The translations under genes were made by a program, and so were the position numbers. Below the pieces are notes generated by a model. It did no database searches and was not told the DNA's origin. It saw nothing but the letters and a program-made list of their open reading frames with translations. A stretch of 64,000 bases of DNA. Origin: Microbacterium sp. SMR1 (GTDB taxonomy: Bacteria > Actinomycetota > Actinomycetes > Actinomycetales > Microbacteriaceae). This document shows positions 1-64,000 of the stretch, in pieces. The stretch is taken from contig NZ_QMBN01000001.1 of NCBI RefSeq assembly GCF_003289625.1, forward strand, positions 558,001 to 622,000, given 5' to 3'. How positions within the stretch are numbered: position 1 is the stretch's first letter; every line of letters begins with the position of its first letter.

Positions 1-308
1 CTCTCGCCGGAACGCGGATGGTTCCGAAGGTGGTCGGTATCAACGGTTACGAGGTCGAGGTGCCGATCGAGCGTCACCACGTCGTCATGCGCTACGCCGA
101 CCGGCCCGGCATCGTCGCGATCTACGGCCAGAAGCTGGGGGAGGCGGGCATCAACATCGCCGGTCTGCAGGTCGCGCGGCCGGACGCCTCGGGCCGCGCG
201 CTCTCGGTACTCACGGTCGATTCGCCGGTGCCCGACCACCTTCTCGACGAGATGCGCGAGGCCGTGGCCGCAGACCTGTTCCGCCAGATCGAGCTGACCG
301 AGGTCTGA
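1..308 (+). CDS. serA: D-3-phosphoglycerate dehydrogenase, C-terminal fragment (ACT domain)
   Basis: Only the last ~100 codons are in the window; the 5' part lies to the left. The visible part ends in an ACT domain: a beta strand with the motif RPGIVAIYG, a helix with LGEAGINIAGLQV, and a strand reading ALSVLTVD. This is the serine-binding regulatory domain at the C-terminus of actinobacterial SerA, which oxidises 3-phosphoglycerate in the first step of serine synthesis. The gene ends just before a strong hairpin shared with the convergent TetR gene. An ACT domain alone could belong to another enzyme, but the terminal position and sequence style fit SerA well. Confidence 0.85.
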   Translation, partial: LAGTRMVPKVVGINGYEVEVPIERHHVVMRYADRPGIVAIYGQKLGEAGINIAGLQVARPDASGRALSVLTVDSPVPDHLLDEMREAVAADLFRQIELTEV

Positions 309-318
309 GTGCTCGATT

Positions 319-350
319 CGATGCCCGGGGCGAATTCGTCCCGGGCATCG
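319..350. terminator. Bidirectional terminator between serA and tetR
   Basis: An 11-bp perfect stem (CGATGCCCGGG pairing with CCCGGGCATCG) with a 10-nt loop sits in the gap between the convergent serA and TetR genes. There is no long T run on either side, so it is called from stem strength and position. Confidence 0.7.
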
Positions 351-351
351 G

Positions 352-897
352 TCATGGTCGAGCGACGCTGAGCACCAGCCGGATGAGTGCGTCGAAGTCT
401 TCGCCCTGGGGGAGGGGACCCACGACAGCGCCCGCCCCCAGCGCGTTGTTGAAGTAGAGGCCGTCGCCGACCAGAAGCACGAGCTGCAGCGCCGTCTCGT
501 CGCGCGTGTGCTCGCGGAGCGCCTCTTCCCACAGGGTGCGGACGTCGCGCAGCGCGGCGCTCGCAGCGGGGTGACCGCTCTGAGCCAGACGGGAACCGGC
601 CAAGAGCGCGCGATCGAGCGCGCTGTCCTCCATCACCGAAGTGCGGAGATAGGCCGCGACGATCCCCTCGGGATGCTGCGCCATGTCGTCGACGTCGAGA
701 CGCGCGAGCTCCATCATCCGCTCCAGGAGGGCCGTCTCGAGCGCCTCCTTCGAGGCGTAGTGGTACAGCAGTCCTCCCTTCGAGACCCCGGCTGCGGCGG
801 CGACGGCGTCCATCGTGGCGCCCCGGGCTCCGTCGGAGATCAGCAGATTCTCGTACGCGTCGAGCACGCTCTCGCGTGCGCGTGGGGGACGACTCAT
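352..897 (-). CDS. TetR family regulator of the adjacent MFS exporter
   Basis: This 181-residue protein has an N-terminal TetR helix-turn-helix (about residues 8-55, with the typical GVSKGGLLYHYASKEAL recognition region) and a helical ligand-binding C-terminal part. The length is normal for the family. It is divergent from the DHA2 transporter at 961, and an imperfect inverted repeat (934-961) lies in the 63-nt gap. By analogy with other TetR/exporter pairs it probably represses the transporter and itself until a ligand binds. The ligand cannot be read from the sequence. SD: GAGG just upstream of the ATG. Confidence 0.88.
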   Translation of the reverse strand: MSRPPRARESVLDAYENLLISDGARGATMDAVAAAAGVSKGGLLYHYASKEALETALLERMMELARLDVDDMAQHPEGIVAAYLRTSVMEDSALDRALLAGSRLAQSGHPAASAALRDVRTLWEEALREHTRDETALQLVLLVGDGLYFNNALGAGAVVGPLPQGEDFDALIRLVLSVARP

Positions 898-933
898 GTC
901 CTCAATCCTCTCGCGTCTCGGCGTTCGGTCCTG

Positions 934-961
934 TTACTATACCGGCTGGACGGTGAACTAA
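934..961. promoter_or_regulatory. Candidate TetR operator over the MFS promoter
   Basis: An imperfect inverted repeat has arms TTACTATACCG and CGGTGAACTAA around a 6-nt centre; 8 of 11 arm positions match. The left arm contains TACTAT, a good -10 hexamer for the rightward MFS gene, so a bound repressor would block that promoter. It lies in the divergent gap between the TetR gene and its probable target. Confidence 0.5.
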
Positions 962-2508
962 TGACGTTGACAGAAGAGATCGCAATCGCAGACGGCCAGG
1001 GCCGACGGGTCGGCTGGCGGGGGTGGGCCGCGCTCGGCGTGCTGATGCTGCCGGTGCTGCTCGTATCGGTGGATAACACGGTGCTGAGCTTCGCGCTGCC
1101 CGAGATCGCACGAGCCCTGAGCCCCACCAGCGCGCAACAGCTCTGGATCATCGACGTGTATCCGCTCATCCTCGCGGGACTCCTCGTGACGATGGGGTCG
1201 CTCGGCGATCGCTTCGGTCGGCGCCGGATGCTGCTGGTCGGCGCGACCGGGTTCGCAACGGTCTCCGCCCTGGCGGCTTTCGCGCCCAACGCCGAGATGC
1301 TGATCGCGGCGAGGGCGGCGATGGGCGTGTTCGGCGCCATGCTGATGCCGTCGACGCTGTCGCTGCTGCGAAGCATCTTCACCGACCGGGACCAGCGCCG
1401 GCTCGCCATCGCGGTCTGGGCCTCGATGTTCTCGGCGGGCGCCGCGCTCGGTCCGATCGTCGGCGGCGTGCTGCTCGAGCACTTCAGCTGGGGGTCGGTG
1501 TTCCTCATGGCGGTACCGGTACTCGTGCCGCTGCTCCTGCTCGCGCCCTTCCTCGTTCCCGAGAGCCGCGATCCGCGGCCGGGGCGCATCGATCCGATCA
1601 GCATCGCCCTGTCGATGCTGACGATGGTGCCGATCGTCTACGCCATCAAGGACTTCGCGGTGAAGGGGTGGGGCATCACCCCGCCGGTGCTGTTCGCGCT
1701 CGGACTGGTGTTCGGCTGGCTGTTCGTGCGGCGCCAGCTTCGCGTGAACGAGCCGATGCTCGATATGCGGCTGTTCTCCCGCGGCACCTTCAGCGGTGCG
1801 CTGCTGGTCAACCTCCTGAGCGTCGTGGCCCTCGTCGGGTTCCTGTACTTCGTGACGCAGCATCTGCAGCTGATCGTCGGTCTCTCGCCGCTGCAGGCCG
1901 GGCTGGCCCTGGTTCCGGGGCTCGTCATGATGATCGTCGCCGGGTTGGGAGTCGTGCCCATCTCGCGCCGGGTCTCACCGCGGATCGTCGTGCCCGCGGC
2001 TCTCGCGCTGTCGGCCGCCGGGTACGTCATGATCGCGCTCCTGACCGACGCCGAGAGCATGATCGAGCTCGTGCTCGCGTTCGCCCTGCTGGGTATGGGC
2101 ATCGGCGCGGCGGAGACGGTGTCGAACGAACTCGTGCTCGCGAGCGCCCCGCCGGCGAAGGCAGGAGCGGCCAGTGCAGTGTCCGAGACTGCGTACGAGG
2201 TGGGCGCCGTGCTGGGAACAGCCGTGCTCGGCGGCATCCTCACGGCGATGTATCGCGTCGGCATGACGGTCCCGCAAGGGGTGCCAGCCGAGGCCGCCGA
2301 TGCAGCGCGCGAGACTCTCGCGGGAGCCGTCAACGTCGCGCAGGGTCTGCCCGAGCCGATCGGACGTCAGCTGATGGATGCAGCCGCGCACGCGTTCGAC
2401 TCCGGCGTCGGCGTGACCGCGGCCATCGGCGCTGTGCTCGTCGTCTGCGCGGGCATCATCGCGGCCACTACGCTGAAGGGATCCCACTCGCGGCCCGCCG
2501 AGCATTGA
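961..2508 (+). CDS. DHA2-type MFS multidrug transporter (14 TM)
   Basis: A 515-residue membrane protein with about 14 hydrophobic segments. It carries the DHA2 motif near the first segment ([12 protein letters not shown], about residues 38-49) and the MFS loop motif LGDRFGRRR at 81-89. Such carriers export drugs or other lipophilic cations with protons. The frame is open further upstream, but that part lies antisense to the TetR gene, and the hydrophobic body begins only after 961, so the ATG at 961 is chosen. Regulation is probably by the divergent TetR protein. Substrate unknown; resembles the LfrA/QacA/EmrB group. Confidence 0.88.
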
Positions 2509-2546
2509 GCGCTCGGCGCGCCGCTTCGCCGAGAACGAGGAGAGCG

Positions 2547-3599
2547 ATGTCGCGCGTCGTGAAGCTGGCCGTGATTCCGGGCGACGGAATCGGTCCCGAG
2601 GTCGTCGCCGAGGCCGAGAAGGTGCTCGACGCGGCGGTGGCGGGAACGGATGTCGTCATCGACAAGACGCGGTTCTCGCTCGGTGCGGCGCGTTACCTCG
2701 AGACCGGTGACACGCTCACGGACGACGACCTGGCGGCCATCGCTGGGCACGACGCGATCCTCCTCGGCGCGGTCGGGGGAGTGCCCGGCGACCCGCGGCT
2801 GCGCGACGCGAACATCGAGCGGGGACTCCTGCTCAAGCTTCGCTTCGAGCTCGACCACTACGTCAACCTCCGGCCGTCGAAGCTGTATCCGAGCGTTCCG
2901 GGTCCACTCGCCGACCCCGGGGAGATCGACTTCGTCGTGGTCCGCGAGGGCACCGAGGGGCCGTACGTCGGCAACGGCGGCAGCATCCGCCGCGGCACCC
3001 CGCACGAGGTCGCGAACGAGACCTCGGTGAACACCGCTTTCGGTGTCGAGCGTGTCGTGCGCTACGCGTTCGATCTGGCTGAGCGCCGGCGGCAGAAGCT
3101 GACGCTGGTGCACAAGACGAACGTCCTCGTGCACGCGGGCGGGATCTGGAAGCGCATCGTGGACGAGGTGGCGGCTGAGCACCCCGACGTCGCCGTAGAC
3201 TATCTCCACGTCGACGCGGCGACGATCTTCCTGGTCACGAACCCGGGCCGTTTCGATGTGATCGTCACCGACAACCTCTTCGGCGACATCCTGACCGACT
3301 TGGCCGGCGCCGTCACCGGAGGCATCGGCCTCGCCGCATCGGGGAACATCAACCCCGACGGCGCGTTCCCTTCGATGTTCGAGCCCGTCCACGGATCGGC
3401 GCCCGACATCGCGGGCCAGCAGAAGGCCGATCCCACGGCCGCGATCCTCTCCGTCTCGTTGCTGCTCGATCACCTCGGGCTCACGGAGGCCGCTCGACGC
3501 GTGACACGCGCGGTCGAGGCTGACATCGCGGACCGCAGCTCGGACCCGCGCACCACGACACAGATCGGCGACGCGATCACGGCTCGACTCCAGGCGTAG
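2547..3599 (+). CDS. leuB: 3-isopropylmalate dehydrogenase
   Basis: LeuB (350 residues) oxidises and decarboxylates 3-isopropylmalate to 2-ketoisocaproate, the last oxidative step of leucine synthesis. The N-terminus has the family signature [10 protein letters not shown]. The metal and substrate region [13 protein letters not shown] lies near residue 242, and the NAD-binding segment HGSAPDIAG near 282. The start is fixed by GAGGAG six bases upstream of the ATG. It is followed after 48 nt by ilvE, which aminates the LeuB product to leucine, so the two probably form one operon. leuCD are 24 kb away. Confidence 0.96.
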
Positions 3600-3647
3600 C
3601 CTGGAAGCCGCCCGCCGCCCGCCGCCCGACATTCTCTGGGAAGACAG

Positions 3648-4754
3648 ATGACGCTCCTCGAAAACGACCCCGACGCCGGACTCGAAGCCCTCGAGTTCGC
3701 CGTCACTCGAAACCTCACCGCAGCCTCGGCTGCCCGTCGCGAGGAGATCCTCGCGAATCCCGGGTTCGGCACGCACTTCACCGATCACATGGTGGACATC
3801 TGCTGGTCGGTCCGGGGCGGCTGGCACCGCCCGCGCGTCCAGCCGTACGGTCCGATCACCCTCGATCCGGCTGCGGCGGTGCTGCACTACGGCCAGGAGA
3901 TCTTCGAGGGCATCAAGGCCTATCGTCACGCCGACGGCTCGGTCCATACCTTCCGACCCGACCAGAACGGTCGGCGGCTCCAGCGCTCCGCGCGCCGCCT
4001 CGCGCTGCCCGAGCTGCCGGTCGAATGGTTCATCCAGTCGCTCCGCGAGCTCATCGCCGTCGATGGGGATTGGGTGCCTTCCGGCGCCGATCAGTCGCTC
4101 TATCTGCGGCCGTTCATGTTCGCGAAGGAGGCGTTCCTCGGCGTGCGCCCCGCGAACAAGGTCGCGTACTACCTGATCGCGAGCCCGGCGGGTGCTTACT
4201 TCACCGGGGGTGTGAAGCCTGTCTCGATCTGGCTCAGCGAGGACTACGCCCGCGCGGGCAAGGGCGGCACGGGCGCCGCCAAGACCGGCGGCAACTACGC
4301 GTCGAGCCTGCTCCCGCAGGCCGAGGCGTACGAGAACGAGTGCGACCAGGTCGTCTTCCTCGATCAGGACCGCAACGTGGAGGAGCTCGGCGGCATGAAC
4401 GTCGTGTTCGTCTACAAGGACGGCACGATCGTCACGCCGCAGTCCGACTCGATCCTCGAAGGGATCACCCGCGACTCGATCCTGCAGCTCGCGCGCGACC
4501 GCGGGCATAAGGTCGAGGGACGCGCCGTCTCGCTCGACGAGTGGCGCCAGGGCGTGGCATCCGGTGACATCGTCGAGGTCTTCGCCTGCGGTACCGCTGC
4601 CGTCGTGACGCCGATCGGGATTCTCAAGGGCCACGACTTCTTCGACGAGCAGCCGGTCGGCGAGCTCGCCCTGTCACTGCGCGAAGAGCTCACCGACATC
4701 CAGTACGGACGACGCGAAGACAAGCACGGCTGGCTCGTGCGATTGGACGGCTGA
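3648..4754 (+). CDS. ilvE: Branched-chain amino acid aminotransferase
   Basis: A 368-residue fold-type IV PLP enzyme that makes leucine, isoleucine and valine from their 2-keto acids with glutamate as donor. The PLP lysine is K212 in GTGAAKTGGNYA, the arrangement of actinobacterial and mitochondrial-type BCATs. Other family motifs are GQEIFEGIKAY near residue 82 and EELGGMNVVFV near 244. The length is usual. It directly follows leuB, giving a leucine-finishing pair. The following hydrolase gene begins one base after its stop codon, so it is probably co-transcribed. Confidence 0.96.
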   Translation: MTLLENDPDAGLEALEFAVTRNLTAASAARREEILANPGFGTHFTDHMVDICWSVRGGWHRPRVQPYGPITLDPAAAVLHYGQEIFEGIKAYRHADGSVHTFRPDQNGRRLQRSARRLALPELPVEWFIQSLRELIAVDGDWVPSGADQSLYLRPFMFAKEAFLGVRPANKVAYYLIASPAGAYFTGGVKPVSIWLSEDYARAGKGGTGAAKTGGNYASSLLPQAEAYENECDQVVFLDQDRNVEELGGMNVVFVYKDGTIVTPQSDSILEGITRDSILQLARDRGHKVEGRAVSLDEWRQGVASGDIVEVFACGTAAVVTPIGILKGHDFFDEQPVGELALSLREELTDIQYGRREDKHGWLVRLDG

Positions 4755-4755
4755 G

Positions 4756-5520
4756 ATGAAGATCGTACGGTTCTCCCACAACGAGGCCATCCGCTACGGC
4801 ATCCTCGACGGCACCGACCTGGTGACCCTGGCAGGCGACCCGATGTACGCGGGCTACGACACGACGGGCGAGCGCGTTGCGCTCAGTGACGCCGTGCTGC
4901 TGGCTCCCGTCATCCCGCGATCCAAGATCATCGCCGTCGGCCGGAACTACCGCGAGCACGCCGCGGAGTTCGGCAATGAGGTGCCCGCGGAACCCTTGCT
5001 GTTCTTCAAGCCGAACACCTCGGTGATCGGTCCCGGCGACGCCATCGTCCGCCCGACCCAGTCGCAGCAGGTGGACTTCGAGGGCGAGCTCGCCGTCGTC
5101 ATCGGCAAGGTCACCCGCAACGTCTCCGCCGACGACGCGCTCAGCCATGTGTTCGGCTACTCGATCGCGAACGATGTCACGGCACGCGACCTGCAGCGCA
5201 GCGACGGCCAGTGGACGCGGGCCAAGGGCTTCGACACGTTCTGCCCGCTCGGGCCGGCCATCGAGACCGAGTTCGACCCGTCACAGGCCGAGCTCGTCGC
5301 CCGGGTGAACGGCGACGAGAAGCAGCGTGCACCGCTGACCGATATGGTTCACGGCATCGCCGATCTCATTGCCTATGCGTCCGCCGCGTTCACGCTGCTG
5401 CCGGGCGACGTCATCCTGACGGGGACTCCTGCGGGCGTCGGGCCACTCAGCGCGGGCGATGTCGTGGAGGTCGAGATCGACGGTCTCGGCATCCTGCGCA
5501 ACATCGTCCGGGATGCCTGA
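4756..5520 (+). CDS. Fumarylacetoacetate hydrolase family protein
   Basis: A 254-residue FAH-domain protein. The metal ligands are visible as E109 and E111 (VDFEGELAVVIG) and D140 (IANDVTARDLQ); the substrate loop GRNYREHAAEFG lies near residue 62, and LLPGDVILTGTPAGVG is near the end. Bacterial members of this length act as acylpyruvate hydrolases, oxaloacetate decarboxylases or homoprotocatechuate-pathway isomerases. The exact reaction cannot be assigned. The position immediately after ilvE and overlapping the next MFS gene suggests one operon; a housekeeping oxaloacetate or acylpyruvate clean-up role is plausible. No aromatic-degradation genes are nearby. Confidence 0.85.
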   Translation: MKIVRFSHNEAIRYGILDGTDLVTLAGDPMYAGYDTTGERVALSDAVLLAPVIPRSKIIAVGRNYREHAAEFGNEVPAEPLLFFKPNTSVIGPGDAIVRPTQSQQVDFEGELAVVIGKVTRNVSADDALSHVFGYSIANDVTARDLQRSDGQWTRAKGFDTFCPLGPAIETEFDPSQAELVARVNGDEKQRAPLTDMVHGIADLIAYASAAFTLLPGDVILTGTPAGVGPLSAGDVVEVEIDGLGILRNIVRDA

Positions 5521-6802
5521 CGGGGAGAGCATCCCGGTTCCGACCACGGCCGCTGCGGTCGGCGCGCGTGACGCCGTCCGCCGGCGTTCCCTGGTCGTGC
5601 TCTCGCTCGGTCAGGTGCTCGGCGGCATCGGTTTCGGCTCGACGATCTCGCTCGGTGCGGTCATCACCGAGCGGCTCACGGGCGACGAAGCGCTCGCGGG
5701 TCTTCCGACCGCAGCGGTGACCCTCGGTGCCGCGCTGCTCGCGATGCCGTTGGCCTCCTTCGCGTCGCGATCGGGGCGCCGACCGGCACTGACACTCGGG
5801 ATGCTGCTGGCGCTCGTCGGCGTGGTCCTCGTCGTCTTCGGCACAGCTTCCGGGCTGTTCCCCGTGCTGCTCATTGCCTTCGCGATGATCGGCGCCGGTC
5901 AGGCCGCCAACCTGCAGTCCCGGTTCGCCGCGACCGATCTCGCGACCGACCGCACACGCGGGCGCGACCTCTCGATCGTCGTGTGGGCGACCACCATCGG
6001 AGCTGTGCTGGGGCCGAACCTGATCGGTGCCGGCGAGGCGCTCGGCGACGCGGTGGGGATGCCTCCTCTGACCGGGCCGTACCTCTTCACGGCGGTCGCG
6101 CAGCTGCTGGCCATCGCCCTGTACCTCGTCGCTCTGCGGCCCGACCCGCTGTTGCTCGCGCGCACGTCGAGCGCCGAGGCACCCCAGGCGCCGGCGACGC
6201 GCCGGGCGCAGGCCGACCGACCCGGTGCCGCCCGTTACGCCGTGCTCGCGATCGCCGGATCGCACGGGGTCATGGTGTCGGTCATGGCGATGACGCCTCT
6301 GCATCTCGTCCACCACGGTGCGGAACTCTCGGTCGTCGGGCTCACCATCAGCCTGCACATCGCCGGCATGTATGCGCTGTCACCCCTCTTCGGCATCCTC
6401 GCCGACCGTCTCGGGCGCGTGGCGACGATCCTGCTCGGTCAGGCTCTGCTCGCCGCCTCGCTCGTCGTCGCCGCGATGGGAGCCGACTCGGCCCTCACTG
6501 TCACTGCCTCACTGATCCTGCTCGGGCTCGGCTGGAGCGGAGCCACCGTGGCGGGCTCGGCGCTGCTCACCGAGGCATCGTCGCCGGAGCGGCGGACCGC
6601 GCGTCAGGGACGCAGCGACGCGATCATGAACCTCGTCGGGGCCGCGGGTGCTGCCTCGGCCGGGGGAGTGCTGGGCGTCCTCGGCTACGCTGGCCTGTCG
6701 ATGTGCGCTCTCGCCATCGTCGCGATCGTCGTCATCTGCGGACTTCTCGCGGGCCGCTCTACGCGTTCGCCCGACCGTTCGAACCACCCCGTCGGCACCT
6801 AG
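5513..6802 (+). CDS. MFS transporter (12 TM)
   Basis: A 429-residue major facilitator protein with about 12 hydrophobic segments. It has an MFS loop signature between segments 2 and 3 (ASRSGRRPAL) and a second copy in the other half (LADRLGRVATI). The start ATG at 5513 overlaps the end of the FAH gene by 8 nt, indicating translational coupling. A hairpin (6810-6822) followed by a short T run downstream could end the leuB-ilvE-FAH-MFS transcript. The substrate is not evident; coupling to leuB-ilvE-FAH would allow a metabolite exporter, but this is inference. Confidence 0.82.
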   Translation: MPDGESIPVPTTAAAVGARDAVRRRSLVVLSLGQVLGGIGFGSTISLGAVITERLTGDEALAGLPTAAVTLGAALLAMPLASFASRSGRRPALTLGMLLALVGVVLVVFGTASGLFPVLLIAFAMIGAGQAANLQSRFAATDLATDRTRGRDLSIVVWATTIGAVLGPNLIGAGEALGDAVGMPPLTGPYLFTAVAQLLAIALYLVALRPDPLLLARTSSAEAPQAPATRRAQADRPGAARYAVLAIAGSHGVMVSVMAMTPLHLVHHGAELSVVGLTISLHIAGMYALSPLFGILADRLGRVATILLGQALLAASLVVAAMGADSALTVTASLILLGLGWSGATVAGSALLTEASSPERRTARQGRSDAIMNLVGAAGAASAGGVLGVLGYAGLSMCALAIVAIVVICGLLAGRSTRSPDRSNHPVGT

Positions 6803-6863
6803 ACCCTGGGCCGCTCAGCGGCAAGCATTTTGCTCCGGGGCGGAAGGCTGGCACCGTGGAGTC

Positions 6864-7040
6864 ATGAGCCACCGCGCACAGTTGATCATCGCCCTCGTCT
6901 CGAGCGCGATCCTCTTCCTCTCGATCGCGCTGATGTTCGCGCTGGTGATCATCAGCTTCTTCACCGATGGCATCGACTTCGCGGGCGATCCCCACATCGC
7001 CGATGCGCTCGCGTCGACCGGCTGGGCACTGACGGCGTGA
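6864..7040 (+). CDS. Small single-pass membrane protein, unknown function
   Basis: A 58-residue protein with one long hydrophobic segment (about residues 6-33) followed by a short acidic tail. I do not recognise a named family. The start ATG at 6864 is preceded by GTGGAG at about the right distance. It lies alone between the MFS gene and the convergent aminotransferase, with 26 nt between stops. Gene-like placement and a clean membrane helix support it, but the short length leaves some doubt. Confidence 0.6.
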   Translation: MSHRAQLIIALVSSAILFLSIALMFALVIISFFTDGIDFAGDPHIADALASTGWALTA

Positions 7041-7066
7041 CGCCGCCCACCGCCGTGCTCCGCTGA

Positions 7067-8116
7067 TCAGCCGAGGAGGGCGGTCGCGGCCAGCTCGACG
7101 TCGGCCTCGTCGTTGAAGACGTGGAACGCGATGCGCGCATTGCCGCGACGACCGGATGCCGCCACCCCGGCGGACGTCAGCCGTGCGAGATCTGCGCCGG
7201 CGGGATCGGGCCACGTGACGATCGGGGTCGCCCGCAGAGGCTCGGGAAGTCCGAGCCGCTCGCGAAAGGCTGAGGCGAGACCGGTCACCCGCGCGTGAAG
7301 CGCGGTGGCGTCGGCATCCGCGAACATCGCCAGTGCTGGTTCGGCGCCGACCATCGCCTGCCACGCTGGCGACACATCGAAGCGCCGCGCCGAGCGCGCG
7401 AGTGACGCGTCGACGCCGTAGCACGCGGCCCACGGGTCCTCGCCGGCGTACCATCCGGCGTGGAGGGGTGCGAGCGTCGCTGCGAAGTCGTCGGCGAGCA
7501 CGAGGAACGCCACGCCGCGAGGCGCGCACAGCCACTTGTACGTGTGGCAGACGAGGGCGTCGAACTGCCCGGCGTCGAGGGGGAGCCAGCCCGCGGCCTG
7601 TGTCGCGTCGCAGAGCGTGCGGGCTCGGGCCCGCTGCGCGGCCTCGGCGATCGCGGCCGCGTCGGCGACCTCTCCCGTGGCCGACTGCACGATCGAGAAT
7701 GCGACCAGGTCGACATCCGGAGTGATCGCGTCGGCGAGGTCGGCGAGCGGGACGGCGCGGACTCGGATGCCGCGCCCGGCGTGCGCGAACGGGAGAACGA
7801 GCGAGGAGAACTCGCCCTCGGGGCACAGCACGGTCGCGCCATCGGGGAGGGAAGCCGCGATCATGCCGACCAGGACCGACGTCTGCGACCCGATGGCCAC
7901 GTGCCCGGGGTCGGTCGACACCAATCGGGCGAAGTGGGCGCGGCAGCGCTCGGCCACGTCCGCGTAATGAACGAGATCGGGCCGGGCATCGAGGTCGGCG
8001 ACGACCGCCGCCCGCGTCGCGACCGTCGGCAGGCCCGTGCTGCAGGCGGCGAGATAGCCCCGAGCCCCCGGGAACGCGGCGTGAAGCTCCTCCGGTGTGA
8101 GAGTCGTCGTCTGCAT
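7067..8116 (-). CDS. Aminotransferase class V-fold PLP enzyme (cysteine desulfurase-like)
   Basis: A 349-residue fold-type I PLP enzyme of the class V aminotransferase/NifS superfamily. The Schiff-base lysine is K194 in CHTYKWLCAPRG, and the cofactor-contacting aspartate is D170 in LCDATQAAGWLPLD. There is no mobile catalytic-cysteine loop like that of IscS/SufS near the expected place, so a true cysteine desulfurase is unlikely; members of this branch include isopenicillin epimerase-like and selenocysteine lyase-like enzymes. It is divergent from a LysR gene that probably controls it. Substrate unknown. Confidence 0.82.
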   Translation of the reverse strand: MQTTTLTPEELHAAFPGARGYLAACSTGLPTVATRAAVVADLDARPDLVHYADVAERCRAHFARLVSTDPGHVAIGSQTSVLVGMIAASLPDGATVLCPEGEFSSLVLPFAHAGRGIRVRAVPLADLADAITPDVDLVAFSIVQSATGEVADAAAIAEAAQRARARTLCDATQAAGWLPLDAGQFDALVCHTYKWLCAPRGVAFLVLADDFAATLAPLHAGWYAGEDPWAACYGVDASLARSARRFDVSPAWQAMVGAEPALAMFADADATALHARVTGLASAFRERLGLPEPLRATPIVTWPDPAGADLARLTSAGVAASGRRGNARIAFHVFNDEADVELAATALLG

Positions 8117-8161
8117 GCATCCAGGCTGCGCGATCGTGATCTATTGGTCTACGGCAGGATT

Positions 8162-8174
8162 TGCATACAAAGCA
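8162..8174. promoter_or_regulatory. Candidate LysR box (T-N11-A)
   Basis: TGC-N7-GCA fits the LysR half-palindrome rule T-N11-A. It is placed in the 80-nt divergent gap between the aminotransferase and the LysR gene. One occurrence only, so tentative. Confidence 0.4.
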
Positions 8175-8196
8175 TCACGCCTAGTTATCTATCCGG

Positions 8197-9153
8197 ATGG
8201 ATACCCCGGACTATCGTCTCGACGTCACCGAGTTGCGCGTCGTGCGGGCCGTCGCCGACGGTGGCTCCATCACAGCGGCGGCGACGGCCTTGGGCTACAG
8301 TCAGCCGGCCGTGAGCCAGCAGATCAAGCGGCTGGAACAGCGCCTCGGCGTGCCGGTCGTCGAGCGGGTCGGGCGACGGATGCGGCTCACCGAAGCAGGC
8401 CGCGTGATCGCCCGGCACGCGGCGGCGGTCGCGACGGTCATCGAGGCGGCCTCCGGTGAACTGGCCGAGCTCGCCGGATTGCGGTCGGGGACCGTGCGCA
8501 TGGTCGGCTTCCCCTCCGCTTCGCCGACGGTGCTGCCGCGGCTGATGGACCGGCTCGCCCTCGCGGAGCCGGGGCTGACCCTGACATACGTCGAGGCGGA
8601 GCCGCCCGAGGCGATCGCCGATGTGCGCGCAGACCGGGCCGACATCGCTCTGACGTTCGGTTACCCGGGTGATCGGAGCGACCTGCACGGTGAGAACGTC
8701 CGAGGACTCGACACCGAGGTCATCGGGTACGACGACCTGCTGGCGGTGCTGCCGGCCGACCACCCTGCCGCCCGCGGGTCGGGGGCCATCGAGATCGCGC
8801 CACTTGCGCACGAGGCTTGGATCGCCGGATGCCCCCGCTGCCGTGGTCATCTGCTCGAGGTGTGCGGCCGAGCCGGGTTCGAGCCCGCGATCCGCTTCGA
8901 GACCGACAATTTCGTCGCGGTCGAGCAGCTCGTGGCTCAGGGAATCGGTGTCGCCACTCTTCCCGGGCTCGCGGTCGCGTCATTCCCTCTCCTCCCCGGT
9001 GTGGTGACGCGACCGCTTCCCGCGAGCGAACGCCGCGCCATCCACGCGGTCTCCGCGGGCGGAGCGGGCCGGGTTCCCGCGGTGGCATCGGTCCTCGGCC
9101 ACCTGCGAGCCGTCGTCGCGGAGCTCACCGGCGGCGACGCTCACGAGAACTAA
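8197..9153 (+). CDS. LysR family transcriptional regulator
   Basis: A 318-residue LysR-type regulator. The winged helix-turn-helix is at about residues 8-67 ([26 protein letters not shown]), followed by a linker helix and a periplasmic-binding-like effector domain beginning near residue 95. The length is typical. It is divergent from the class-V aminotransferase, the classic arrangement for a LysR regulator and its target. Its stop codon lies inside the TAAGCT hexamer that may serve as the promoter of gltX. The effector is not predictable. Confidence 0.88.
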
Positions 9154-9163
9154 GCTGGAGGGG

Positions 9164-10678
9164 ATGTCCACCGCACCGCACCCCGCCACCACTACCGCCG
9201 CCGGAACCGATGTCCGCGTGCGGTTCTGCCCGTCGCCGACCGGTCTGCCGCACGTCGGCCTCATCCGCACGGCCCTGTTCAACTGGGCCTACGCGCGCCA
9301 CAACGGCGGCAAGATGGTCTTCCGCATCGAAGACACCGACGCCGCGCGCGACAGCGAGGAGAGCTACCAGCAGCTGCTCGAAGCGCTGCGGTGGCTCGAG
9401 ATCGACTGGGATGAGGGCGTCGAGAAGGGCGGCCCGAACGCGCCGTACCGCCAGTCGCAGCGCCACGAGATCTACCGCCAGGTGCTCGACAAGCTCATCG
9501 CCGCCGGGGTCGTCTACGAGTCGTACTCGACCGCCGAGGAGATCGACGCCCGCAACGAGGCGAACGGCCGCGCGAAGCAGCTCGGCTACGACAACTTCGA
9601 CCGTGACCTCACCGACGAGCAGAAGGCCGCCTTCCGTGCCGAGGGTCGCGAGCCCGCATGGCGCCTGCGCGTGCCCGACCACGACCTCACCTTCGTCGAT
9701 CTCATCCGCGGCGAGGTGACCTTCCCCGCCGGGTCGTTCCCCGACTTCGTCATCGTTCGCGCCGGCGGCGTTCCGCTCTACACGTTCGTGAACCCCGTCG
9801 ACGACGCGCTCATGGGCATCACCCACGTTCTGCGCGGCGAGGACCTCATGCCGTCGACGGCGCGTCAGCTCGCGCTGTACGCGGCGCTCATCGAGGCCGG
9901 GGTCACTGATTTCGTCCCGCGGTTCGGTCACATGCCGCTCGTCCTCGGCGAGACCGGCAACAAGAAGCTGTCGAAGCGCGACCCGAAGGCCGATCTCTTC
10001 CTGCAGCGCGAGAAGGGCTTCATTCACGAGGGGCTCCTGAACTACCTGTCGCTCCTCGGCTGGTCGATCGCGCCCGATCGCGACGTCTTCACGCGCGACG
10101 AGCTGATCGCCGCGTTCGACATCGCCGACGTGAACCCGAACCCGGCCCGCTTCGACCAGAAGAAGGCCGAGTCGATCAACGGCGACCACGTGCGGATGCT
10201 CGCGCCCGACGACTTCGCCGAGCGCCTCGTGCCCTACCTCGCCGGCGCCGGGCTGATCGAGAACCCTCCCACGGCGGCGCAGCGCGAGATCCTCGAGGCC
10301 GCGGCGCCCCTCGTCCAGGAGCGAATGCAGCTGCTCGGCGATGCACCGGGTCTGCTCGGCTTCCTGTTCCGCTCCGAGGTCGCCTACGACGACGATGCGC
10401 TCTCGGGTCTTCCGGCGAACGCGGGGGAGGTGCTCGTCGCGTCGGTCGGCGCCCTCGAGCTCGTTCCCGAGCAGGGCTTCACCGCAGCCGCGGTGCAGGA
10501 TGCCCTCGCGCCCGCCCTCATCGAGGGGCTCGGGCTCAAGCCGCGTGTCGCCTACGGCCCGCTGCGCGTCGCCCTCAGCGGACGTCGCGTGTCGCCGCCG
10601 CTGTTCGAGTCGATGGAGCTGCTCGGCAAGGCCGAGACCATCCGCCGGCTCGACGCGCTCGTCCAGCGCGTCGGCTGA
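9164..10678 (+). CDS. gltX: Glutamyl-tRNA synthetase
   Basis: A class I aminoacyl-tRNA synthetase of 504 residues that charges tRNA-Glu. The HIGH-type signature is H30-V-G-L33 within [19 protein letters not shown], and the KMSKS equivalent is KLSKR near residue 268-272. A C-terminal anticodon-binding helical domain follows. The ATG at 9164 has GGAGGGG directly against it, too close for normal SD use, while TAAGCT ends 7 nt upstream; a leaderless or near-leaderless start is possible. A tRNA-Gln gene follows 83 nt later. No second, non-discriminating copy is visible here. Confidence 0.96.
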
Positions 10679-10698
10679 CGCGCCCGGGCGGCGCTCGG

Positions 10699-10728
10699 TT
10701 AGGCCCCACCGCATCCGTCGGGTATAGT
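10699..10728 (+). promoter_or_regulatory. Promoter of tRNA-Gln
   Basis: TTAGGC, an 18-nt spacer and TATAGT form a sigma-70-like promoter whose predicted start near 10735 lies 27 nt before the mature tRNA 5' end. There is no other gene between gltX and the tRNA. Confidence 0.55.
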
Positions 10729-10761
10729 TGATCCTCGGTGCGACTGAGGTCAAACCGACCA

Positions 10762-10833
10762 TGGGGTATGGTGTAATTGGCAACACGGCTGATTCTGGTT
10801 CAGTTGTTCTTGGTTCGAGTCCAGGTACCCCAG
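10762..10833 (+). tRNA. tRNA-Gln (anticodon CTG)
   Basis: All arms fold by eye. The 7-bp acceptor is TGGGGTA/TACCCCA. The D arm is closed by GTG(T)/(A)CAC. The anticodon arm is GCTGA-TTCTGGT-TCAGT with CTG at the anticodon. The T arm is CTTGG-TTCGAGT-CCAGG, and the discriminator is G. The length is 72 nt and CCA is not encoded. It decodes CAG, the dominant glutamine codon in GC-rich genomes. Confidence 0.95.
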
Positions 10834-10844
10834 CTTCGAGAAAG

Positions 10845-10866
10845 GCCCCGCTTCGGCGGGGCTTTT
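10845..10866 (+). terminator. Intrinsic terminator after tRNA-Gln
   Basis: GCCCCGC-TTCG-GCGGGGC followed by TTTT: a 7-bp GC stem with a UUCG tetraloop and U run, 11 nt after the tRNA. Confidence 0.85.
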
Positions 10867-10892
10867 CCGTTTCGTGTTCGATGCGGCGGCGG

Positions 10893-12140
10893 TCAGTGAG
10901 GCCGGGCAGACGGTGCCAGCCGCGGTGCCACGACCGCCGCCACGATCAGCGGTGCGGCCAAGAAGAGCCAGGCGGCAGCCGAGGCCCCCGGCATCGCGAG
11001 CAGGACGCCGACGATGAGGTTGCCGATGAGCACCGCGATGCCCCCGCAGGTGGCGAGCAGGCCGAAGAACGACCCTGTCGGACGATCCTCCGCGAAGCGG
11101 GGCGCCAGCGACAGGGCTGTCGGGTTGGTCGTCATGTGGCCCGCCACGACGAGGGATGCCGCGACGACGACGATCGTGACGCGTGCGGCATCCGCCACCG
11201 GCGTCAGCGCGCCGACCGCGACGACGGCGAAGCCGGCGGCGGACAGCAGGTAGCCGGTGCGAAGGGCGACCGGCGCGCCGACGCGCGCCGACCAGCGGGC
11301 GACGGGGATTTGCAGCGTCAGCGTCAGGACCGACACCCACGCGAACATCCCGGCCGTCGCGGTGGCCGGGTGGTCCGTGGTGGCGAGCTGCAACGGCAAC
11401 GCGAGGTAGAGCTGGTTGTACGCCAGCAGATCGGCGGCGTGCGCGGCCGAGAAGCCGACGAAGCGCCGGTCACGCAACGACCACCAGCGTCTCGTCGGGC
11501 CCGCCGCGACCTTCGACGTGTGTTCGCGGCTCGCGGCGGGCAGCCAGAATGCGAGGAACAGTCCGATCAGAACGAAGAAGCCGGCCCCGCAGAGGGCGAC
11601 CGTTTCGAAGCCCCAGCCGAGGAGAGCGGCACCGATGACGGGGCCGGTCACAGCTCCCAGCTCGCCGGTGATGCTGAGCCAGGCGAAAAGCGAGGCACGT
11701 GGTCCGGTTCCCGCGGCCGGTCGCCGGCGCTCGGCGTCCGCGAGGAGCACGTTGAGCCCCGGTGAGAACAACGCTCCGCCGAGGCCCGTGAGGGCGGTCC
11801 CGGCGACGAAGAGAGCGAGCTGGGGCGGTGCCAGCAGTAGGGATGCCGCGAGCGTCGTGAACCCGGCCACGCGAACGGCGCAGCCGAGGAGAATGACGCG
11901 GCGCGCGCCGATTCTGTCGGCGAGCACCCCGCCGACGAGGAACATTCCCTGCTGGGCGAACGTGCGGATCCCGAGAATCAGTCCGACGGTGGTGGCCGCG
12001 ACGCCGAAGTCCTCGGTGAGGACGAGCGCGAGGAAGGGCACAACGGCGTAAAAGCCCGTGTTGAAGAGGAACTGCGTCGCCAGCAGCACCGGGGTGCGCG
12101 CGGCGCGCGGTGCTGCGGCACCGGGAGATGGTTCGGGCAC
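10893..12140 (-). CDS. MFS transporter
   Basis: A 415-residue major facilitator protein with about 12 hydrophobic segments. The loop after segment 2 carries LADRIGARRVIL, and the second half begins near residue 215 after a charged central loop. A longer reading from a TTG at 12212 would add a proline-rich tail; the GTG at 12140, with a GAGAGA stretch upstream, gives a normal N-terminus and is preferred. It is divergent from the 83-residue gene at 12286. The substrate is unknown; the sequence resembles SetA/YceL-like efflux carriers only in general layout. Confidence 0.8.
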   Translation of the reverse strand: MPEPSPGAAAPRAARTPVLLATQFLFNTGFYAVVPFLALVLTEDFGVAATTVGLILGIRTFAQQGMFLVGGVLADRIGARRVILLGCAVRVAGFTTLAASLLLAPPQLALFVAGTALTGLGGALFSPGLNVLLADAERRRPAAGTGPRASLFAWLSITGELGAVTGPVIGAALLGWGFETVALCGAGFFVLIGLFLAFWLPAASREHTSKVAAGPTRRWWSLRDRRFVGFSAAHAADLLAYNQLYLALPLQLATTDHPATATAGMFAWVSVLTLTLQIPVARWSARVGAPVALRTGYLLSAAGFAVVAVGALTPVADAARVTIVVVAASLVVAGHMTTNPTALSLAPRFAEDRPTGSFFGLLATCGGIAVLIGNLIVGVLLAMPGASAAAWLFLAAPLIVAAVVAPRLAPSARPH

Positions 12141-12285
12141 GTCGGTCTCTCTCGGGCTTCGGATGGCGTCGGCGGACCGCGTCGGGGCCCGCGGAGGGGG
12201 TGGGTCGTGCAACGCACCGAAACGATCATCGCAAGACGACGGCCGTGCGGCCGCGAACGGCGTGCCGTGGAGTCACAATGGTCGT

Positions 12286-12537
12286 ATGGGACTCTTCACG
12301 CAGCGACCCGAAGAACCGAGCGAATGGGCGGGTCTGCCCTCCGAGCCCGTTCGTCGGAAGTCGAACGCCGAGCTGCTGCCCGACGAGCCGCCGGCCGCCG
12401 ACCCTGCGGGCGACCTGCTCGGCGGGGGCGGTATCGCGTCGATCTCGATTCCGCTGGCGGTTCCGACCGCGACGGAGGCTGAAAACGCCGACGCCGACGG
12501 CGAGCCGGAATCACGCAGCGAGCCGCCCACTGTCTGA
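12286..12537 (+). CDS. Conserved hypothetical protein of Microbacteriaceae type
   Basis: An 83-residue, acidic, low-complexity soluble protein beginning MGLFTQRPEEPSEWAGLPSEP. It is rich in Pro, Ala and Glu, with a short hydrophobic stretch (GIASISIPLAV, about residues 50-60). No catalytic motif or membrane helix is visible. CACAAT ends exactly 6 nt before the ATG, the leaderless geometry seen for other genes here, and there is no SD. I recall similar short proteins in related genomes but know no function. An overlapping ATG 8 nt upstream is in another frame and less convincing. Confidence 0.6.
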   Translation: MGLFTQRPEEPSEWAGLPSEPVRRKSNAELLPDEPPAADPAGDLLGGGGIASISIPLAVPTATEAENADADGEPESRSEPPTV

Positions 12538-12540
12538 CAG
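12530..12540. promoter_or_regulatory. Palindrome in the promoter of the 12561 TetR gene
   Basis: CTGTC-T-GACAG is a perfect 11-nt palindrome lying just before the TAGGCT -10 hexamer (12549-12554) of the TetR gene, where a repressor could block it. The following bases repeat the half-site (TGTCGGATA). This suggests autoregulation, but the site is short. Confidence 0.35.
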
Positions 12541-12548
12541 GTGTCGGA

Positions 12549-12554
12549 TAGGCT
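12549..12554 (+). promoter_or_regulatory. -10 hexamer of a probable leaderless transcript (tetR)
   Basis: TAGGCT ends 6 nt before the ATG at 12561, so transcription would start at or next to the start codon. No SD is present. Confidence 0.5.
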
Positions 12555-12560
12555 GATCAC

Positions 12561-13109
12561 ATGGACCCGCGGTCGATGCGCAGCCGAGAGGCACTGCGCC
12601 GGGCCGCGCTCGATCTGGCCGCTGTTCGTCCGCTTGCGGATCTGTCGGTCTCCGAGATCTGCCGCACGGCCGGCGTGACACGCGATACGTTCTACCGTCA
12701 CGCGGATTCGCCCGTCGCGCTCGTCGCCGACGCGCTGAGCGTCGAGTTGGCGGAGGCTCTCTCCGACGTCGGCGAGCTCGACTCGCTCTCGACAGCCGAG
12801 GCGCTGCTGCTCTCGCACGTCAAGAAGCGAGCCGACGTGTACCGCGGGGCGCTGCATCCTTCGCTCGCCGCACCTATTCGTGGCGTGCTCGAGCGGGTCG
12901 TCGCCGGCGGCCTCGAGGAATGGCTCGCGCGGCATCCCGAGATCGAGCCGCCCGCGATGGACGACCAGCCGACGCGAGAGATCGCCGTCGCGTACGCGGC
13001 GGGCGGGACGGTCGCGGCGATCGAGGTCTGGCTGCGCTCCGGCGCGGACGACGCGGCGTGGGCGACGAGGGCGATCCTCGCCGCATCACCGGAATGGTGG
13101 CTGCGGTAA
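12561..13109 (+). CDS. TetR family transcriptional regulator
   Basis: A 182-residue TetR-type regulator. The helix-turn-helix lies at about residues 8-55 (LADLSVSEICRTAGVTRDTFYRH), and a helical C-terminal domain follows. The length is usual. The gene ends 25 nt before an alcohol dehydrogenase on the same strand, so control of that gene or co-transcription with it is likely. A palindrome sits in its own promoter. The ligand is not predictable. Confidence 0.82.
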   Translation: MDPRSMRSREALRRAALDLAAVRPLADLSVSEICRTAGVTRDTFYRHADSPVALVADALSVELAEALSDVGELDSLSTAEALLLSHVKKRADVYRGALHPSLAAPIRGVLERVVAGGLEEWLARHPEIEPPAMDDQPTREIAVAYAAGGTVAAIEVWLRSGADDAAWATRAILAASPEWWLR

Positions 13110-13134
13110 CGCGGCCGAACGAGAGGAGATCACG

Positions 13135-14187
13135 ATGAAGGCAGCAGTGTTCCACGCGAAGGAAGACCTCCGTGTGGAGAACGTCGACGAACCGACGGTG
13201 AACGCGGGCCAGGTGAAGCTGAAGAACGCTTTCGCGGGCATCTGCGGGTCGGATCTGCACGTCTACTACGCTCCGGAGGCCGCGGGCCTCACACTCGACG
13301 AGCCGCACCCCGTGACGGGCGCGCAGCTTCCGCAGATCCTCGGTCACGAGTTCGCGGGGACCGTCGTCGAGGTCGGCGAGGGCGTCGAGGGGGTCTCGGT
13401 CGGCGACCGCGCCGCGGTCTGGCCCGTTTACTACTGCGGCGAGTGCCCCGCGTGCGGGAAGGGAATGTTCAACGCCTGCCAGAAGATCGGCTTCCACGGC
13501 CTCAGCTCGCACGGCGGTGGCATGGCGGAATACACGACGGTTCCGGCGTCGATGCTGCACAAGCTCCCCGAGAACGTCGATCTGCGGATGGGTGCCCTCG
13601 TCGAGCCCATGGCCGTCGCGTGGCACGCGGTCGAGCGCTCCTTCGTGAAGGCGGGGCAGACCGCGATCGTCGCGGGTGCCGGTCCTATCGGCATCGGCGT
13701 CTGGTTCGCTCTCAAGGCTCGCGGTATCGAGAAGGTCCTCGTCTCAGAGCCGAGCGCCTCGCGGCGTGAGACGATCGCCGCGCTCGGTGCCACGGTCGTC
13801 GACCCCGTCTCGGGCGACCTCGCCGCCGCGGTGGCCGAGCTGACCGAAGGACGCGGTGCCGACGTCGCGTTCGACGCAGCAGGCGCCGGCCCCGCCATCA
13901 CGTCGGGACTCGCGAGCCTGGTGCCCGGCGGCCGCCTCGTCGTCGTGGCGATCCACGAGCGCGCGATGGAGTTCTCGCCGACGCAGCTCGTGATGGCCGA
14001 GACCGAGATCGCCGGGGCGCTGGCGTACCTGCCGGCCGACTTCGACGCGGTCATCGACGCGATGTCGCGCGGCGTCTACGACACGACGGGATGGGTCGAG
14101 GAGGTCCCGATCGACGGTGTCGTCGGCGCCATCGAGAAGCTCCGTGGTGGGGCCGGGGCGAAGATCCTCGTGCGTTCCGACGCCTGA
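13135..14187 (+). CDS. Zinc-dependent alcohol/2,3-butanediol dehydrogenase (MDR family)
   Basis: A 350-residue medium-chain dehydrogenase. Catalytic zinc ligands are C37 (GICGSDLH) and H71-E72 (LGHEFAGTV); structural zinc cysteines are C101, C104, C107 and C115. The Rossmann motif VAGAGPIGIG lies near residue 180. The layout, including the acidic loop after residue 45, matches the (R,R)-butanediol dehydrogenase branch, which interconverts acetoin/diacetyl and butanediol with NAD. Strong SD GAGAGGAG seven bases before the ATG. It sits behind a TetR gene and before a strong terminator, so it forms a two-gene unit at most. Exact substrate uncertain. Confidence 0.88.
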   Translation: MKAAVFHAKEDLRVENVDEPTVNAGQVKLKNAFAGICGSDLHVYYAPEAAGLTLDEPHPVTGAQLPQILGHEFAGTVVEVGEGVEGVSVGDRAAVWPVYYCGECPACGKGMFNACQKIGFHGLSSHGGGMAEYTTVPASMLHKLPENVDLRMGALVEPMAVAWHAVERSFVKAGQTAIVAGAGPIGIGVWFALKARGIEKVLVSEPSASRRETIAALGATVVDPVSGDLAAAVAELTEGRGADVAFDAAGAGPAITSGLASLVPGGRLVVVAIHERAMEFSPTQLVMAETEIAGALAYLPADFDAVIDAMSRGVYDTTGWVEEVPIDGVVGAIEKLRGGAGAKILVRSDA

Positions 14188-14212
14188 CGCCTGACGCCCG
14201 ACGCCTCGAAGC

Positions 14213-14251
14213 GAAAGCCCGCGAGTCCGAGTCATCGGTTCGCGGGCTTTC
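14213..14251. terminator. Terminator between adh and the SH3-like gene
   Basis: A 12-bp perfect stem (GAAAGCCCGCGA with TCGCGGGCTTTC) lies between convergent genes. The A/T-rich ends of the stem give a U run in both directions, so it can act bidirectionally. Confidence 0.85.
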
Positions 14252-14277
14252 GTGTTCTTGCTGAGCAGGAGCGGAGG

Positions 14278-14490
14278 TCAGGTGCGGCGCGGCCGCGGCG
14301 CCGGCGGCGGCGGGACGGGTTTGGCCGCGACGATGTCCGAGCGACGGATACGTTCGACCCCGCGCTTGCCGTCCACCACGACCAGCTCGTCGTCCGCGCT
14401 CAGCAGCTCGCCGAGCGCATCCGTCGCCTGTCCCGTCGGCAGCAGGTAGCGGACGACGACACGGTTGCCGGGGGCGGGCAGCCTCACCAT
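14278..14490 (-). CDS. Small SH3-like domain protein (Rv0428c N-terminal type)
   Basis: A 70-residue protein with a predicted small beta barrel: GNRVVVRYLLPTG, then DALGELLSADDELVVVDGKRGVERIRRSDIVAAKPVPPPP, and a Pro/Arg tail. This pattern matches, from memory, the SH3-like domain that precedes the acetyltransferase domain in Mycobacterium Rv0428c-type proteins; here it stands alone. The start ATG overlaps the stop of the zinc-ribbon SDR by 7 nt (ATGGTGA), so the two are translationally coupled. The function is unknown; DNA, RNA or protein binding is possible. It is real because of the tight overlap and clean domain. Confidence 0.65.
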   Translation of the reverse strand: MVRLPAPGNRVVVRYLLPTGQATDALGELLSADDELVVVDGKRGVERIRRSDIVAAKPVPPPPAPRPRRT

Positions 14491-15965
14491 GCGCCGGGGG
14501 AGTAGTCCTTGAGGAAGACTCCGAACAGATCTTCGCCGGCCTCGCCACGGACGATCGGGTCGTAGACGCGCGCGGCGCCGTCGACGAGGTCGAGCGGGGC
14601 GTGGAAGCCTTCCTCGGCCAAACGGACCTTGGTCGGGTGGGGACGCTCGTCGGTGATCCATCCGGTGTCGACGCTCGTCATCAGGATGCCGTCGGTCTCG
14701 AACATCTCGCGCGCGCTCGTGCGCGTGAGCATGTTCACGGCGGCCTTGGCCATGTTCGTGTGCGGGTGGCCGGGGCCCTTGTAACCGCGGTTGAAGACGC
14801 CCTCCATCGCGCTGACGTTGACGACGTAGGTGCGGCGGGCCGGGCTCGCGGCCAACGAGGCGCGCAGCTTCGACACGAGCAGGAAGGGCGCGGTGGTGTT
14901 GGCGAGCTGCACCTCGAGCATCTCGAGCGGGTCGACGTCGCCGACGCGCTGCGTCCACGAGTTGACGCTGTCGAGGTCGGGGATGAGTCCGCCGGCGTCG
15001 ATCGCCGTACCGGCGGCGAGGCGTTCGAGCGAGCTCGAGCCCGCGGCCATCGCCTGCTCGGTGAGCTCGTCTGCGCGCGAGGCTGCGGCGGCGAGGATCG
15101 GGTGAGCGTTCACCGAGCGCTCGAGAGCTCGGGGGTGCATGTCGTTGGTGTGGCCGAAGGTGACGAGCTCGGGCAGCGGCCCGTCCGGCAGCGGCGAGAG
15201 CTCGGCGTCGACGAGGGGCTGGTAGGCGCCGGGGGAGCGCCGCACTGTCTGCGTCGCGTTGTTGATGAGGATGTCGAGCGGACCGGCCGCGGCGACGTCA
15301 TCCGCGAGTCCGACGACCTGGGCGGGATCGCGCAGGTCGATGCCGACGACCTTGAGCCGGTCGATCCACTCCGGCGAGTCGGGCAGGCTCGTGAACCGGC
15401 GAACCGCGTCGCGGGGGAAACGCGTCGTGATGGTGGTGTGCGCGCCATCGCGCAGCAGCCGCAGGGCGATGTACATCCCGATCTTGGCGCGCCCGCCGGT
15501 GAGCAGCGCTCGGCGACCCGTGAGGTCGGTGCGGGCGTCGCGCTTCGCGTGGCTGAGGGCCGCGCAGTCGGGGCAGAGCTGGTGGTAGAAGGCGTCGACG
15601 AGCGTGTACGGCTGCTTGCAGATGTAGCAGGCGCGCGCCTTGATGAGGGTGCCGGCGATCGGAGCGGTCGTCGACGACGAGATCGGGATGCCGCGGGTCT
15701 CGTCGTCGATGCGGTCGGGGGCGCCGGTCGCGGTGGCGTGCACCACGGCGCGGTCGGCGGAGGCGACCGCATCCCGGATCTCACGGCGCCGCACCTTCTT
15801 CGCCGCCTTGAACATCGCCGCCGTCGCGCGTCGCACCGAGACGTAGTCCGGGTGGGCGTGGTCGATGTCGGCGAGCTGCTCCAGAACGCGGAGCGTCGCG
15901 GCGAGGTCGGCCGGATCGATGCCGCTGGGCGCTACGGAAGCGGGGGAGATCGTGTCGGGAAGCAC
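14484..15965 (-). CDS. SDR-family Rossmann protein with N-terminal extension and zinc ribbon
   Basis: A 493-residue protein, about twice normal SDR length. Residues 1-105 are a helical, charged extension. A four-cysteine zinc ribbon follows: C113-x2-C116 and C131-x2-C134. The SDR domain runs from about 148 to the end. The cofactor loop reads TGGRAKIG (156-163), with lysine where TGxxxGIG has glycine. NNA is kept (235-237), and S385 fits the catalytic serine. The YxxxK site reads TNMAK (403-407), so the tyrosine is replaced by threonine, although K407 remains. It may be catalytically altered or use Y395. It is coupled to the SH3-like gene. Function unknown. Confidence 0.78.
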   Translation of the reverse strand: MLPDTISPASVAPSGIDPADLAATLRVLEQLADIDHAHPDYVSVRRATAAMFKAAKKVRRREIRDAVASADRAVVHATATGAPDRIDDETRGIPISSSTTAPIAGTLIKARACYICKQPYTLVDAFYHQLCPDCAALSHAKRDARTDLTGRRALLTGGRAKIGMYIALRLLRDGAHTTITTRFPRDAVRRFTSLPDSPEWIDRLKVVGIDLRDPAQVVGLADDVAAAGPLDILINNATQTVRRSPGAYQPLVDAELSPLPDGPLPELVTFGHTNDMHPRALERSVNAHPILAAAASRADELTEQAMAAGSSSLERLAAGTAIDAGGLIPDLDSVNSWTQRVGDVDPLEMLEVQLANTTAPFLLVSKLRASLAASPARRTYVVNVSAMEGVFNRGYKGPGHPHTNMAKAAVNMLTRTSAREMFETDGILMTSVDTGWITDERPHPTKVRLAEEGFHAPLDLVDGAARVYDPIVRGEAGEDLFGVFLKDYSPGAW

Positions 15966-16014
15966 ACGGAATTCTACGACACCCGGTCTGAACGACTCCG
16001 GAGGAGGGGACGAC

Positions 16015-16044
16015 CCCGCCGGAGATGAGATCTCACGGCGGGGC
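16015..16044. repeat. Hairpin between DUF262-type and SDR genes
   Basis: CCCCGCCG and CGGCGGGG form an 8-bp GC stem around a 14-nt loop that itself contains GAGATCTC. It lies in the 211-nt gap between two leftward genes. With no T run it is a weak terminator for the DUF262-type gene or a structured leader for the SDR. The rest of this gap shows nothing recognisable. Confidence 0.5.
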
Positions 16045-16176
16045 CGTCAGTGAGCCCTGGGAGAAAGTGACCCGAACACCGTCTCTACCGAGCCGCTCAC
16101 GTACAACAGTGAAGCTACGCGGTCGAGAACCGGATCGCGGGGTCGTTGACGCCGCGCTTCCGACTCTGCTACGCGA

Positions 16177-18189
16177 TCAGCGCATCGCCTCGCCGATGTA
16201 CGAGTACTTCAGGAAGACCTCCGACGCCCAGCCGGCCTCTTCGAGCACACCCTGAACGGCCGTGAGCATGTAGCGGGAGTCCCAGCCCATGTAGAGATAG
16301 CTGCCCTCGCCGAGCTCGTCCCACTGGCCGTTCCATGCCATCGCCGGGTACACCGGGCCGCCGCGACGAGCGCTGAAGTCGACGACGCTCTGACGGGAGT
16401 CCACCCAGAGGCGCTTGAAGACGCGGTTGAACAGGTACCGGACGTCGGGCACCTCCCAGTGCTCACCGCGGAACTCGACGTAGTCGAACTCGCGCTGCCA
16501 GCCACGCGGCCAGCCCCGTCGCAGCTTGGCATCCAGGATCGGCGTGAGGTTGTCGTCGTCGATCCCTGTCAGCGCGGGACGGCGCCAGACCTCGACGAAG
16601 CGCGCCGCGAGCTCCTCGGTACGCGCCCCGATGGCTGCGGTGTCCCAGCTCGGGCGCTTGGCCACGTCGCGCGACATCTGCACCGAGCTGCCCGCGAGGA
16701 GAGGACGCAGCTGCGGGAAGGTCGCGTCTAGCGCGCGCTCTGCGCGGTCCCGCTCGAGCAGCGTGAGGTTGCCGATCGTGTGCGCCAGGGCGCGGTGGCT
16801 GTTCTGCTCGTCCTCGCTGTACTCGGCGAAGCGTCGCGTGCCGTCTCCCGACCAGTCGTCGCCGGCGCCGGCGGGGAAGACCGGCGAAACGTCGAGGAGG
16901 TATGCGGGATCCACGTCGGCGAGGCGGCCGAGAACGTAGCGCGGGTGGGGGAGGTCGCTGTACTTGAGTCCGACGCGCACGCGCTCGTCCGAGGGCGTGA
17001 TTCGCGCGATGGCGCGGGTCAGCGCGTCCGGCCCCTCGGCGTACGCACGGCACAGCCGTGCGACGAGTCGCTCGGTCGCGATGCCGACGACGACGCGGCG
17101 CAGAAGGAGTGACTGGATGTCTTCGAGACGGGCGATCAGCTCGTCGCGGGGCAGGATGCCGGCGCGCTGGTCGTGAACGAGCCGCATCGCGAGCGGGAAC
17201 ATCTGACGTCCCAGCACCGCGAGGTAGCCGAGCTGCCGGCCGACCTCGGGGTCGTCGCTCGTGGCCGGGTCGAGGAGCTCGCGGTAGATCTCCGAGAACG
17301 TCCGCCAGCTCGTCGCGTGCTCCCGCAGGCTGCCGATGTCGAGCCGGGGGAACTGCTGTCGGAAGACGTCGTAGACGCCGCGTCCACCGGTGATGAGCAC
17401 CTCGCGCCCCGTGAGCATGACGAGGTAGTGGTTCCAGAATGACCCGATCGCGTCGCCGGTGTTCTGCTCGATCGGGAGCCAGTACTCCTGCTCGATCTCG
17501 TTCTGCTCGCCGTGCGTGAGCCCCATCAGCACGTAGTTGTGAATGAGCTCGTGGTCGCGCAGCGGCTCGCCCGTGGAGTTCAGGCTCTCGAAGATCTGCT
17601 GAGCGTTGGCCTGCGCCCCCAGAGTGATGGCGACGTGCTCGAGCTTCTGCAGGCCGCGCCACAGCGCGGCGGCCTCGCCGGGCCGGATCTGGCTGCGGAA
17701 GAACGCGTAGTTGTCGTCGAAGCGCGAGGCGCGCTGCTCGTCTTCGGGGGAGCGCCGGTCGAGGACGACGCTCTCGAAGACGTCGGCCCAGGCCCGGTGG
17801 GGACGGAGCTTGGTGCGCGTCGGGTCGTCGGCGCGGACGAGCACCGCCTCCAGCTCCCGCGCGAGGTCGGGATCGTCGTCGCGCAGCGTGTGGTGGAGTG
17901 CCGCGACGAGCAGCATCAGGGTCGTGATTCGCTGCTGACCATCGATGAGCACGAGCTGCGCGTCGTCGTCGGACGAGGTGCTCGCGGTGGAGAGGATCGA
18001 TCCGATGAAGTGGGTATGAGTGTCGTCGGAGGCCGACACCGACCGGATGTCGCCGAGCAGCTGCTCGCACCCGCCGATGTCCCAGCGGTACTGCCGCTGA
18101 TAGACCGGGACGACGATGGTGGTCTCGGATGCCGAGAGCCAGCCGATCGTGTTGACGGCGGTCGCTTCGACATTCGTGGCAGTGCTCAT
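16177..18189 (-). CDS. DUF262/DUF1524-type protein with degenerate HNH half and extra C-terminal domain
   Basis: A 670-residue protein. The N-terminal DUF262 domain is clear: QRQYRW near residue 31, the signature DGQQRITTL at 83-91, and FESLNSTGEPLRDHEL at 200-215. This is the nucleotide-sensing half found in GmrSD, SspE and BrxU defence proteins. The second half shows H470-T-IGNLTLL, the core of DUF1524. However, the upstream EHIxP histidine motif is replaced by LLDVSPVFP, and the downstream asparagine region is weak, so nuclease activity is doubtful. Residues 545-670 form an extra domain rich in Trp/Tyr. It stands alone, without modification or other defence genes nearby. Confidence 0.8.
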   Translation of the reverse strand: MSTATNVEATAVNTIGWLSASETTIVVPVYQRQYRWDIGGCEQLLGDIRSVSASDDTHTHFIGSILSTASTSSDDDAQLVLIDGQQRITTLMLLVAALHHTLRDDDPDLARELEAVLVRADDPTRTKLRPHRAWADVFESVVLDRRSPEDEQRASRFDDNYAFFRSQIRPGEAAALWRGLQKLEHVAITLGAQANAQQIFESLNSTGEPLRDHELIHNYVLMGLTHGEQNEIEQEYWLPIEQNTGDAIGSFWNHYLVMLTGREVLITGGRGVYDVFRQQFPRLDIGSLREHATSWRTFSEIYRELLDPATSDDPEVGRQLGYLAVLGRQMFPLAMRLVHDQRAGILPRDELIARLEDIQSLLLRRVVVGIATERLVARLCRAYAEGPDALTRAIARITPSDERVRVGLKYSDLPHPRYVLGRLADVDPAYLLDVSPVFPAGAGDDWSGDGTRRFAEYSEDEQNSHRALAHTIGNLTLLERDRAERALDATFPQLRPLLAGSSVQMSRDVAKRPSWDTAAIGARTEELAARFVEVWRRPALTGIDDDNLTPILDAKLRRGWPRGWQREFDYVEFRGEHWEVPDVRYLFNRVFKRLWVDSRQSVVDFSARRGGPVYPAMAWNGQWDELGEGSYLYMGWDSRYMLTAVQGVLEEAGWASEVFLKYSYIGEAMR

Positions 18190-18246
18190 GTTCTCCGAAA
18201 TCGCTCCTCGAAAACCCCGGACGAGTCTACCGGCGCGTTCAGGAGC

Positions 18247-18265
18247 CCTAGGTAGGCTGACCTAA
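18247..18265. promoter_or_regulatory. DtxR/IdeR-like iron box overlapping a -10 hexamer
   Basis: These 19 nt match the DtxR/IdeR consensus at about 14 of 19 positions by eye, with an inverted repeat TAGGT-N6-ACCTA. A TAGGCT hexamer (18253-18258), the -10 form used repeatedly in this window, lies inside it, so Fe-loaded repressor would occlude the promoter of the rightward oxygenase-like gene 51 nt downstream. Confidence 0.5.
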
Positions 18266-18315
18266 GTCGGGCCTGTAAAAACTTCGCTTGTCCGACAGAA
18301 AGGTCATGATCCGTC

Positions 18316-19089
18316 ATGGGTTACATCAAGTCCGCTGCCCTCGAGGAGACCGGCTACGTCGTCCTCGACCGCTACAACAAGGAGATCGATCCGAAGGAGT
18401 GGCTCGACGTCGAGTACGTCGACTGGAAGTCCTCCGGCGACACCCGTTTCGCTCCGCTGGCCTCGGCCAAGGGCGAGATCGAGTGCAACGGTTTCTGGAA
18501 CCACAAGCCGCCGCGCACAGACAAGGACGGCGTGTGGATCGACTCGCAGACCGCGATCGCTCCGACGCTGACCGCGCGTGCGCAGGAGCCCGGCGCCAAC
18601 GTCGGCCGCTGCCGCATCATCGAGCTGCAGCCGAACACGTACGCCGACTGCCTCTACAACCTGCACCAGGACGACAACAACCGCCTCAACCCCGACGGCA
18701 CGGGCTGGGTCGTCCGCGGCTTCTTCAACCTGACGGATGACAAGACGAGCTACTTCGTGCTCCGTGAGAACCGCACCGACCCCAGCGAGGAGACCCGCAT
18801 CGCGCTGCCCGCCGGTGCGCAGCTCATCGTCGACACCCAGCGCCTGTGGCACGCGGCAGCTCACTACGGTGACGAGCCGCGCTACTGCCTCATCACCTCG
18901 TGGGAGTCGGGCCCCGAGCTCGATGCCTACATCGCCAAGTACAACGGCGTGAACAAGGTGGAGAGCTACCCGGTCGACCAGGAGACCCTCGACGCCGGCC
19001 AGATCGAGCAGGAGCGCCGCATCGCCGCTCGTGCCGCCGCGCTCGCAGCACGCGGTCAGCAGGAGGTCATCGCGATGAGCGAGGCCTGA
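18316..19089 (+). CDS. Putative Fe(II)/2-oxoglutarate-type oxygenase, uncharacterised
   Basis: A 257-residue soluble protein that I do not recognise as a named family. It contains the pattern of a double-stranded beta-helix Fe(II) site: H117-x-D119 (NLHQDD) and a distal histidine H179 (RLWHAAAHYG), with R189 ten residues later where 2-oxoglutarate is usually anchored (RYCLITSW). This is an inference from motif spacing only. The C-terminal 40 residues are a charged, Ala-rich helix. Upstream is an iron-box-like site, fitting an iron enzyme. It is divergent from the DUF262 gene and is followed by a strong terminator, so it is monocistronic. Confidence 0.65.
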   Translation: MGYIKSAALEETGYVVLDRYNKEIDPKEWLDVEYVDWKSSGDTRFAPLASAKGEIECNGFWNHKPPRTDKDGVWIDSQTAIAPTLTARAQEPGANVGRCRIIELQPNTYADCLYNLHQDDNNRLNPDGTGWVVRGFFNLTDDKTSYFVLRENRTDPSEETRIALPAGAQLIVDTQRLWHAAAHYGDEPRYCLITSWESGPELDAYIAKYNGVNKVESYPVDQETLDAGQIEQERRIAARAAALAARGQQEVIAMSEA

Positions 19090-19104
19090 GCCTCGGACTC
19101 GCCT

Positions 19105-19144
19105 GAAGGGAGGTGTCGGCTGCGGCCGGCACCTCCCTTCTTCG
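19105..19144 (+). terminator. Terminator after the oxygenase-like gene
   Basis: An 11-bp stem (GAAGGGAGGTG with CACCTCCCTTC), an inner CGGC/GCCG pair, then a short T-rich tail. It is placed 16 nt after the stop codon. Confidence 0.8.
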
Positions 19145-19170
19145 TCCTTCGCGGTGGGACCAAATACCGT

Positions 19171-19198
19171 GTTGCTTTCTGTTGCTTTGCGTGTGAAT
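19171..19198. promoter_or_regulatory. Direct-repeat operator candidate for FruR (DeoR type)
   Basis: GTTGCTTT occurs twice with 10-nt spacing (19171 and 19181), followed by a GTGTGAATG segment, 36 nt before the fruR start. DeoR-family sugar regulators bind TTTG/GTTG-rich direct repeats, and one-turn spacing puts both on the same DNA face. Confidence 0.5.
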
Positions 19199-19233
19199 GC
19201 GTTGTAACGTGTGGGCATCCGAAGGAGGATGTC

Positions 19234-20010
19234 GTGTACGCAATGGAGCGCCAGCAGCTCATCGAACGAATGCTCGCCGCCCACGGTCGCGTGGCCGTCG
19301 TCGACCTCGCTTCGCGTTTCGATGTCACGACCGAGACGGTCCGGCGCGACCTCGCGGCCCTGGAGGAGACCGGCGTTCTGCGCCGCGTTCACGGCGGCGC
19401 GGTGTCGGCGGAGCGCGTCAGCACCGCCGAGCCATCCGTCGCCGAACGCTCCCAGCGCCACTCGGCGGCCAAGGAGCGGATCGCCCGGCGCGCTCTGACA
19501 GCGCTCCCGGCCGGGACCGGATCGATCTACGTGGATGCCGGCACGACCACCGGCGCCTTCGCGGAAGCACTGATCGAGCGCAGCGCGCCGAACGGGCTCG
19601 AGGTCGTCACCCATTCGATGACGATCGCTCACTCGCTCGCCGGAGCGGCCGGGATCGGCCTGACTGCGATCGGCGGACGCGTCCGGGGCCTCACCGCGGC
19701 GGCCGTTGGATCGGATACCGTCGGCGCCATCACGCGGCTGCGGCCCGACGTCGCCTTCCTCGGCACGAACGGCATCGCCCGAGAGGCCGGACTCACGACG
19801 CCCGACCCCGACGAGGCCGCCGTGAAGCGCGCCATCGTCGCCGGAGCCCGGCGCGTGATCCTCCTCGTCGATGCCGACAAGTTCGACGCCGAACTGCTCG
19901 TGTCGTTCGCCGACCTCTCGGACCTCGACGTCGTCGTGACCGACCGGGAGCCGGATTCGGAGCTCGCCCGCGCCCTGCGCGAGGCCGACGTGGAGGTATG
20001 GATCGCATGA
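19234..20010 (+). CDS. fruR: DeoR family regulator of the fructose operon
   Basis: A 258-residue DeoR/GlpR-type repressor. The winged HTH is at residues 5-58 (VAVVDLASRFDVTTETVRRDLAALEE) and is followed by the family hallmark RRVHGGA. The effector domain has the sugar-phosphate binding loop VDAGTTTGAFAEAL near 107 and FLGTNGI near 174. The start is the GTG at 19234, set by AAGGAGG with a 5-nt spacer. The gene overlaps fruK by ATGA, so it is the first gene of fruR-fruK-fruA-ptsH and probably senses fructose 1-phosphate or fructose 1,6-bisphosphate. The name follows context. Confidence 0.88.
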   Translation: MYAMERQQLIERMLAAHGRVAVVDLASRFDVTTETVRRDLAALEETGVLRRVHGGAVSAERVSTAEPSVAERSQRHSAAKERIARRALTALPAGTGSIYVDAGTTTGAFAEALIERSAPNGLEVVTHSMTIAHSLAGAAGIGLTAIGGRVRGLTAAAVGSDTVGAITRLRPDVAFLGTNGIAREAGLTTPDPDEAAVKRAIVAGARRVILLVDADKFDAELLVSFADLSDLDVVVTDREPDSELARALREADVEVWIA

Positions 20011-20957
20011 TCGTGACCCTGACGGTGCACCCGTCGCTCGACCGGACCATCTCGATCGATGCGTCGTTGCGCGTCGGCGAGGTGCAGACGGCGTCCGCCG
20101 TCCGCGAGGATGCCGGCGGCAAGGGCATCAACGTCGCGCGCGTGCTGCACGCGTCGGGGGTCGACAGTCTCGCCGTGCTTCCCCTGGACCCCGCCGACCC
20201 GTTCGCTGCGGTGCTGGCGGACGGGGATGTCGACGTGCGCACGGTCGCGGTGCACGGCCGCACTCGCGCGAACATCGCGGTCACAGACCCGACCGGCGAG
20301 ACGACGAAGATCAATCTCCCCGGTGTGGCTCTGAGCGCGGCCGACCTCGACGACGTGATCGATGTCGTCGCGCAGTGCGCGCGCGGCGCCCAGTGGCTCG
20401 TGCTCGCCGGCTCGCTCGCGCCCGGCCTGCCGGATGACGCCTACGTCCGCGTCATCCGCGCGGTCCGCGACCGGTTGGGGGAGGAAGCCCCACGGATCGC
20501 TGTCGACACGTCGGGAGCCGCGCTGCGCGCCGTCGTCGCGGACGGACGTCCCGACCTCATCAAGCCCAACGACGAGGAGCTCGCCGATCTCTTGGGCGCG
20601 CCGCTGCCGGCGGCCGACACCCTCGCCGACGCCGTCCACCTCGCGTCTCGCGAGCTGGTCCCCGCGGCGGTCGGCGCGGCGCTGGTCACCCTCGGTGGCG
20701 ACGGTGCGGTCATCGTCTCCGACCGCGGCGCGTGGGCAGCGACTCCGCCCCCCACCCGCGTCCGCAGCACGGTCGGCGCCGGTGACAGTTCGCTCGCGGG
20801 CTTCCTCCTCGCCGACTCCCGCGGCGCGGACCCCGCAGCCGCGCTCGTCTCCGCCATCCGGTACGGTTCGGCCGCCGCGGCGCTCGAGGGAACGCAAGCC
20901 CCGAAACCGACCGATCTCCCCACCGCGGACATCCCCGTCCGCGCGCTCCATCACTGA
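20007..20957 (+). CDS. fruK: 1-phosphofructokinase
   Basis: A 316-residue PfkB/ribokinase-family sugar kinase. The N-terminal strand TLTVHPSLDRTI and GGKGINVARVL near residue 37 are typical of FruK, and the catalytic aspartate is D260 in GAGDSSLAGFL. It phosphorylates fructose 1-phosphate, the product of the adjacent PTS permease, to fructose 1,6-bisphosphate. It overlaps fruR by ATGA and precedes fruA. Tagatose-6-phosphate kinase or 6-phosphofructokinase 2 are relatives, but the PTS-fructose context settles the call. Confidence 0.93.
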   Translation: MIVTLTVHPSLDRTISIDASLRVGEVQTASAVREDAGGKGINVARVLHASGVDSLAVLPLDPADPFAAVLADGDVDVRTVAVHGRTRANIAVTDPTGETTKINLPGVALSAADLDDVIDVVAQCARGAQWLVLAGSLAPGLPDDAYVRVIRAVRDRLGEEAPRIAVDTSGAALRAVVADGRPDLIKPNDEELADLLGAPLPAADTLADAVHLASRELVPAAVGAALVTLGGDGAVIVSDRGAWAATPPPTRVRSTVGAGDSSLAGFLLADSRGADPAAALVSAIRYGSAAAALEGTQAPKPTDLPTADIPVRALHH

Positions 20958-20994
20958 TCCGAACGACCCGCAACACTCGAACCAGGAGGACACC

Positions 20995-23067
20995 GTGTCC
21001 GACACCATCACCCCGGAGCTCGTCAGCCTCGACGCGCCCCTCGGGACCGACAAGAAAGACGTCATCCGCGCCCTCGCTCGCCTCGTCGCAGCGCAGGGCC
21101 GCGCCACGGACGCCGACGCCCTCGCGAAAGACGCCATCGCGCGCGAAGAGAAGGACGAGACCGGGCTTCCCGGCGGCATCGCGATCCCGCACGCGAAGAG
21201 CGCTGCGGTGACCCAGGCCTCGCTCGCGTTCGCTCGACTGAAGCCGGGCGTGGCATTCGGAGCCCCCGACGGCCCGGCCGACCTCGTCTTCCTCATCGCC
21301 GCGCCCGAGAACGCCGCTGAAGAGCACCTCGCGGTGCTGTCGCGTCTCGCCCGCAGCCTGATGCAGGACTCGTTCACGAGCGACCTCCGCGCCGCGGCAT
21401 CCGCCGACGACGTCGTGCGTACGGTTCGCGCGGCGATCGGCGAGGGCGATGCCGCCCCAGCACCCGCTGCCGCCGCGCCGACGGCCACCTCGGCCGCGCC
21501 GGCTGAGGCCACCGCCGGCGACCTGACGATCGACGGCCGTCCCGCCCGCATCGTCGCTGTGACCTCCTGCGCGACGGGCATCGCCCACACCTTCATGGCT
21601 GCCGACGCGCTGACCGCCGCAGGTAAGGAAGCCGGGATCGACCTCGTCGTCGAACCCCAGGGCTCCAGCGGATACCAGGCGCTGCCGGCATCCGTCATCG
21701 ACAACGCCGACGCCGTGATTTTCGCCACCGACGTCGACGTCCGCGAGATCTCGCGATTCGCCGGCAAGCCGGTCATCCGCTCGGGCGTCAAGCGCGGCAT
21801 CGAGCAGCCCGCGCAGATGATCCGCGAGGCCGTCGCCGCGGCATCGAACCCGAACGCCGCCCGTGTCAGCGGGGCCGCAGCGGATGCCGGTTCCGGTGCG
21901 GGCACCGCGTCGCAGAATCTGTCGTGGGGGGCGAAGATCCAGCGCATCCTGCTCACGGGCGTGAGCTACATGATCCCCTTCGTCGCCGGCGGTGGGCTGC
22001 TGATCGCCCTCGGTTTCGCCCTCGGCGGCTACGAGGTCACGGCCAACGCGTCGAAGGTCATCATCGACAACGCGCTGTGGAACCTGCCCACGACCGACAT
22101 CACGTCGCCGTTCGGGCCGCTCGGCCAGTACCTCGGGTCGGTGGCGTTCATGATCGGCTCGACGTCCATGGGCTTCCTGGTGGCCGCTCTCGCGGGATAC
22201 ATCGCCTACGCGATCGCCGACCGTCCGGGCATCGCTCCCGGATTCGTCGCCGGTGCGATCGCCGTCACGATGAGCGCCGGCTTCATCGGCGGCATCATCG
22301 GCGGTTTCCTCGCCGGCTTCGTGGCCTGGTGGCTCGGACGCCTTCCCGCGCCGCGCTGGCTGCGCGGCCTGATGCCTGTCGTCATCATCCCGCTGCTCGG
22401 TTCGATCGTCGCCTCGGGTCTCATGATCCTGTTCCTCGGCCGCCCCATCGCGGCCCTGATGGCGCTCCTCACCGATGGCCTCACGTCGCTCACCCAGAGC
22501 GGTGCGGGCCTCATCGTCGTCGGCGTGATCCTGGGCCTGATGATGTGCTTCGACCTCGGCGGTCCGATCAACAAGGTCGCCTACGTCTTCGCGACGACCG
22601 GACTCGCGGCCGCGTCCACCGAGAACACCGCGCCGTACCTCATCATGGCTGCCGTCATGACTGCCGGCATGGTGCCGCCGCTGGCTCTTGCGCTCGCGTC
22701 GACCGTGCTCGCGCGTCCGCTCTTCACGCCGGTCGAGCGCGAGAACGGCAAGGCGGCATGGCTGCTGGGCGCCTCGTTCATCAGTGAGGGGGCGATCCCG
22801 TTCGCCGCGGCCGACCCGCTGCGCGTCATCCCGGCTTCGCTCGTCGGTGGGGCGATCACCGGTGCGCTGAGCATGTGGTTCGGCGTCCAGAGCTTCGCTC
22901 CGCACGGCGGCGTGTTCGTGCTGTTCGCCATCTCGCCGGTGTGGGGTTTCTTCGTCGCGCTTCTGGCGGGTACCGTCGTTTCTGCGCTGTTGCTCGTCGT
23001 GCTCAAGAAGTACGTCCGCAAGAGCTCCACCGCCCCGGCCCCGGCCGCGGCGACCGCGACAGTCTGA
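20995..23067 (+). CDS. fruA: PTS fructose transporter subunit IIABC
   Basis: A 690-residue fusion with domain order A-B-C. IIA-Fru spans residues 1-150, with the phosphorylated H66 in GGIAIPHAKS. An Ala/Pro linker runs over 151-175. IIB-Fru follows, with C192 in VTSCATGIAHTF. IIC (about 300-680) has roughly 9-10 hydrophobic segments. The protein imports fructose and phosphorylates it at C1 using phosphate from HPr. It starts at a GTG seven bases after an AGGAGG. It is followed 12 nt later by HPr. Enzyme I is not in the window and must lie elsewhere. Confidence 0.95.
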   Translation: MSDTITPELVSLDAPLGTDKKDVIRALARLVAAQGRATDADALAKDAIAREEKDETGLPGGIAIPHAKSAAVTQASLAFARLKPGVAFGAPDGPADLVFLIAAPENAAEEHLAVLSRLARSLMQDSFTSDLRAAASADDVVRTVRAAIGEGDAAPAPAAAAPTATSAAPAEATAGDLTIDGRPARIVAVTSCATGIAHTFMAADALTAAGKEAGIDLVVEPQGSSGYQALPASVIDNADAVIFATDVDVREISRFAGKPVIRSGVKRGIEQPAQMIREAVAAASNPNAARVSGAAADAGSGAGTASQNLSWGAKIQRILLTGVSYMIPFVAGGGLLIALGFALGGYEVTANASKVIIDNALWNLPTTDITSPFGPLGQYLGSVAFMIGSTSMGFLVAALAGYIAYAIADRPGIAPGFVAGAIAVTMSAGFIGGIIGGFLAGFVAWWLGRLPAPRWLRGLMPVVIIPLLGSIVASGLMILFLGRPIAALMALLTDGLTSLTQSGAGLIVVGVILGLMMCFDLGGPINKVAYVFATTGLAAASTENTAPYLIMAAVMTAGMVPPLALALASTVLARPLFTPVERENGKAAWLLGASFISEGAIPFAAADPLRVIPASLVGGAITGALSMWFGVQSFAPHGGVFVLFAISPVWGFFVALLAGTVVSALLLVVLKKYVRKSSTAPAPAAATATV

Positions 23068-23079
23068 GGAGACACCACC

Positions 23080-23349
23080 ATGGCAGAACGCACCGCCACC
23101 ATCGCGAGCAGCTCCGGACTGCACGCCCGCCCCGCGAAGCTCTTCGTGCAGGAGGTGCAGTCGAAGGGCGTTCCCGTCACGATCGCCGTCGAGGGCGGCC
23201 CCGACCTGAACGCCGGCAGCATCCTGAGCATCATGGGCCTGGGCGCCTCGCAGGGCTCGGTCGTGACGCTCAAGGCCGAGGGTGAGGGTGCCGAGAAGGC
23301 TCTCGACGAGCTCGTCGCCTTCCTCGAGATCGACCACGACGCGGCCTGA
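23080..23349 (+). CDS. ptsH: Phosphocarrier protein HPr
   Basis: An 89-residue HPr. The phosphohistidine is H15 in SSSGLHARPAKL, and the regulatory-serine region reads AGSILSIMGLGA, with serine near the position 46 equivalent. HPr passes phosphate from enzyme I to IIA. Its place as last gene of the fructose operon suggests induction with fructose, yet it may serve all PTS permeases of the cell. The SD region GAGGAGA lies upstream. Confidence 0.96.
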   Translation: MAERTATIASSSGLHARPAKLFVQEVQSKGVPVTIAVEGGPDLNAGSILSIMGLGASQGSVVTLKAEGEGAEKALDELVAFLEIDHDAA

Positions 23350-23363
23350 TCCGCTCCGAACAT

Positions 23364-23399
23364 ACGGATGCCGTGGACCTTCGGGTCCACGGCATCCGT
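23364..23399. terminator. Bidirectional terminator after ptsH
   Basis: A 16-bp perfect stem (ACGGATGCCGTGGACC with its complement) with a TTCG loop lies between the convergent ptsH and MBL genes. It is the strongest hairpin in the window. Confidence 0.9.
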
Positions 23400-23413
23400 C
23401 GTTTCCGCGCGGC

Positions 23414-24052
23414 TCAGATGTCGGTGGAGTCGCCCGGGTCCAGGGCGACGAAGTCGCCGCCGTTCTGCTGGGCCGCCCACGTCAGCCGCTCGCGCCCCAT
23501 CGCGAGGCCCGCCGGTGAGAGAGTCATGTCGTGGGTCGCGAAGACCCGCTGCGGCTTGACCTCGAGCACGAAGTCCATCGCGTCGCCGATCTTCAGCCAG
23601 GGGGCGCCGACGGGCGCCGCCAGAAGCTCCACTTTCGCTCCCTTGGGCACGGCGTACGAGTCACCGGGGTAGTAGAACGCGTCGTCGACGAGGACGCCGA
23701 CGTTGTCGATCACGGGGATCGACTCGTGGATCACCGCGTGGCGTCCGCCGAAGAACTCGAGGCTGAACGGGCCCGCTTCGAGCTTGTCGCCGGGGGAGAC
23801 CTCGCGGATGTCGAACCCTGCGGCCGCGCGCACGACACCCTCCGGGCCGTAGACGGGGATGTTCGGGAACTGCTCGAGGATCGTCGACAGGTGCTGCGAC
23901 GTCCAGTGGTCGGGGTGCTCGTGCGTGACGACGACAGCCACGACGTCATGCAGATCCTCGAGCGGCGAGGTGAACGTGCCGGGGTCGATGATCAGGGTCT
24001 TGCCGTCGCGCTCGAGGCGCAGGCAGGCGTGTTCGTGCTTGGTGACATGCAT
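23414..24052 (-). CDS. Metallo-beta-lactamase fold metal-dependent hydrolase
   Basis: A 212-residue MBL-fold protein. The zinc motif is T-H44-E-H46-P-D48-H49. An early IIDPGTF strand and later GRHAVIH and YYPGDSY segments match the UlaG/YtkL-like branch (L-ascorbate-6-phosphate lactonase relatives). The ATG at 24052 has GAGGG at a short spacing; the longer open frame upstream is not supported. Substrate unknown. It lies next to PTS genes, but UlaG function is not implied because the ula genes are absent. Confidence 0.8.
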   Translation of the reverse strand: MHVTKHEHACLRLERDGKTLIIDPGTFTSPLEDLHDVVAVVVTHEHPDHWTSQHLSTILEQFPNIPVYGPEGVVRAAAGFDIREVSPGDKLEAGPFSLEFFGGRHAVIHESIPVIDNVGVLVDDAFYYPGDSYAVPKGAKVELLAAPVGAPWLKIGDAMDFVLEVKPQRVFATHDMTLSPAGLAMGRERLTWAAQQNGGDFVALDPGDSTDI

Positions 24053-24102
24053 GCCCTCAGTCAACGCCCGACACGCCCGAGAGGGCAATGGGGGCCTCGA
24101 TT

Positions 24103-24131
24103 TTGCCGGATGCGCGAGCCCGTGGCATACT
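24103..24131 (+). promoter_or_regulatory. Promoter of tRNA-Glu
   Basis: TTGCCG, a 17-nt spacer and CATACT. The predicted start near 24138 lies about 36 nt before the tRNA. Confidence 0.6.
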
Positions 24132-24173
24132 TTAACGGTTGCCTCCGGAGCCCCGGGGAAGACAAAAAAGTAC

Positions 24174-24246
24174 GGCCCCATCGTATAGCGGCCTAGTACG
24201 CCGCCCTCTCACGGCGGTAACGCGGGTTCGAATCCCGCTGGGGTCA
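24174..24246 (+). tRNA. tRNA-Glu (anticodon CTC)
   Basis: The acceptor is GGCCCCA/TGGGGTC with a G-T pair at position 2. The anticodon loop has CTC between CCGCC and GGCGG arms. The T arm is GCGGG-TTCGAAT-CCCGC, and the discriminator is A. The length is 73 nt and CCA is not encoded. It decodes GAG. Confidence 0.96.
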
Positions 24247-24251
24247 CCATT

Positions 24252-24285
24252 GCGAAACGCCCATCCGATCGGATGGGCGTTTCGC
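24252..24285. terminator. Terminator after tRNA-Glu
   Basis: A 34-nt perfect palindrome (arms GCGAAACGCCCATCCGA and its complement) six nt after the tRNA, followed by a short GTTTG. It probably also ends transcription from the left-going sigma/DUF4349 pair. Confidence 0.85.
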
Positions 24286-24325
24286 GTTTGTCGGAAACCG
24301 GTCACCGGTTACCGGCCCCGCGAGG

Positions 24326-25444
24326 TCAGTCGCCGGTAGAGCTCCGTCGCGCTCGGCGCCGGCGCGTCGACGAGACGACGAGCCAGATCAGCGCGGCGGT
24401 GAGACCGATCACGACGAGCCAGGGCAGCAGGAACCCGAGCGCCACGACGATCCCGTTGAACGTGGCGATGAGCCCGTTCCACCCCGTCGCCAGTCCGTCG
24501 CCGAAGCCTGCCGGATCGGCGTCCACCTTCTCGGCCGGCGCCTGCAGGTGCACCGTGAGCGACGACAGGGTGACCTGCGACTCGAGCGCGGTGAGCTGCT
24601 GCTGCAGCGAGTCGAGCTCGGCCTGCCGGTCGGCGAGAGCGGACTCCGCTGCGATGAGGTCGGCGACCGACCCGGCTTCGCCCATGAGCTCCGTCAGCCG
24701 TTCGACCGATGCCTGCCCGGCGGCCACCCGGGCGCGGAGGTCGGTCGTCTGCGTTGTCACGTCGTCGCGTGAGACCTGCGAGCTCTCGACTTCGCCGACG
24801 TCCGCGAGCGCAGCGATGGCCTCCTCGAGGCTCGCTGCGGGAACCCGGACGGACACCCAGGCCGAGCCGGCGGAGGCAGGCCAGACCGCGCGGTCATCCG
24901 CGTACGGCAGCGCGCCCGCCGCCGTGCCCCCGAGACTCATCGACTCGACATAGCCGCCCGCGGCGACGGCGGCCTCGGCGATCGATTCCGCCGCGTCACG
25001 GGGATCGTCGGCGATCACTGTGGCGGACGCTGTGGCGATGACGTCGCGCCCGGCGGGGGAGTCAGACACCGCGCCGGAGGCCGACCCCTCTTCGGTCGAC
25101 CCGTCCAACGCGAACGGCTCGGGCTGCGCCGCCGAGTCGCCGGCGTCTCGCGACACTTCGCCGTTCTCCATCGTGCCGAAGAACCCCTCCGGGGCGGTGG
25201 CGGGCGCGACGGAGGAGGCCCCGCCGCTGCTGCTCGTCAGCTGCGGCGCGATGGCCGCGGCCACGACGATCACGGCTGCCGCGGCGCCGGACGCGCCCCA
25301 CCAGGCCCGCCGCCGTCGCGTCCGCTGCGCGGCGGCCCGGTCAGCCGAGGCGCGGTGTTCGGCGCGGTCGCGCGCGATGTCCGCGAACAAAGCCTCTTCG
25401 ATCGCATCGATACGGCTGTCATCCAGGGTGGGTAGATCGTTCAT
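24326..25444 (-). CDS. DUF4349 membrane protein, probable partner of the sigma factor
   Basis: A 372-residue protein with three parts. Residues 1-46 are a charged cytoplasmic segment. TM1 is at about 48-70. The long extracytoplasmic DUF4349 domain has a heptad-rich coiled coil at about 205-290 (AESALADRQAELDSLQQQLTALE). TM2 is near 325-358, followed by a basic tail. DUF4349 proteins are membrane proteins of unknown function. Here the gene overlaps the sigma gene by ATGA, and the first residues resemble the sigma-binding part of anti-sigma factors without zinc ligands. An anti-sigma or envelope-sensor role is therefore inferred. Confidence 0.8.
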   Translation of the reverse strand: MNDLPTLDDSRIDAIEEALFADIARDRAEHRASADRAAAQRTRRRRAWWGASGAAAAVIVVAAAIAPQLTSSSGGASSVAPATAPEGFFGTMENGEVSRDAGDSAAQPEPFALDGSTEEGSASGAVSDSPAGRDVIATASATVIADDPRDAAESIAEAAVAAGGYVESMSLGGTAAGALPYADDRAVWPASAGSAWVSVRVPAASLEEAIAALADVGEVESSQVSRDDVTTQTTDLRARVAAGQASVERLTELMGEAGSVADLIAAESALADRQAELDSLQQQLTALESQVTLSSLTVHLQAPAEKVDADPAGFGDGLATGWNGLIATFNGIVVALGFLLPWLVVIGLTAALIWLVVSSTRRRRARRSSTGD

Positions 25445-26001
25445 GACTGCTCCGGTTCAACGCTCGAGCGGACGAATGTGCGGATGCGGGAGAGCCGGTT
25501 CCGGACCGTCCCGTGGCTGACGCCGAGCTGGTCGGCGGCTGCTTGATACGCGAACCCTTCGGCGGCGCAGAGCCGGAAGATGTCCTGGTCGAGGGGGCTC
25601 AGCGAGCCGACGGCGGCGAGGATGCGTTCGACGAGATCGCTCTGCACCACCTGCCGCTCGACGTCCACCGTGTCGGCGACCTCGGCGGCGTCCTCATCCG
25701 TCGTGTGGCGTCGTTCCCGTTGCCGTCGGCGGATGCGGTTCGCGCTCTGGAACCGGCAGATGGTGACGAGCCACGGCAGCAGCGACTCGCCCGCCAGCTC
25801 GAAGTCGGAGAGTTTGCGCCAGGCCACCAGGAACGTCTCCTGCGTGACGTCCTCGGCTTCGAGGCGATCGCCCAGCAGGCCATGCGCGAGCCAGTACACC
25901 GGCCGCACGTAGGCGCGATAGAGCGTACGGAAGGCGTGCTCACTTCCGGATGCCGCCGCTTCGACGAGCTCGGCATCACCGCGTGTGATCGTGTCGACCA
26001 T
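25441..26001 (-). CDS. ECF-type RNA polymerase sigma factor
   Basis: A 186-residue group IV sigma factor. Region 2 is at about residues 20-88 (LLGDRLEAEDVTQETFLVAWRK, then WLVTICRFQSANRIRRR), a short acidic linker follows, and region 4 is at about 125-178 with the HTH YQAAADQLGVSHGTVRNRLSRIR. No C-terminal extension is present. It is co-translated with the DUF4349 membrane protein, which may hold it inactive. The target promoters are not evident. Confidence 0.9.
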   Translation of the reverse strand: MVDTITRGDAELVEAAASGSEHAFRTLYRAYVRPVYWLAHGLLGDRLEAEDVTQETFLVAWRKLSDFELAGESLLPWLVTICRFQSANRIRRRQRERRHTTDEDAAEVADTVDVERQVVQSDLVERILAAVGSLSPLDQDIFRLCAAEGFAYQAAADQLGVSHGTVRNRLSRIRTFVRSSVEPEQS

Positions 26002-26117
26002 GCGTCTGAGTTCCTTCCCTCATCCCATCAGTGTCGCGTCGTCGCGAACCGTCTCACACCCGGGCCGCGGGGGAGCCGGGGTGTAGTCTCGGGAGGCTTC
26101 CTCCCCGAAAGGCTCGC

Positions 26118-27191
26118 ATGGACCTCCCCGTGCCGTTCCAGATCGTCGCGCTCGTCGTCCTGGTGCTCGTGCTCGTCGCCGATCTGCTCATCATCGTCAA
26201 GCGGCCCCACATCCCGTCGCCGAAGGAGTCGACGCTGTGGGTGCTGTTCTACGTGTCCCTGGCGCTGGTGTTCGCCGGCATCCTCTGGGCCGTCGCAGAC
26301 GTCGAGCACGCCGGGCAGTTCGTCGCCGGATGGCTGACCGAATACAGCCTCTCCATCGACAACCTCTTCGTGTTCGTCCTGATCATGAGCCAGTTCTCGG
26401 TTCCGCGCCGGTATCAGCAGAAGGTGCTGATGGTGGGCATCATCATCGCGCTGGTGCTTCGAGGTCTCTTCATCCTCGCGGGGGCGGCAATCATCGAGCA
26501 GTTCAGCTGGGTGTTCTACATCTTCGGTGCCTTCCTCATCTACACGGCGATCAAGCAAGCGCTGCCCGAGGGCGACCACGACGATGACGTGAAGAAGGAG
26601 AACTTCCTCGTGCGCATCATCCGTCGCACGGTGGACATCTCCGACGAGTACGACGGCCCCAAGGTCCGGACCGTCGTCAACGGCAAGCGGATGTTCACCC
26701 CGATGATCATCGTCTTCGTGGCGATCGGCGTCACCGATCTGCTGTTCGCCCTCGACTCGATCCCGGCCATCTTCGGCATCACGCAGGACCCGTTCCTGGT
26801 TTTCACCGCGAACATCTTCGCGCTGATGGGTCTGCGCCAGCTCTACTTCCTGCTGGGCGATCTGCTCGACCGGCTCAAGTACCTGCACTACGGGATCGCG
26901 TTCATCCTCGCGTTCATCGGCGTGAAGCTGATCCTTCACGCGATGCACGAGAACGAGCTCGCGTTCATCAACGGCGGCGACGGGATCGCCTGGGCGCCCG
27001 AGATCTCGACATGGGTGTCGCTCGGCGTCATCATCGGCGCCATGCTCGTCGCGACCGTAGCCAGCCTGATCGCCGCGCGGCACGACCGCGACGCGGCCGG
27101 CCCGACCCAGGCTGCGGCCGCCGTCGCCGACGAGCAGGGCACGCCCCCCACGGTCGAGCAGCCGCACCCGCGCGACGACGAGCGCTCATGA
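26118..27191 (+). CDS. TerC family integral membrane protein
   Basis: A 357-residue TerC/Alx-type protein with about 9 hydrophobic segments. Conserved acidic membrane positions are visible in EYSLSIDNLFVFVLIM (near residue 77) and in TDLLFALDSIPAIFGIT (near 215). TerC proteins are linked to tellurium resistance and, for Alx/MeeF-like members, to manganese export and metalation of secreted enzymes. A hairpin (GGGAGG-CTT-CCTCCC, 26091-26105) lies in the leader downstream of a TAGTCT -10 hexamer. I see no yybP-ykoY-type manganese riboswitch in the 116-nt leader. Tellurite genes are absent. Confidence 0.88.
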   Translation: MDLPVPFQIVALVVLVLVLVADLLIIVKRPHIPSPKESTLWVLFYVSLALVFAGILWAVADVEHAGQFVAGWLTEYSLSIDNLFVFVLIMSQFSVPRRYQQKVLMVGIIIALVLRGLFILAGAAIIEQFSWVFYIFGAFLIYTAIKQALPEGDHDDDVKKENFLVRIIRRTVDISDEYDGPKVRTVVNGKRMFTPMIIVFVAIGVTDLLFALDSIPAIFGITQDPFLVFTANIFALMGLRQLYFLLGDLLDRLKYLHYGIAFILAFIGVKLILHAMHENELAFINGGDGIAWAPEISTWVSLGVIIGAMLVATVASLIAARHDRDAAGPTQAAAAVADEQGTPPTVEQPHPRDDERS

Positions 27192-27217
27192 CCGGACGCC
27201 GCCGCGGCGCCCGGTGG

Positions 27218-27223
27218 TATTCT
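27218..27223 (+). promoter_or_regulatory. -10 hexamer of the leuCD leader transcript
   Basis: TATTCT ends 6 nt before the ATG of the leader peptide at 27230, so the transcript would begin at that codon (leaderless). No clear -35 is seen. Confidence 0.55.
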
Positions 27224-27229
27224 GACCGC

Positions 27230-27280
27230 ATGCGGATCGCTCGCCTTCTCCTTAGCGGCCGCGGCGAGGTCTCGTTCTGA
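27230..27280 (+). CDS. Leader peptide for leucine attenuation of leuCD
   Basis: A 16-codon frame reading MRIARLLLSGRGEVSF, with three consecutive leucine codons (CTT CTC CTT, 27245-27253). It lies 63 nt upstream of leuC and overlaps a strong hairpin. CTT is rare in this GC-rich window, which would sharpen sensing of charged tRNA-Leu. Branched-chain attenuators with short leader peptides are known in Actinobacteria; this assignment is an inference from codon content, position and hairpin. The peptide probably has no function beyond being translated. Confidence 0.65.
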   Translation: MRIARLLLSGRGEVSF

Positions 27281-27297
27281 GCCCCTCCTCGCCGCGG
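27259..27297 (+). promoter_or_regulatory. Attenuator hairpin before leuC
   Basis: CCGCGGCGAGG and CCTCGCCGCGG form an 11-bp perfect stem. Its left arm is inside the last codons of the leader peptide, just after the leucine run. Ribosome position on the leader would decide whether it forms. No U run follows, so it may act by termination with factors or by limiting access to the leuC SD (AAGGAG near 27328). Confidence 0.6.
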
Positions 27298-27342
27298 AGT
27301 CCGTCGTGGGCTTGATCCCGGTTCGCAAGGAGAACGAAACCC

Positions 27343-28791
27343 ATGAGCATTCCCACCCCTCCCGAGCGCCCGCGCACCCTCGCCGAAAAGGTCTGGGACG
27401 ACCACCTCGTCGTCAAGGGTGAAGACGGTCAGCCCGACCTGATCTACATCGACCTGCACCTCGTGCACGAGGTCACGAGCCCGCAGGCCTTCGACGGTCT
27501 GCGTGCCGAGGGGCGTCCGCTGCGGCGCCTCGACCTGACGATCGCGACCGAGGACCACAACACCCCGACGCTCGACATCGACAAGCCGATCGCCGACCTC
27601 ACCAGCCGAACGCAGATCGAGACCCTTCGGCGCAACGCAGAGGAGTTCGGCGTCCGCCTCCACTCGCTCGGCGACGCGGAGCAGGGCATCGTCCATGTCG
27701 TCGGACCCCAGCTCGGCCTCACGATGCCGGGCATCACGGTCGTGTGCGGCGACAGCCACACCTCGACGCACGGCGCGTTCGGCGCGATGGCGTTCGGCAT
27801 CGGCACGAGCGAGGTCGAGCACGTCATGGCGACGCAGACCCTTCCGCTGAAGCCGTTCAAGACGATGGCGATCACCGTCGAGGGCGAGCTGAAGGAAGGC
27901 GTGACGGCGAAGGACATCATCCTCGCCGTGATCGCGAAGATCGGCACCAACGGCGGCCAGGGCTACGTGCTCGAGTACCGCGGCAGCGCGATCCGCGCCC
28001 TCTCCATGGAGGGGCGCATGACCATGTGCAACATGTCAATCGAGGCGGGTGCCCGCGCAGGCATGGTGGCCCCCGATGAGATCACCTTCGAATACGTGAA
28101 GGGCCGCCCGCACGCGCCGACCGGGCAGGACTGGGATGACGCCGTCGCCTACTGGCGCACGCTCCCCAGCGACGAGGGCGCCGTCTACGACGCCGAGATC
28201 TTCATCGATGCGGCCGAGCTCGAGCCGTTCGTCACGTGGGGAACCAACCCCGGCCAGGGCGTCTCGCTCAGTGCGACGGTTCCCTCGCCCGACGACTTCA
28301 GCGACCCGAACGAGAAGGCGGCGGCTGAACGCGCGCTCGATTACATGGACCTGCAGCCGGGTACTCCGCTCAAGGAGATCCCGGTCGACGCCGTCTTCAT
28401 GGGTTCGTGCACCAACAGCCGCATCGAAGACCTGCGCGCGTTCGCGTCGATCATCGAGGGGCGCACGAAGGCTGACGGAGTTCGCGTGATGGTCGTTCCG
28501 GGCTCCGCCCGCGTTCGGCTCGAGGCTGAGGCCGAGGGGCTCGACCGGGTCTTCACCGAGTTCGGCGCCGAGTGGCGCTTCGCCGGCTGCTCGATGTGCC
28601 TGGGCATGAATCCCGACCAGCTCGCTCCGGGCGAGCGCTGCGCGTCGACCAGCAACCGCAACTTCGAGGGACGCCAGGGCAAGGGCGGCCGTACGCACCT
28701 GGTGTCGCCGCTCGTGGCCGCCGCCACCGCTGTGCTCGGGCGCCTCGCATCGCCGAGCGATCTGCCCGCACGCGAGAAGGTCGAGGCCTGA
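27343..28791 (+). CDS. leuC: 3-isopropylmalate dehydratase large subunit
   Basis: A 482-residue aconitase-family protein. The [4Fe-4S] ligands are C356 (GSCTNSR), C416 and C419 ([11 protein letters not shown]). With LeuD it isomerises 2-isopropylmalate to 3-isopropylmalate in leucine synthesis. Its stop is followed after two bases by leuD. Control is probably by the leader peptide upstream. leuB and ilvE, which act next, are at 2.5-4.8 kb on the same strand but in a separate unit. Confidence 0.97.
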
Positions 28792-28793
28792 AC

Positions 28794-29390
28794 ATGGAGA
28801 AGTTCGAGACCCACACCGGTGTCGTCGCACCGCTCAAGCGCTCCGCCGTCGACACCGACCAGATCATCCCGGCCGTCTACCTGAAGCGCGTCACCAAGAC
28901 CGGCTTCGAGGACGCGCTCTTCGCCAACTGGCGTCAGGACCCCGAGTTCGTGCTGAACCAGCCCGCTTTCGCGGGGGCGTCGATCCTCGTCGCCGGGCCC
29001 GACTTCGGTACCGGATCGAGCCGTGAGCATGCGGTGTGGGCGCTGCGCGACTTCGGATTCCGCGTCGTGCTGGCACCCAAGTTCGCCGACATCTTCCGCG
29101 GCAACGCGGGCAAGCAGGGCCTCCTCGCCGGTGTCATCTCGGAGTCGGATCGCGAGGCGATCTGGGCTGCCGTGGATGCGCAGCCGGGTGTGCGGATGAC
29201 GGTCGATCTCGAGGCACGCGTCGCTGCTCTCGGCGACCTCCGAGTCCCGTTCGAGATCGACGATTACACTCGTTGGAGGCTCCTCGAAGGACTCGACGAC
29301 ATCGGGCTCACGCTGCGCAATGAAGAGGCGATCGCGCAGTTCGAGGCGCGCCGTGAGGCGTGGCGACCCCGGACACTCCCCGTCGCGTAG
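28794..29390 (+). CDS. leuD: 3-isopropylmalate dehydratase small subunit
   Basis: A 198-residue swivel-domain subunit. Motifs are [13 protein letters not shown] near residue 20 and the substrate loop [13 protein letters not shown] at 68-80. It pairs with LeuC. The start is the ATG two bases after the leuC stop. It is followed after 71 nt by murA, which may share the transcript or use its own promoter. Confidence 0.97.
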
Positions 29391-29461
29391 CCCCGGATCA
29401 CGCCCTGAACCGTGGGGCGAAGATCCGCCCCGCCCTCGATCACCAAGTGAGGAAGTCCTGC

Positions 29462-30829
29462 ATGAGCACTCCGCCGAGTGAGCCGTCCGCATCGGAGAAC
29501 GGCAACCGTCGCGAAGACGGCGAGATCCTCGAGATCCGGGGCGGGCGGCCCCTCGTCGGACGTGTCGACGTCAAGGGAGCGAAGAACTTCGCGACGAAGG
29601 CCATGGTCGCCTCGCTGCTCGGCGAGACCGAGAGCGTCCTGCGCGACGTTCCTGACATCAGCGATGTGGCCGTGGTCCGGTCCCTTCTCGAGGTCCACGG
29701 CGTGACGGTCGCCGACGACGGCGAGGGCACGTACCGGCTCGACCCGAGCGGGGCCGAATCGGCCGGCTTCGAGGAGATCGACGCGCACGCCGGTGCCTCG
29801 CGCATCCCGATCCTCTTCTGCGGGCCGCTCCTGCACCTGCTCGGCCAGGCGTTCATCCCCGACCTCGGCGGATGCCGAATCGGGGACCGCCCCATCGACT
29901 TCCATCTCGACGCGCTCCGCAAGTTCGGCGCGATCGTCGACAAGCAGCCCAACGGCATCCGTCTCTCGGCGCCCGAGGGACTTCACGGTGCGGACATCGA
30001 GCTGCCCTACCCGAGCGTCGGCGCCACCGAGCAGGTGCTGCTGACTGCGGTGCGAGCCAAGGGCACGACGGAGCTGCGCAACGCCGCCATCGAACCCGAG
30101 ATCATGGACCTGATCGCCGTGCTGCAGAAGATGGGCGCGATCATCTCCTACGAGCCGAATCGCGTGATCTTCATCGAGGGCGTCGACAAGCTCCGCGGGT
30201 ACGACCACCGGTCGATCTTCGATCGCAACGAAGCAGCCTCATGGGCGTGCGCCGCCCTGGCGACCGACGGCGACATCTTCGTCGGCGGTGCGAAGCAGCA
30301 GGAGATGCTCACCTTCCTCAACGTCTTCCGCAAGGCCGGAGGCGACTTCGACATCCAGGAGGACGGCATCCGCTTCCGTCGCGACGGCGCGCTGCGTCCC
30401 GTCTCGGTCGAGACCGATGTCCACCCCGGATTCATGACCGACTGGCAGCAGCCGCTCATTGTCGCCCTGACGCAAGCCGAAGGCGTCTCGACCGTGCATG
30501 AGACGGTCTACGAGAACCGTCTCGGCTTCACTCAGGCGCTGAACAAGATGGGCGCGCAGATCGTGGTGCACCCCGAGGGCATCGCGAGCCCGGACCGTCG
30601 CGTCCCGCGTCGCGCCCTCGAGCAGGCCGCGGTCATCACGGGCCCGACGCCGCTGCACGGTGCGGATGTCGTCGTGCCCGACCTGCGCGGCGGATACAGC
30701 TACGTCATCGCGGCTCTCGCGGCCGAGGGAACGTCGGTCGTCCGCAACGTCGGGATCATCCGCCGGGGCTACGAGAAGTTCTTCGACAAGCTCGAGGCGC
30801 TCGGCGCCGACTTCGACATCATCGGCTGA
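29462..30829 (+). CDS. murA: UDP-N-acetylglucosamine 1-carboxyvinyltransferase
   Basis: A 455-residue EPSP-synthase-fold enzyme that transfers enolpyruvate to UDP-GlcNAc, the first committed step of peptidoglycan synthesis. The catalytic loop reads GGCRIGDRPIDFH with C138; mycobacterial MurA has aspartate there and is fosfomycin-insensitive, so this enzyme keeps the fosfomycin target residue. It has an N-terminal extension of about 20 polar residues. SD: GAGGAAG upstream of the ATG. It heads a run of envelope genes: murA-plsC-gpsA-ddl. Confidence 0.95.
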   Translation: MSTPPSEPSASENGNRREDGEILEIRGGRPLVGRVDVKGAKNFATKAMVASLLGETESVLRDVPDISDVAVVRSLLEVHGVTVADDGEGTYRLDPSGAESAGFEEIDAHAGASRIPILFCGPLLHLLGQAFIPDLGGCRIGDRPIDFHLDALRKFGAIVDKQPNGIRLSAPEGLHGADIELPYPSVGATEQVLLTAVRAKGTTELRNAAIEPEIMDLIAVLQKMGAIISYEPNRVIFIEGVDKLRGYDHRSIFDRNEAASWACAALATDGDIFVGGAKQQEMLTFLNVFRKAGGDFDIQEDGIRFRRDGALRPVSVETDVHPGFMTDWQQPLIVALTQAEGVSTVHETVYENRLGFTQALNKMGAQIVVHPEGIASPDRRVPRRALEQAAVITGPTPLHGADVVVPDLRGGYSYVIAALAAEGTSVVRNVGIIRRGYEKFFDKLEALGADFDIIG

Positions 30830-30832
30830 CGC

Positions 30833-31597
30833 GTGTCGCACAACCGCCGTCGCGCGTCCGCGGAGAAGACGAAGCCGACCCCGTTCTGGTTGGCCGCGGC
30901 CCTCGTCGTGCCCGCGGTCGGTCTGCTGGCCCGGATCGAGATCGAGGGCGGGGAGCATCTCCCGGAGGAGGGCCCGTACGTCCTCGCGCCCAATCATTAC
31001 AGCGAGTTCGACCCGATCGTCATCGCCGTGGCGACCTGGCGCCTGGGCCGGGCGCCGCGATTCATGGCGAAGGAGAGCCTCTTCCGCGTGCCCGTCGTGG
31101 GTGCGGTGCTGAAGGGCCTCGGCATGATCCCCGTCTCGCGGACGACGTCGGCCTCGGCGGCGGGCCAGGCGATCTCGCAGGCCGCCGAGCTCGTGGCCGA
31201 CGGTCGCGGCGTGATCGTGTATCCCGAGGGTTCGCTGACGCGCGAGCCCGACCTGTGGCCGATGCGAGGGAAGTCGGGTGCCGTCCGGGTCGCGGCGGCC
31301 GGCGACATCCCGATCATCCCGGTCGCCACGTGGGGCGTTCAGTCGATCCTCCCGCGTTACGGGAAGTTCAGCGCCTGGCCGCTGCGCAAGCGCATCCGCG
31401 TGCGCTTCGGTCCGCGCGTCGAGCTTCCCTTCGAACCGGGCGTGACTCCGTCGCCGACGCAGCTGGTGGCGGGAACGGACGCTGTGATGGCCCGCATCTC
31501 TGGGCTGCTCGGCGAGCTTCGCGGCGAGACCCCGCCCGCCGAGCGCTGGAACCCGGGACAGCACGGCCAGAAGGAGACGGGTCGCCTTGAGCCGTAA
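30833..31597 (+). CDS. plsC: 1-acyl-sn-glycerol-3-phosphate acyltransferase
   Basis: A 254-residue PlsC-type acyltransferase. The catalytic HX4D is H55-YSEF-D60. The acceptor-binding motif is YPEGSLTREPD near residue 129. One hydrophobic segment near 18-33 gives membrane association. It acylates lysophosphatidate to phosphatidate. It starts at a GTG 3 nt after murA and overlaps gpsA by 11 nt, so with glycerol-3-phosphate dehydrogenase it forms a phospholipid pair. A second plsC-like gene is at 35850. Confidence 0.92.
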   Translation: MSHNRRRASAEKTKPTPFWLAAALVVPAVGLLARIEIEGGEHLPEEGPYVLAPNHYSEFDPIVIAVATWRLGRAPRFMAKESLFRVPVVGAVLKGLGMIPVSRTTSASAAGQAISQAAELVADGRGVIVYPEGSLTREPDLWPMRGKSGAVRVAAAGDIPIIPVATWGVQSILPRYGKFSAWPLRKRIRVRFGPRVELPFEPGVTPSPTQLVAGTDAVMARISGLLGELRGETPPAERWNPGQHGQKETGRLEP

Positions 31598-32723
31598 GAC
31601 CGAGACCTCCGGACCCCGGGTCACCGTCATCGGTTCGGGTAGCTGGGGAACCACGTTCGGCAAGGTGCTCGCCGACGGCGGCGCCCAGGTCACGATGTGG
31701 GCGCGCCGTGCCGAGCTCGCGCATGAGATTCGCGAAGGCAAGCGCAACAGCCGGTATCTGCCGGGCATCAACCTCCCGCGTTCGATGACGGCCACCCACC
31801 ATCTCTCGGAGGCGCTGCAGGGCGCCGAGCAGGTGTACCTCGCCGTATCGAGTCAGGCGCTGCGTGAGAACCTCACGGCCATCCGGCCCCTCATCGCCGG
31901 CGGAACGATGCCCGTCGTCTCCCTCATGAAGGGCGTCGAGAAGCGCACTGGCCTGCGAATGAGCCAGGTGATCGAGCAGGGGCTCGACTGCGACCCGAAC
32001 CGCATCGCGATCGCATCCGGACCGAATCTCGCCCTCGAGATCGCACGCGAACAGCCGACGGCCGCCGTGATCGCGTCTGCGAGCCAGGAGACGGCTGAGG
32101 CGGTCGCGCTGCGCGCACGCAATTCCTACTTCCGCACGTTCGTGAACACCGACGTGATCGGCACCGAGTTCGGGGGTGTGCTGAAGAACCTGATCGCCGT
32201 CGCGATCGGCATCGTCGACGGCGTCGGCTACGGCGAGAACACGAAGGCGTCTATCATCACGCGCGGTCTCGTCGAGATGACGGACTTCGCCGTGGCACAG
32301 GGGGCTCACCCCGAAACCCTTCAGGGACTCGCGGGCCTCGGCGACCTCATCGCGACGTGCCAGTCGCCCCTGAGCCGCAACAACACGGCCGGGCGTCTGC
32401 TGGGGCAGGGCTACTCATTCCAGGACGTCGTGAAGCAGATGGACCAGACCGCCGAAGGCCTGGCCTCGGTCGCGCCCGTCCTGACACTGGCCCGCGCGGC
32501 GGGAGTGCAGATGCCGATCGTCGAGCAGGTCAAGATGGTCCTCGACGGCACCATGAACCCGCGCGACATCGCGCCCCACCTGACCACCGACGACGACAAG
32601 CCGACCGGCGAGAGGACCCCCCATGGCGACGACAACAGTAGCGGTGCTCTTCGGCGGGCGTTCCAGCGAGCACTCGATCAGTTCCGCAACGGCGGCCGGG
32701 GTCCTGCGCGCGATCGATCGTGA
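31587..32723 (+). CDS. gpsA: Glycerol-3-phosphate dehydrogenase [NAD(P)+], with C-terminal tail over ddl
   Basis: A 378-residue GpsA; usual length is about 335-345. The Rossmann motif GSGSWGTTF is at 16-24, the catalytic lysine K200 lies in FGGVLKNLIAVAIG, and GLAGLGDLIATC follows. It makes sn-glycerol 3-phosphate for phospholipids. The start is a TTG inside plsC. The last ~33 codons are read in another frame across the first 101 nt of ddl; they form a basic, Arg-rich tail not expected in the family. The core ends near residue 340, so the enzyme is intact. Confidence 0.93.
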   Translation: MSRKTETSGPRVTVIGSGSWGTTFGKVLADGGAQVTMWARRAELAHEIREGKRNSRYLPGINLPRSMTATHHLSEALQGAEQVYLAVSSQALRENLTAIRPLIAGGTMPVVSLMKGVEKRTGLRMSQVIEQGLDCDPNRIAIASGPNLALEIAREQPTAAVIASASQETAEAVALRARNSYFRTFVNTDVIGTEFGGVLKNLIAVAIGIVDGVGYGENTKASIITRGLVEMTDFAVAQGAHPETLQGLAGLGDLIATCQSPLSRNNTAGRLLGQGYSFQDVVKQMDQTAEGLASVAPVLTLARAAGVQMPIVEQVKMVLDGTMNPRDIAPHLTTDDDKPTGERTPHGDDNSSGALRRAFQRALDQFRNGGRGPARDRS

Positions 32724-33732
32724 GCGCTACCGCGTGATCCCCGTCGGGATCACGCGCGAGGGTGCGTTCGTCCTGGAGGACGACGACGCCGATAAGTTCG
32801 CGCTGAACCCGGAACGGATGCCGGAGGTCGTCGACAACGGCACGCGCATCCTGTGGCCCGAGCCCGGCGGCCGGCGAGAGCTCCGGGTGCGCCGCGACGA
32901 CGGCTCCGTCGAGGCGCTCGGCGAGATCGACGTCGTGCTGCCGATCCTGCATGGTCCGCACGGCGAGGACGGCACGATCCAGGGGTTCTTCGACACGCTG
33001 CAGCTGCCCTACGCCGGCGGCGGGGTCTTCGACTCCGCCCTGTGCATGGACAAGCACTTCATGAAGATCGTGCTGCAGGCTGCCGGCATCCCCGTCGCTC
33101 CCTGGGTCACCGTCGAAGAGACCCGGTGGCGTCGAGACCCCGACGGTGTTCGTGTGGATGCCGCAGGCCTCGGCTTTCCGAGCTTCGTCAAGCCGGCGCG
33201 CGCCGGATCGAGCGTCGGGGTGTCGAAGGTCCACGAGGCGGCCGAGCTCGACGCGGCCCTCGAGCTGGCGTTCGCGGAAGACGGCAAGGTGCTGATCGAG
33301 CCGGCGATCGTCGGCCGCGAGGTCGAGGTCGCGGTTCTGGAGGGGCGCGGCGAAGACTCCGCCCGAGCGTCACTGCCGGGGGAGATCGTGCTCACAACGC
33401 GCGAATTCTACGACTTCGAGGGCAAGTACCTCGGCGGTGACGGCGCGGAGGTCGTCTGCCCGGCCGATGTGACGGCTGACGAGATCGAGGCGCTCCAGAA
33501 CATGGCGGTCGCCGCATTCACCGCCGTCGACGGCCGCGGGCTCGCGCGCGTCGACTTCTTCCAGACGGCCGATGGCCTGTATGTCAACGAGCTCAACACG
33601 ATGCCGGGCTTCACGCCGATCTCGATGTTCCCGAAGTGCTGGATCGCCTCCGGCCTCAGCTACAGCGACCTCATCGCCGAGCTGATCGAGGTCGCGCTCT
33701 CCCGGCCCGTCGGGAGCGCCGTCAGGGACTGA
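32623..33732 (+). CDS. ddl: D-alanine--D-alanine ligase
   Basis: A 369-residue ATP-grasp ligase that makes the D-Ala-D-Ala dipeptide of peptidoglycan. N-terminal VLFGGRSSEHSISS and central LHGPHGEDGTIQG are diagnostic; the C-terminal metal site is VNELNTMPGFT. The start at the ATG 32623 is required because the family N-terminus begins right there, which places 101 nt inside gpsA. The C-terminus overlaps the convergent DUF3515 gene by 11 nt. Confidence 0.96.
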   Translation: MATTTVAVLFGGRSSEHSISSATAAGVLRAIDRERYRVIPVGITREGAFVLEDDDADKFALNPERMPEVVDNGTRILWPEPGGRRELRVRRDDGSVEALGEIDVVLPILHGPHGEDGTIQGFFDTLQLPYAGGGVFDSALCMDKHFMKIVLQAAGIPVAPWVTVEETRWRRDPDGVRVDAAGLGFPSFVKPARAGSSVGVSKVHEAAELDAALELAFAEDGKVLIEPAIVGREVEVAVLEGRGEDSARASLPGEIVLTTREFYDFEGKYLGGDGAEVVCPADVTADEIEALQNMAVAAFTAVDGRGLARVDFFQTADGLYVNELNTMPGFTPISMFPKCWIASGLSYSDLIAELIEVALSRPVGSAVRD

Positions 33733-34234
33733 CGGGCGAGGGGACGGGGGTCGCCTCCGCACGGTCGACGCATGCACCGCCGTCGCTGGGCAGCCGCGAC
33801 ACGACCCGTGACAGTTCGTCGAGGACCTCTCGACTCGACACGCCCTGCACCTCGGCCGAGGTCTCGGTGTTGAAGTAGAGCTCGACCGCAGGCTTTCGCC
33901 CGTAGGTGACGACACGGAAGCGCGGCGCTTCCGATTCGTCGATGACCCAGTCGACGCCGGCGACCGATTCGCAGCGAAGCGTCGTGGGCCCGGGAGAGGC
34001 GACACCGCACGAGAAGATGATGGTCGCCGGATCGCCCCACGCGGCCGTTGCCTGGCTGTCCGTCCAGCGGCGCTCTGCGCCGGCGACCTGCTGCGGAAGC
34101 CGAACCATCAGGTCTGCGCATTCGGGAGCATTCGCCTCCGGGGCCGCGGGGACGTTGACGGTCCCGGCGCAGCCGGCGAGGGCGAGAGTCACCGAGGCCA
34201 GGACGAGTGCGGGAATCGTACGGCGGAGCGGCAT
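33722..34234 (-). CDS. DUF3515 family lipoprotein
   Basis: A 170-residue secreted lipoprotein. Its signal peptide has a basic start (MPLRR), a hydrophobic core and the lipobox ALAGC with C22. Paired cysteines follow in the mature domain (PECADL and FSCGVA). The fold matches DUF3515, a common actinobacterial envelope protein of unknown function that typically sits beside ddl and thiL, as here. GGAGGG directly abuts the ATG, an unusual spacing. It overlaps ddl by 11 nt, tail to tail. Confidence 0.82.
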   Translation of the reverse strand: MPLRRTIPALVLASVTLALAGCAGTVNVPAAPEANAPECADLMVRLPQQVAGAERRWTDSQATAAWGDPATIIFSCGVASPGPTTLRCESVAGVDWVIDESEAPRFRVVTYGRKPAVELYFNTETSAEVQGVSSREVLDELSRVVSRLPSDGGACVDRAEATPVPSPVSP

Positions 34235-34276
34235 CCCTCCAGGGTACTGGGCCGTGAGGGGCCACGACCGCCGGGG

Positions 34277-34282
34277 TAGCGT
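34277..34282 (+). promoter_or_regulatory. -10 hexamer of a probable leaderless thiL transcript
   Basis: TAGCGT ends 6 nt before the ATG at 34289. No SD is visible. Confidence 0.5.
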
Positions 34283-34288
34283 TGGACC

Positions 34289-35287
34289 ATGCCCGACGTC
34301 GATCCCGCCACCCCCGTCGGCTCCCTGTCGGAAGAGGCTGTGCTCGCGCACATCCTCCAGCGCTTAGGCCCGGGCCAGGCGCTCGTCGGGCCGGGCGACG
34401 ATGCCGCGGTGCTGCGGCTCGCCGATGCACGCGTCGTGGTGACCACCGACACGTTGATCCACGGTCCGGATTTCCGGCTGGCCTGGTCGTCCGGGCGAGA
34501 CCTCGGCGCGAAGGCTGCGGCCGTCAACCTCGCGGACGTCGCCGCGATGGGTGCCCGACCCGTCGCCCTGTTCGTCGCCCTCGCCATGCCGCCCGAGACG
34601 AGCATCGGGTTCGTCGGCGAACTTGCCTCCGGGCTTCGAGAGGCGTGCGACGATCTCGCTCCGGGATGCCGGGTCGAGGGAGGCGATCTCACGAGCTCCG
34701 ATACGCTCACGATCGCCGTCACCGCGGTCGGCGAGCTCGACCCGGGCCGGGCTCCGGTGCTGCGCTCCGGGGCACGCCCCGGTGACATCGTGGCGATCTG
34801 CGGCGATGTCGGTCTCGCTGCCGCGGGTCTCGACATCCTGTTCGATCGGTTCCGAGATGAGCGGGGTGCGGCGATCGCCGTCGATGACGCTGTGCTGAGC
34901 CCGTCCGAGCGCGTCGCGGTGCGGGGGCAGCTCCGCCCGCGTCCACCGATCGGGTCCGGCACAGCTGCGGCGCGAGCAGGGGCAACCGCGATGATGGACG
35001 TGTCCGACGGCCTGGTGCGTGATGCTCGTCGTCTCGGCCGGGCCTCCGGCGTCACGGTCGATCTCGAGCGGAGCACGCTCGGCCCGGACAGCGATCGCGC
35101 GCTTCGCGGCGGCGAGGATCACGCGCTCCTCGCGACCTTCGCCGCCGGGACGGTGCTTCCCGCGGGCTTCCGTCGCATCGGCTCGGTGAAGCAGGCCGGC
35201 CTCGACCCGCTCACCGTGGACGGTAGGCCGGAACGTTCGGCCGGCGGATGGGACCCTTACCGCGACTGGGACGGCGCGGGCGGCTGA
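34289..35287 (+). CDS. thiL: Thiamine-monophosphate kinase
   Basis: A 332-residue PurM-like ATP-binding kinase. GPGDDAAVLR near residue 35 carries the metal-binding aspartates, followed by LAWSSGRDLGAKAAAVNLADVAAMGA, and DVSDGLVRDARRLG near 236. It makes thiamine diphosphate from thiamine monophosphate. It is divergent from the DUF3515 gene, and its last 31 nt overlap the convergent rsmD. Other thi genes are not in the window. Confidence 0.93.
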   Translation: MPDVDPATPVGSLSEEAVLAHILQRLGPGQALVGPGDDAAVLRLADARVVVTTDTLIHGPDFRLAWSSGRDLGAKAAAVNLADVAAMGARPVALFVALAMPPETSIGFVGELASGLREACDDLAPGCRVEGGDLTSSDTLTIAVTAVGELDPGRAPVLRSGARPGDIVAICGDVGLAAAGLDILFDRFRDERGAAIAVDDAVLSPSERVAVRGQLRPRPPIGSGTAAARAGATAMMDVSDGLVRDARRLGRASGVTVDLERSTLGPDSDRALRGGEDHALLATFAAGTVLPAGFRRIGSVKQAGLDPLTVDGRPERSAGGWDPYRDWDGAGG

Positions 35288-35853
35288 CCACCGTTGTCCG
35301 CGCGTTCGTACCACCACAGTGCGGTGTCGCCGTAACGCTTGCTGCGCAGCGGTTCGAGCTGCGCCGGAACGCGCGGCTCGGGGGAGCGGCTCGCGCGTTC
35401 CACGATGACGACCGCCCCTCGCGCGGTGACGTCGGCCAGCAGTGCGAGAGTGATCGCGAGGGCCTCGTCATCGAGGTCGTAAGGCGGGTCGATGAACACG
35501 AGGTCGAAGGGCCCGGATGCCGACTGCAGAAACGCGTCGGCGCTGCTGCGATGGACCCGGACCGCCGACGAGCCGACGGCCCGAGCGACGGTTCGCGCGT
35601 TGCGGTCGGTCACCGCGGCCGCCGACGCCGACTTCTCGACGAGGTCGACGGACGCCGCGCCCCGACTGACGGCCTCGAGACCGAGGGCACCCGAACCCGC
35701 GTAGAGGTCGAGCACGCGCGCGCCGTCGAGGACGCCCGAGGCATCGAGCCCCCCGAAGAGCGACTCGCGGACCCGGTCGCTCGTCGGTCGGGTGCCGCGG
35801 TCGGGAACCCGCAGCACGAGCGATCCGGCGGCGCCGGCGATGATGCGTGTCAT
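35257..35853 (-). CDS. rsmD: 16S rRNA (guanine(966)-N2)-methyltransferase
   Basis: A 198-residue class I methyltransferase. Residues TRPTSDRVRESLF (21-33) are the RsmD signature. The SAM loop is DLYAGSGALGLE (49-60), and the catalytic motif is DPPY (122-125). It methylates G966 of 16S rRNA. In many actinobacteria it lies between recG and coaD; here it is on the opposite strand beside recG. Its ATG overlaps the stop of the next leftward plsC-like gene only by coordinates (35850-35853), so that gene is upstream-coupled. Confidence 0.92.
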   Translation of the reverse strand: MTRIIAGAAGSLVLRVPDRGTRPTSDRVRESLFGGLDASGVLDGARVLDLYAGSGALGLEAVSRGAASVDLVEKSASAAAVTDRNARTVARAVGSSAVRVHRSSADAFLQSASGPFDLVFIDPPYDLDDEALAITLALLADVTARGAVVIVERASRSPEPRVPAQLEPLRSKRYGDTALWWYERADNGGQPPAPSQSR

Positions 35854-36464
35854 GCCGGGCCCGCCGTATGTTCCGCGGCCTCGTCGCCGGCGCTGCCGCC
35901 GTTCTCGTCGCGGAGGCGCGGCTCGCTACGCAGCTCGGGGCGGAACCCCGCCTTGTCGGCGTAGAACTCGCGGATGACGGCCATGTCGGCGGCGACGTCG
36001 CCCGTGAGCTCCATGGTCGGCCCGAGGCCGGTGGTCATGGTGGTGCGGTCGACGTACCCGAGCGTCACCGGCAGGCCCGAGGCGCGGGCGATGCGGTAGA
36101 ACCCCGACTTCCAGCCGGTACGGGAGGTGCGGGTCCCGTCCGGGGTGATGACCAGACCGAACACCTCGCCCGCCGCGATCTGCGCGAGGACATCGTCGAC
36201 GACGCGCGAGGGGTCGTCCCGGTCGACGGGGATGCCGCCGAGCTGGCGCATCGGACCGCTCCGCCAGCCGCGGAACAGACTCTTCTTGCCCAGCCACCGG
36301 ACCGGGATCTGCAGACGCCACGCGATCGCGAGCATGAGCACGAAATCCCAGTTGGAGGTGTGCGGCGCACCGATGAGGATGGTGGGCCGTGTGGGTGCGG
36401 GCGTGCTGACGAGGCGCCAGCGGCTGAACGTCCAGAAGAGGTGGGCGATCGCGCGTCGGAGCAT
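35850..36464 (-). CDS. 1-acyl-sn-glycerol-3-phosphate acyltransferase family protein
   Basis: A 204-residue PlsC-like acyltransferase. The catalytic motif HX4D is H35-TSNW-D40. The acceptor motif is VITPDGTRT near 105-112, with GWKSGFYRIA after it. This short type, lacking a clear TM segment, resembles the glycerol acyltransferases of uncertain acceptor found in many bacteria rather than the canonical PlsC at 30833. The ATG at 36464 is placed 57 nt from the divergent recG start. Its stop overlaps the rsmD start by ATGA. Confidence 0.85.
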   Translation of the reverse strand: MLRRAIAHLFWTFSRWRLVSTPAPTRPTILIGAPHTSNWDFVLMLAIAWRLQIPVRWLGKKSLFRGWRSGPMRQLGGIPVDRDDPSRVVDDVLAQIAAGEVFGLVITPDGTRTSRTGWKSGFYRIARASGLPVTLGYVDRTTMTTGLGPTMELTGDVAADMAVIREFYADKAGFRPELRSEPRLRDENGGSAGDEAAEHTAGPA

Positions 36465-36508
36465 GCTCTTACCGTAAAGCCTGGCGGCGGCGTGTCCGAC
36501 CTCCTGCC

Positions 36509-36514
36509 TAGACT
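36509..36514 (+). promoter_or_regulatory. -10 hexamer of recG
   Basis: TAGACT ends 7 nt before the ATG at 36522, giving a leaderless or nearly leaderless recG message; no SD is seen. Confidence 0.5.
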
Positions 36515-36521
36515 CGACTCC

Positions 36522-38681
36522 ATGCCGCAGGTCGACCTGGATACCCCGCTGCCGCAGGCCGTGGGCGAGAAGGTCGCCGCGACGCTCTCGCGTGCGTTCA
36601 CGATGACGACGGTCGGTGACCTCCTCGCGCACTACCCGCGTCGCTACGCCCGCCGCGGCGAGCTGACCCCGATCTCGTCCCTGCCCGTGGGCGAGATGGC
36701 GACGATCGTCGCCGAGGTGAAATCGGTTTCGGAGCGTCCGATGCGTCAGCGTCGAGGGTCGCTCATCGAAGTCGTGATCAGCGATGGCGTCGGCGAAGCG
36801 ACGCTGACGTTCTTCGGACAGAAGTGGCGTCTCCAAGAGCTCCGGGTCGGGCGACAGGGCATCTTCTCGGGCAAGGTCGGGGTGTTCAAGGGAAAGCAGC
36901 AGTTCGCCCACCCCGACTACGAGCTCTTCGACGACGAGGTCGAGGCGCGCGTGACGGCGGTCGCGCGAAGCCTCGAACCGATCCCCATCTACTCCGCCAC
37001 GAGCACCATCACGAGCTGGCAGCTGCGCAAGATCATCGCCGACGTCATCGCGCGGCTCGGTGACGTGCCCGATCCGCTGCCTGACGAGCTGCGTGAGCGG
37101 CGTCAGCTCCTCGATGCCCGGACGGCGCTCGTCCAGGTGCACACCCCGACCGTCCCCGAGCAGGTGCGTCCGGGTTTCGAGACCCTCCGCATGCACGAGG
37201 CATTCGTCCTCCAGGCCGCCCTCCTGCAGCACCGCATCCAGGTGCGGCGGCTCGCCGCCACCGCCCGACCCGCGGGAGACCTGCTCGAGCAGTTCGACGC
37301 CGCCTTGCCCTTCGAGCGCACCCCCGATCAGATCGCTGTCGGCGACGTGATCGCCGATGATCTCGTGAACGAGTGGCCGATGAACCGGCTGGTGCAGGGC
37401 GAGGTGGGGTCGGGCAAGACGCTCGTGGCTCTGCGCGCCATGCTGCAGGTCGCGCAGTCCGGGGGGCAGGCGGCACTCATCGCGCCGACGGAGGTCCTCG
37501 CCGCGCAGCACGTGCGATCCATCGCGAAGATGCTGGGGCCGCGGCTCGCCCCCGAGCTGATGCCCACTCTGCTCACGGGGGCGCAGCCGGCCGCTGAGCG
37601 GCGCAAGGCTGCCCTGCGGGCAGCATCCGGCCAGGCGCGGATCGTGGTGGGCACCCACGCGCTGCTGAGTGCGTCGACGACGTTCGCCGACCTCGGCCTG
37701 GTCGTCGTCGACGAGCAGCACCGATTCGGCGTCGAGCAGCGCGAGGCGCTCCGCGCGAAGGGCACCTCGCCCCACGTGCTCGTGCTGACGGCGACGCCGA
37801 TCCCGCGCACCGTGGCGATGACCGTTTTCGGAGACCTCGACGTGTCGACGATCCGCACGATGCCGACCGGGCGCGCGGGCATCTCCACCTTCGTCGCGCC
37901 TCTGGCCGAGAAGCCGGGCTGGTTCGGCCGGGTGTGGGAGCGCGTGGCCGAAGAGGTCGCTCAGGGACGACAGGCCTTCGTCGTGTGTGCGGCGATCGAC
38001 GCCGAGAAGGCCGTGGTCGACGACACCGACGACGCTGGCATGCTCGAAGACGGCACGCGGACGCGGACTCGCTGGGGAGTCGTTCAGGCCACCGCGATGC
38101 TCGCACAGCATCCGTCGTTCGCCGACCTCACCGTCGCGACGCTGCACGGCAAGATGCCCGCAGACGAGAAGGATGCCGTCATGCAGGCGTTCGCCCGCGG
38201 TGAGATCGACGTGCTCGTGGCCACGACAGTCGTCGAGGTCGGCGTCGATGTGCCGAACGCCTCGACCATGGTGATCCTCGAGGCTGAGCGATTCGGAGTG
38301 TCGCAGCTTCATCAGCTGCGCGGCCGCGTCGGCCGGGGCAGCGTGCCCGGGCTGTGTCTGCTGGTCACCGAGGCAGACCCCGATACGGCGGCGCGGTCAC
38401 GGGTCGAGGCCGTCGCGGCCACGACCGACGGCTTCTCCCTCGCAGAGGTCGACCTCGAGCTGCGGGGCGAGGGAGACGTCCTCGGCGATGCTCAGTCAGG
38501 TGCGCGGTCATCGCTTCGTCTGCTGCGAGTCGTCGCGGATGCCGACCTGATCGCGCAGGCGCGCGACGAAGCCGCATCCGTGCTGCAGAACGACCCCGAT
38601 CTGTCGGAGCATCCCGGGCTCGCCGCAGCCATCGCGCGGCGCCTGGGCGAGGACGAGCGCGGCGCGCTCCACAGGAACTAG
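36522..38681 (+). CDS. recG: ATP-dependent DNA helicase RecG
   Basis: A 719-residue helicase that reverses stalled replication forks and branch-migrates Holliday junctions. Order: N-terminal wedge/OB domain (residues ~1-230, with PRRYARRGELTPI), Walker A GEVGSGKT near 293-300, DEQHRFG near 397, TATPIPRT, and the RecG-type C-terminal helicase domain with QLRGRVGRG. The frame is open far upstream, but the family N-terminus and promoter favour the ATG at 36522. Its stop TAG lies inside the coaD -10 hexamer. Confidence 0.95.
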   Translation: MPQVDLDTPLPQAVGEKVAATLSRAFTMTTVGDLLAHYPRRYARRGELTPISSLPVGEMATIVAEVKSVSERPMRQRRGSLIEVVISDGVGEATLTFFGQKWRLQELRVGRQGIFSGKVGVFKGKQQFAHPDYELFDDEVEARVTAVARSLEPIPIYSATSTITSWQLRKIIADVIARLGDVPDPLPDELRERRQLLDARTALVQVHTPTVPEQVRPGFETLRMHEAFVLQAALLQHRIQVRRLAATARPAGDLLEQFDAALPFERTPDQIAVGDVIADDLVNEWPMNRLVQGEVGSGKTLVALRAMLQVAQSGGQAALIAPTEVLAAQHVRSIAKMLGPRLAPELMPTLLTGAQPAAERRKAALRAASGQARIVVGTHALLSASTTFADLGLVVVDEQHRFGVEQREALRAKGTSPHVLVLTATPIPRTVAMTVFGDLDVSTIRTMPTGRAGISTFVAPLAEKPGWFGRVWERVAEEVAQGRQAFVVCAAIDAEKAVVDDTDDAGMLEDGTRTRTRWGVVQATAMLAQHPSFADLTVATLHGKMPADEKDAVMQAFARGEIDVLVATTVVEVGVDVPNASTMVILEAERFGVSQLHQLRGRVGRGSVPGLCLLVTEADPDTAARSRVEAVAATTDGFSLAEVDLELRGEGDVLGDAQSGARSSLRLLRVVADADLIAQARDEAASVLQNDPDLSEHPGLAAAIARRLGEDERGALHRN

Positions 38682-38684
38682 GCT
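38679..38684 (+). promoter_or_regulatory. -10 hexamer of coaD overlapping the recG stop
   Basis: TAGGCT includes the recG stop codon and ends 6 nt before the coaD ATG. Confidence 0.5.
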
Positions 38685-38690
38685 CAGACC

Positions 38691-39188
38691 ATGAGCAACC
38701 GGATCGCGGTCGTGCCCGGCTCCTTCGATCCGCCGACCCTCGGCCATCTCGACGTCATCCGTCGGGCCGCTGCCTTGTACGACCAGCTCCACGTCCTGGT
38801 CGTCCACAACCCCGGCAAAGAGGCGATGCTCCCCATCGCGCAGCGTCAGGCGCTTCTCGAGCAGTCGATCGACGAGGCCGGGATCGAGGGTGAGATCGTC
38901 GTTGCGGCGTGGAGCATGGGACTGCTCGTCGACTACGCGACCGACGTCGGCGCCGGGATCCTCGTCAAGGGGATCCGGTCGCAGGTCGACGTGGCCTACG
39001 AGACGCCGATGGCGATCGTCAACCGGCACCTCGCTCAGATCGAGACCGTGTTCCTGCTTCCCGACCCCGCGCACGCGCTGGTGTCGAGCTCTCTCGTGCG
39101 GCAGGTCGCCTCGCTCGGCGGCGACGTGTCGCCCTTCGTGCCGGGCCCCGTCGCGCGGTTCCTCGACACGGGATCCCGCGGCATCTGA
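38691..39188 (+). CDS. coaD: Phosphopantetheine adenylyltransferase
   Basis: A 165-residue nucleotidyltransferase for coenzyme A synthesis, converting 4'-phosphopantetheine to dephospho-CoA. The N-terminal [14 protein letters not shown] carries the TxGH nucleotide site; the C-terminal [21 protein letters not shown] is the CoaD signature. It lies 9 nt after recG but has its own -10 hexamer. Downstream yceD starts 36 nt later. Confidence 0.96.
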
Positions 39189-39224
39189 GTCCGCTCGACG
39201 CCACGGCGACTACCATGGTCGATC

Positions 39225-39791
39225 GTGGGTAGAAAGCACGTCACCGGACCATTCGTCATCCCCGTGCGCGACATCGTGCGCCAGCCGGGGGAGATGCGGG
39301 AGTTCGCGTTCAGCGTGCCCGCGCCCGACAAGTGGGGCGAGGGTCTCGTCTCGGTCGCCGCGGGCCGGCCGATCGATCTCGAGGTGCGCCTCGAGTCGGT
39401 GCACGAGGGCATCCTGGCCACCGCTGAGGCCGACACCGTGTATGACGGCGTCTGCGGTCGGTGCCTGACGGAACTGACACGCCCCCTCCGAATCGAGTTT
39501 CAGGAGCTCTTCGGGTATTCTGGGGACGAAGCGTCCGACTTCGAGGTTCAAGACGACCACGTGGATCTTGAAACTCCGGTCAGGGATTCGATCGTCCTGG
39601 CGCTTCCGTTCCAACCGGTGTGTCAGCCGGATTGCCCCGGGCTCGACCCGGTCACGGGTGAGAAGCTGACGCCGGGAGCGGAACCTGCGGAGCAGGTGCA
39701 GATCGACCCGCGCTGGGCCGCGCTGACGGCCTACACCCCAGACCACGACGACGCAGACCACCGCGTCGCGCCCGACACAGAGAAGAGCTAG
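39225..39791 (+). CDS. YceD/DUF177 family protein
   Basis: A 188-residue DUF177 protein, the standard partner gene directly before rpmF. It has the paired cysteines of the family ([10 protein letters not shown] near residue 77, and QPDCPG near 131) and an acidic middle. YceD homologues are linked to 23S rRNA accumulation in bacteria and plants, but the biochemical role is unsettled. It starts at a GTG with TACCAT 8 nt upstream. It is followed two bases later by rpmF, so they are one operon. Confidence 0.9.
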
Positions 39792-39793
39792 CC

Positions 39794-40003
39794 ATGGCAG
39801 GTAACCCCCCGAAGCGGAAGGTCTCCCGCTCCAACACGCGTTCGCGTCGCGCGCAGTGGAAGGCCGAGGCTCCCACGCTCGTCAAGACCATCGAGAACGG
39901 CAAGGTCGTCTACAGCCGCCCCCACCAGGCGAAGGTCGTCACCGACTCGCAGGGCACCGAGCTGTTCCTCGAGTACAAGGGTCGCAAGGTCGCTGACGTC
40001 TGA
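39794..40003 (+). CDS. rpmF: 50S ribosomal protein L32
   Basis: A 69-residue L32 with the basic start [21 protein letters not shown]. It has no zinc cysteines, so it is the zinc-independent (C-) form. It sits between yceD and rnc as usual in Actinobacteria. Confidence 0.97.
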
Positions 40004-40014
40004 CGACGCGCGGC

Positions 40015-40707
40015 GTGACTGAGAACACCACCGAGCGCTCCGCGCTCACCGACAAGCTCGGGGTCGACATCGACCCCGAGCTTCTGTCGCTTGCCCTCAC
40101 CCACCGTTCGTACGCGTACGAGAACGGCGGGACGCCTCACAACGAGCGTCTCGAGTTCCTCGGCGACTCGATCCTGGGCCAAGCCGTGACCGTGCATCTT
40201 TTCCGCACGCATCCCGATCTCGACGAGGGTGCGCTGGCCAAGCGTCGCGCGAGCGTCGTGTCGACGATCGCCTTGGCCGAGGTCGCTCGGACGATCGGGC
40301 TCGGCGACCACATCAAGCTGGGCCGCGGCGAGACGCAGACCGGCGGGCGCGATAAAGACTCGATCCTCGCCGACGCCATGGAGGCCGTGATCGGAGCGGC
40401 CTTCCTCTCGGCCGGTCCCGAGCGGGCGCAGGAACTCGTCCTCCGTCTCGTCGCGCCACTTCTGGCGGACCCCGCGCGTTACGGCGCGGCGATGGACCCG
40501 AAGACCTCCCTGCAAGAGCTCGCCGCTCACCTGGGCGTTGCGCCGCCGGTCTACGGCATCGAGGCCTCGGGACCCGACCACCACCGGGTCTTCACCGCGA
40601 CCGTCACCGTCGGGGACGTGTCACGCGAGGGCGTGGGAAGCAGCAAGAAGCAGGCCGAGATGGCGGCCGCCCTTGCTGTGTGGCACGTGCTGTCTGCCCG
40701 TGCCTGA
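40015..40707 (+). CDS. rnc: Ribonuclease III
   Basis: A 230-residue double-strand RNase. The catalytic signature NERLEFLGDSILG starts near residue 42, with the second acidic site KDSILADAMEAVIGA near 117. The dsRNA-binding domain covers about 160-228 (DPKTSLQELAAHLG, GVGSSKKQAEMAAALAVW). It processes rRNA precursors and other duplexes. It starts at a GTG 11 nt after rpmF and overlaps mutM by 8 nt. Confidence 0.96.
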   Translation: MTENTTERSALTDKLGVDIDPELLSLALTHRSYAYENGGTPHNERLEFLGDSILGQAVTVHLFRTHPDLDEGALAKRRASVVSTIALAEVARTIGLGDHIKLGRGETQTGGRDKDSILADAMEAVIGAAFLSAGPERAQELVLRLVAPLLADPARYGAAMDPKTSLQELAAHLGVAPPVYGIEASGPDHHRVFTATVTVGDVSREGVGSSKKQAEMAAALAVWHVLSARA

Positions 40708-41596
40708 GCTGCCCGAAGTCGAGGTCGTGCGCGCCGGTCTCGAGCCGGCCGTCGTCGGCGCACGGATCGAGGCGTGCACGGTGCTCGACGCTCGCGCGCT
40801 CACGCGCCACGTCGGAACGCCGGCGTCGTTCGAGCAGGAGTTGACCGGACGCTCCGTCACCGCCGTCGCGCGACGCGGCAAGTTCCTCTGGTTTCCCGTG
40901 GAGGGCACCCAGCGTGCGGTCATCGCCCACCTCGGAATGAGCGGGCAGATGCTGCTGCGCGAGCCCGGTGCGCCGACCGAGCGCCACGAACGCATCCGCT
41001 GGGACATCGTGCACCCGGAGCACGGCGAGCTCTCCGTCCTGTTCGTCGACCAGCGGACCTTCGGCTCTCTCGCGGTGGACGACCTCGAACCCACAGTGGA
41101 CGGCGCACCAGCCGGGCGCGGAACGGATGCGGCACTGATCCCGGGGCAGGTGCGGCACATCGCCCGCGACCCCCTCGACCCGGCGTTCGACGCTCCGCGG
41201 CTTCATCGGGAGCTCGCCCGGCGGTCGTCCGGCATCAAGCGCGTTCTGCTCGACCAGGGCGTGGTCAGCGGCATCGGCAACATCTACGCCGACGAGGCGC
41301 TGTGGGCTGCCCGCATCCATCCCGGGACCGCCGCGTCCCTCCTTTCGCGCCCAGCGCGGGAGCGCCTGCTCGAGGCCGTCGTCGCGGTGATGACGAAGGC
41401 TCTCGCCGAAGGCGGCACGAGCTTCGACGCCCAGTACGTCAACGTCAACGGCCAGGCCGGCTACTTCGCGCACTCGCTCGAGGCCTATGGCCGCACCGGA
41501 GCGGAGTGCTCGCGGTGCGGCTCGGCCATCGTCCGGGTCGCGTTCACGAATCGCTCATCGCACTACTGCCCGCGCTGCCAGCGTCGTCGCCACTGA
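40700..41596 (+). CDS. mutM: Formamidopyrimidine-DNA glycosylase
   Basis: A 298-residue Fpg/MutM. The mature N-terminus is P2-E3 (PELPEVEVVRAGLEP), the catalytic residues. The helix-two-turn-helix segment GIKRVLLDQGVVSGIGNIYADEALW lies near 180, and a C-terminal zinc finger CSRCG...CPRC closes the protein. It excises 8-oxoguanine and FapyG, an important job in a GC-rich genome. It starts at a GTG inside rnc. The zinc-finger codons overlap the convergent GNAT gene by 53 nt. Confidence 0.96.
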   Translation: MPELPEVEVVRAGLEPAVVGARIEACTVLDARALTRHVGTPASFEQELTGRSVTAVARRGKFLWFPVEGTQRAVIAHLGMSGQMLLREPGAPTERHERIRWDIVHPEHGELSVLFVDQRTFGSLAVDDLEPTVDGAPAGRGTDAALIPGQVRHIARDPLDPAFDAPRLHRELARRSSGIKRVLLDQGVVSGIGNIYADEALWAARIHPGTAASLLSRPARERLLEAVVAVMTKALAEGGTSFDAQYVNVNGQAGYFAHSLEAYGRTGAECSRCGSAIVRVAFTNRSSHYCPRCQRRRH

Positions 41597-42671
41597 GCCG
41601 CTTCTTCCAAGCGCCCTCGTATGACAGCGGGCGGAACCCGAGGGCCTCGTTGATGTCGAGCATCGGGCGATTCTCTTCGGCGTTGTAGGTGATGACGCGG
41701 GGTGATTCGGGGGCGATGTCGCGCCACGCGACGAGGCCCGCGCACTTCACGAGCATTCCCAGCCGGTGGCCCCGGTGGCTCGCCGACACGAGCGTGTCGT
41801 GCTGATGGGTCGCGCCGGTGCGGTCGGAGCCGATCATGAGTTCGTTGAAGGCCGCGAGCTCGCCGGTCTTGATGTGCTGCGCCGCGGTCACGAGCAGTGT
41901 CTGGTCCGCTTCGACGTAGCGCGCATCGTGGCGGGCCAGGCGCGCGGCATCCCACTCTTCCTCGTCCACCTCGAGGCCGGCGGCAGGGGCGTCGGTCGAC
42001 ATGCGCGACTTGAGCCAGGCGTACCCTTCGACGAACTCCGGCGGCGTCGGCGCGGTCCATCGCACCACGCGGTACCCGGCGGCCGCCACCGTGGCTCTCG
42101 CCAGGTGATCATCGACGACGGTGGCGGAGTCGGTCAGATCGAGCACGCTCTTCCGATTGATCTGCTCGAGCGTGTAGCCGTGACGCAGCAGGAAGCGCGC
42201 GGCATGGTCGCGCGGAATGTCGCCGTACCCCGTCGGAGCGGCCAGCCTGTCGCCCGGCTCATCGGGATGCTCGGCGTACGTCTGCAGAACGTGGCGGCCA
42301 TGGTCGCGGGCGGTCCGCTCGACGAGCGCGTGGGCCTGCGAACCGATGCCTAGTCCGCGGACCTCGCGCAGGAGTTCGATGAGCCAGTACGCGCTGTCGG
42401 ATCCGGCTTCGTGGGGGATGTCGAGCCCCACGCGCCCGACGACTCTGCCGTCCCATACCGCGAGCCAGCTGAATCTCGTCTCGTCCGGGCTCGGGCGATA
42501 GTGGGGGAGCAGCTCGTCGGGGCGGGCGGTATCGTCATCGCCGCCGGTGATCTCGCGATACACGAGATTGCGCACGCGCACCATCTCGCAGAAATCCGCG
42601 GCGTCCGGTGCATCGATCCTCTCAGGGATGCGGAGGGGGCGCAGCTCGAGCCGCGCAGTGATGTCGTTCAT
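41544..42671 (-). CDS. GNAT family N-acetyltransferase (two-domain)
   Basis: A 375-residue protein made of two GNAT-like halves. The first half is about residues 20-170, with VVGRVGLDIP and LIELLREVRGLGIGSQAHALVE as the acetyl-CoA loop. The second is about 200-360, ending in the family-like HDTLVSASHRGHRLGMLVKCAG, NAEENRPMLDINEALGFRP. Tandem-GNAT actinobacterial proteins related to MshD show this layout, but substrate is unknown. The last ~17 codons (Ser/Gly/Asp-rich) are antisense to the mutM zinc finger. Confidence 0.85.
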   Translation of the reverse strand: MNDITARLELRPLRIPERIDAPDAADFCEMVRVRNLVYREITGGDDDTARPDELLPHYRPSPDETRFSWLAVWDGRVVGRVGLDIPHEAGSDSAYWLIELLREVRGLGIGSQAHALVERTARDHGRHVLQTYAEHPDEPGDRLAAPTGYGDIPRDHAARFLLRHGYTLEQINRKSVLDLTDSATVVDDHLARATVAAAGYRVVRWTAPTPPEFVEGYAWLKSRMSTDAPAAGLEVDEEEWDAARLARHDARYVEADQTLLVTAAQHIKTGELAAFNELMIGSDRTGATHQHDTLVSASHRGHRLGMLVKCAGLVAWRDIAPESPRVITYNAEENRPMLDINEALGFRPLSYEGAWKKRLSGDDAGSAGSSAMSDS

Positions 42672-42719
42672 GATTCTCTTTCGGCGGCGTGGGGTCTCGT
42701 CACCGAGACCCCACGCGGA

Positions 42720-42971
42720 TCAACGGTAGGGAGTGAGCAGGTACGCGCGTTCCCAGTGCCGCTCGCGCGCCTCGCGGGCGGCGAGCTGTTCGCGGCGGTA
42801 CGCGACCTCGGGCGCAGAGCTGGCGCCGCGGTTCGCGCTCCACACGATGAGGCGCAGTGCGATGCGCAGCGCAAGGCGCTGGGCGAGGGTCGGACGGCCG
42901 AGAGCCGTCTGCTCGGAAATGGCGGGCCGCGCAGGCGCGACCTCGGGACGTCGTTGTACGACGGTGTTCAT
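42720..42971 (-). CDS. Small hypothetical protein with amphipathic basic helix
   Basis: An 83-residue protein with no recognised domain. Its central part LAQRLALRIALRLIVWSANRG is a basic amphipathic helix that could lie on a membrane. The C-terminal half is charged (REQLAAREARERHWERAYLL). An SD (GAGGACACC) precedes the ATG. It follows a possible 37-residue microprotein on the same strand and is upstream of the GNAT gene. Real coding is likely but not certain. Confidence 0.55.
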   Translation of the reverse strand: MNTVVQRRPEVAPARPAISEQTALGRPTLAQRLALRIALRLIVWSANRGASSAPEVAYRREQLAAREARERHWERAYLLTPYR

Positions 42972-43339
42972 GGTGTCCTCGTTCGAAGAGGGCGGACGTG
43001 CGATGGCGACGATGTGCGTCGCAGGTGCAGCCGTCGGCTGCGGCCCGGCGCGAGTTGTCGCGCGGGCGGAGAGGCGGAACGGGGCGAGGGACTCGCGGAC
43101 TCAGACGTTCAGCGGAGCACCCATGACGGCGGCTCCACCGATCACGCAGGAGAAACGGTCGCGGTGCTCGGAACGAACAGCAACAGCGTTAAACGCGGTG
43201 ACAGAAATCAACATCGGGGAACCTCCTTTCGTCAGGGATGCGGGAAGTGACGCTAGCGGTCCGCCCGGTGCGGCGTCAAGTCCGGCTCGTCATCCTCCGG
43301 TAGCGTGTGGGCATCCACCGAGCGCCGGGAGGGCCCGAC
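42972..43339. other. 368-nt gap without a recognised long gene
   Basis: The gap separates the leftward small genes from the rightward smc. It holds a possible 37-codon leftward ORF with a strong SD (43101-43214) and, on the right, the smc promoter region with a TAGCGT hexamer near 43301-43306. The rest, 42972-43100, is GC-rich and shows no clear hairpin or frame. Confidence 0.5.
43101..43214 (-). CDS. Possible 37-residue microprotein
   Basis: A leftward frame starting MLISVTAFNAVAVRSEHRD and ending GGAAVMGAPLNV. It is preceded by GAAAGGAGG, an SD stronger than those of most genes here, with a 7-nt spacer. The peptide is moderately hydrophobic with one cysteine and matches nothing I know. It lies 129 nt before the 83-residue gene on the same strand. 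It may be a microprotein or a regulatory leader; the SD is the main evidence. Confidence 0.4.
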   Translation of the reverse strand: MLISVTAFNAVAVRSEHRDRFSCVIGGAAVMGAPLNV

Positions 43340-46300
43340 ATGCACCTGAAGAGCGTCACGCTCAAGGGCTTCAAGTCGTTCGCCCAACCGACCACTTTCG
43401 TGCTCGAGCCGGGCGTCACCTGCATCGTCGGGCCCAACGGCTCGGGCAAGTCGAACGTCGTCGACGCGCTCGCCTGGGTCATGGGCGAGCAGGGGGCCAA
43501 GACCCTCCGCGGCGGGAAGATGGAAGACGTCATCTTCGCAGGCACTGCCACGCGCGGTCCGCTCGGTCGCGCCGAGGTCCAGCTGACGATCGACAACCAC
43601 GACGGCGTGCTTCCGATCGAGTACGCCGAGGTGACGATCAGCCGCACGCTGTTCCGCAACGGATCGAGCGAGTACGCGATCAACGGCGAGACGTGCCGAC
43701 TGCTCGACGTGCAGGAGCTCCTGAGCGACTCCGGTCTCGGTCGCGAAATGCACGTGATCGTCGGGCAGGGCCGGCTCGACACCGTGCTGCAGGCGAGCGC
43801 GGAGGACCGGCGCGGTTTCATCGAGGAAGCGGCGGGCATTCTGAAGCACCGCCGCCGCAAAGAGAAGACGGTTCGCAAGCTCGAGGCGATGGAGGCCAAT
43901 CTCACGCGGTTGAGCGACCTGGCGGGCGAACTGCGGCGGCAGCTGAAGCCCCTCGGCAAGCAGGCCGAGATCGCACGTGAAGCCGCGACGATCGCCGCCG
44001 TCGTCCGCGACGCGAAGGCGAGGCTGTACGCCGACGACCTCGTCGCGCTGCGCTCCCAGCTCGCCGACCACGCACGCGACGAGCACGAGCGGCACGCCGA
44101 ACGCCTCGTGCTGCAGGACCGGCTCGACGGCGTCAAACGACGCATCGACGAGCTCGAGGCCGAGCAGCGATCCGAGGCCGTCGACAGGGCACGCGCCACC
44201 GCGTTCGCGCTCGAGCAGGTCCAGGAGCGGGCGCGCGGACTGCACACGCTCGCGGCGCAGCGCCGCGCTCTTCTCGAGGACGACGGCCAGCTCTCGATCG
44301 AGGTCGCCACGGTGGGACAGGCGGCGATCGACGAGGCCCGCCAGGAGGTGGACGAGATCGCTTCGGGCGTCGGCGACGCGCAGGATGCCGCCGCCGCGGC
44401 ATCCCGGGATGTGATTCGAGCGCGTGCCGAGTTGGATGCTCTCGACTCCGACATCGCCGCGCAGAGCGCTCTCGTCTCCGAGCACGACATGCGGCTGACC
44501 AAGCTCCGCGGCCGAGCAGACGCCGCCGCGTCGCGCTTGGAAGCTCTGCGCGCGACGGTCGAACGGCAGCAGCGGGGGCTGGACGCCGCACGGACGCGGC
44601 GCGCGGAGGCTGAGGCGGCCCTCGAGCAGGTCCAGTCCGAAGCGGCTCCCGAGGCGAGCTCCGCCGAGCACACGGCTGCGTACGAGCGCGCTCAGCGCGA
44701 GGCGACGGAGGCGGAGACGACGCTCGCGGGCATCCGTGAGCGGCTGCACGCGGCCGAGCGCGAGGTCGAGTCGCTGACGGCGCAGACGGCTGCGCTCGGG
44801 CGGGCGCTCGAGGTCCGCAACGCGGCCGCCGATCTGCTGTCGCGCGGCGACGATGGGCTGCGGTCACTCGTCGCCGACGCCCTGAAGGTGGAACCGGGAT
44901 ACGAAGCGCCTGTCGCTGCGGCGCTGGGGGCGCTGGCCGAGGGCGTGCTCGCCGCCGATGTGCCCGCAGCGCTGCGGGCGGCAGCCACCGCTGCCGAAGA
45001 CGACCTCGGTGTCGTCGACATCGTCCTCGCGCATGCCGACCGGGGAGAGGCTGTCAACGCCGTGCCGGGCGCTGTGCGTGCGATCGACGTCGTCAGCGGG
45101 CCCGACGGCGTCGTCGGCCAGCTCGAGCAGGTGCTCGTCGCTGATGACCTCGAGACAGCAGTCCGTATCCGCGATGCATGGTCGGCGAGCGAACGCGGAC
45201 GCGCCGTCGTCGTGACCAAGCAGGGCGAGCTGGTCTCGTGGCGCACGGTCCGAGCCGGATCCGGCGAGGGCCGGTCACGTCTCGAACTCGCCGCGGAGCG
45301 AGACGCGGCGGCTGACCGGCTGAGCGAGATGACCGTCGTCGCCGACGCGCTCCGGGAGTCGCTGACCGATGCGCAGGCAGCCTGGACCGAGGCTCGCGCC
45401 CGGACGAGGACAGCGCTCGAGACGCTGCGTGCCCACGATGCGGCGCTCGCGGCCGACGCGGAAAAGCTCAACCGAGCCACCGTGCGGTACGAAGCGGCCA
45501 TCGCAGAATGCGACCGGCTCGAGGCAGGCATCGCGCCGGCTGTCTCGGCCGCGACCGAGGCCGAGTCAGCGGCCCGCGATGCCGAGGAAGCGCTCGCGGC
45601 GGCGGCTGCGGCGCCGCGCCCGATCCTCGACGCATCGGCGCGTGACGGTCTCCTCGAAGCCCTCGAACAGGCTCGCGAACGCGAGATGCGCGCACGCCTC
45701 GACGTCGAGACCCTGCGAGAGCGCGTGCGAGCCGGCGAGGCCCGCGTGGTTCAGCTCGAACGCCAGCGCGAGCGAGAGCGCGCCGCCGCCGCCGAGGCCG
45801 CCCGACGCGCCGTCATCCGGCGGCAGCAGCGTGCGATCGCGGATGCCGTCGCCGCACAACTGCCGCCGCTGCTCGAATCGATCGACAGGTCCGTCGCCGC
45901 CGCCCGCGTGGAACTGGGGAGGGCTGAGCAGGCGCGGAGCGAGATCACGAGCGAGCTCGCCGAGCTGCGCCGCCAGGATCAGTCGGCGCGCAGCCGGCTC
46001 TCGGCCCTGACCGAGTCGGTGCACGGACTCGAGATGCAGATGCACGAGAAGAAGCTGCACGTGACGAGTCTGCTCGAACGCGTCGGGTCGGAACTGGGCT
46101 TCGACGAGGACATTCTCGTTTCGGAATATGGGCCGGACCACCCCGCCCTCGACGATTCCGGCGAGCCGGTGCCCTTCGATCGCGCCGCTCAGCGCCGTCG
46201 CCTCGCGGAGGCGGAGCGGAAGCTCGCGCAGCTCGGGCGCGTGAACCCTCTGGCGCTGGAAGAGTACGCCGCGCTCGAGCAGCGGCACGCGTTTCTCACG

Positions 46301-46846
46301 GAACAGCTCGCGGATCTGACCCAGACCCGCTCGGACCTGCTGACGATCATCGGCGAGCTGGACGAGCGGATGCAGACGATCTTCCTGGCCGCCTTCGAGG
46401 ACACGAAGGTCGCATTCGGCGAGGTATTCCCGATCCTGTTCCCCGGGGGCACCGGCAGCATCTCGCTGACCGATCCCGACAACCCGCTCACGACCGGCAT
46501 CGAGGTCGCGGTGCGACCTGTGGGTAAGAAGATCGAGAGGTTGTCGCTCCTCTCGGGCGGCGAGCGTTCCCTCGCCGCTGTCGCTCTTCTGACGGCCATC
46601 TTCAAGGCGCGGCCGAGCCCGTTCTACATCCTCGACGAGGTGGAGGCAGCGCTCGACGACGCGAATCTCGGACGCCTGCTCGGCGTGTTCGAACAGCTCC
46701 GCGAATCGAGCCAGCTCATCGTCATCACGCACCAGAAGCGCACGATGGAGATCGCGGACGCGCTCTACGGCGTCTCGATGCGCCAGGACGGAGTGTCGGC
46801 GGTCGTCGGTCAGCGCGTTCGGGAGCGCGCGGGCGCCGTAGGCTGA
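43340..46846 (+). CDS. smc: Chromosome segregation protein SMC
   Basis: A 1168-residue SMC ATPase. Walker A is GPNGSGKSN (31-39). Two long coiled coils flank a hinge at roughly residues 500-640. The ABC signature LLSGGERSLAAVALL is near 1070, and Walker B is YILDEVEAALDD near 1095. It compacts and aligns replicated chromosome arms with ScpAB, which are not in the window. ATG 43340 follows GGGAGGG by 7 nt; an upstream in-frame GTG is less likely. Its stop lies at the ftsY -10 hexamer. Confidence 0.96.
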   Translation: MHLKSVTLKGFKSFAQPTTFVLEPGVTCIVGPNGSGKSNVVDALAWVMGEQGAKTLRGGKMEDVIFAGTATRGPLGRAEVQLTIDNHDGVLPIEYAEVTISRTLFRNGSSEYAINGETCRLLDVQELLSDSGLGREMHVIVGQGRLDTVLQASAEDRRGFIEEAAGILKHRRRKEKTVRKLEAMEANLTRLSDLAGELRRQLKPLGKQAEIAREAATIAAVVRDAKARLYADDLVALRSQLADHARDEHERHAERLVLQDRLDGVKRRIDELEAEQRSEAVDRARATAFALEQVQERARGLHTLAAQRRALLEDDGQLSIEVATVGQAAIDEARQEVDEIASGVGDAQDAAAAASRDVIRARAELDALDSDIAAQSALVSEHDMRLTKLRGRADAAASRLEALRATVERQQRGLDAARTRRAEAEAALEQVQSEAAPEASSAEHTAAYERAQREATEAETTLAGIRERLHAAEREVESLTAQTAALGRALEVRNAAADLLSRGDDGLRSLVADALKVEPGYEAPVAAALGALAEGVLAADVPAALRAAATAAEDDLGVVDIVLAHADRGEAVNAVPGAVRAIDVVSGPDGVVGQLEQVLVADDLETAVRIRDAWSASERGRAVVVTKQGELVSWRTVRAGSGEGRSRLELAAERDAAADRLSEMTVVADALRESLTDAQAAWTEARARTRTALETLRAHDAALAADAEKLNRATVRYEAAIAECDRLEAGIAPAVSAATEAESAARDAEEALAAAAAAPRPILDASARDGLLEALEQAREREMRARLDVETLRERVRAGEARVVQLERQRERERAAAAEAARRAVIRRQQRAIADAVAAQLPPLLESIDRSVAAARVELGRAEQARSEITSELAELRRQDQSARSRLSALTESVHGLEMQMHEKKLHVTSLLERVGSELGFDEDILVSEYGPDHPALDDSGEPVPFDRAAQRRRLAEAERKLAQLGRVNPLALEEYAALEQRHAFLTEQLADLTQTRSDLLTIIGELDERMQTIFLAAFEDTKVAFGEVFPILFPGGTGSISLTDPDNPLTTGIEVAVRPVGKKIERLSLLSGGERSLAAVALLTAIFKARPSPFYILDEVEAALDDANLGRLLGVFEQLRESSQLIVITHQKRTMEIADALYGVSMRQDGVSAVVGQRVRERAGAVG
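46839..46844 (+). promoter_or_regulatory. -10 hexamer of ftsY within the smc 3' end
   Basis: TAGGCT ends 6 nt before the ftsY ATG at 46851 and overlaps the final smc codons. Confidence 0.5.
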
Positions 46847-46850
46847 GGGT

Positions 46851-47723
46851 ATGGCCGACAATCCCTGGTCGCTCTCGCGCGCGCTGCGCGGGCTCTTCGT
46901 CAAGCCGACCATCGACGAGAACACGTGGGACGATCTCGAGACGGCGCTGCTGACCGCCGACTTCGGGCCCGACATCACGGAGCGTCTCGTCGATGACCTG
47001 CGCGACAAGGTGGAGCGGTACCGCACGACCGACCCCCGCGACCTCCAGCGCATGCTCAAGGAGACCCTGGAGGAGCGGTTCGCCGCGTTCGACTCGACCC
47101 TGCGTCTGACGGAGCGTCCCGCCGTCGTCCTGGTCGTCGGGGTGAACGGCGTGGGGAAGACCACGACGATCGGCAAGTTCGCGAAGTTCCTCCAGCGTTA
47201 CGGCCGGTCGGTCGTCGTCGGAGCCGCCGACACCTTCCGTGCGGCCGCGGTCGACCAGCTCGCGACGTGGGCCGAGCGCGGAGGCGCGCAGATCGTCCGT
47301 CCGCAACAGGAAGGCCAGGACCCGGCCTCGGTTGCGTTCCAGACGATCGACTACGCCAAGCGGGCCGGCACGGAGATCGTGCTCGTCGACACGGCCGGCC
47401 GTCTGCACACCAAGGGTGGGCTGATGGACGAGCTCACCAAGATCCGGCGCGTCATAGAGAAGCAGGCGCCGATCAGCGAGGTGCTGCTCGTTCTCGACGC
47501 GACGACCGGGCAGAACGGCGTGATGCAGGCCGAGGCGTTCCTCGAGCACGCGGGAGTGACCGGCCTGGTCCTGACGAAGCTCGACGGCTCCGCACGTGGC
47601 GGATTCGTCCTCGCCGTGCAGGAGCGCACCGGCATCCCCGTGAAACTTCTCGGCCAGGGCGAGGGAATCAACGACCTCACGGGCTTCACCCCGCACGTCT
47701 TCGCGTCGGCGCTCGTCGAGTGA
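46851..47723 (+). CDS. ftsY: Signal recognition particle receptor FtsY
   Basis: A 290-residue NG-domain GTPase. G1 is GVNGVGKTTTIGK near 97-109, followed by DTFRAAAVDQL and DTAGR (G3). It lacks the long acidic A domain of E. coli FtsY, as in many Gram-positives, and begins with a short helix suited to membrane contact (WSLSRALRGLFVKP). It is the receptor for the SRP-ribosome complex and partner of Ffh encoded at 51071. Confidence 0.96.
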   Translation: MADNPWSLSRALRGLFVKPTIDENTWDDLETALLTADFGPDITERLVDDLRDKVERYRTTDPRDLQRMLKETLEERFAAFDSTLRLTERPAVVLVVGVNGVGKTTTIGKFAKFLQRYGRSVVVGAADTFRAAAVDQLATWAERGGAQIVRPQQEGQDPASVAFQTIDYAKRAGTEIVLVDTAGRLHTKGGLMDELTKIRRVIEKQAPISEVLLVLDATTGQNGVMQAEAFLEHAGVTGLVLTKLDGSARGGFVLAVQERTGIPVKLLGQGEGINDLTGFTPHVFASALVE

Positions 47724-47783
47724 GTCGCGCGCCGCGCCGCATCACCACTTCCCCCGCACCCTCACGGCTGGTTTCATAAACAC

Positions 47784-48284
47784 ATGGCGATCGAGCACGA
47801 CTACTTCGGACTCCTCGAGTCGGGGCCGGACGGATCGATCTTCTGGTCGGATCACGTCGAGATCGGCGATCAGACGGTCACCGTCGATCTGACGGCTCCG
47901 GATCAGGACGACGTCTCGGCTGCCGCGCTGGATGTCGCCGCCGCCATGATCTCGGCGATCGAATCGATCGATCTCTCCGCCCGCAACGCGATGGTCTCCG
48001 AGCTGAACGACCGCACCAGCGAGGTGACGGAGTTCATCCTCCAGCAGCAGGAGGAGCTCGGAGAGGACATCGAGTCGTACCTCGTGGACATCTCGGGCGA
48101 CGTCCACATGGACGTCATCCGGTCGTTGCAGCTGATCAGCATGACGATCCTGGCCGATGAGCACGGGGGATCGGACCCATTCGCGGTGCTCGAGTACGCG
48201 CTCGACCCCGATTCGACCGAAGAGGTGCTCCTGGTGAATCTCACGAGCGACGGCAGCATCCAGTCGGTCACCAGCGCCGACTGA
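47784..48284 (+). CDS. DUF2004-like hypothetical protein
   Basis: A 166-residue acidic cytoplasmic protein starting MAIEHDYFGLLES. The YFG-L start, the central helix with SELNDRTSEVTEFILQQQEELGEDI, and the strand LLVNLTSDGSIQSV resemble DUF2004 proteins of unknown function; the family call is from memory and tentative. No catalytic residues stand out. The next gene begins one base after its stop, so the two are co-transcribed. Confidence 0.7.
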   Translation: MAIEHDYFGLLESGPDGSIFWSDHVEIGDQTVTVDLTAPDQDDVSAAALDVAAAMISAIESIDLSARNAMVSELNDRTSEVTEFILQQQEELGEDIESYLVDISGDVHMDVIRSLQLISMTILADEHGGSDPFAVLEYALDPDSTEEVLLVNLTSDGSIQSVTSAD

Positions 48285-48285
48285 C

Positions 48286-48729
48286 GTGCAGACCTTTCTG
48301 CCGTATCCCTCGTTCGCCCAGTCGGCGGCGGCCCTCGACACGGCGCGGCTCGGCAAGCAGCGCGTGGAGACGCTGCAGCTGCTCCGGGCCAACACGGTCC
48401 CGGGATACGGATGGCGCAACCATCCGGCCGCCAAGATGTGGCGCGGCTATCTGCCGGCCCTCACGGCGTACGGCCTTGCGATGACGGACGCGTGGATCGC
48501 CGCCGGTCGCCCGGACACGGTCCGGCCGCAACTGCTGCAGTTCGCTCCCGATGTCGATGGGATGCCCGAGAGCGAACTCGAGATGCCGCCGTGGCTGGGC
48601 GATGAGGCGTTCCACCTGTCTCACCGCTCGAACCTCGTGCGCAAGGATGCCGCGTTCTACCGGCCGCGCTTCGGTGACGTTCCCGACGACCTGCCGTATG
48701 TCTGGCCGCCGGACCCGACCGCGTCCTGA
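48286..48729 (+). CDS. MSMEG_6728 family protein, endonuclease V (Pyr_excise)-like
   Basis: A 147-residue protein beginning MQTFLPYPSFAQSAAALDTARLGKQRVE, followed by NHPAAKMWRGY and SHRSNLVRKD. These segments match the actinobacterial MSMEG_6728 family and are similar in form to the T4 pyrimidine-dimer glycosylase family (N-terminal residue plus Arg/His-rich helices). A repair role is possible but unproven. GTG start coupled to the DUF2004-like gene. Confidence 0.75.
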   Translation: MQTFLPYPSFAQSAAALDTARLGKQRVETLQLLRANTVPGYGWRNHPAAKMWRGYLPALTAYGLAMTDAWIAAGRPDTVRPQLLQFAPDVDGMPESELEMPPWLGDEAFHLSHRSNLVRKDAAFYRPRFGDVPDDLPYVWPPDPTAS

Positions 48730-48755
48730 GACCTCGCGGCCGGGCCGGCACGGCG

Positions 48756-49778
48756 TCAGACGGCCTGCGCGAATCCGGACTGGGCCGAGTCGGCGAGGTG
48801 CGCGAGATGGGGCGGGATCTCCCGGCCCTTGGCAGTCATGGACTGCGCCCACAGGCGCCCGGCCCGGTAGGACGACCGCACGAGCGGTCCGGCGAGCACG
48901 CCGAGGAAGCCGATGCGTTCCGCTTCCTCACGGAAGCCGACGAACTCCTCCGGCTTGACCCAGCGGTCGACCGGCAGGTGACGAGGCGTGGGACGCAGGT
49001 ACTGCGTGATCGTGATGATGTCGGTGCCCGCGTCATGGAGGTCCTGGAGGGCCTGGACGATCTCCTCGGGCGTCTCGCCCATCCCGAGGATGAGGTTCGA
49101 CTTGGTGATGAGTCCCGCGTCACGGGCGCGCGTGATCACGCCCAGGGAGCGCTCGTAACGGAAGGCTGGCCGGATCCGCTTGAAGATGCGGGGGACCGTC
49201 TCGACGTTGTGTGCGAAGACCTCGGGTCGTGACGCGAACACCTCGTCGAGCTGCGCCGCGTCGCCGTTGAAGTCCGTCGCGAGAATCTCCACGCCCGTGC
49301 CCGGGTTCTCCGCGTGGATCCGTCGCACCGTCTCCGCGTGGAGCCAGGCTCCGCCATCGGCGAGGTCGTCGCGCGCCACCCCGGTGACCGTCGCGTAGCG
49401 CAGCTGCATCCGGCTGACGCTCTCGGCGACGCGGCGCGGCTCGTCGGTGTCGTATTCGGCCGGCTTGCCCGTGTCGATCTGGCAGAAGTCGCACCGACGC
49501 GTGCACTGCGAGCCGCCGATGAGGAAGGTCGCCTCCCGGTCCTCCCAGCATTCGTAGATGTTCGGGCATCCCGCTTCCTGGCAGACCGTGTGGAGTCCCT
49601 CTTCTTTGACCAGATCATGCAGAGCGCGATACTCCTCGCCCATCCGCGCCTTCGTCTTGATCCACTCCGGCTTGCGCTCGATCGGCGTCTGCGCGTTGCG
49701 CACTTCCAGGCGCAGGAGCTTGCGCCCTTCCGGACCACCCGCGGCGGGAGCGGCGGGCACGGCGCAGCCGCCGCTCAT
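48756..49778 (-). CDS. lipA: Lipoyl synthase
   Basis: A 340-residue radical-SAM enzyme that inserts sulfur into protein-bound octanoyl groups. The auxiliary cluster cysteines are C66, C71 and C77 ([13 protein letters not shown]). The SAM cluster cysteines are C92, C96 and C99 (CTRRCDFC). The C-terminal RSSYRAG carries the conserved serine ligand. Its ATG overlaps the lipB stop by ATGA, forming the lipB-lipA operon. Confidence 0.96.
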
Positions 49779-50413
49779 GCTGCGGCCGCCGTCTCGAACT
49801 CGGCGCGGAACCGACACGCGACGGTGTCCACCACATCCGCGGGGGAGACGCTTCTGCCCAGCACTGTCGAGAGGGAAGCGACGCCGGCATCGGCGATGCC
49901 GCACGGGATGATCTGCTCGAACGGGGCGAGGTCGTTGTCGCAGTTGAGGGCGAAGCCGTGCATCGTCACGCCGCGCTGAACCCGCACACCGATGGCCGCG
50001 ATCTTCGCGTCTCGGCCGTCCTGACTCACCCAGACGCCGCTTCGGCCCGTCACCTGACAGGCCGCGACGCCCAGGTCGGCGACGACGTCGATCAGCATCC
50101 GCTCGAGCCGCCGCACGTGCGAGACCACGTCCACCGGCTCGGGGAGCCGCAGAATCGGATACCCCACCAGCTGGCCCGGCCCGTGCCAGGTGATCTTCCC
50201 ACCGCGGTCGACCTCGACGACGGCGGTGCCGTCTGTCGGTCGCTCGCCGGGCTCGGTTCGCGCTCCGGCGGTGAACACCGGCTCGTGCTCGAGCAGGAGC
50301 AGCGTGTCGGGGCCACCGGCGACGACCGCGTCGTGGACACGGCGCTGCAGCTCCCAGCCTTCTGCGTAGGGGACGACGGCGGGGGCGAGCCCCACGACGC
50401 GGACATCGAGCAC
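49775..50413 (-). CDS. lipB: Octanoyltransferase LipB
   Basis: A 212-residue lipoyl/octanoyl transferase that moves octanoate from acyl carrier protein to lipoyl domains. The [18 protein letters not shown] block is at 70-87. Catalytic K137 lies in AKIAAIGVR and C171 in PCGIADAG. The GTG at 50413 follows AGGAGG by 4 nt. A palindrome and a TetR gene lie just upstream on the other strand. Confidence 0.95.
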
Positions 50414-50430
50414 GGTTCCTCCTCGAATAC

Positions 50431-50443
50431 TGGACCGCGTCCA
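50431..50443. promoter_or_regulatory. Palindromic operator between lipB and tetR
   Basis: TGGAC-CGC-GTCCA is a perfect inverted repeat in the 57-nt divergent gap. It falls on the expected -35 region of the TetR promoter (-10 at 50459) and 17 nt upstream of the lipB start. Confidence 0.5.
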
Positions 50444-50458
50444 ACAATACGACACGCC

Positions 50459-50464
50459 TAGGCT
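50459..50464 (+). promoter_or_regulatory. -10 hexamer of a probable leaderless tetR transcript
   Basis: TAGGCT ends 6 nt before the GTG start at 50471; no SD. Confidence 0.5.
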
Positions 50465-50470
50465 GTCCTG

Positions 50471-51037
50471 GTGACGTCCTCCACCCGCGCCGGCCGGCCT
50501 CGCGTATCGTCCCGCGAGACCCTCGCGGAGGCCGCCTGCGAGCTCTTCCTCGAGCGCGGTTATGAGGCGACGACGGTCGCCGACATCACCCGACGCGCCG
50601 GTGTCAGCCGTTCGAGCTTCTTCAACTACTTCTCGTCGAAGTCGGCCGTCCTGTGGTCCGGACTCGATGAGCGGATCGGCGAGCTCGAGCTCGGTCTGCG
50701 ACGCGCCGGCGGTGTCGACGACGTCGCGTCCGCGGTGGCGGAGCTCGCCCGCGGCTTCGCCCCCGACGCGTTGGCGCTCGCGATCGTCAACGATGTCGCG
50801 ATGGGGCTGTCCGACGAGCTCGCGCGAGATGGCGCACTGCGGGCCGCCCGCATCGCGAGAGCCGTCGCCGCGGCCCTGCACGGGTCTGGGACGGAACGAC
50901 TCGAAGCCGACATCCTCGGCGCCGCCTGGGGCGGTGCTGTGCTCGGAGCCGTCCGCTCCTGGGCGCGCGGGGGAGCGGGTCGGACGGATCTGGCGCACGA
51001 GATGGTCCGAGCGATCGCGATCGTCCGGGGGCGCTGA
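50471..51037 (+). CDS. TetR family transcriptional regulator
   Basis: A 188-residue TetR-type protein. The HTH region is at about residues 15-60 ([29 protein letters not shown]), followed by a helical effector domain rich in Ala/Arg. It is divergent from lipB with a shared palindrome, so it likely regulates itself and may affect lipoate genes. No other candidate target lies nearby; ffh follows after 33 nt and is housekeeping. Ligand unknown. Confidence 0.85.
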
Positions 51038-51070
51038 CCGGGTCAGCTGCTCGCATAGAATCGAGGGATC

Positions 51071-52624
51071 ATGGCAACTTTCGGCACGCTCTCCGACCGT
51101 CTTACCGAGACCTTCCGGAATCTCCGCACCAAGGGAAAGCTCTCGGCGGCTGACGTCGACCAGACCGTCCGTGAGATCCGCCGCGCGCTTCTCGACGCCG
51201 ACGTCGCCCTCGCGGTGGTCAAGGAGTTCACCGCCAAGGTGCGTGAGCGCGCGCTCGGCGATGAGGTGAACCGTGCGCTGAACCCTGCCCAGCAGGTCGT
51301 TCAGATCGTCAACGAGGAGCTCGTGGGCATCCTCGGCGGCGAGCAGCGACGACTGCAGTTCGCGAAGAACCCGCCCACCGTCATCATGCTCGCGGGCCTC
51401 CAGGGCTCGGGTAAGACCACGTTCGCCGGCAAGCTCGCGAAGCAGCTCGAGAAGGACGGTCACACGCCTCTTCTCGTCGCGTGCGACCTCCAGCGGCCGA
51501 ACGCCGTGAACCAGCTTCAGGTCGTGGCCGAGCGTGCCGGCGCCGCCATCTACGCGCCCGAGCCCGGCAACGGAGTCGGCGACCCCGTGCGAGTCGCCCG
51601 TGACGGTGTCGAGCACGCACGCCGCCAGCAGCACGATGTCGTCATCATCGACACCGCGGGACGCCTCGGCGTCGATGCGGAGCTCATGAAGCAGGCCGCC
51701 TCGATCCGCAAGGCCACCGATCCCGACGAGGTGCTCTTCGTCATCGACGCGATGATCGGTCAGGACGCGGTGAACACCGCGAAGGCGTTCCAGGAAGGCG
51801 TCGACTTCACCGGCGTCGTCCTGTCCAAGCTCGACGGCGACGCACGCGGTGGTGCTGCGCTCTCGGTCGCCTCGGTCACCCAGCGGCCGATCATCTTCGC
51901 GTCCACGGGTGAGGGCCTCGACGACCTCGAGCCCTTCCACCCGGACCGCATGGCCAGCCGCATCCTCGACCTCGGCGACATCCTCACTCTGATCGAGCAG
52001 GCACAGCAGGCGTTCGACGAGCAGGAGGCCCTCGCGGTCGCCGAGAAGCTCGCGAAGGAGCAGTTCACGCTCGAGGACTTCCTCGACCAGCTTCAGCAGA
52101 TGAAGAAGATGGGGTCGATGAAGAAGATGCTCGGCATGCTGCCGGGCATGGGGCAGATGAAGCAGCAGCTCGAGCAGTTCGACGAGCGCGAGATCGACCG
52201 CACCGAGGCGATCATCCGGTCGATGACGCCGGCGGAGCGTCGCAACCCGAAGGTCCTCAACGGCTCGCGCCGCCTGCGCATCGCCCGCGGTTCGGGGATG
52301 ACGGTGACCGACGTCAACCAGCTCGTGCAGCGCTTCGAGCAGGCGGCGAAGATGATGAAGACGGTCGCTCGCGGTGGCGTTCCCAACATCCCCGGAATGG
52401 GGCCGATGGGCGGCAAGCCCGGCGCCTCGAGCAAGCGCGGCAAGCAGGCCAAGAACAAGGGCGGTTCGCGTTCGGGCAACCCGGCGAAGCGGGCCGCAGA
52501 GAATGCCGGCCTCGCGACCGCGACGGCGCCGACCGGTTCGGGCTTCGGTCTCGGAGCCGGCGGTCAGGCTCAGCCGAGCGAGGCCGACCTCGCCGAGATC
52601 CAGAAGCTCTTCGGCAAGGGCTGA
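51071..52624 (+). CDS. ffh: Signal recognition particle protein Ffh
   Basis: A 517-residue SRP54 GTPase. The N domain spans 1-90, with G1 [13 protein letters not shown] near 111, [11 protein letters not shown], and DTAGRLG. The M domain (about 325-440) is Met-rich ([20 protein letters not shown]) and binds 4.5S RNA and signal sequences. A Gly/Lys-rich tail of about 70 residues follows, longer than in E. coli. A TAGAAT hexamer lies 9 nt before the ATG. The SRP RNA gene is not seen in this window. Confidence 0.97.
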
Positions 52625-52639
52625 GTCAGCCGGTCCGAA

Positions 52640-53809
52640 TCAGCGGCCGACGTCCGGCTGCGCCAGGTGCTGGCGCAGCGTGGGGCCGTCGCGGAACTCG
52701 CGGATCAGGTGCTGGACGACCTCGCGCAGGTCGCCGTCGGCCGCATCCGCGACGCGCGTCTGCCGGAGGTAGCTCGCCCCTTGATCGAGGATCGTGTTCA
52801 GCCCGCGGAACTCGCGTGCGCAGTGCAGCTCCTCGGCGATCGGCTCCAGCTCGGCCATCGTGTCGCGGAGGTGATCGGCGACGTGGCGCTGCGTGCCATC
52901 GGCGTCGACGATCAGACGCGCGTCCAACCCGTACCGGGCGGCGCGCCACTTGTTCTCCCGCACGAACCACGGCGGGATCGTCGGGAGCTCGCGCCCCTCG
53001 TCGAGCTGTCGCGAGAGGTGCTCGGTGAGCACCTGGACGAGGGATGCCACGGCCGCGAGCTCGGGAAGCGTCGACATCCCGTCGCACGCGCGGATCTCGA
53101 TCGTTCCCCACTTCGGCGCGGGGCGGATGTCCCAGCGCACCTCCGACGCGTCCTCCATGACGCCCGTGCGGACCATGCCGTCGAGGTAGTTCTCGAAGTC
53201 GCTCCACTGCGTGAAACTCCAGGGCAGGCCGGCGGTGGGCAGCTGCTGGAAGACGAGGGCGCGATTGGATGCGTACCCGGTGCGGTCGCCGGCCCAGAAC
53301 GGGCTCGACGCCGACAGGGCTTGCAGGTGGGGGAGGTAGAGCGACAGCGCGTTGATGAGCGGGAACACCTTGTTCACGTCCTCGACACCCACATGGATGT
53401 GGATGCCCCAGATCATCATGTTCCGGCCCCACCACTGGGTGCGTTCGATGAGCTTGTGATAGCGGGTCTTGTCGGTGATCTGCTGCTCGTACCACCGGGC
53501 GAAGGGGTGGCTGCCGGCGCAGAGCATCTCGAGACCGCGCGGTGCGGCGAACTCGCGCACCCGCTGGATCGCGTCGTCGATGTCGTCGACCGCCGCGGCG
53601 ACGGTGTCGCCGACACCGCTGGTGACCTCGATGGTGTTCGTCAGCAGCTCGCCCGTGATCGTGTAGCGCTCGAGCGCGGAGGATTCCTCGACTTCGGCGA
53701 GCACTTCCGGCGCTCGGGGCGCGAGATCCCCTGTGTCGCGGTCGGCGAGCATCAACTCCCACTCGAGCCCCACGGAGGAGCGGGCAGACGTGGCGAAGGG
53801 GACCGTCAT
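52640..53809 (-). CDS. Carboxylate-amine ligase, YbdK/glutamate-cysteine ligase type 2 family
   Basis: A 389-residue GCS2-family ATP-dependent ligase. [12 protein letters not shown] near the N-terminus carries the metal-binding glutamates. SHPF near 98, [12 protein letters not shown] near 133 and TIEIRACDG near 234 are family motifs. YbdK proteins have weak gamma-glutamylcysteine ligase activity, and the physiological substrate is often unknown. The ATG at 53809 is chosen; an in-frame ATG 57 nt upstream adds only a polar tail. Convergent with ffh (15-nt gap). Confidence 0.88.
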
Positions 53810-53900
53810 GCGCTCAGTCTGACACGCGGTGCGGTGCGGTTCGCGACGACCGTCATCATCTGGCAAAATAGACGGTTGGACCGCTCGCTCGACCCTCTAT

Positions 53901-53935
53901 CCGGCGGGAAGGTCCACCCTCAGAGCTCCCGCCGG
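53901..53935 (+). promoter_or_regulatory. Hairpin in the rpsP operon leader
   Basis: CCGGCGGGA and TCCCGCCGG form a 9-bp stem with a 17-nt loop, 58 nt before rpsP. The likely promoter is upstream (CAAAAT near 53864). It may be a structured leader for the S16 operon; no known ribosomal-protein leader class was recognised. Confidence 0.4.
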
Positions 53936-53992
53936 GTGTGCACCCCACGCTCCAGGCGACGTTCACTTCACATCACACCACTCAGGAGAATT

Positions 53993-54418
53993 GTGGCTGT
54001 CAAGATCCGTCTCAAGCGCCTCGGTAAGATCCGCGCGCCCTACTACCGCATCGTCGTCGCCGACTCGCGCACCAAGCGCGACGGCCGCGTGATCGAGGAG
54101 ATCGGTCAGTACCACCCGACCGAGGAGCCCTCGATCATCAAGGTCGACTCCGACCGCGCCCAGTACTGGCTGTCCGTCGGCGCTCAGCCGACCGAGCAGG
54201 TCACCGCGCTGCTGAAGCTCACGGGCGACTGGGGCAAGTTCAAGGGCGACAAGAACGCCGTCTCGACCGTTCGCACGGCCGAGGCCAAGGGCGAGTTCGT
54301 CGCAGACGCGTCGAAGAAGTCTGTCATCAAGCCGCAGGCCGCCAAGAAGGCCGAGGAGCCCGCCGCTGAGGCTCCCGCCGACGAGGCTCCCGCCGCCGAC
54401 GCGACCGACGCGGAGTAA
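53993..54418 (+). CDS. rpsP: 30S ribosomal protein S16
   Basis: A 141-residue S16. The first 85 residues are the standard fold ([23 protein letters not shown], then GQYHP). The remaining ~55 are an Ala/Glu/Lys-rich tail common in Actinobacteria. The GTG start is set by AGGAG. It is first gene of rpsP-khpA-rimM-trmD. Confidence 0.97.
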
Positions 54419-54422
54419 TCCG

Positions 54423-54653
54423 TTGCTGTCCGCCGCGCTCGAGCACGTCGTCAAGGGGATCGTCGATCACCCCGACGACGTCGTCATCCGTTCCTCCTCG
54501 TCGCCCCGCGGCGAGGTCCTCGAGGTGCGCGTGCACCCCGACGACCGGGGACGGGTGATCGGGCGCGGCGGACGCACCGCCAAGGCGCTGCGCGCGCTGA
54601 TCTCCGCGCTTGCCGACGGCACGCGCGTTCGCGTCGACGTCGCGGACGACTGA
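54423..54653 (+). CDS. khpA: KH-domain RNA-binding protein KhpA
   Basis: A 76-residue single KH domain. The GxxG loop is IGRGGRTAKALRALI, preceded by VRVHPDDRGRV. KhpA partners with KhpB in Gram-positives to bind RNA and affect cell division and envelope growth. The TTG start is 4 nt after the rpsP stop. Conserved place between rpsP and rimM. Confidence 0.94.
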   Translation: MLSAALEHVVKGIVDHPDDVVIRSSSSPRGEVLEVRVHPDDRGRVIGRGGRTAKALRALISALADGTRVRVDVADD

Positions 54654-54654
54654 C

Positions 54655-55272
54655 ATGGCCGCCGACCCCGCTCGCACTCAGCTGCGCGTCGGGCGCCTCG
54701 TCAAGGCGCACGGCCTCAAGGGCGCACTCAAGCTCGAGCTCTACACCGATGATCCCGACGGCCGCTTCGTGCCGGGCGCGACGTTCACGTTGCAGGTCCC
54801 CGAGGCGTCTCCCTGGCACGGCAAGTCCGTGACCGTCCGCGAGTTCCGGTGGATGAACTCGCACCCCGTCCTCTTCCTCGAGGACGTCAACGACCGCGAT
54901 GCCGCCGAGAGCCTGGTCAAGGCCATCCTCTGGGTCGACCAGGACGGCGACGCCACGGTCGAGGACGACGCCTGGTTCGATCACCAGCTCGTCGGCCTCG
55001 ACGTCGTGCGTGACGGCGAGCGGGTCGGACGCATCGCACGAGTCGATCATCTCCCCGCGCAGGACCTGCTCATCGTCCAACGCGACGGTGACGACACCGA
55101 GATCCTCGTACCGTTCGTCAAGGCGATCGTGCCCGAGGTGGATGTCGCAGGGGGTCGTGTCATCGTGACTCCGCCGGCGGGACTGTTCGAAGATCTGCCC
55201 GCTGATGAGTCCGACGACCCCGCGGCAGCCGCTTCCGTGGAAGACGGCGACAGCGCCTCCTCCGAGGACTGA
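54655..55272 (+). CDS. rimM: Ribosome maturation factor RimM
   Basis: A 205-residue protein with a RimM beta barrel ([18 protein letters not shown] at the N-terminus; [21 protein letters not shown]) and a PRC-barrel domain (about 100-175, [10 protein letters not shown] to [19 protein letters not shown]). It assists 30S head assembly with S19. An acidic tail of ~30 residues ends the protein. The ATG is one base after the khpA stop. Confidence 0.95.
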
Positions 55273-55273
55273 C

Positions 55274-55981
55274 GTGCGCGTCGACGTCGTCACGATCTTC
55301 CCCGCGTTCTTCGACGTCCTCGAGGTCTCGCTTCTCGGCAAGGCGCGAGGCGCCGGCCTCCTCGATGTCCGCGTCCACGATCTGCGGGACTACACCACCG
55401 ATCGGCACCGCACCGTCGACGACACCCCGTACGGCGGCGGCGCCGGCATGGTGATGAAGCCCGAGCCGTGGGGGCTCGCGCTGGATGCGATCGTCGCGGA
55501 CGCGGACGCGGGCGACCGGCCGACGTTCATCTTTCCTTCGCCTGCTGGCGAGCGGTTCTCGCAGGGCACCGCTCGCGAGCTGAGCGAAGCGTCGCACCTC
55601 GTCTTCGGCTGCGGCCGCTACGAGGGGATCGACGAGCGCGTCTTCGCATACGCGGCGACGCTCGGCGACGTCCGGCTCATGAGCCTCGGCGACTACGTCC
55701 TCAACGGGGGAGAGGTCGCCTCGATGGCGATGATCGAAGCGATCGGCCGCCTCATTCCCGGCGTCGTCGGCAACCCCGAGAGCCTCGTCGAGGAGTCGCA
55801 CGAAGACGGGCTGCTTGAGTACCCCTCCTACACCAAGCCCGCATCCTGGCGTGGCCACGAAGTGCCGGACGTCCTGCTCAGCGGGCACCACGGCCGCGTC
55901 GCGGAGTGGCGGCACGCTCAGCGGGTCGAGCGGACGCGCGAGCGCCGTCCGGACCTGTTGCCCGGAGACCTCGAGGCCTGA
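55274..55981 (+). CDS. trmD: tRNA (guanine(37)-N1)-methyltransferase
   Basis: A 235-residue SPOUT methyltransferase making m1G37 and so preventing frameshifts. [20 protein letters not shown] near 45-64 and the knotted SAM site [14 protein letters not shown] near 138-150 are diagnostic. GTG start, one base after the rimM stop. End of the rpsP operon. Confidence 0.96.
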
Positions 55982-56019
55982 GCCGGCCGCCGCGACGACG
56001 GACCGGCCCAGGGCACACG

Positions 56020-56802
56020 TCAGTCGACGCCGAGGAACGACCGGTCGGTGAGGATGACCGGACCGTCCGCGGTGATGGCCACGGTGTGCTCGGAGTGCGC
56101 ACCGCGGGACCCGTCGGCGCTGCGGAGGGTCCATCCGTCGGCATCCGTGACCAGCTTGTCGGTGCTCTGCAGGAACCAGGGCTCGAGCGCGACCACGAGG
56201 CCGGCGCGCAGCGGGTAGCCGCGGCCGGGCTTGCCGTCGTTGGGGACGTGCGGGTCGCCGTGCATCTCCCGGCCGACGCCGTGGCCGCCGAAGTCGGTGT
56301 TGATCGACAGCCCGTCGGCGCGGGCGACCGTCGCGACGGCGTGCGAGATGTCGCCGATCTTGTTGCCGACCACGGCGGCTCCGATTGCTGCATCGAGAGC
56401 GCGCTCGGTGGTGTCGATGAGGGCGAGATCCTCGTCTCGCGGCGTCCCCACGACGAACGACACGGCCGAGTCGGCCACCCAGCCGTCGACCGAGACCGCG
56501 AAGTCGAGCGTGACGAGATCGCCGTCGCGCAAGGCGTAGTCGTGGGGGAGCCCGTGCAGGACCGCGTCGTTGATCGACGTGCAGATCACTTTGCCGAACG
56601 GGCTGGCTCCGAACGACGGGTGGTAGTCGATGTAGCAGGATTCAGCGCCGGCGCGGCGGATGAGCTCGTGCGCGCGCCGATCGATCGCGAGGAGGTTCGT
56701 GCCGACCTTCGTCTCGTCTCGAAGGGTCGCCAGCGTCTCGGCCACGAAGCGTCCCGCGGGACGCATCGCTTCGATCTCGGCAGGGGTGCGCAGCTCGATC
56801 AT
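56020..56802 (-). CDS. map: Type I methionine aminopeptidase
   Basis: A 260-residue pita-bread metallopeptidase that removes N-terminal Met. Metal-ligand regions: TLDFAVSVDGWVADSAVSF (two Asp), GGHGVGREMH (His), VVALEPWF (Glu) and GAHSEHTVAI (Glu). Typical length. The ATG at 56802 follows an AGAGGA-type SD; the longer upstream frame is the antisense of a membrane gene. It is divergent from 56855. Confidence 0.94.
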   Translation of the reverse strand: MIELRTPAEIEAMRPAGRFVAETLATLRDETKVGTNLLAIDRRAHELIRRAGAESCYIDYHPSFGASPFGKVICTSINDAVLHGLPHDYALRDGDLVTLDFAVSVDGWVADSAVSFVVGTPRDEDLALIDTTERALDAAIGAAVVGNKIGDISHAVATVARADGLSINTDFGGHGVGREMHGDPHVPNDGKPGRGYPLRAGLVVALEPWFLQSTDKLVTDADGWTLRSADGSRGAHSEHTVAITADGPVILTDRSFLGVD

Positions 56803-56854
56803 CGTGATCCTCTCTTCAGCTTCTATCCTGCCGGACCGGCGTAGCATCGGGAGC

Positions 56855-57349
56855 ATGTGGCTGCGACGCGCGCTCTTCCATTGGCTCCTTCCCGCGGCCC
56901 TGGCGCTGCCGCTGTGGCTCGTCGTGGGCTGGGCGATCTCGGGTGCGAGCGGCTGGGTGTTCCTCTGGGTCCTGTTCATCGCGGTCCCGGCGGTGCTGAT
57001 CGGTCAGCTCGTGACGACACTGCTGGTGCGGGCACGCGGCACCGTTCGGCACTCGCGGATGCTGTCGTGGTGGGACGTCCTCGTGTTCACGGTGTGGCAC
57101 GCGCTCATCATCGCCATCGGGTTCTACCCCGAGGGTGCCTTCTGGCCGCTGCTCACCGCCGCGGTCGCTGCGTTCCTCGCGGTCTTCTGGGTGTCGCTCT
57201 GGCAGCTCTTCCGCGAAGCGCGGCCCGTCTCGCTGTTCTCCGTCGCCACAGATCCGGCGTACCTGCGCGAAGCGATGCGACCGACGTCCGAACGACGTGC
57301 CGACGAGAAGGTCGTGATCATCGAAGAGGTCCGGCGCAGCGACGGCTGA
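56855..57349 (+). CDS. Four-TM membrane protein, unknown function
   Basis: A 164-residue protein with about four hydrophobic segments (near 10-28, 32-54, 70-88 and 94-116) and a charged cytoplasmic tail of 45 residues ending in EEVRRSDG. I recognise no family. TAGCAT ends 7 nt before the ATG, again the leaderless pattern. It is separate from map, divergent. Confidence 0.78.
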   Translation: MWLRRALFHWLLPAALALPLWLVVGWAISGASGWVFLWVLFIAVPAVLIGQLVTTLLVRARGTVRHSRMLSWWDVLVFTVWHALIIAIGFYPEGAFWPLLTAAVAAFLAVFWVSLWQLFREARPVSLFSVATDPAYLREAMRPTSERRADEKVVIIEEVRRSDG

Positions 57350-57353
57350 CGTT

Positions 57354-57382
57354 TTGGTCAGCGGGGCCCGGCATGGCAGAAT
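57354..57382 (+). promoter_or_regulatory. Promoter of rplS
   Basis: TTGGTC, a 17-nt spacer and CAGAAT. The predicted start near 57389 gives a leader of about 115 nt before rplS. Confidence 0.5.
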
Positions 57383-57421
57383 GAACGCTTGTGCCCTGAC
57401 AGATCTCTGCCTCAGGGGAGC

Positions 57422-57438
57422 GGCGCCCGGCGGGCGCC
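57422..57438 (+). promoter_or_regulatory. GC hairpin in the rplS leader
   Basis: GGCGCCC-GGC-GGGCGCC, a 7-bp stem in the long rplS leader; possible regulatory structure. No known class recognised. Confidence 0.35.
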
Positions 57439-57504
57439 CGGGGCACCGCATCCTTATTCAACTCTCTCGTGGTCGACCTGAGGCGGTCGCAGGAAGAACA
57501 GATC

Positions 57505-57852
57505 ATGCAGATCCTCGACTCCGTCGACGCAGCATCGCTGCGCAGCGACATCCCCGCATTCGCCCCCGGAGACACCGTCAAGGTGCACGTCAACATCACC
57601 GAGGGCAACCGCTCGCGTATCCAGGTCTTCCAGGGCGTCGTCATCGGCCGCTCGGGCGACGGCGTGCGCGAGACCTTCACCGTCCGGAAGATCAGCTTCC
57701 AGGTCGGCGTCGAGCGTACGTTCCCCGTCCACAGCCCCGTGATCGACCACATCGAGGTCGTCACGCGCGGTGACGTCCGTCGCGCGAAGCTGTACTACCT
57801 GCGCAACCTGCGCGGCAAGAAGGCGAAGATCAAGGAGAAGCGCGACCGCTGA
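57505..57852 (+). CDS. rplS: 50S ribosomal protein L19
   Basis: A 115-residue L19 with [20 protein letters not shown] near residue 19 and the C-terminal [18 protein letters not shown]. An SD-like AGGAAG lies 10 nt before the ATG. Long leader with a hairpin, strong terminator after: a one-gene unit. Confidence 0.97.
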
Positions 57853-57871
57853 TCGCAGCGACGCATTCTCT

Positions 57872-57901
57872 GGATGCCCCGGGCTCAGGCTCGGGGCATC
57901 C
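57872..57901 (+). terminator. Terminator after rplS
   Basis: GGATGCCCCG and CGGGGCATCC arms with an inner GC pair, 19 nt after the stop. No strong U run. Confidence 0.75.
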
Positions 57902-57993
57902 GTCGTCTCCGCTGCGCGGTGACCGGCGATGGTCGCGGAATGTGCGACCCTGGGTAGGGCTCCCCGGCGGGCGAGTCGGATGAGAGGCGATGA

Positions 57994-58737
57994 ATGACCA
58001 CCGATGACCTTGCCGCGCAGGCGCCGAAGCCCGCGCGTTCACGATCACGTCGCCTCGGCCTGCTTCTTCGGGACGTCCTCGTGATCGTCGCCATCGCTCT
58101 CGCGGTGTCGTTTCTGGTCAAGACTTTCCTCGTTCGTTCGTTCTACATCCCGTCCGGATCCATGGAGCGGACGCTGCTGAAGGACGACCGGATCCTCGTC
58201 GACCAGCTCACGCCCCGGTTCGGCGGGTACGCGCGGGGTGACGTCGTCGTCTTCCGCGATCCCGGAGGGTGGCTGCCTCCCACCGTCGAGCAGGCCCGTC
58301 CGCCGCTCGTGGAGGGCATGGACTGGGTGCTGTCCGTCGTCGGGCTGTCGGCTCCCGACAGCAAGGACCACCTCATCAAGCGGATCATCGGGATGCCGGG
58401 TGACCACGTCGTGTGCTGCAACGCGGTCGGCCAGATCACGGTGAACGACGTTCCCATCGACGAGTCCTCGTACGTCTCGCTCGCGGACGGCCAGTCGGCC
58501 CCGCAAGAGGTTCCGTTCGACGTGACGGTGCCCGAGAACTCGCTCTGGGTGCTCGGCGACAACCGGGATCACTCCCGGGACTCGCGCTACAACCGCGATC
58601 AGCCCTCGCAGGGATTCGTCCCGCTCGACAACGTCGTGGGACGAGCCTTCCTGATCACCTGGCCTCTCGACCGCTTCGGCCTCATCGACTTCCACCACGA
58701 CGTCTTCGCGGGGGTCCCCGCGCCCGAAGGACGATGA
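57994..58737 (+). CDS. lepB: Signal peptidase I
   Basis: A 247-residue membrane serine protease that cleaves Sec signal peptides. One TM helix is at about 26-45. The catalytic serine is S56 in YIPSGSMERTL and the general base is K129 in HLIKRIIGMPGD. The box LGDNRDHSRDSR is near 187. It overlaps rnhB by ATGA. Consistent with the Gram-positive, single-TM type. Confidence 0.95.
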   Translation: MTTDDLAAQAPKPARSRSRRLGLLLRDVLVIVAIALAVSFLVKTFLVRSFYIPSGSMERTLLKDDRILVDQLTPRFGGYARGDVVVFRDPGGWLPPTVEQARPPLVEGMDWVLSVVGLSAPDSKDHLIKRIIGMPGDHVVCCNAVGQITVNDVPIDESSYVSLADGQSAPQEVPFDVTVPENSLWVLGDNRDHSRDSRYNRDQPSQGFVPLDNVVGRAFLITWPLDRFGLIDFHHDVFAGVPAPEGR

Positions 58738-59393
58738 CCGTCGTCGCGCCCCGGCTGACCGTCGAACGGCGGCTGCTGCGCGAGTACGAGTTCGTCATCG
58801 CTCTCGACGAGGTGGGGCGGGGCGCGTTGGCGGGCCCGGTGTCGGTAGGTGCCGCCGTGCTCGACGCACGCTGCGCGCGTCGTCGCGTTCCCGAGGGGCT
58901 TCGTGACTCGAAGCTCGTGACCGAGCTTCGCCGACCAGAGCTGGCGCTGCGAGCAGCCGACTGGGTCGTGGCCTCGGCGGTGGGGTCGGCCACGCCGGGC
59001 GAGATCGACGAGATGGGGATCATGCGGGCGCTCGGCCTGGCCGCTGTTCGCGCGATCCAGGGTCTCGGCGTCGCGGATCCCTTCGCTGCTGAGACCGTCG
59101 TCATCCTGGACGGCAATCACGACTATGTCAGTCCGATGGCCGGACCGGGCATGACGGTGCGGACGATCATCAAGGCGGACCGCGACTGCGCCAGTGCCGC
59201 GGCGGCGTCGGTCATCGCAAAGGTGGCGCGCGATGCCCACATGACCGAGCTGCACGACGAGACGCCGATGTACGAGTGGGCACGGAACAAGGGTTACGCC
59301 AGCGCTCTCCACCGGGCCGCGATCCGGGAGCACGGGCTGTCGCGCCATCACCGGGCGTCCTGGGCGATCGCCGACGCGCCCACTCTGTTCTGA
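58734..59393 (+). CDS. rnhB: Ribonuclease HII
   Basis: A 219-residue RNase HII that removes ribonucleotides from DNA. ALDEVGRGALAGPV carries D25 and E26, DGNHDY the third acid, and KADRDCASAAAASVIAKVARD the fourth. Translationally coupled to lepB. Confidence 0.95.
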   Translation: MTVVAPRLTVERRLLREYEFVIALDEVGRGALAGPVSVGAAVLDARCARRRVPEGLRDSKLVTELRRPELALRAADWVVASAVGSATPGEIDEMGIMRALGLAAVRAIQGLGVADPFAAETVVILDGNHDYVSPMAGPGMTVRTIIKADRDCASAAAASVIAKVARDAHMTELHDETPMYEWARNKGYASALHRAAIREHGLSRHHRASWAIADAPTLF

Positions 59394-59456
59394 CTTCGGT
59401 GCCCGGGGTCGCGGGGACGAGAACGTCGTGCTGCCGCCGCCTAGGATGGAGTCACC

Positions 59457-59780
59457 ATGGATGACGAAGTCTTCGAAGACTATGACCGCGAGCTGGAGCT
59501 GGCGCTCTACAAGGAGTACCGCGACGTCGTGTCGCAGTTCCAGTACGTGATCGAGACCGAGCGTCGCTTCTACCTCGCGAATGACGTCAACGTCGTTCGG
59601 CGCGACACCGAGCACGACTTCTACTTCGAGCTGACGATGAACGACGTGTGGGTCTGGGACATCTATCGCGCCGACCGTTTCGTGAAGTCCGTGCGTGTAC
59701 TGACGTTCAAGGACGTCAACGTCGAGGAGCTCCAGCGCCGCGACTTCGAGCTCCCCGACGAGCTCTCGCTCGACAGCTGA
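59457..59780 (+). CDS. DUF2469 family protein
   Basis: A 107-residue, very acidic protein (EDYDRELELALYKEYRDVVSQF at the start) of the actinobacteria-specific DUF2469 family, with conserved place between rnhB and yraN. Function unknown. TAGGAT lies 9 nt before the ATG. Confidence 0.9.
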   Translation: MDDEVFEDYDRELELALYKEYRDVVSQFQYVIETERRFYLANDVNVVRRDTEHDFYFELTMNDVWVWDIYRADRFVKSVRVLTFKDVNVEELQRRDFELPDELSLDS

Positions 59781-59870
59781 CGCTCCTCCCCAGGACCGTC
59801 GTCGGGCCGGTTCTGCACGGCCGCGCAGCCGTGACCCCGGGGCCGTCGGCTGGCGCGCGAGAGTGCTTGT

Positions 59871-60233
59871 ATGGCAGCGAAAGACGACCGGGGCCGCGCC
59901 GGTGAAGAGCGGGCCGCGCGGCACCTGACCCGCCTCGGGTACGACATCCTGGACCGGAACTGGCGCGATCGGCAGGGCGAGATCGACATCGTCGCCGTAT
60001 CGCGCGACGAACTCGTCATCGTCGAGGTCAAGACCCGGCGGACCGCGGCGTACGGGCATCCGTTCGAGGCGGTCGACGAACGCAAGAAGGACCGGTTGTG
60101 GCGGCTCGCCTGCGCCTGGATCGCCGCGCACCCGGGGGAGGTGCGCGGTCGCCGGCTCCGTCTCGACGTCATCGGCATCACCGGCGACGACGTCGATACG
60201 GCGGCGCTCGAGCACGTCGAGGACCTCCGGTGA
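59871..60233 (+). CDS. YraN/UPF0102 family protein
   Basis: A 120-residue endonuclease-fold protein. The PD-(D/E)XK-like residues are E37 and D39 (GEIDIVAV), E52 and K54 (IVEVKTR). YraN genes accompany comM and dprA widely, suggesting a DNA-uptake or recombination role that is not proven. Its stop overlaps the comM GTG start. Confidence 0.9.
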   Translation: MAAKDDRGRAGEERAARHLTRLGYDILDRNWRDRQGEIDIVAVSRDELVIVEVKTRRTAAYGHPFEAVDERKKDRLWRLACAWIAAHPGEVRGRRLRLDVIGITGDDVDTAALEHVEDLR

Positions 60234-61699
60234 GCCTCGGGCGTACCTGGGCGGTCTCACTCACCGGGCTCGCCGGTGACCTCGTGGAGGTCGAGGCCGA
60301 CCTGTCGAACCAGACGCCCGCGTTCCGCATCGTCGGACTCGCCGACCGAGCCCTCGCCGAGGCACAGCAGCGGGTGCACAACGCCTGTCAGAACAGCGGG
60401 CTGCCGCTGTCGCGCCGCCGAGTGACGGTCAACCTCTCACCGGCGAGCCTTCCGAAGCAGGGTTCGGGGTTCGATGTCGCCATCGCCGTCGCGGCGCTCG
60501 CGACGGAGCTGCCGATGGACCCCACGTCGCTCGCCGACACCGTCCACATCGGCGAGTTGGGCCTCGACGGGCGGCTCCGCCCGGTACCGGGAGTGCTCCC
60601 CGCAGTCATCGCCGCAGCGCGCGCGGGGAAGCGGGCGGTCATCGTCCCCGAGGCCTGCCGAGCAGAAGCCGCTCTCGTCGACGGGGTCCGCGTCGTCGGA
60701 TGCCGCACCCTCGCGGGCGTCGCGCGCTGGCACGGGCTCGAGATCGACAGTGATGACGAGGCGGTACCCGAGGTGCCGGTTCCCGCCGATGACGGAGAGC
60801 ATGACGGCGACGGGCTGCCTGTCGACGATCTCTCGGACATCCGAGGTCAGGAGGAGGCGATCGATGCGCTCGTCGTCGCGGCGGCCGGCGGCCACCATCT
60901 GCGCATGAGCGGTCCGCCCGGTGCTGGGAAGACCATGCTTGCCCGTCGCCTGCCGGGGATCCTGCCCCCGCTCGACGACGAGACCGCGCTGCAAGTCGCA
61001 TCGATACGCTCGCTGTCGGGCACCGTCGTCGACAGCCTGAGCAGAGTTCCTCCGTTCGAGGCGCCGCATCACAGCGTGAGCGTCGCGGCGCTGGTGGGCG
61101 GTGGCAGCAGGTCGCTGCGACCGGGGGCGATCGCTCGGGCGAGCGGGGGCGTCCTGTTTCTCGACGAGGCCGGTGAGTACAGCGCCCACGCGCTGGACTC
61201 TCTTCGTCAGCCACTCGAGGCGGGGTCGATCGACATCCACCGGGCGGGATTCCGGGCAACTCTGCCGGCGAGGTTCCAGCTGGTGCTGGCCACGAACCCC
61301 TGCCCGTGCGGACAATACGGCGTCCGTGGCGGCAATTGCTCGTGCCCATCCCTCGCGATCCGCCGCTATCTCGGCCGACTCTCGGGCCCGCTGCTGGATC
61401 GCATCGACATCGAGCTCTCGCTTTCGCGGGTGTCGCTCGCCGACCTGACGGCGCGCGGTCCTGCGCAGATGACCACTGCCAACGCGCGGGAGCAGGTCGC
61501 AGCCGCGCGGTCGCGTGCCGCTCTGCGATTGGCGGAGACCCCGTGGCGAACGAACGCCGCTGTCTCGGGCGCGTGGCTGCGGGATGGACCGCTCGCTCCC
61601 GAACCGCGCGTTCGCGCTCCGCTCGACGCGGCGCTCCAGCGCGGAGCGCTCACCCTGCGTGGCTACGACCGGGTTTTGCGGGTAACAAGATACATCTAG
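60230..61699 (+). pseudogene. comM: comM (YifB, Mg-chelatase-like ATPase), 3' end cut by element insertion
   Basis: 489 codons of a ComM-type AAA+ helicase. The N-terminal Lon-like domain is at 1-170. Walker A GPPGAGKTML is near 228, VLFLDEAGEY near 307 and NPCPCGQYG near 362. ComM drives branch migration during natural transformation. In intact ComM, RVLKVARTIADI is followed by about 25 more residues. Here the frame reads RVLRVTRYI and stops, and the last codons (GTT TTG, then ACA AGA TAC ATC) use A/T-rich forms unlike the gene. The recombinase starts 15 nt later. The lost helix probably cripples the protein; partial function cannot be excluded. Confidence 0.88.
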
Positions 61700-61713
61700 G
61701 ACATACTTCGTGT
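61670..61713. other. Probable attL (serine-integrase attachment site) in comM
   Basis: Host sequence (comM) on the left joins foreign sequence near 61675-61690. The junction region holds AGAT-AC-ATCT (61689-61698) and CATAC-N5-GTATG (61702-61716), small inverted repeats like those flanking serine-integrase cores. Exact crossover cannot be set without attR or attB. Confidence 0.65.
61702..61707 (+). promoter_or_regulatory. -10 hexamer of the recombinase, within an inverted repeat
   Basis: CATACT ends 6 nt before the ATG at 61714. It is inside the repeat CATAC-N5-GTATG, so a bound protein would block it. Confidence 0.4.
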
Positions 61714-63234
61714 ATGACCCGCGCAGCGCTTTATCTCCGTCAGTCGATGGATCGCGACGGACGATCCGAAGGTATCGACCGTCAGCGCGCCCGATGCCGC
61801 TCGCTCGCCGAATCGCGCGGATGGGACATCGCGGACGAATACGTCGACAATGACGTCTCGGCCTCGAAGCCGCGCGGCGCCGGCACGGCGTGGCACCGCC
61901 TCATCGTCGACGCGAAGGCGCAGCGTGTCGACGTCGTCGTTGCCGTCGATCAAGACCGCATCCTCCGTGGGATCGGCGACCTCGTGACCATTCTCGACAC
62001 GGGCGTCCGCATCGCGACCGTCGACGGCGAGCTCGACCTCACGACGGCTGACGGCGAGTTCCGCGCGACACTGGCGGCGGGACTGGCGCGCTTCGAGGTC
62101 CGGCGCAAGAGCGAGCGCCAGAAGCGCGCGAACGCCCATCGTCGCGAGAGACTTCTCCCCGCGGGCGGCCGTCGAGCGTTCGGGTACACGAAGCTCCGCG
62201 CGGGCGCGGCCGTCGACTGGCCGAAGCGCGTCTCGAGCGACGGCACGGAGTGGCCGGACTACGGGCACGAGCCGCTCGAGCCGGAGGCGTCCGCCGTGCG
62301 CCAGGGGTACGCGATGCTCCTCGCCGGGGCGACGCTACGCTCGATCGCACGGGCATGGAACGCCGACGGACTCACGACGACAGTCGGCCAGCGCTTCGAG
62401 GCGTACAGCGTCCGGAACGTGCTCGCGAACCCCCGTAACGCCGGGCTCGTCGCTCCGCCCCGGTCAGCGGCGGACGGAGGCCAGAGCGGGGCGCAGAATC
62501 TGCGTCTCTCCGACCTCCCTGTCGGGTCGTGGGAGCCGCTCGTGTCGCCCGAGACGTGGGCGGCCGCGCGCGATCTACTCGCCGACCCCGCGCGCCGATC
62601 GAACCCCGGGGCGATGCCGAAGACCCTCCTCTCCGGGATCGCGACGTGCGGCGTGTGCGGGGCGCCGATGAAGGCGGGCGTCATCCGTGACATTCGCTCA
62701 TACCGGTGCAGCGCGTCCCCGCATCTCAGCCGGAAGCGCGACGACGCCGATCACTTCATCACGCACGTCGTGCTCGATCGGCTGGCGCGGCCGGATGCCG
62801 CCGAGATCCTCCGTCGCCCCGACGCACCCGACGCCGACCGCCTCCGCGCGGAGTTGCTCGAGGCGAAGGCGGGGGAGGCAAACGTACTCGCCCTCGTCGG
62901 GCAGGGCTTGACGACGATCGACGCGGCTACGGCGACGCTCCGGGACGTGCGCGAGCGCATCGCGAAGCTCGAGGCCTCGCTCACGGACGCCGGGCGGGTG
63001 AACGTGCTCGGAGCGCTCGTCGACAGCGCAGAGGCGGCGGGCGACGACTATGAAGCGCGCTGGGCCGCCGTCGCGGAGGCCTGGGCGGGGCTCGACGAGG
63101 ATCGACAGCGCGCGATCGTGCGGAAGCTTGTCGGCATCGTCATGCGGTCGCCGGGGAAGGGCTCACGCCCTCCGCGGGATGCGGCGGGGCGACTGGCACA
63201 CACGGAGGCGACGCTCGCGCTCACGTGGCACTAG
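61714..63234 (+). CDS. Large serine recombinase (phage-type integrase)
   Basis: A 506-residue serine integrase. The resolvase-type catalytic domain is at 1-150, with nucleophile S11 in LYLRQSMD and the helix-E region. The Recombinase domain spans about 170-290 (GGRRAFGYTKLRAG; ASAVRQGYAMLLAGATLRSIARAWN). The zinc ribbon begins with C-x2-C (TCGVCGAPM near 312), and the second half reads SYRCSASPHL with only one Cys plus His. A coiled coil follows at about 370-430. It catalyses integration by recombining attP with attB in comM. Leaderless start likely. Confidence 0.93.
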   Translation: MTRAALYLRQSMDRDGRSEGIDRQRARCRSLAESRGWDIADEYVDNDVSASKPRGAGTAWHRLIVDAKAQRVDVVVAVDQDRILRGIGDLVTILDTGVRIATVDGELDLTTADGEFRATLAAGLARFEVRRKSERQKRANAHRRERLLPAGGRRAFGYTKLRAGAAVDWPKRVSSDGTEWPDYGHEPLEPEASAVRQGYAMLLAGATLRSIARAWNADGLTTTVGQRFEAYSVRNVLANPRNAGLVAPPRSAADGGQSGAQNLRLSDLPVGSWEPLVSPETWAAARDLLADPARRSNPGAMPKTLLSGIATCGVCGAPMKAGVIRDIRSYRCSASPHLSRKRDDADHFITHVVLDRLARPDAAEILRRPDAPDADRLRAELLEAKAGEANVLALVGQGLTTIDAATATLRDVRERIAKLEASLTDAGRVNVLGALVDSAEAAGDDYEARWAAVAEAWAGLDEDRQRAIVRKLVGIVMRSPGKGSRPPRDAAGRLAHTEATLALTWH

Positions 63235-63250
63235 CCGGTACGTTTACGCG

Positions 63251-63523
63251 GTGACTGTGGGGGACTGGGCCCGACTTCTGTACATCATCGGCGGCGCTTT
63301 TGCGATCGCGGGACCGGCAATCGCCGCGGTTCGCACCGCAAGGGCCTACGGACGCGCGAAGGAGTTTCAGGGCACCTGGGACGACTTCGACGCTGCGTGG
63401 AGCGCCGAGACTGTTCATTCGACCGCTAGAGCGGACGCCTGGTGGGGCGTGATCGAGTTCGCGCTCGTCGGCGTCGGCGTCGCGCTGGCATCCGTTGCGA
63501 GCTTGCTTCTGATCCCGTCTTAG
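63251..63523 (+). CDS. Small two-TM membrane protein of the element
   Basis: A 90-residue protein with TM segments at about 5-28 and 66-88 and an acidic loop between (FQGTWDDFDAAW). No known family recognised. It starts at a GTG 16 nt after the recombinase. Its stop overlaps the convergent next gene by 4 nt. Possibly a prophage membrane accessory such as exclusion or immunity protein, but nothing shows this directly. Confidence 0.6.
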   Translation: MTVGDWARLLYIIGGAFAIAGPAIAAVRTARAYGRAKEFQGTWDDFDAAWSAETVHSTARADAWWGVIEFALVGVGVALASVASLLLIPS

Positions 63524-63984
63524 TCGCCCGGCTCGCTCGGCTCGAGGCCGAGGCGACGGAACTCATTCGCGTTCGTCGCGATCTGCGCCTCGAGGTTCGC
63601 GTTCTCGATCTCGAGGGCCCGCATCGACCGGAGCGCCATACCGGCCCGGTTCGTCTGCCCGGCCATGCGCGTGGCTTCGTACTCGGCGCTCACGTTGAAC
63701 AGCCGAGAGGCGACGTCGGCCTTCACGACGAGGAGACGGTGCCGCTCGATGCGCAGCTGGTCGACGTCGACGTCCGCGTTCGTCTTGATCTTCCGGTTCT
63801 CCCGGATCTGGCTCGGGATCGCCGTACCGACGAGGACGAGGCCGAGGATCGCGAAGGCGAACCCGCCGATCATGAAGCCGTCGCCGATCGCCCGGTTCTC
63901 GATGAGCGACGGGATGCCGGCGAGCGCGGCGACAGCGAGGCCAATCGTCAGGACTGAGATAGCGACGGTCATGCGGGGCGTCAT
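63520..63984 (-). CDS. Membrane-anchored coiled-coil protein of the element
   Basis: A 154-residue protein with two TM segments at about 5-26 and 36-56, followed by a long charged helix to about residue 145 (SQIRENRKIKTNADVDVDQLRIER; RSMRALEIENANLEAQIATN) likely to form a coiled coil. Not recognised. No clear SD; a second ATG four codons in is an alternative start. Leftward orientation inside the element, facing the integrase module. Confidence 0.6.
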   Translation of the reverse strand: MTPRMTVAISVLTIGLAVAALAGIPSLIENRAIGDGFMIGGFAFAILGLVLVGTAIPSQIRENRKIKTNADVDVDQLRIERHRLLVVKADVASRLFNVSAEYEATRMAGQTNRAGMALRSMRALEIENANLEAQIATNANEFRRLGLEPSEPGD

Positions 63985-64000
63985 GGCGCTGAGCTTATCC

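Follow-up and report, generated by a model that had tools for sequence, protein, structure and literature searches.

A putative LEU-type leader element upstream of leuCD in Microbacterium sp. SMR1 and its distribution among Microbacteriaceae

In Microbacterium sp. SMR1, leuC and leuD are preceded by a short open reading frame with a run of leucine codons and by a hairpin, raising the question of whether, and at which level, this arrangement controls the two genes. A preliminary description of the locus had read it as a leaderless leader peptide behind a TATTCT box, with 16 codons including CTT CTC CTT, two of them rare, and with an 11-bp hairpin beginning inside its last codons; ribosome-mediated attenuation, acting on translation rather than through a terminator, had been proposed. 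In Actinobacteria, an element named LEU has been described upstream of leuA (Seliverstov et al. 2005, PMC1262725), composed of a Leu-rich upstream open reading frame (uORF), a pseudoknot and a base stem between the Leu codons and the Shine-Dalgarno sequence (SD) of the gene; its mode of action was left open in that naming paper, and our literature search found no later test of how LEU elements work.

Parts of the element upstream of leuCD

The TATTCT box, the 16-codon frame with CTT CTC CTT and the 11-bp hairpin starting inside its codons were all found in place in the window, i.e., the whole stretch of 64 kb that was analysed. Two features are absent from the preliminary description, namely the complementarity between the Leu codons and the leuC SD and the pseudoknot joining the hairpin loop to a downstream strand. 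The parts are as follows:

27218..27223, + strand: -10 box TATTCT (TANNNT type), read directly, its spacing common to relatives
27230..27280, + strand: uORF encoding the leader peptide MRIARLLLSGRGEVSF and a stop, predicted to be leaderless, its phase to the hairpin kept in 102 of 102 relatives
27245..27253, + strand: Leu run CTT CTC CTT, subject of the fold, codon and pairing tests
27246-27253, + strand: anti-SD strand of the base stem, UUCUCCUU, within the Leu run (window fold)
27259..27269, + strand: 5' arm of the hairpin, stem 1 of the pseudoknot (fold, covariation)
27280..27284, + strand: 5' strand of stem 2 in the pseudoknot, loop sequence AGCCC, read directly in the window and backed by covariation in 144 elements
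27287..27297, + strand: 3' arm of the hairpin, stem 1 of the pseudoknot (fold, covariation)
27308..27312, + strand: 3' strand of stem 2 in the pseudoknot, GGGCU, on the same evidence as its 5' strand
27327..27334, + strand: leuC SD, AAGGAGAA, predicted by folding to base-pair with the Leu run
27343..28791, + strand: leuC, 3-isopropylmalate dehydratase large subunit
28794..29390, + strand: leuD, 3-isopropylmalate dehydratase small subunit

The box is followed by six bases and then by the ATG of the uORF at 27230, where transcription is predicted to start; upstream of the element lies a gene of the TerC/Alx family. The uORF runs over 16 codons, from Met to Phe, before its stop; the hairpin begins inside codon 10, lacks a U-run, and carries in its loop the strand AGCCC, which shares its first base with the end of the stop codon. 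The anti-SD strand is complementary to the leuC SD at every base, and the two are paired in the predicted fold of the window. The combination of TANNNT, six or seven nucleotides, ATG or GTG and a frame of 9-30 codons (stop included) in which two or more Leu codons stand in a row has a single occurrence on the two strands of the window, and it is this one; order-1 random sequence yields a mean of 0.083 such combinations per 64-kb strand, and 0.000 when the run is of at least three (60 samples).

Between 27100 and 27420, neither an intrinsic terminator-like site nor an E. coli-type -35/-10 pair was found; a search of 25000-30000 with Rfam 15 (E up to 5) gave six matches, none of which overlaps the element and none of which is a Leu_leader, T-box or riboswitch. 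The missing terminator argues for control of translation and not of termination, in keeping with what had been proposed for the locus.

Conservation of frame, codons and pairing

The set of distinct elements contains 106 sequences, 78 from leuC and 28 from leuA, reduced from 108 by dropping two identical ones; the window's own element, met again as L083, was left out as well. In a listing that itself sought such a promoter with a Leu run (present in all 108 sequences), the distance from the -10 hexamer to the uORF start is 6 nt in 81 of the 106 elements, 7 nt in 22, 5 nt in two and 8 nt in one; that 103 of the 106 have a spacing of 6 or 7 nt supports a leaderless leader peptide. The start codon is ATG in 52 and GTG in 54. 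Conservation of the Leu codons, on which the preliminary description had staked its reading, is complete, a run of two to five being present in the uORF of all 106. When the Leu run and the frame are disregarded, an ATG or GTG 6-7 nt after TANNNT occurs exactly once in 102 of the 105 sequences examined and is missing from three, and all 102 of these leaderless-type starts share a single phase to the hairpin; the end of the run lies 5 nt from the hairpin in 94 sequences and 2 nt in 11 (the second-leuA element L085, in which the anchor is missing, was left out of the distance and phase counts).

The 360 codons of the runs comprise 208 CTT, 108 CTC, 42 CTG and two TTG; the Leu codons of the leuC genes themselves (loci L003-L033) comprise 599 CTC, 424 CTG, 44 CTT, 27 TTG and three CTA. 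CTT is indeed rare in the window, as had been remarked (it makes up 10 of the 163 Leu codons in five ORFs nearby), but rarity is not the rule, since CTC, the commonest Leu codon of leuC, is also used in the run, and CTG, itself common, hardly ever occupies its last three positions. Going upstream from the last codon of the run, CTG accounts for 6/106, 1/106 and 6/100 cases (13/312 together) and then for 28/47 at the fourth position. This exclusion fits a pairing of the run with the SD; complementarity to a purine-rich SD would explain the codon pattern better than rarity does, the choice of one tRNA being possible as well.

The paired substitutions that the alignment was meant to reveal are present in the hairpin: 94.9% of the cells are paired, both-sided changes occur in 16 cells (0 of 500 shuffles), and one pair is exchanged between A-U and G-C, in 16 and seven sequences. 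The hairpin had been taken for an attenuator standing alone; it turns out to be stem 1 of a pseudoknot, within an element of known type. Stem 2 is formed by exchanged sequences, AGCCC:GGGCU in the window and CAGGC:GCCUG at leuC loci, with GACCGGC:GCCGGUC and AGACCAGC:GCUGGUCU (second leuA) and GUCAGCCA:UGGCUGAC (leuB type) as further variants. Over 144 elements, from which a match inside a coding sequence (L232) had been removed, the score of the proper partners was unreached in 20,000 permutations and the reversed control was flat; in some of these elements, chiefly leuA ones, the best helix differs from the pseudoknot stem that was expected, and many helices have only 4 bp. Within single classes, three elements without a perfect 7-bp stem being left out, the signal is much weaker (269 of 20,000 permutations as good for leuC alone, 1,559 of 20,000 for leuA alone), because many elements share one stem sequence.

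An alternative hairpin, AGUCC/GGGCU, is part of the minimum-energy fold of the window; it was rejected, covariation giving it no support (16,367 of 20,000 permutations did at least as well). Next to the hairpin on its 3' side (27298-27300 in the window) stand bases left unpaired in the pseudoknot model, A in 117, G in 122 and then T in 102 of 124 elements, the remaining 20 of the 144 having been excluded as their arm was cut differently; the A-G is unlike the LEU elements of PMC1262725, in which conserved unpaired bases were not reported.

As to the base stem, the duplex of Leu run and SD has in the 78 leuC elements a mean energy of -10.11 kcal/mol with the element's own SD and of -8.83 kcal/mol with permuted ones, none of 20,000 permutations being as good, and the same runs after random synonymous recoding average -7.99 kcal/mol. 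With one leuC element per genus plus the window (n=54), again none of 20,000 permutations was as good; here as for the pseudoknot, permutation counts are not probabilities, since related sequences share both strands. When SDs were swapped with the five most similar genera, the element's own was better in 208 of 266 (non-independent) pairs. Among the 28 leuA elements this comparison yields a weak signal (1,019 of 20,000 permutations equal or surpass the own pairs), and the real runs hardly surpass recoded ones (-10.20 vs -9.70, sd 0.36); gene starts were picked by a script on SD-likeness, and some of the leuA starts look wrong. A CG after the run goes together with CGAAG near the SD (11/28 vs 3/48 otherwise; Fisher p 0.0006, uncorrected); AG after the run with CUAAG gave a non-significant result (2/24 vs 0/52, p 0.097). 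The base stem seems to extend beyond the run in some elements.

Distribution and neighbouring signals

Among the 80 top-ranking leuC loci, chosen from a longer list, a pattern test found a uORF of this type near leuC in 22, and a covariance model added one from Herbiconiux (L011); all 23 belong to Microbacteriaceae by title or genus. The 57 loci without the element include nine from Microbacteriaceae (two each of Curtobacterium and Agrococcus, Frigoribacterium, Salinibacterium, Rhodoluna and two uncultured) and one unplaced actinomycete, the others being named as other families. The model (R2), built on 23 leaders, was run on the stretches upstream of leuC in one genome per genus for 80 genera of the family, Microbacterium being left out. 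The element was found in 53 of them, with scores of 47.9-84.6 bits, the best match in a locus lacking it reaching 17.6 bits; 25 of the 27 other genera have at least one match at another place in their genome (E 2.4e-10 or better). Altogether, at least one match at E <= 0.01 is present in 145 of 150 genomes of a family sample. At one leuC locus (L134, about 323-398), what appears to be a decayed element, scoring 10.9 bits, has kept the arm GCCGCGACGAG.

In the genome of Microbacterium sp. SMR1 itself, the model built on leuC leaders finds three elements, before leuC (83.3 bits), leuA (78.5 bits, L084) and a second leuA (40.1 bits, L085), which makes the kinship with leuA leaders explicit; both LeuA proteins score above the cut-off of the 2-isopropylmalate synthase model NF002991. 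A fourth and a fifth match (24.8 and 21.4 bits; L086, L087) fall inside long open reading frames and were regarded as noise. In 19 further genomes with 47 matches, 20 of which were fetched, nine weak third matches precede a leuA of the second type and the other eleven precede leuA.

Over the order, own family included, 116 of 149 genomes have a match. Outside the family, 20 fetched matches divide into 14 preceding leuA, one in a coding sequence and five representing a related element. The first long frame to follow the latter encodes 3-isopropylmalate dehydrogenase (LeuB), truncated where the stretch ends, in four of five cases, with none seen in the fifth. This related, likewise leaderless element (L221, L223, L225, L227 and L230, from two other families) has a uORF of mixed Leu, Ile and Val codons, for instance MARQLVILSSRGEFR and MQRQALIIRSRGGSL; in L221, L223 and L225 it is followed by an ORF of 26 amino acids (MSEEA...QALQES...).

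Other signals were observed near leu genes. In seven of ten loci (L085, at about 1430-1480; L200-L203, L205 and L206), the second-leuA element is immediately preceded by CTTGTCTGAGGAGTTG, with near matches in two more; the gene in opposite orientation at L085 looks, as we presume, GntR-type, and the second-leuA element may be under a second control by a protein. A palindrome like TTGGTATACCAA, possibly an operator, is found near the promoter in leuC loci lacking the element (L015, L019, L148, L185). In loci of other families (many of L034-L082), a stretch like GATATTGNCGTCTCA upstream of leuC is often held in common, beside the apparent start of a divergent gene, which would presumably encode an IclR/NdgR-type regulator of leuCD.

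Mode of action and related leaders

By its anatomy as read in the alignments, the element before leuCD is the LEU element known from leuA, and its place before leuCD is new. The likeness, judged by the text description in PMC1262725, covers a uORF in which Leu codons stand in a row (seen in the window and in all 106 distinct elements), a pseudoknot (by covariation over 144 elements, more weakly within gene classes), a stem between Leu codons and the SD of the next gene (in the window fold and the leuC swaps, weakly for leuA) and the missing terminator. The 2005 report placed LEU elements at leuA and at one transposase gene only; here they stand before leuCD and a second leuA, and a literature search, with most subscription journals outside its scope, found no description of such a leader before leuCD. 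We consider it probable that the element is a LEU-type translational attenuator controlling leuCD.

In the mechanism proposed, transcription would begin at the ATG of the uORF. With ample Leu-tRNA, the ribosome would pass the Leu codons and come off at the stop codon within the hairpin loop, whereupon the Leu codons would pair with the leuC SD and leuC would be off, the pseudoknot keeping the two strands close together; with Leu-tRNA in short supply, the ribosome would stall on the run and cover the anti-SD strand to about the start of the hairpin, so that the SD would be freed and leuCD translated. The same nucleotides would serve as sensor codons and as SD mask. In a folding model which ignores pseudoknots, places a Leu codon of the run in the A site and assumes a 28-nt footprint, ending about at the hairpin, the predicted SD openness is 0.23 in the free state, 0.48 with a ribosome on the run and 0.24 with a ribosome at the stop; openness with the ribosome on the run exceeds the free state in 70 of 78 elements and the stop state in 69 of 78, and the corresponding values for the window are 0.002, 0.41 and 0.03. 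These predictions are in favour of an opening of the SD by stalling, though they are no proof of it. The parts and their conservation, the conserved frame, the positional codon bias and the pairing with its covariation can be read directly from the sequences, to which the roles given to translation, stalling and leucine supply would be added by the mechanism.

PMC1262725 favoured a binding protein over attenuation for LEU elements, arguing from the phylogenetic pattern and from mutant data; the element would then be a protein site (candidate ML1624 and its orthologs) and the uORF incidental. The conserved unpaired A and G just 3' of the hairpin speak for such a site, which would, however, need neither the strict frame (102/102) nor the Leu identity of the run, and we deem it unlikely. 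The positional codon bias, the conservation of frame and the covariation of Leu run and SD in about 100 elements favour instead a ribosome stalling on the anti-SD strand. Transcription attenuation, intrinsic or Rho-dependent, would be in line with a leader peptide having regulatory codons beside a hairpin, as in trp- and ilv-type leaders; the intrinsic terminator with U-run of the classical trp/leu-type attenuator was not found in the leader, which tells against the intrinsic form, and this reading as a whole seems to us very unlikely. That frame and hairpin are a chance pairing without function might be argued from a fold energy that is unexceptional (z -1.54, with 18 of 200 shuffles equally good), and is refuted by an element that is conserved, with covarying pairs, in 53 of 80 genera and that recurs at three genes within one genome, leaving a practically negligible probability.

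The predominance of CTT and CTC in the runs (208 and 108 of 360 codons) would also be expected if the sensor were a single tRNA-Leu isoacceptor, presumably the one reading CUU and CUC, with CTG, which we take to be read by another tRNA, avoided for that reason and the SD complementarity a by-product of CTY runs. We hold this to be quite unlikely as a sufficient account: the leuC pairing covaries beyond chance and in part reaches past the Leu codons (11/28 vs 3/48); isoacceptor sensing could, however, act jointly with the SD mask. Stalling on the anti-SD strand also bears on the leuA-leader mutants of S. coelicolor (Craster 1999, as cited in PMC1262725), whose behaviour is reported there to misfit classical attenuation: paradoxical phenotypes of Leu-codon changes would be expected if the same bases do both, a changed codon breaking the mask as well as the sensor.

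Comparable leaders are known from other Actinobacteria. The leuA leader leuL1 of S. lividans is leaderless by mapped transcription starts, encodes the Leu-rich peptide MRFGLLLLSCRGEGL and a stop, and has no typical Rho-independent terminator in the accessible text of PMC8079986, which also gives a mean distance of 6.3 nt from -10 to start codon in this organism; it differs in its gene, leuA, and in its family, and pairing with the SD is not taken up in that text. The polycysteine uORFs before mycobacterial cysteine genes (Canestrari et al. 2020, via PMC9031893 and PMC13236596) are leaderless, repeat the codons of the product amino acid and let ribosome speed control the next genes; they differ in amino acid and genes, and the accessible parts of these two sources mention no pseudoknot. 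The ilvB leaders of Corynebacterium and Mycobacterium likewise have a short uORF with branched-chain codons, and that of C. diphtheriae is reported as leaderless in the accessible text of PMC13236596 and PMC5784534; in the same text, the ilvB1 leader of M. tuberculosis ends transcription at a terminator, of which there is none at the leuC element.

In its full extent, the proposal states that the Leu codons are at once sensor and SD mask, that the stalled ribosome is the switch without refolding between two folds, and that leuCD, leuA and the second leuA are all governed in the family by copies of a single element type, a relative with mixed Leu/Ile/Val codons standing ahead of leuB elsewhere in the order; in our judgement its chances are about even. 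If it holds, the roles of sensor and mask would be separable by simple codon swaps, and what was known as the leader of a single gene would become a small leucine regulon of leuCD, leuA and the second leuA.
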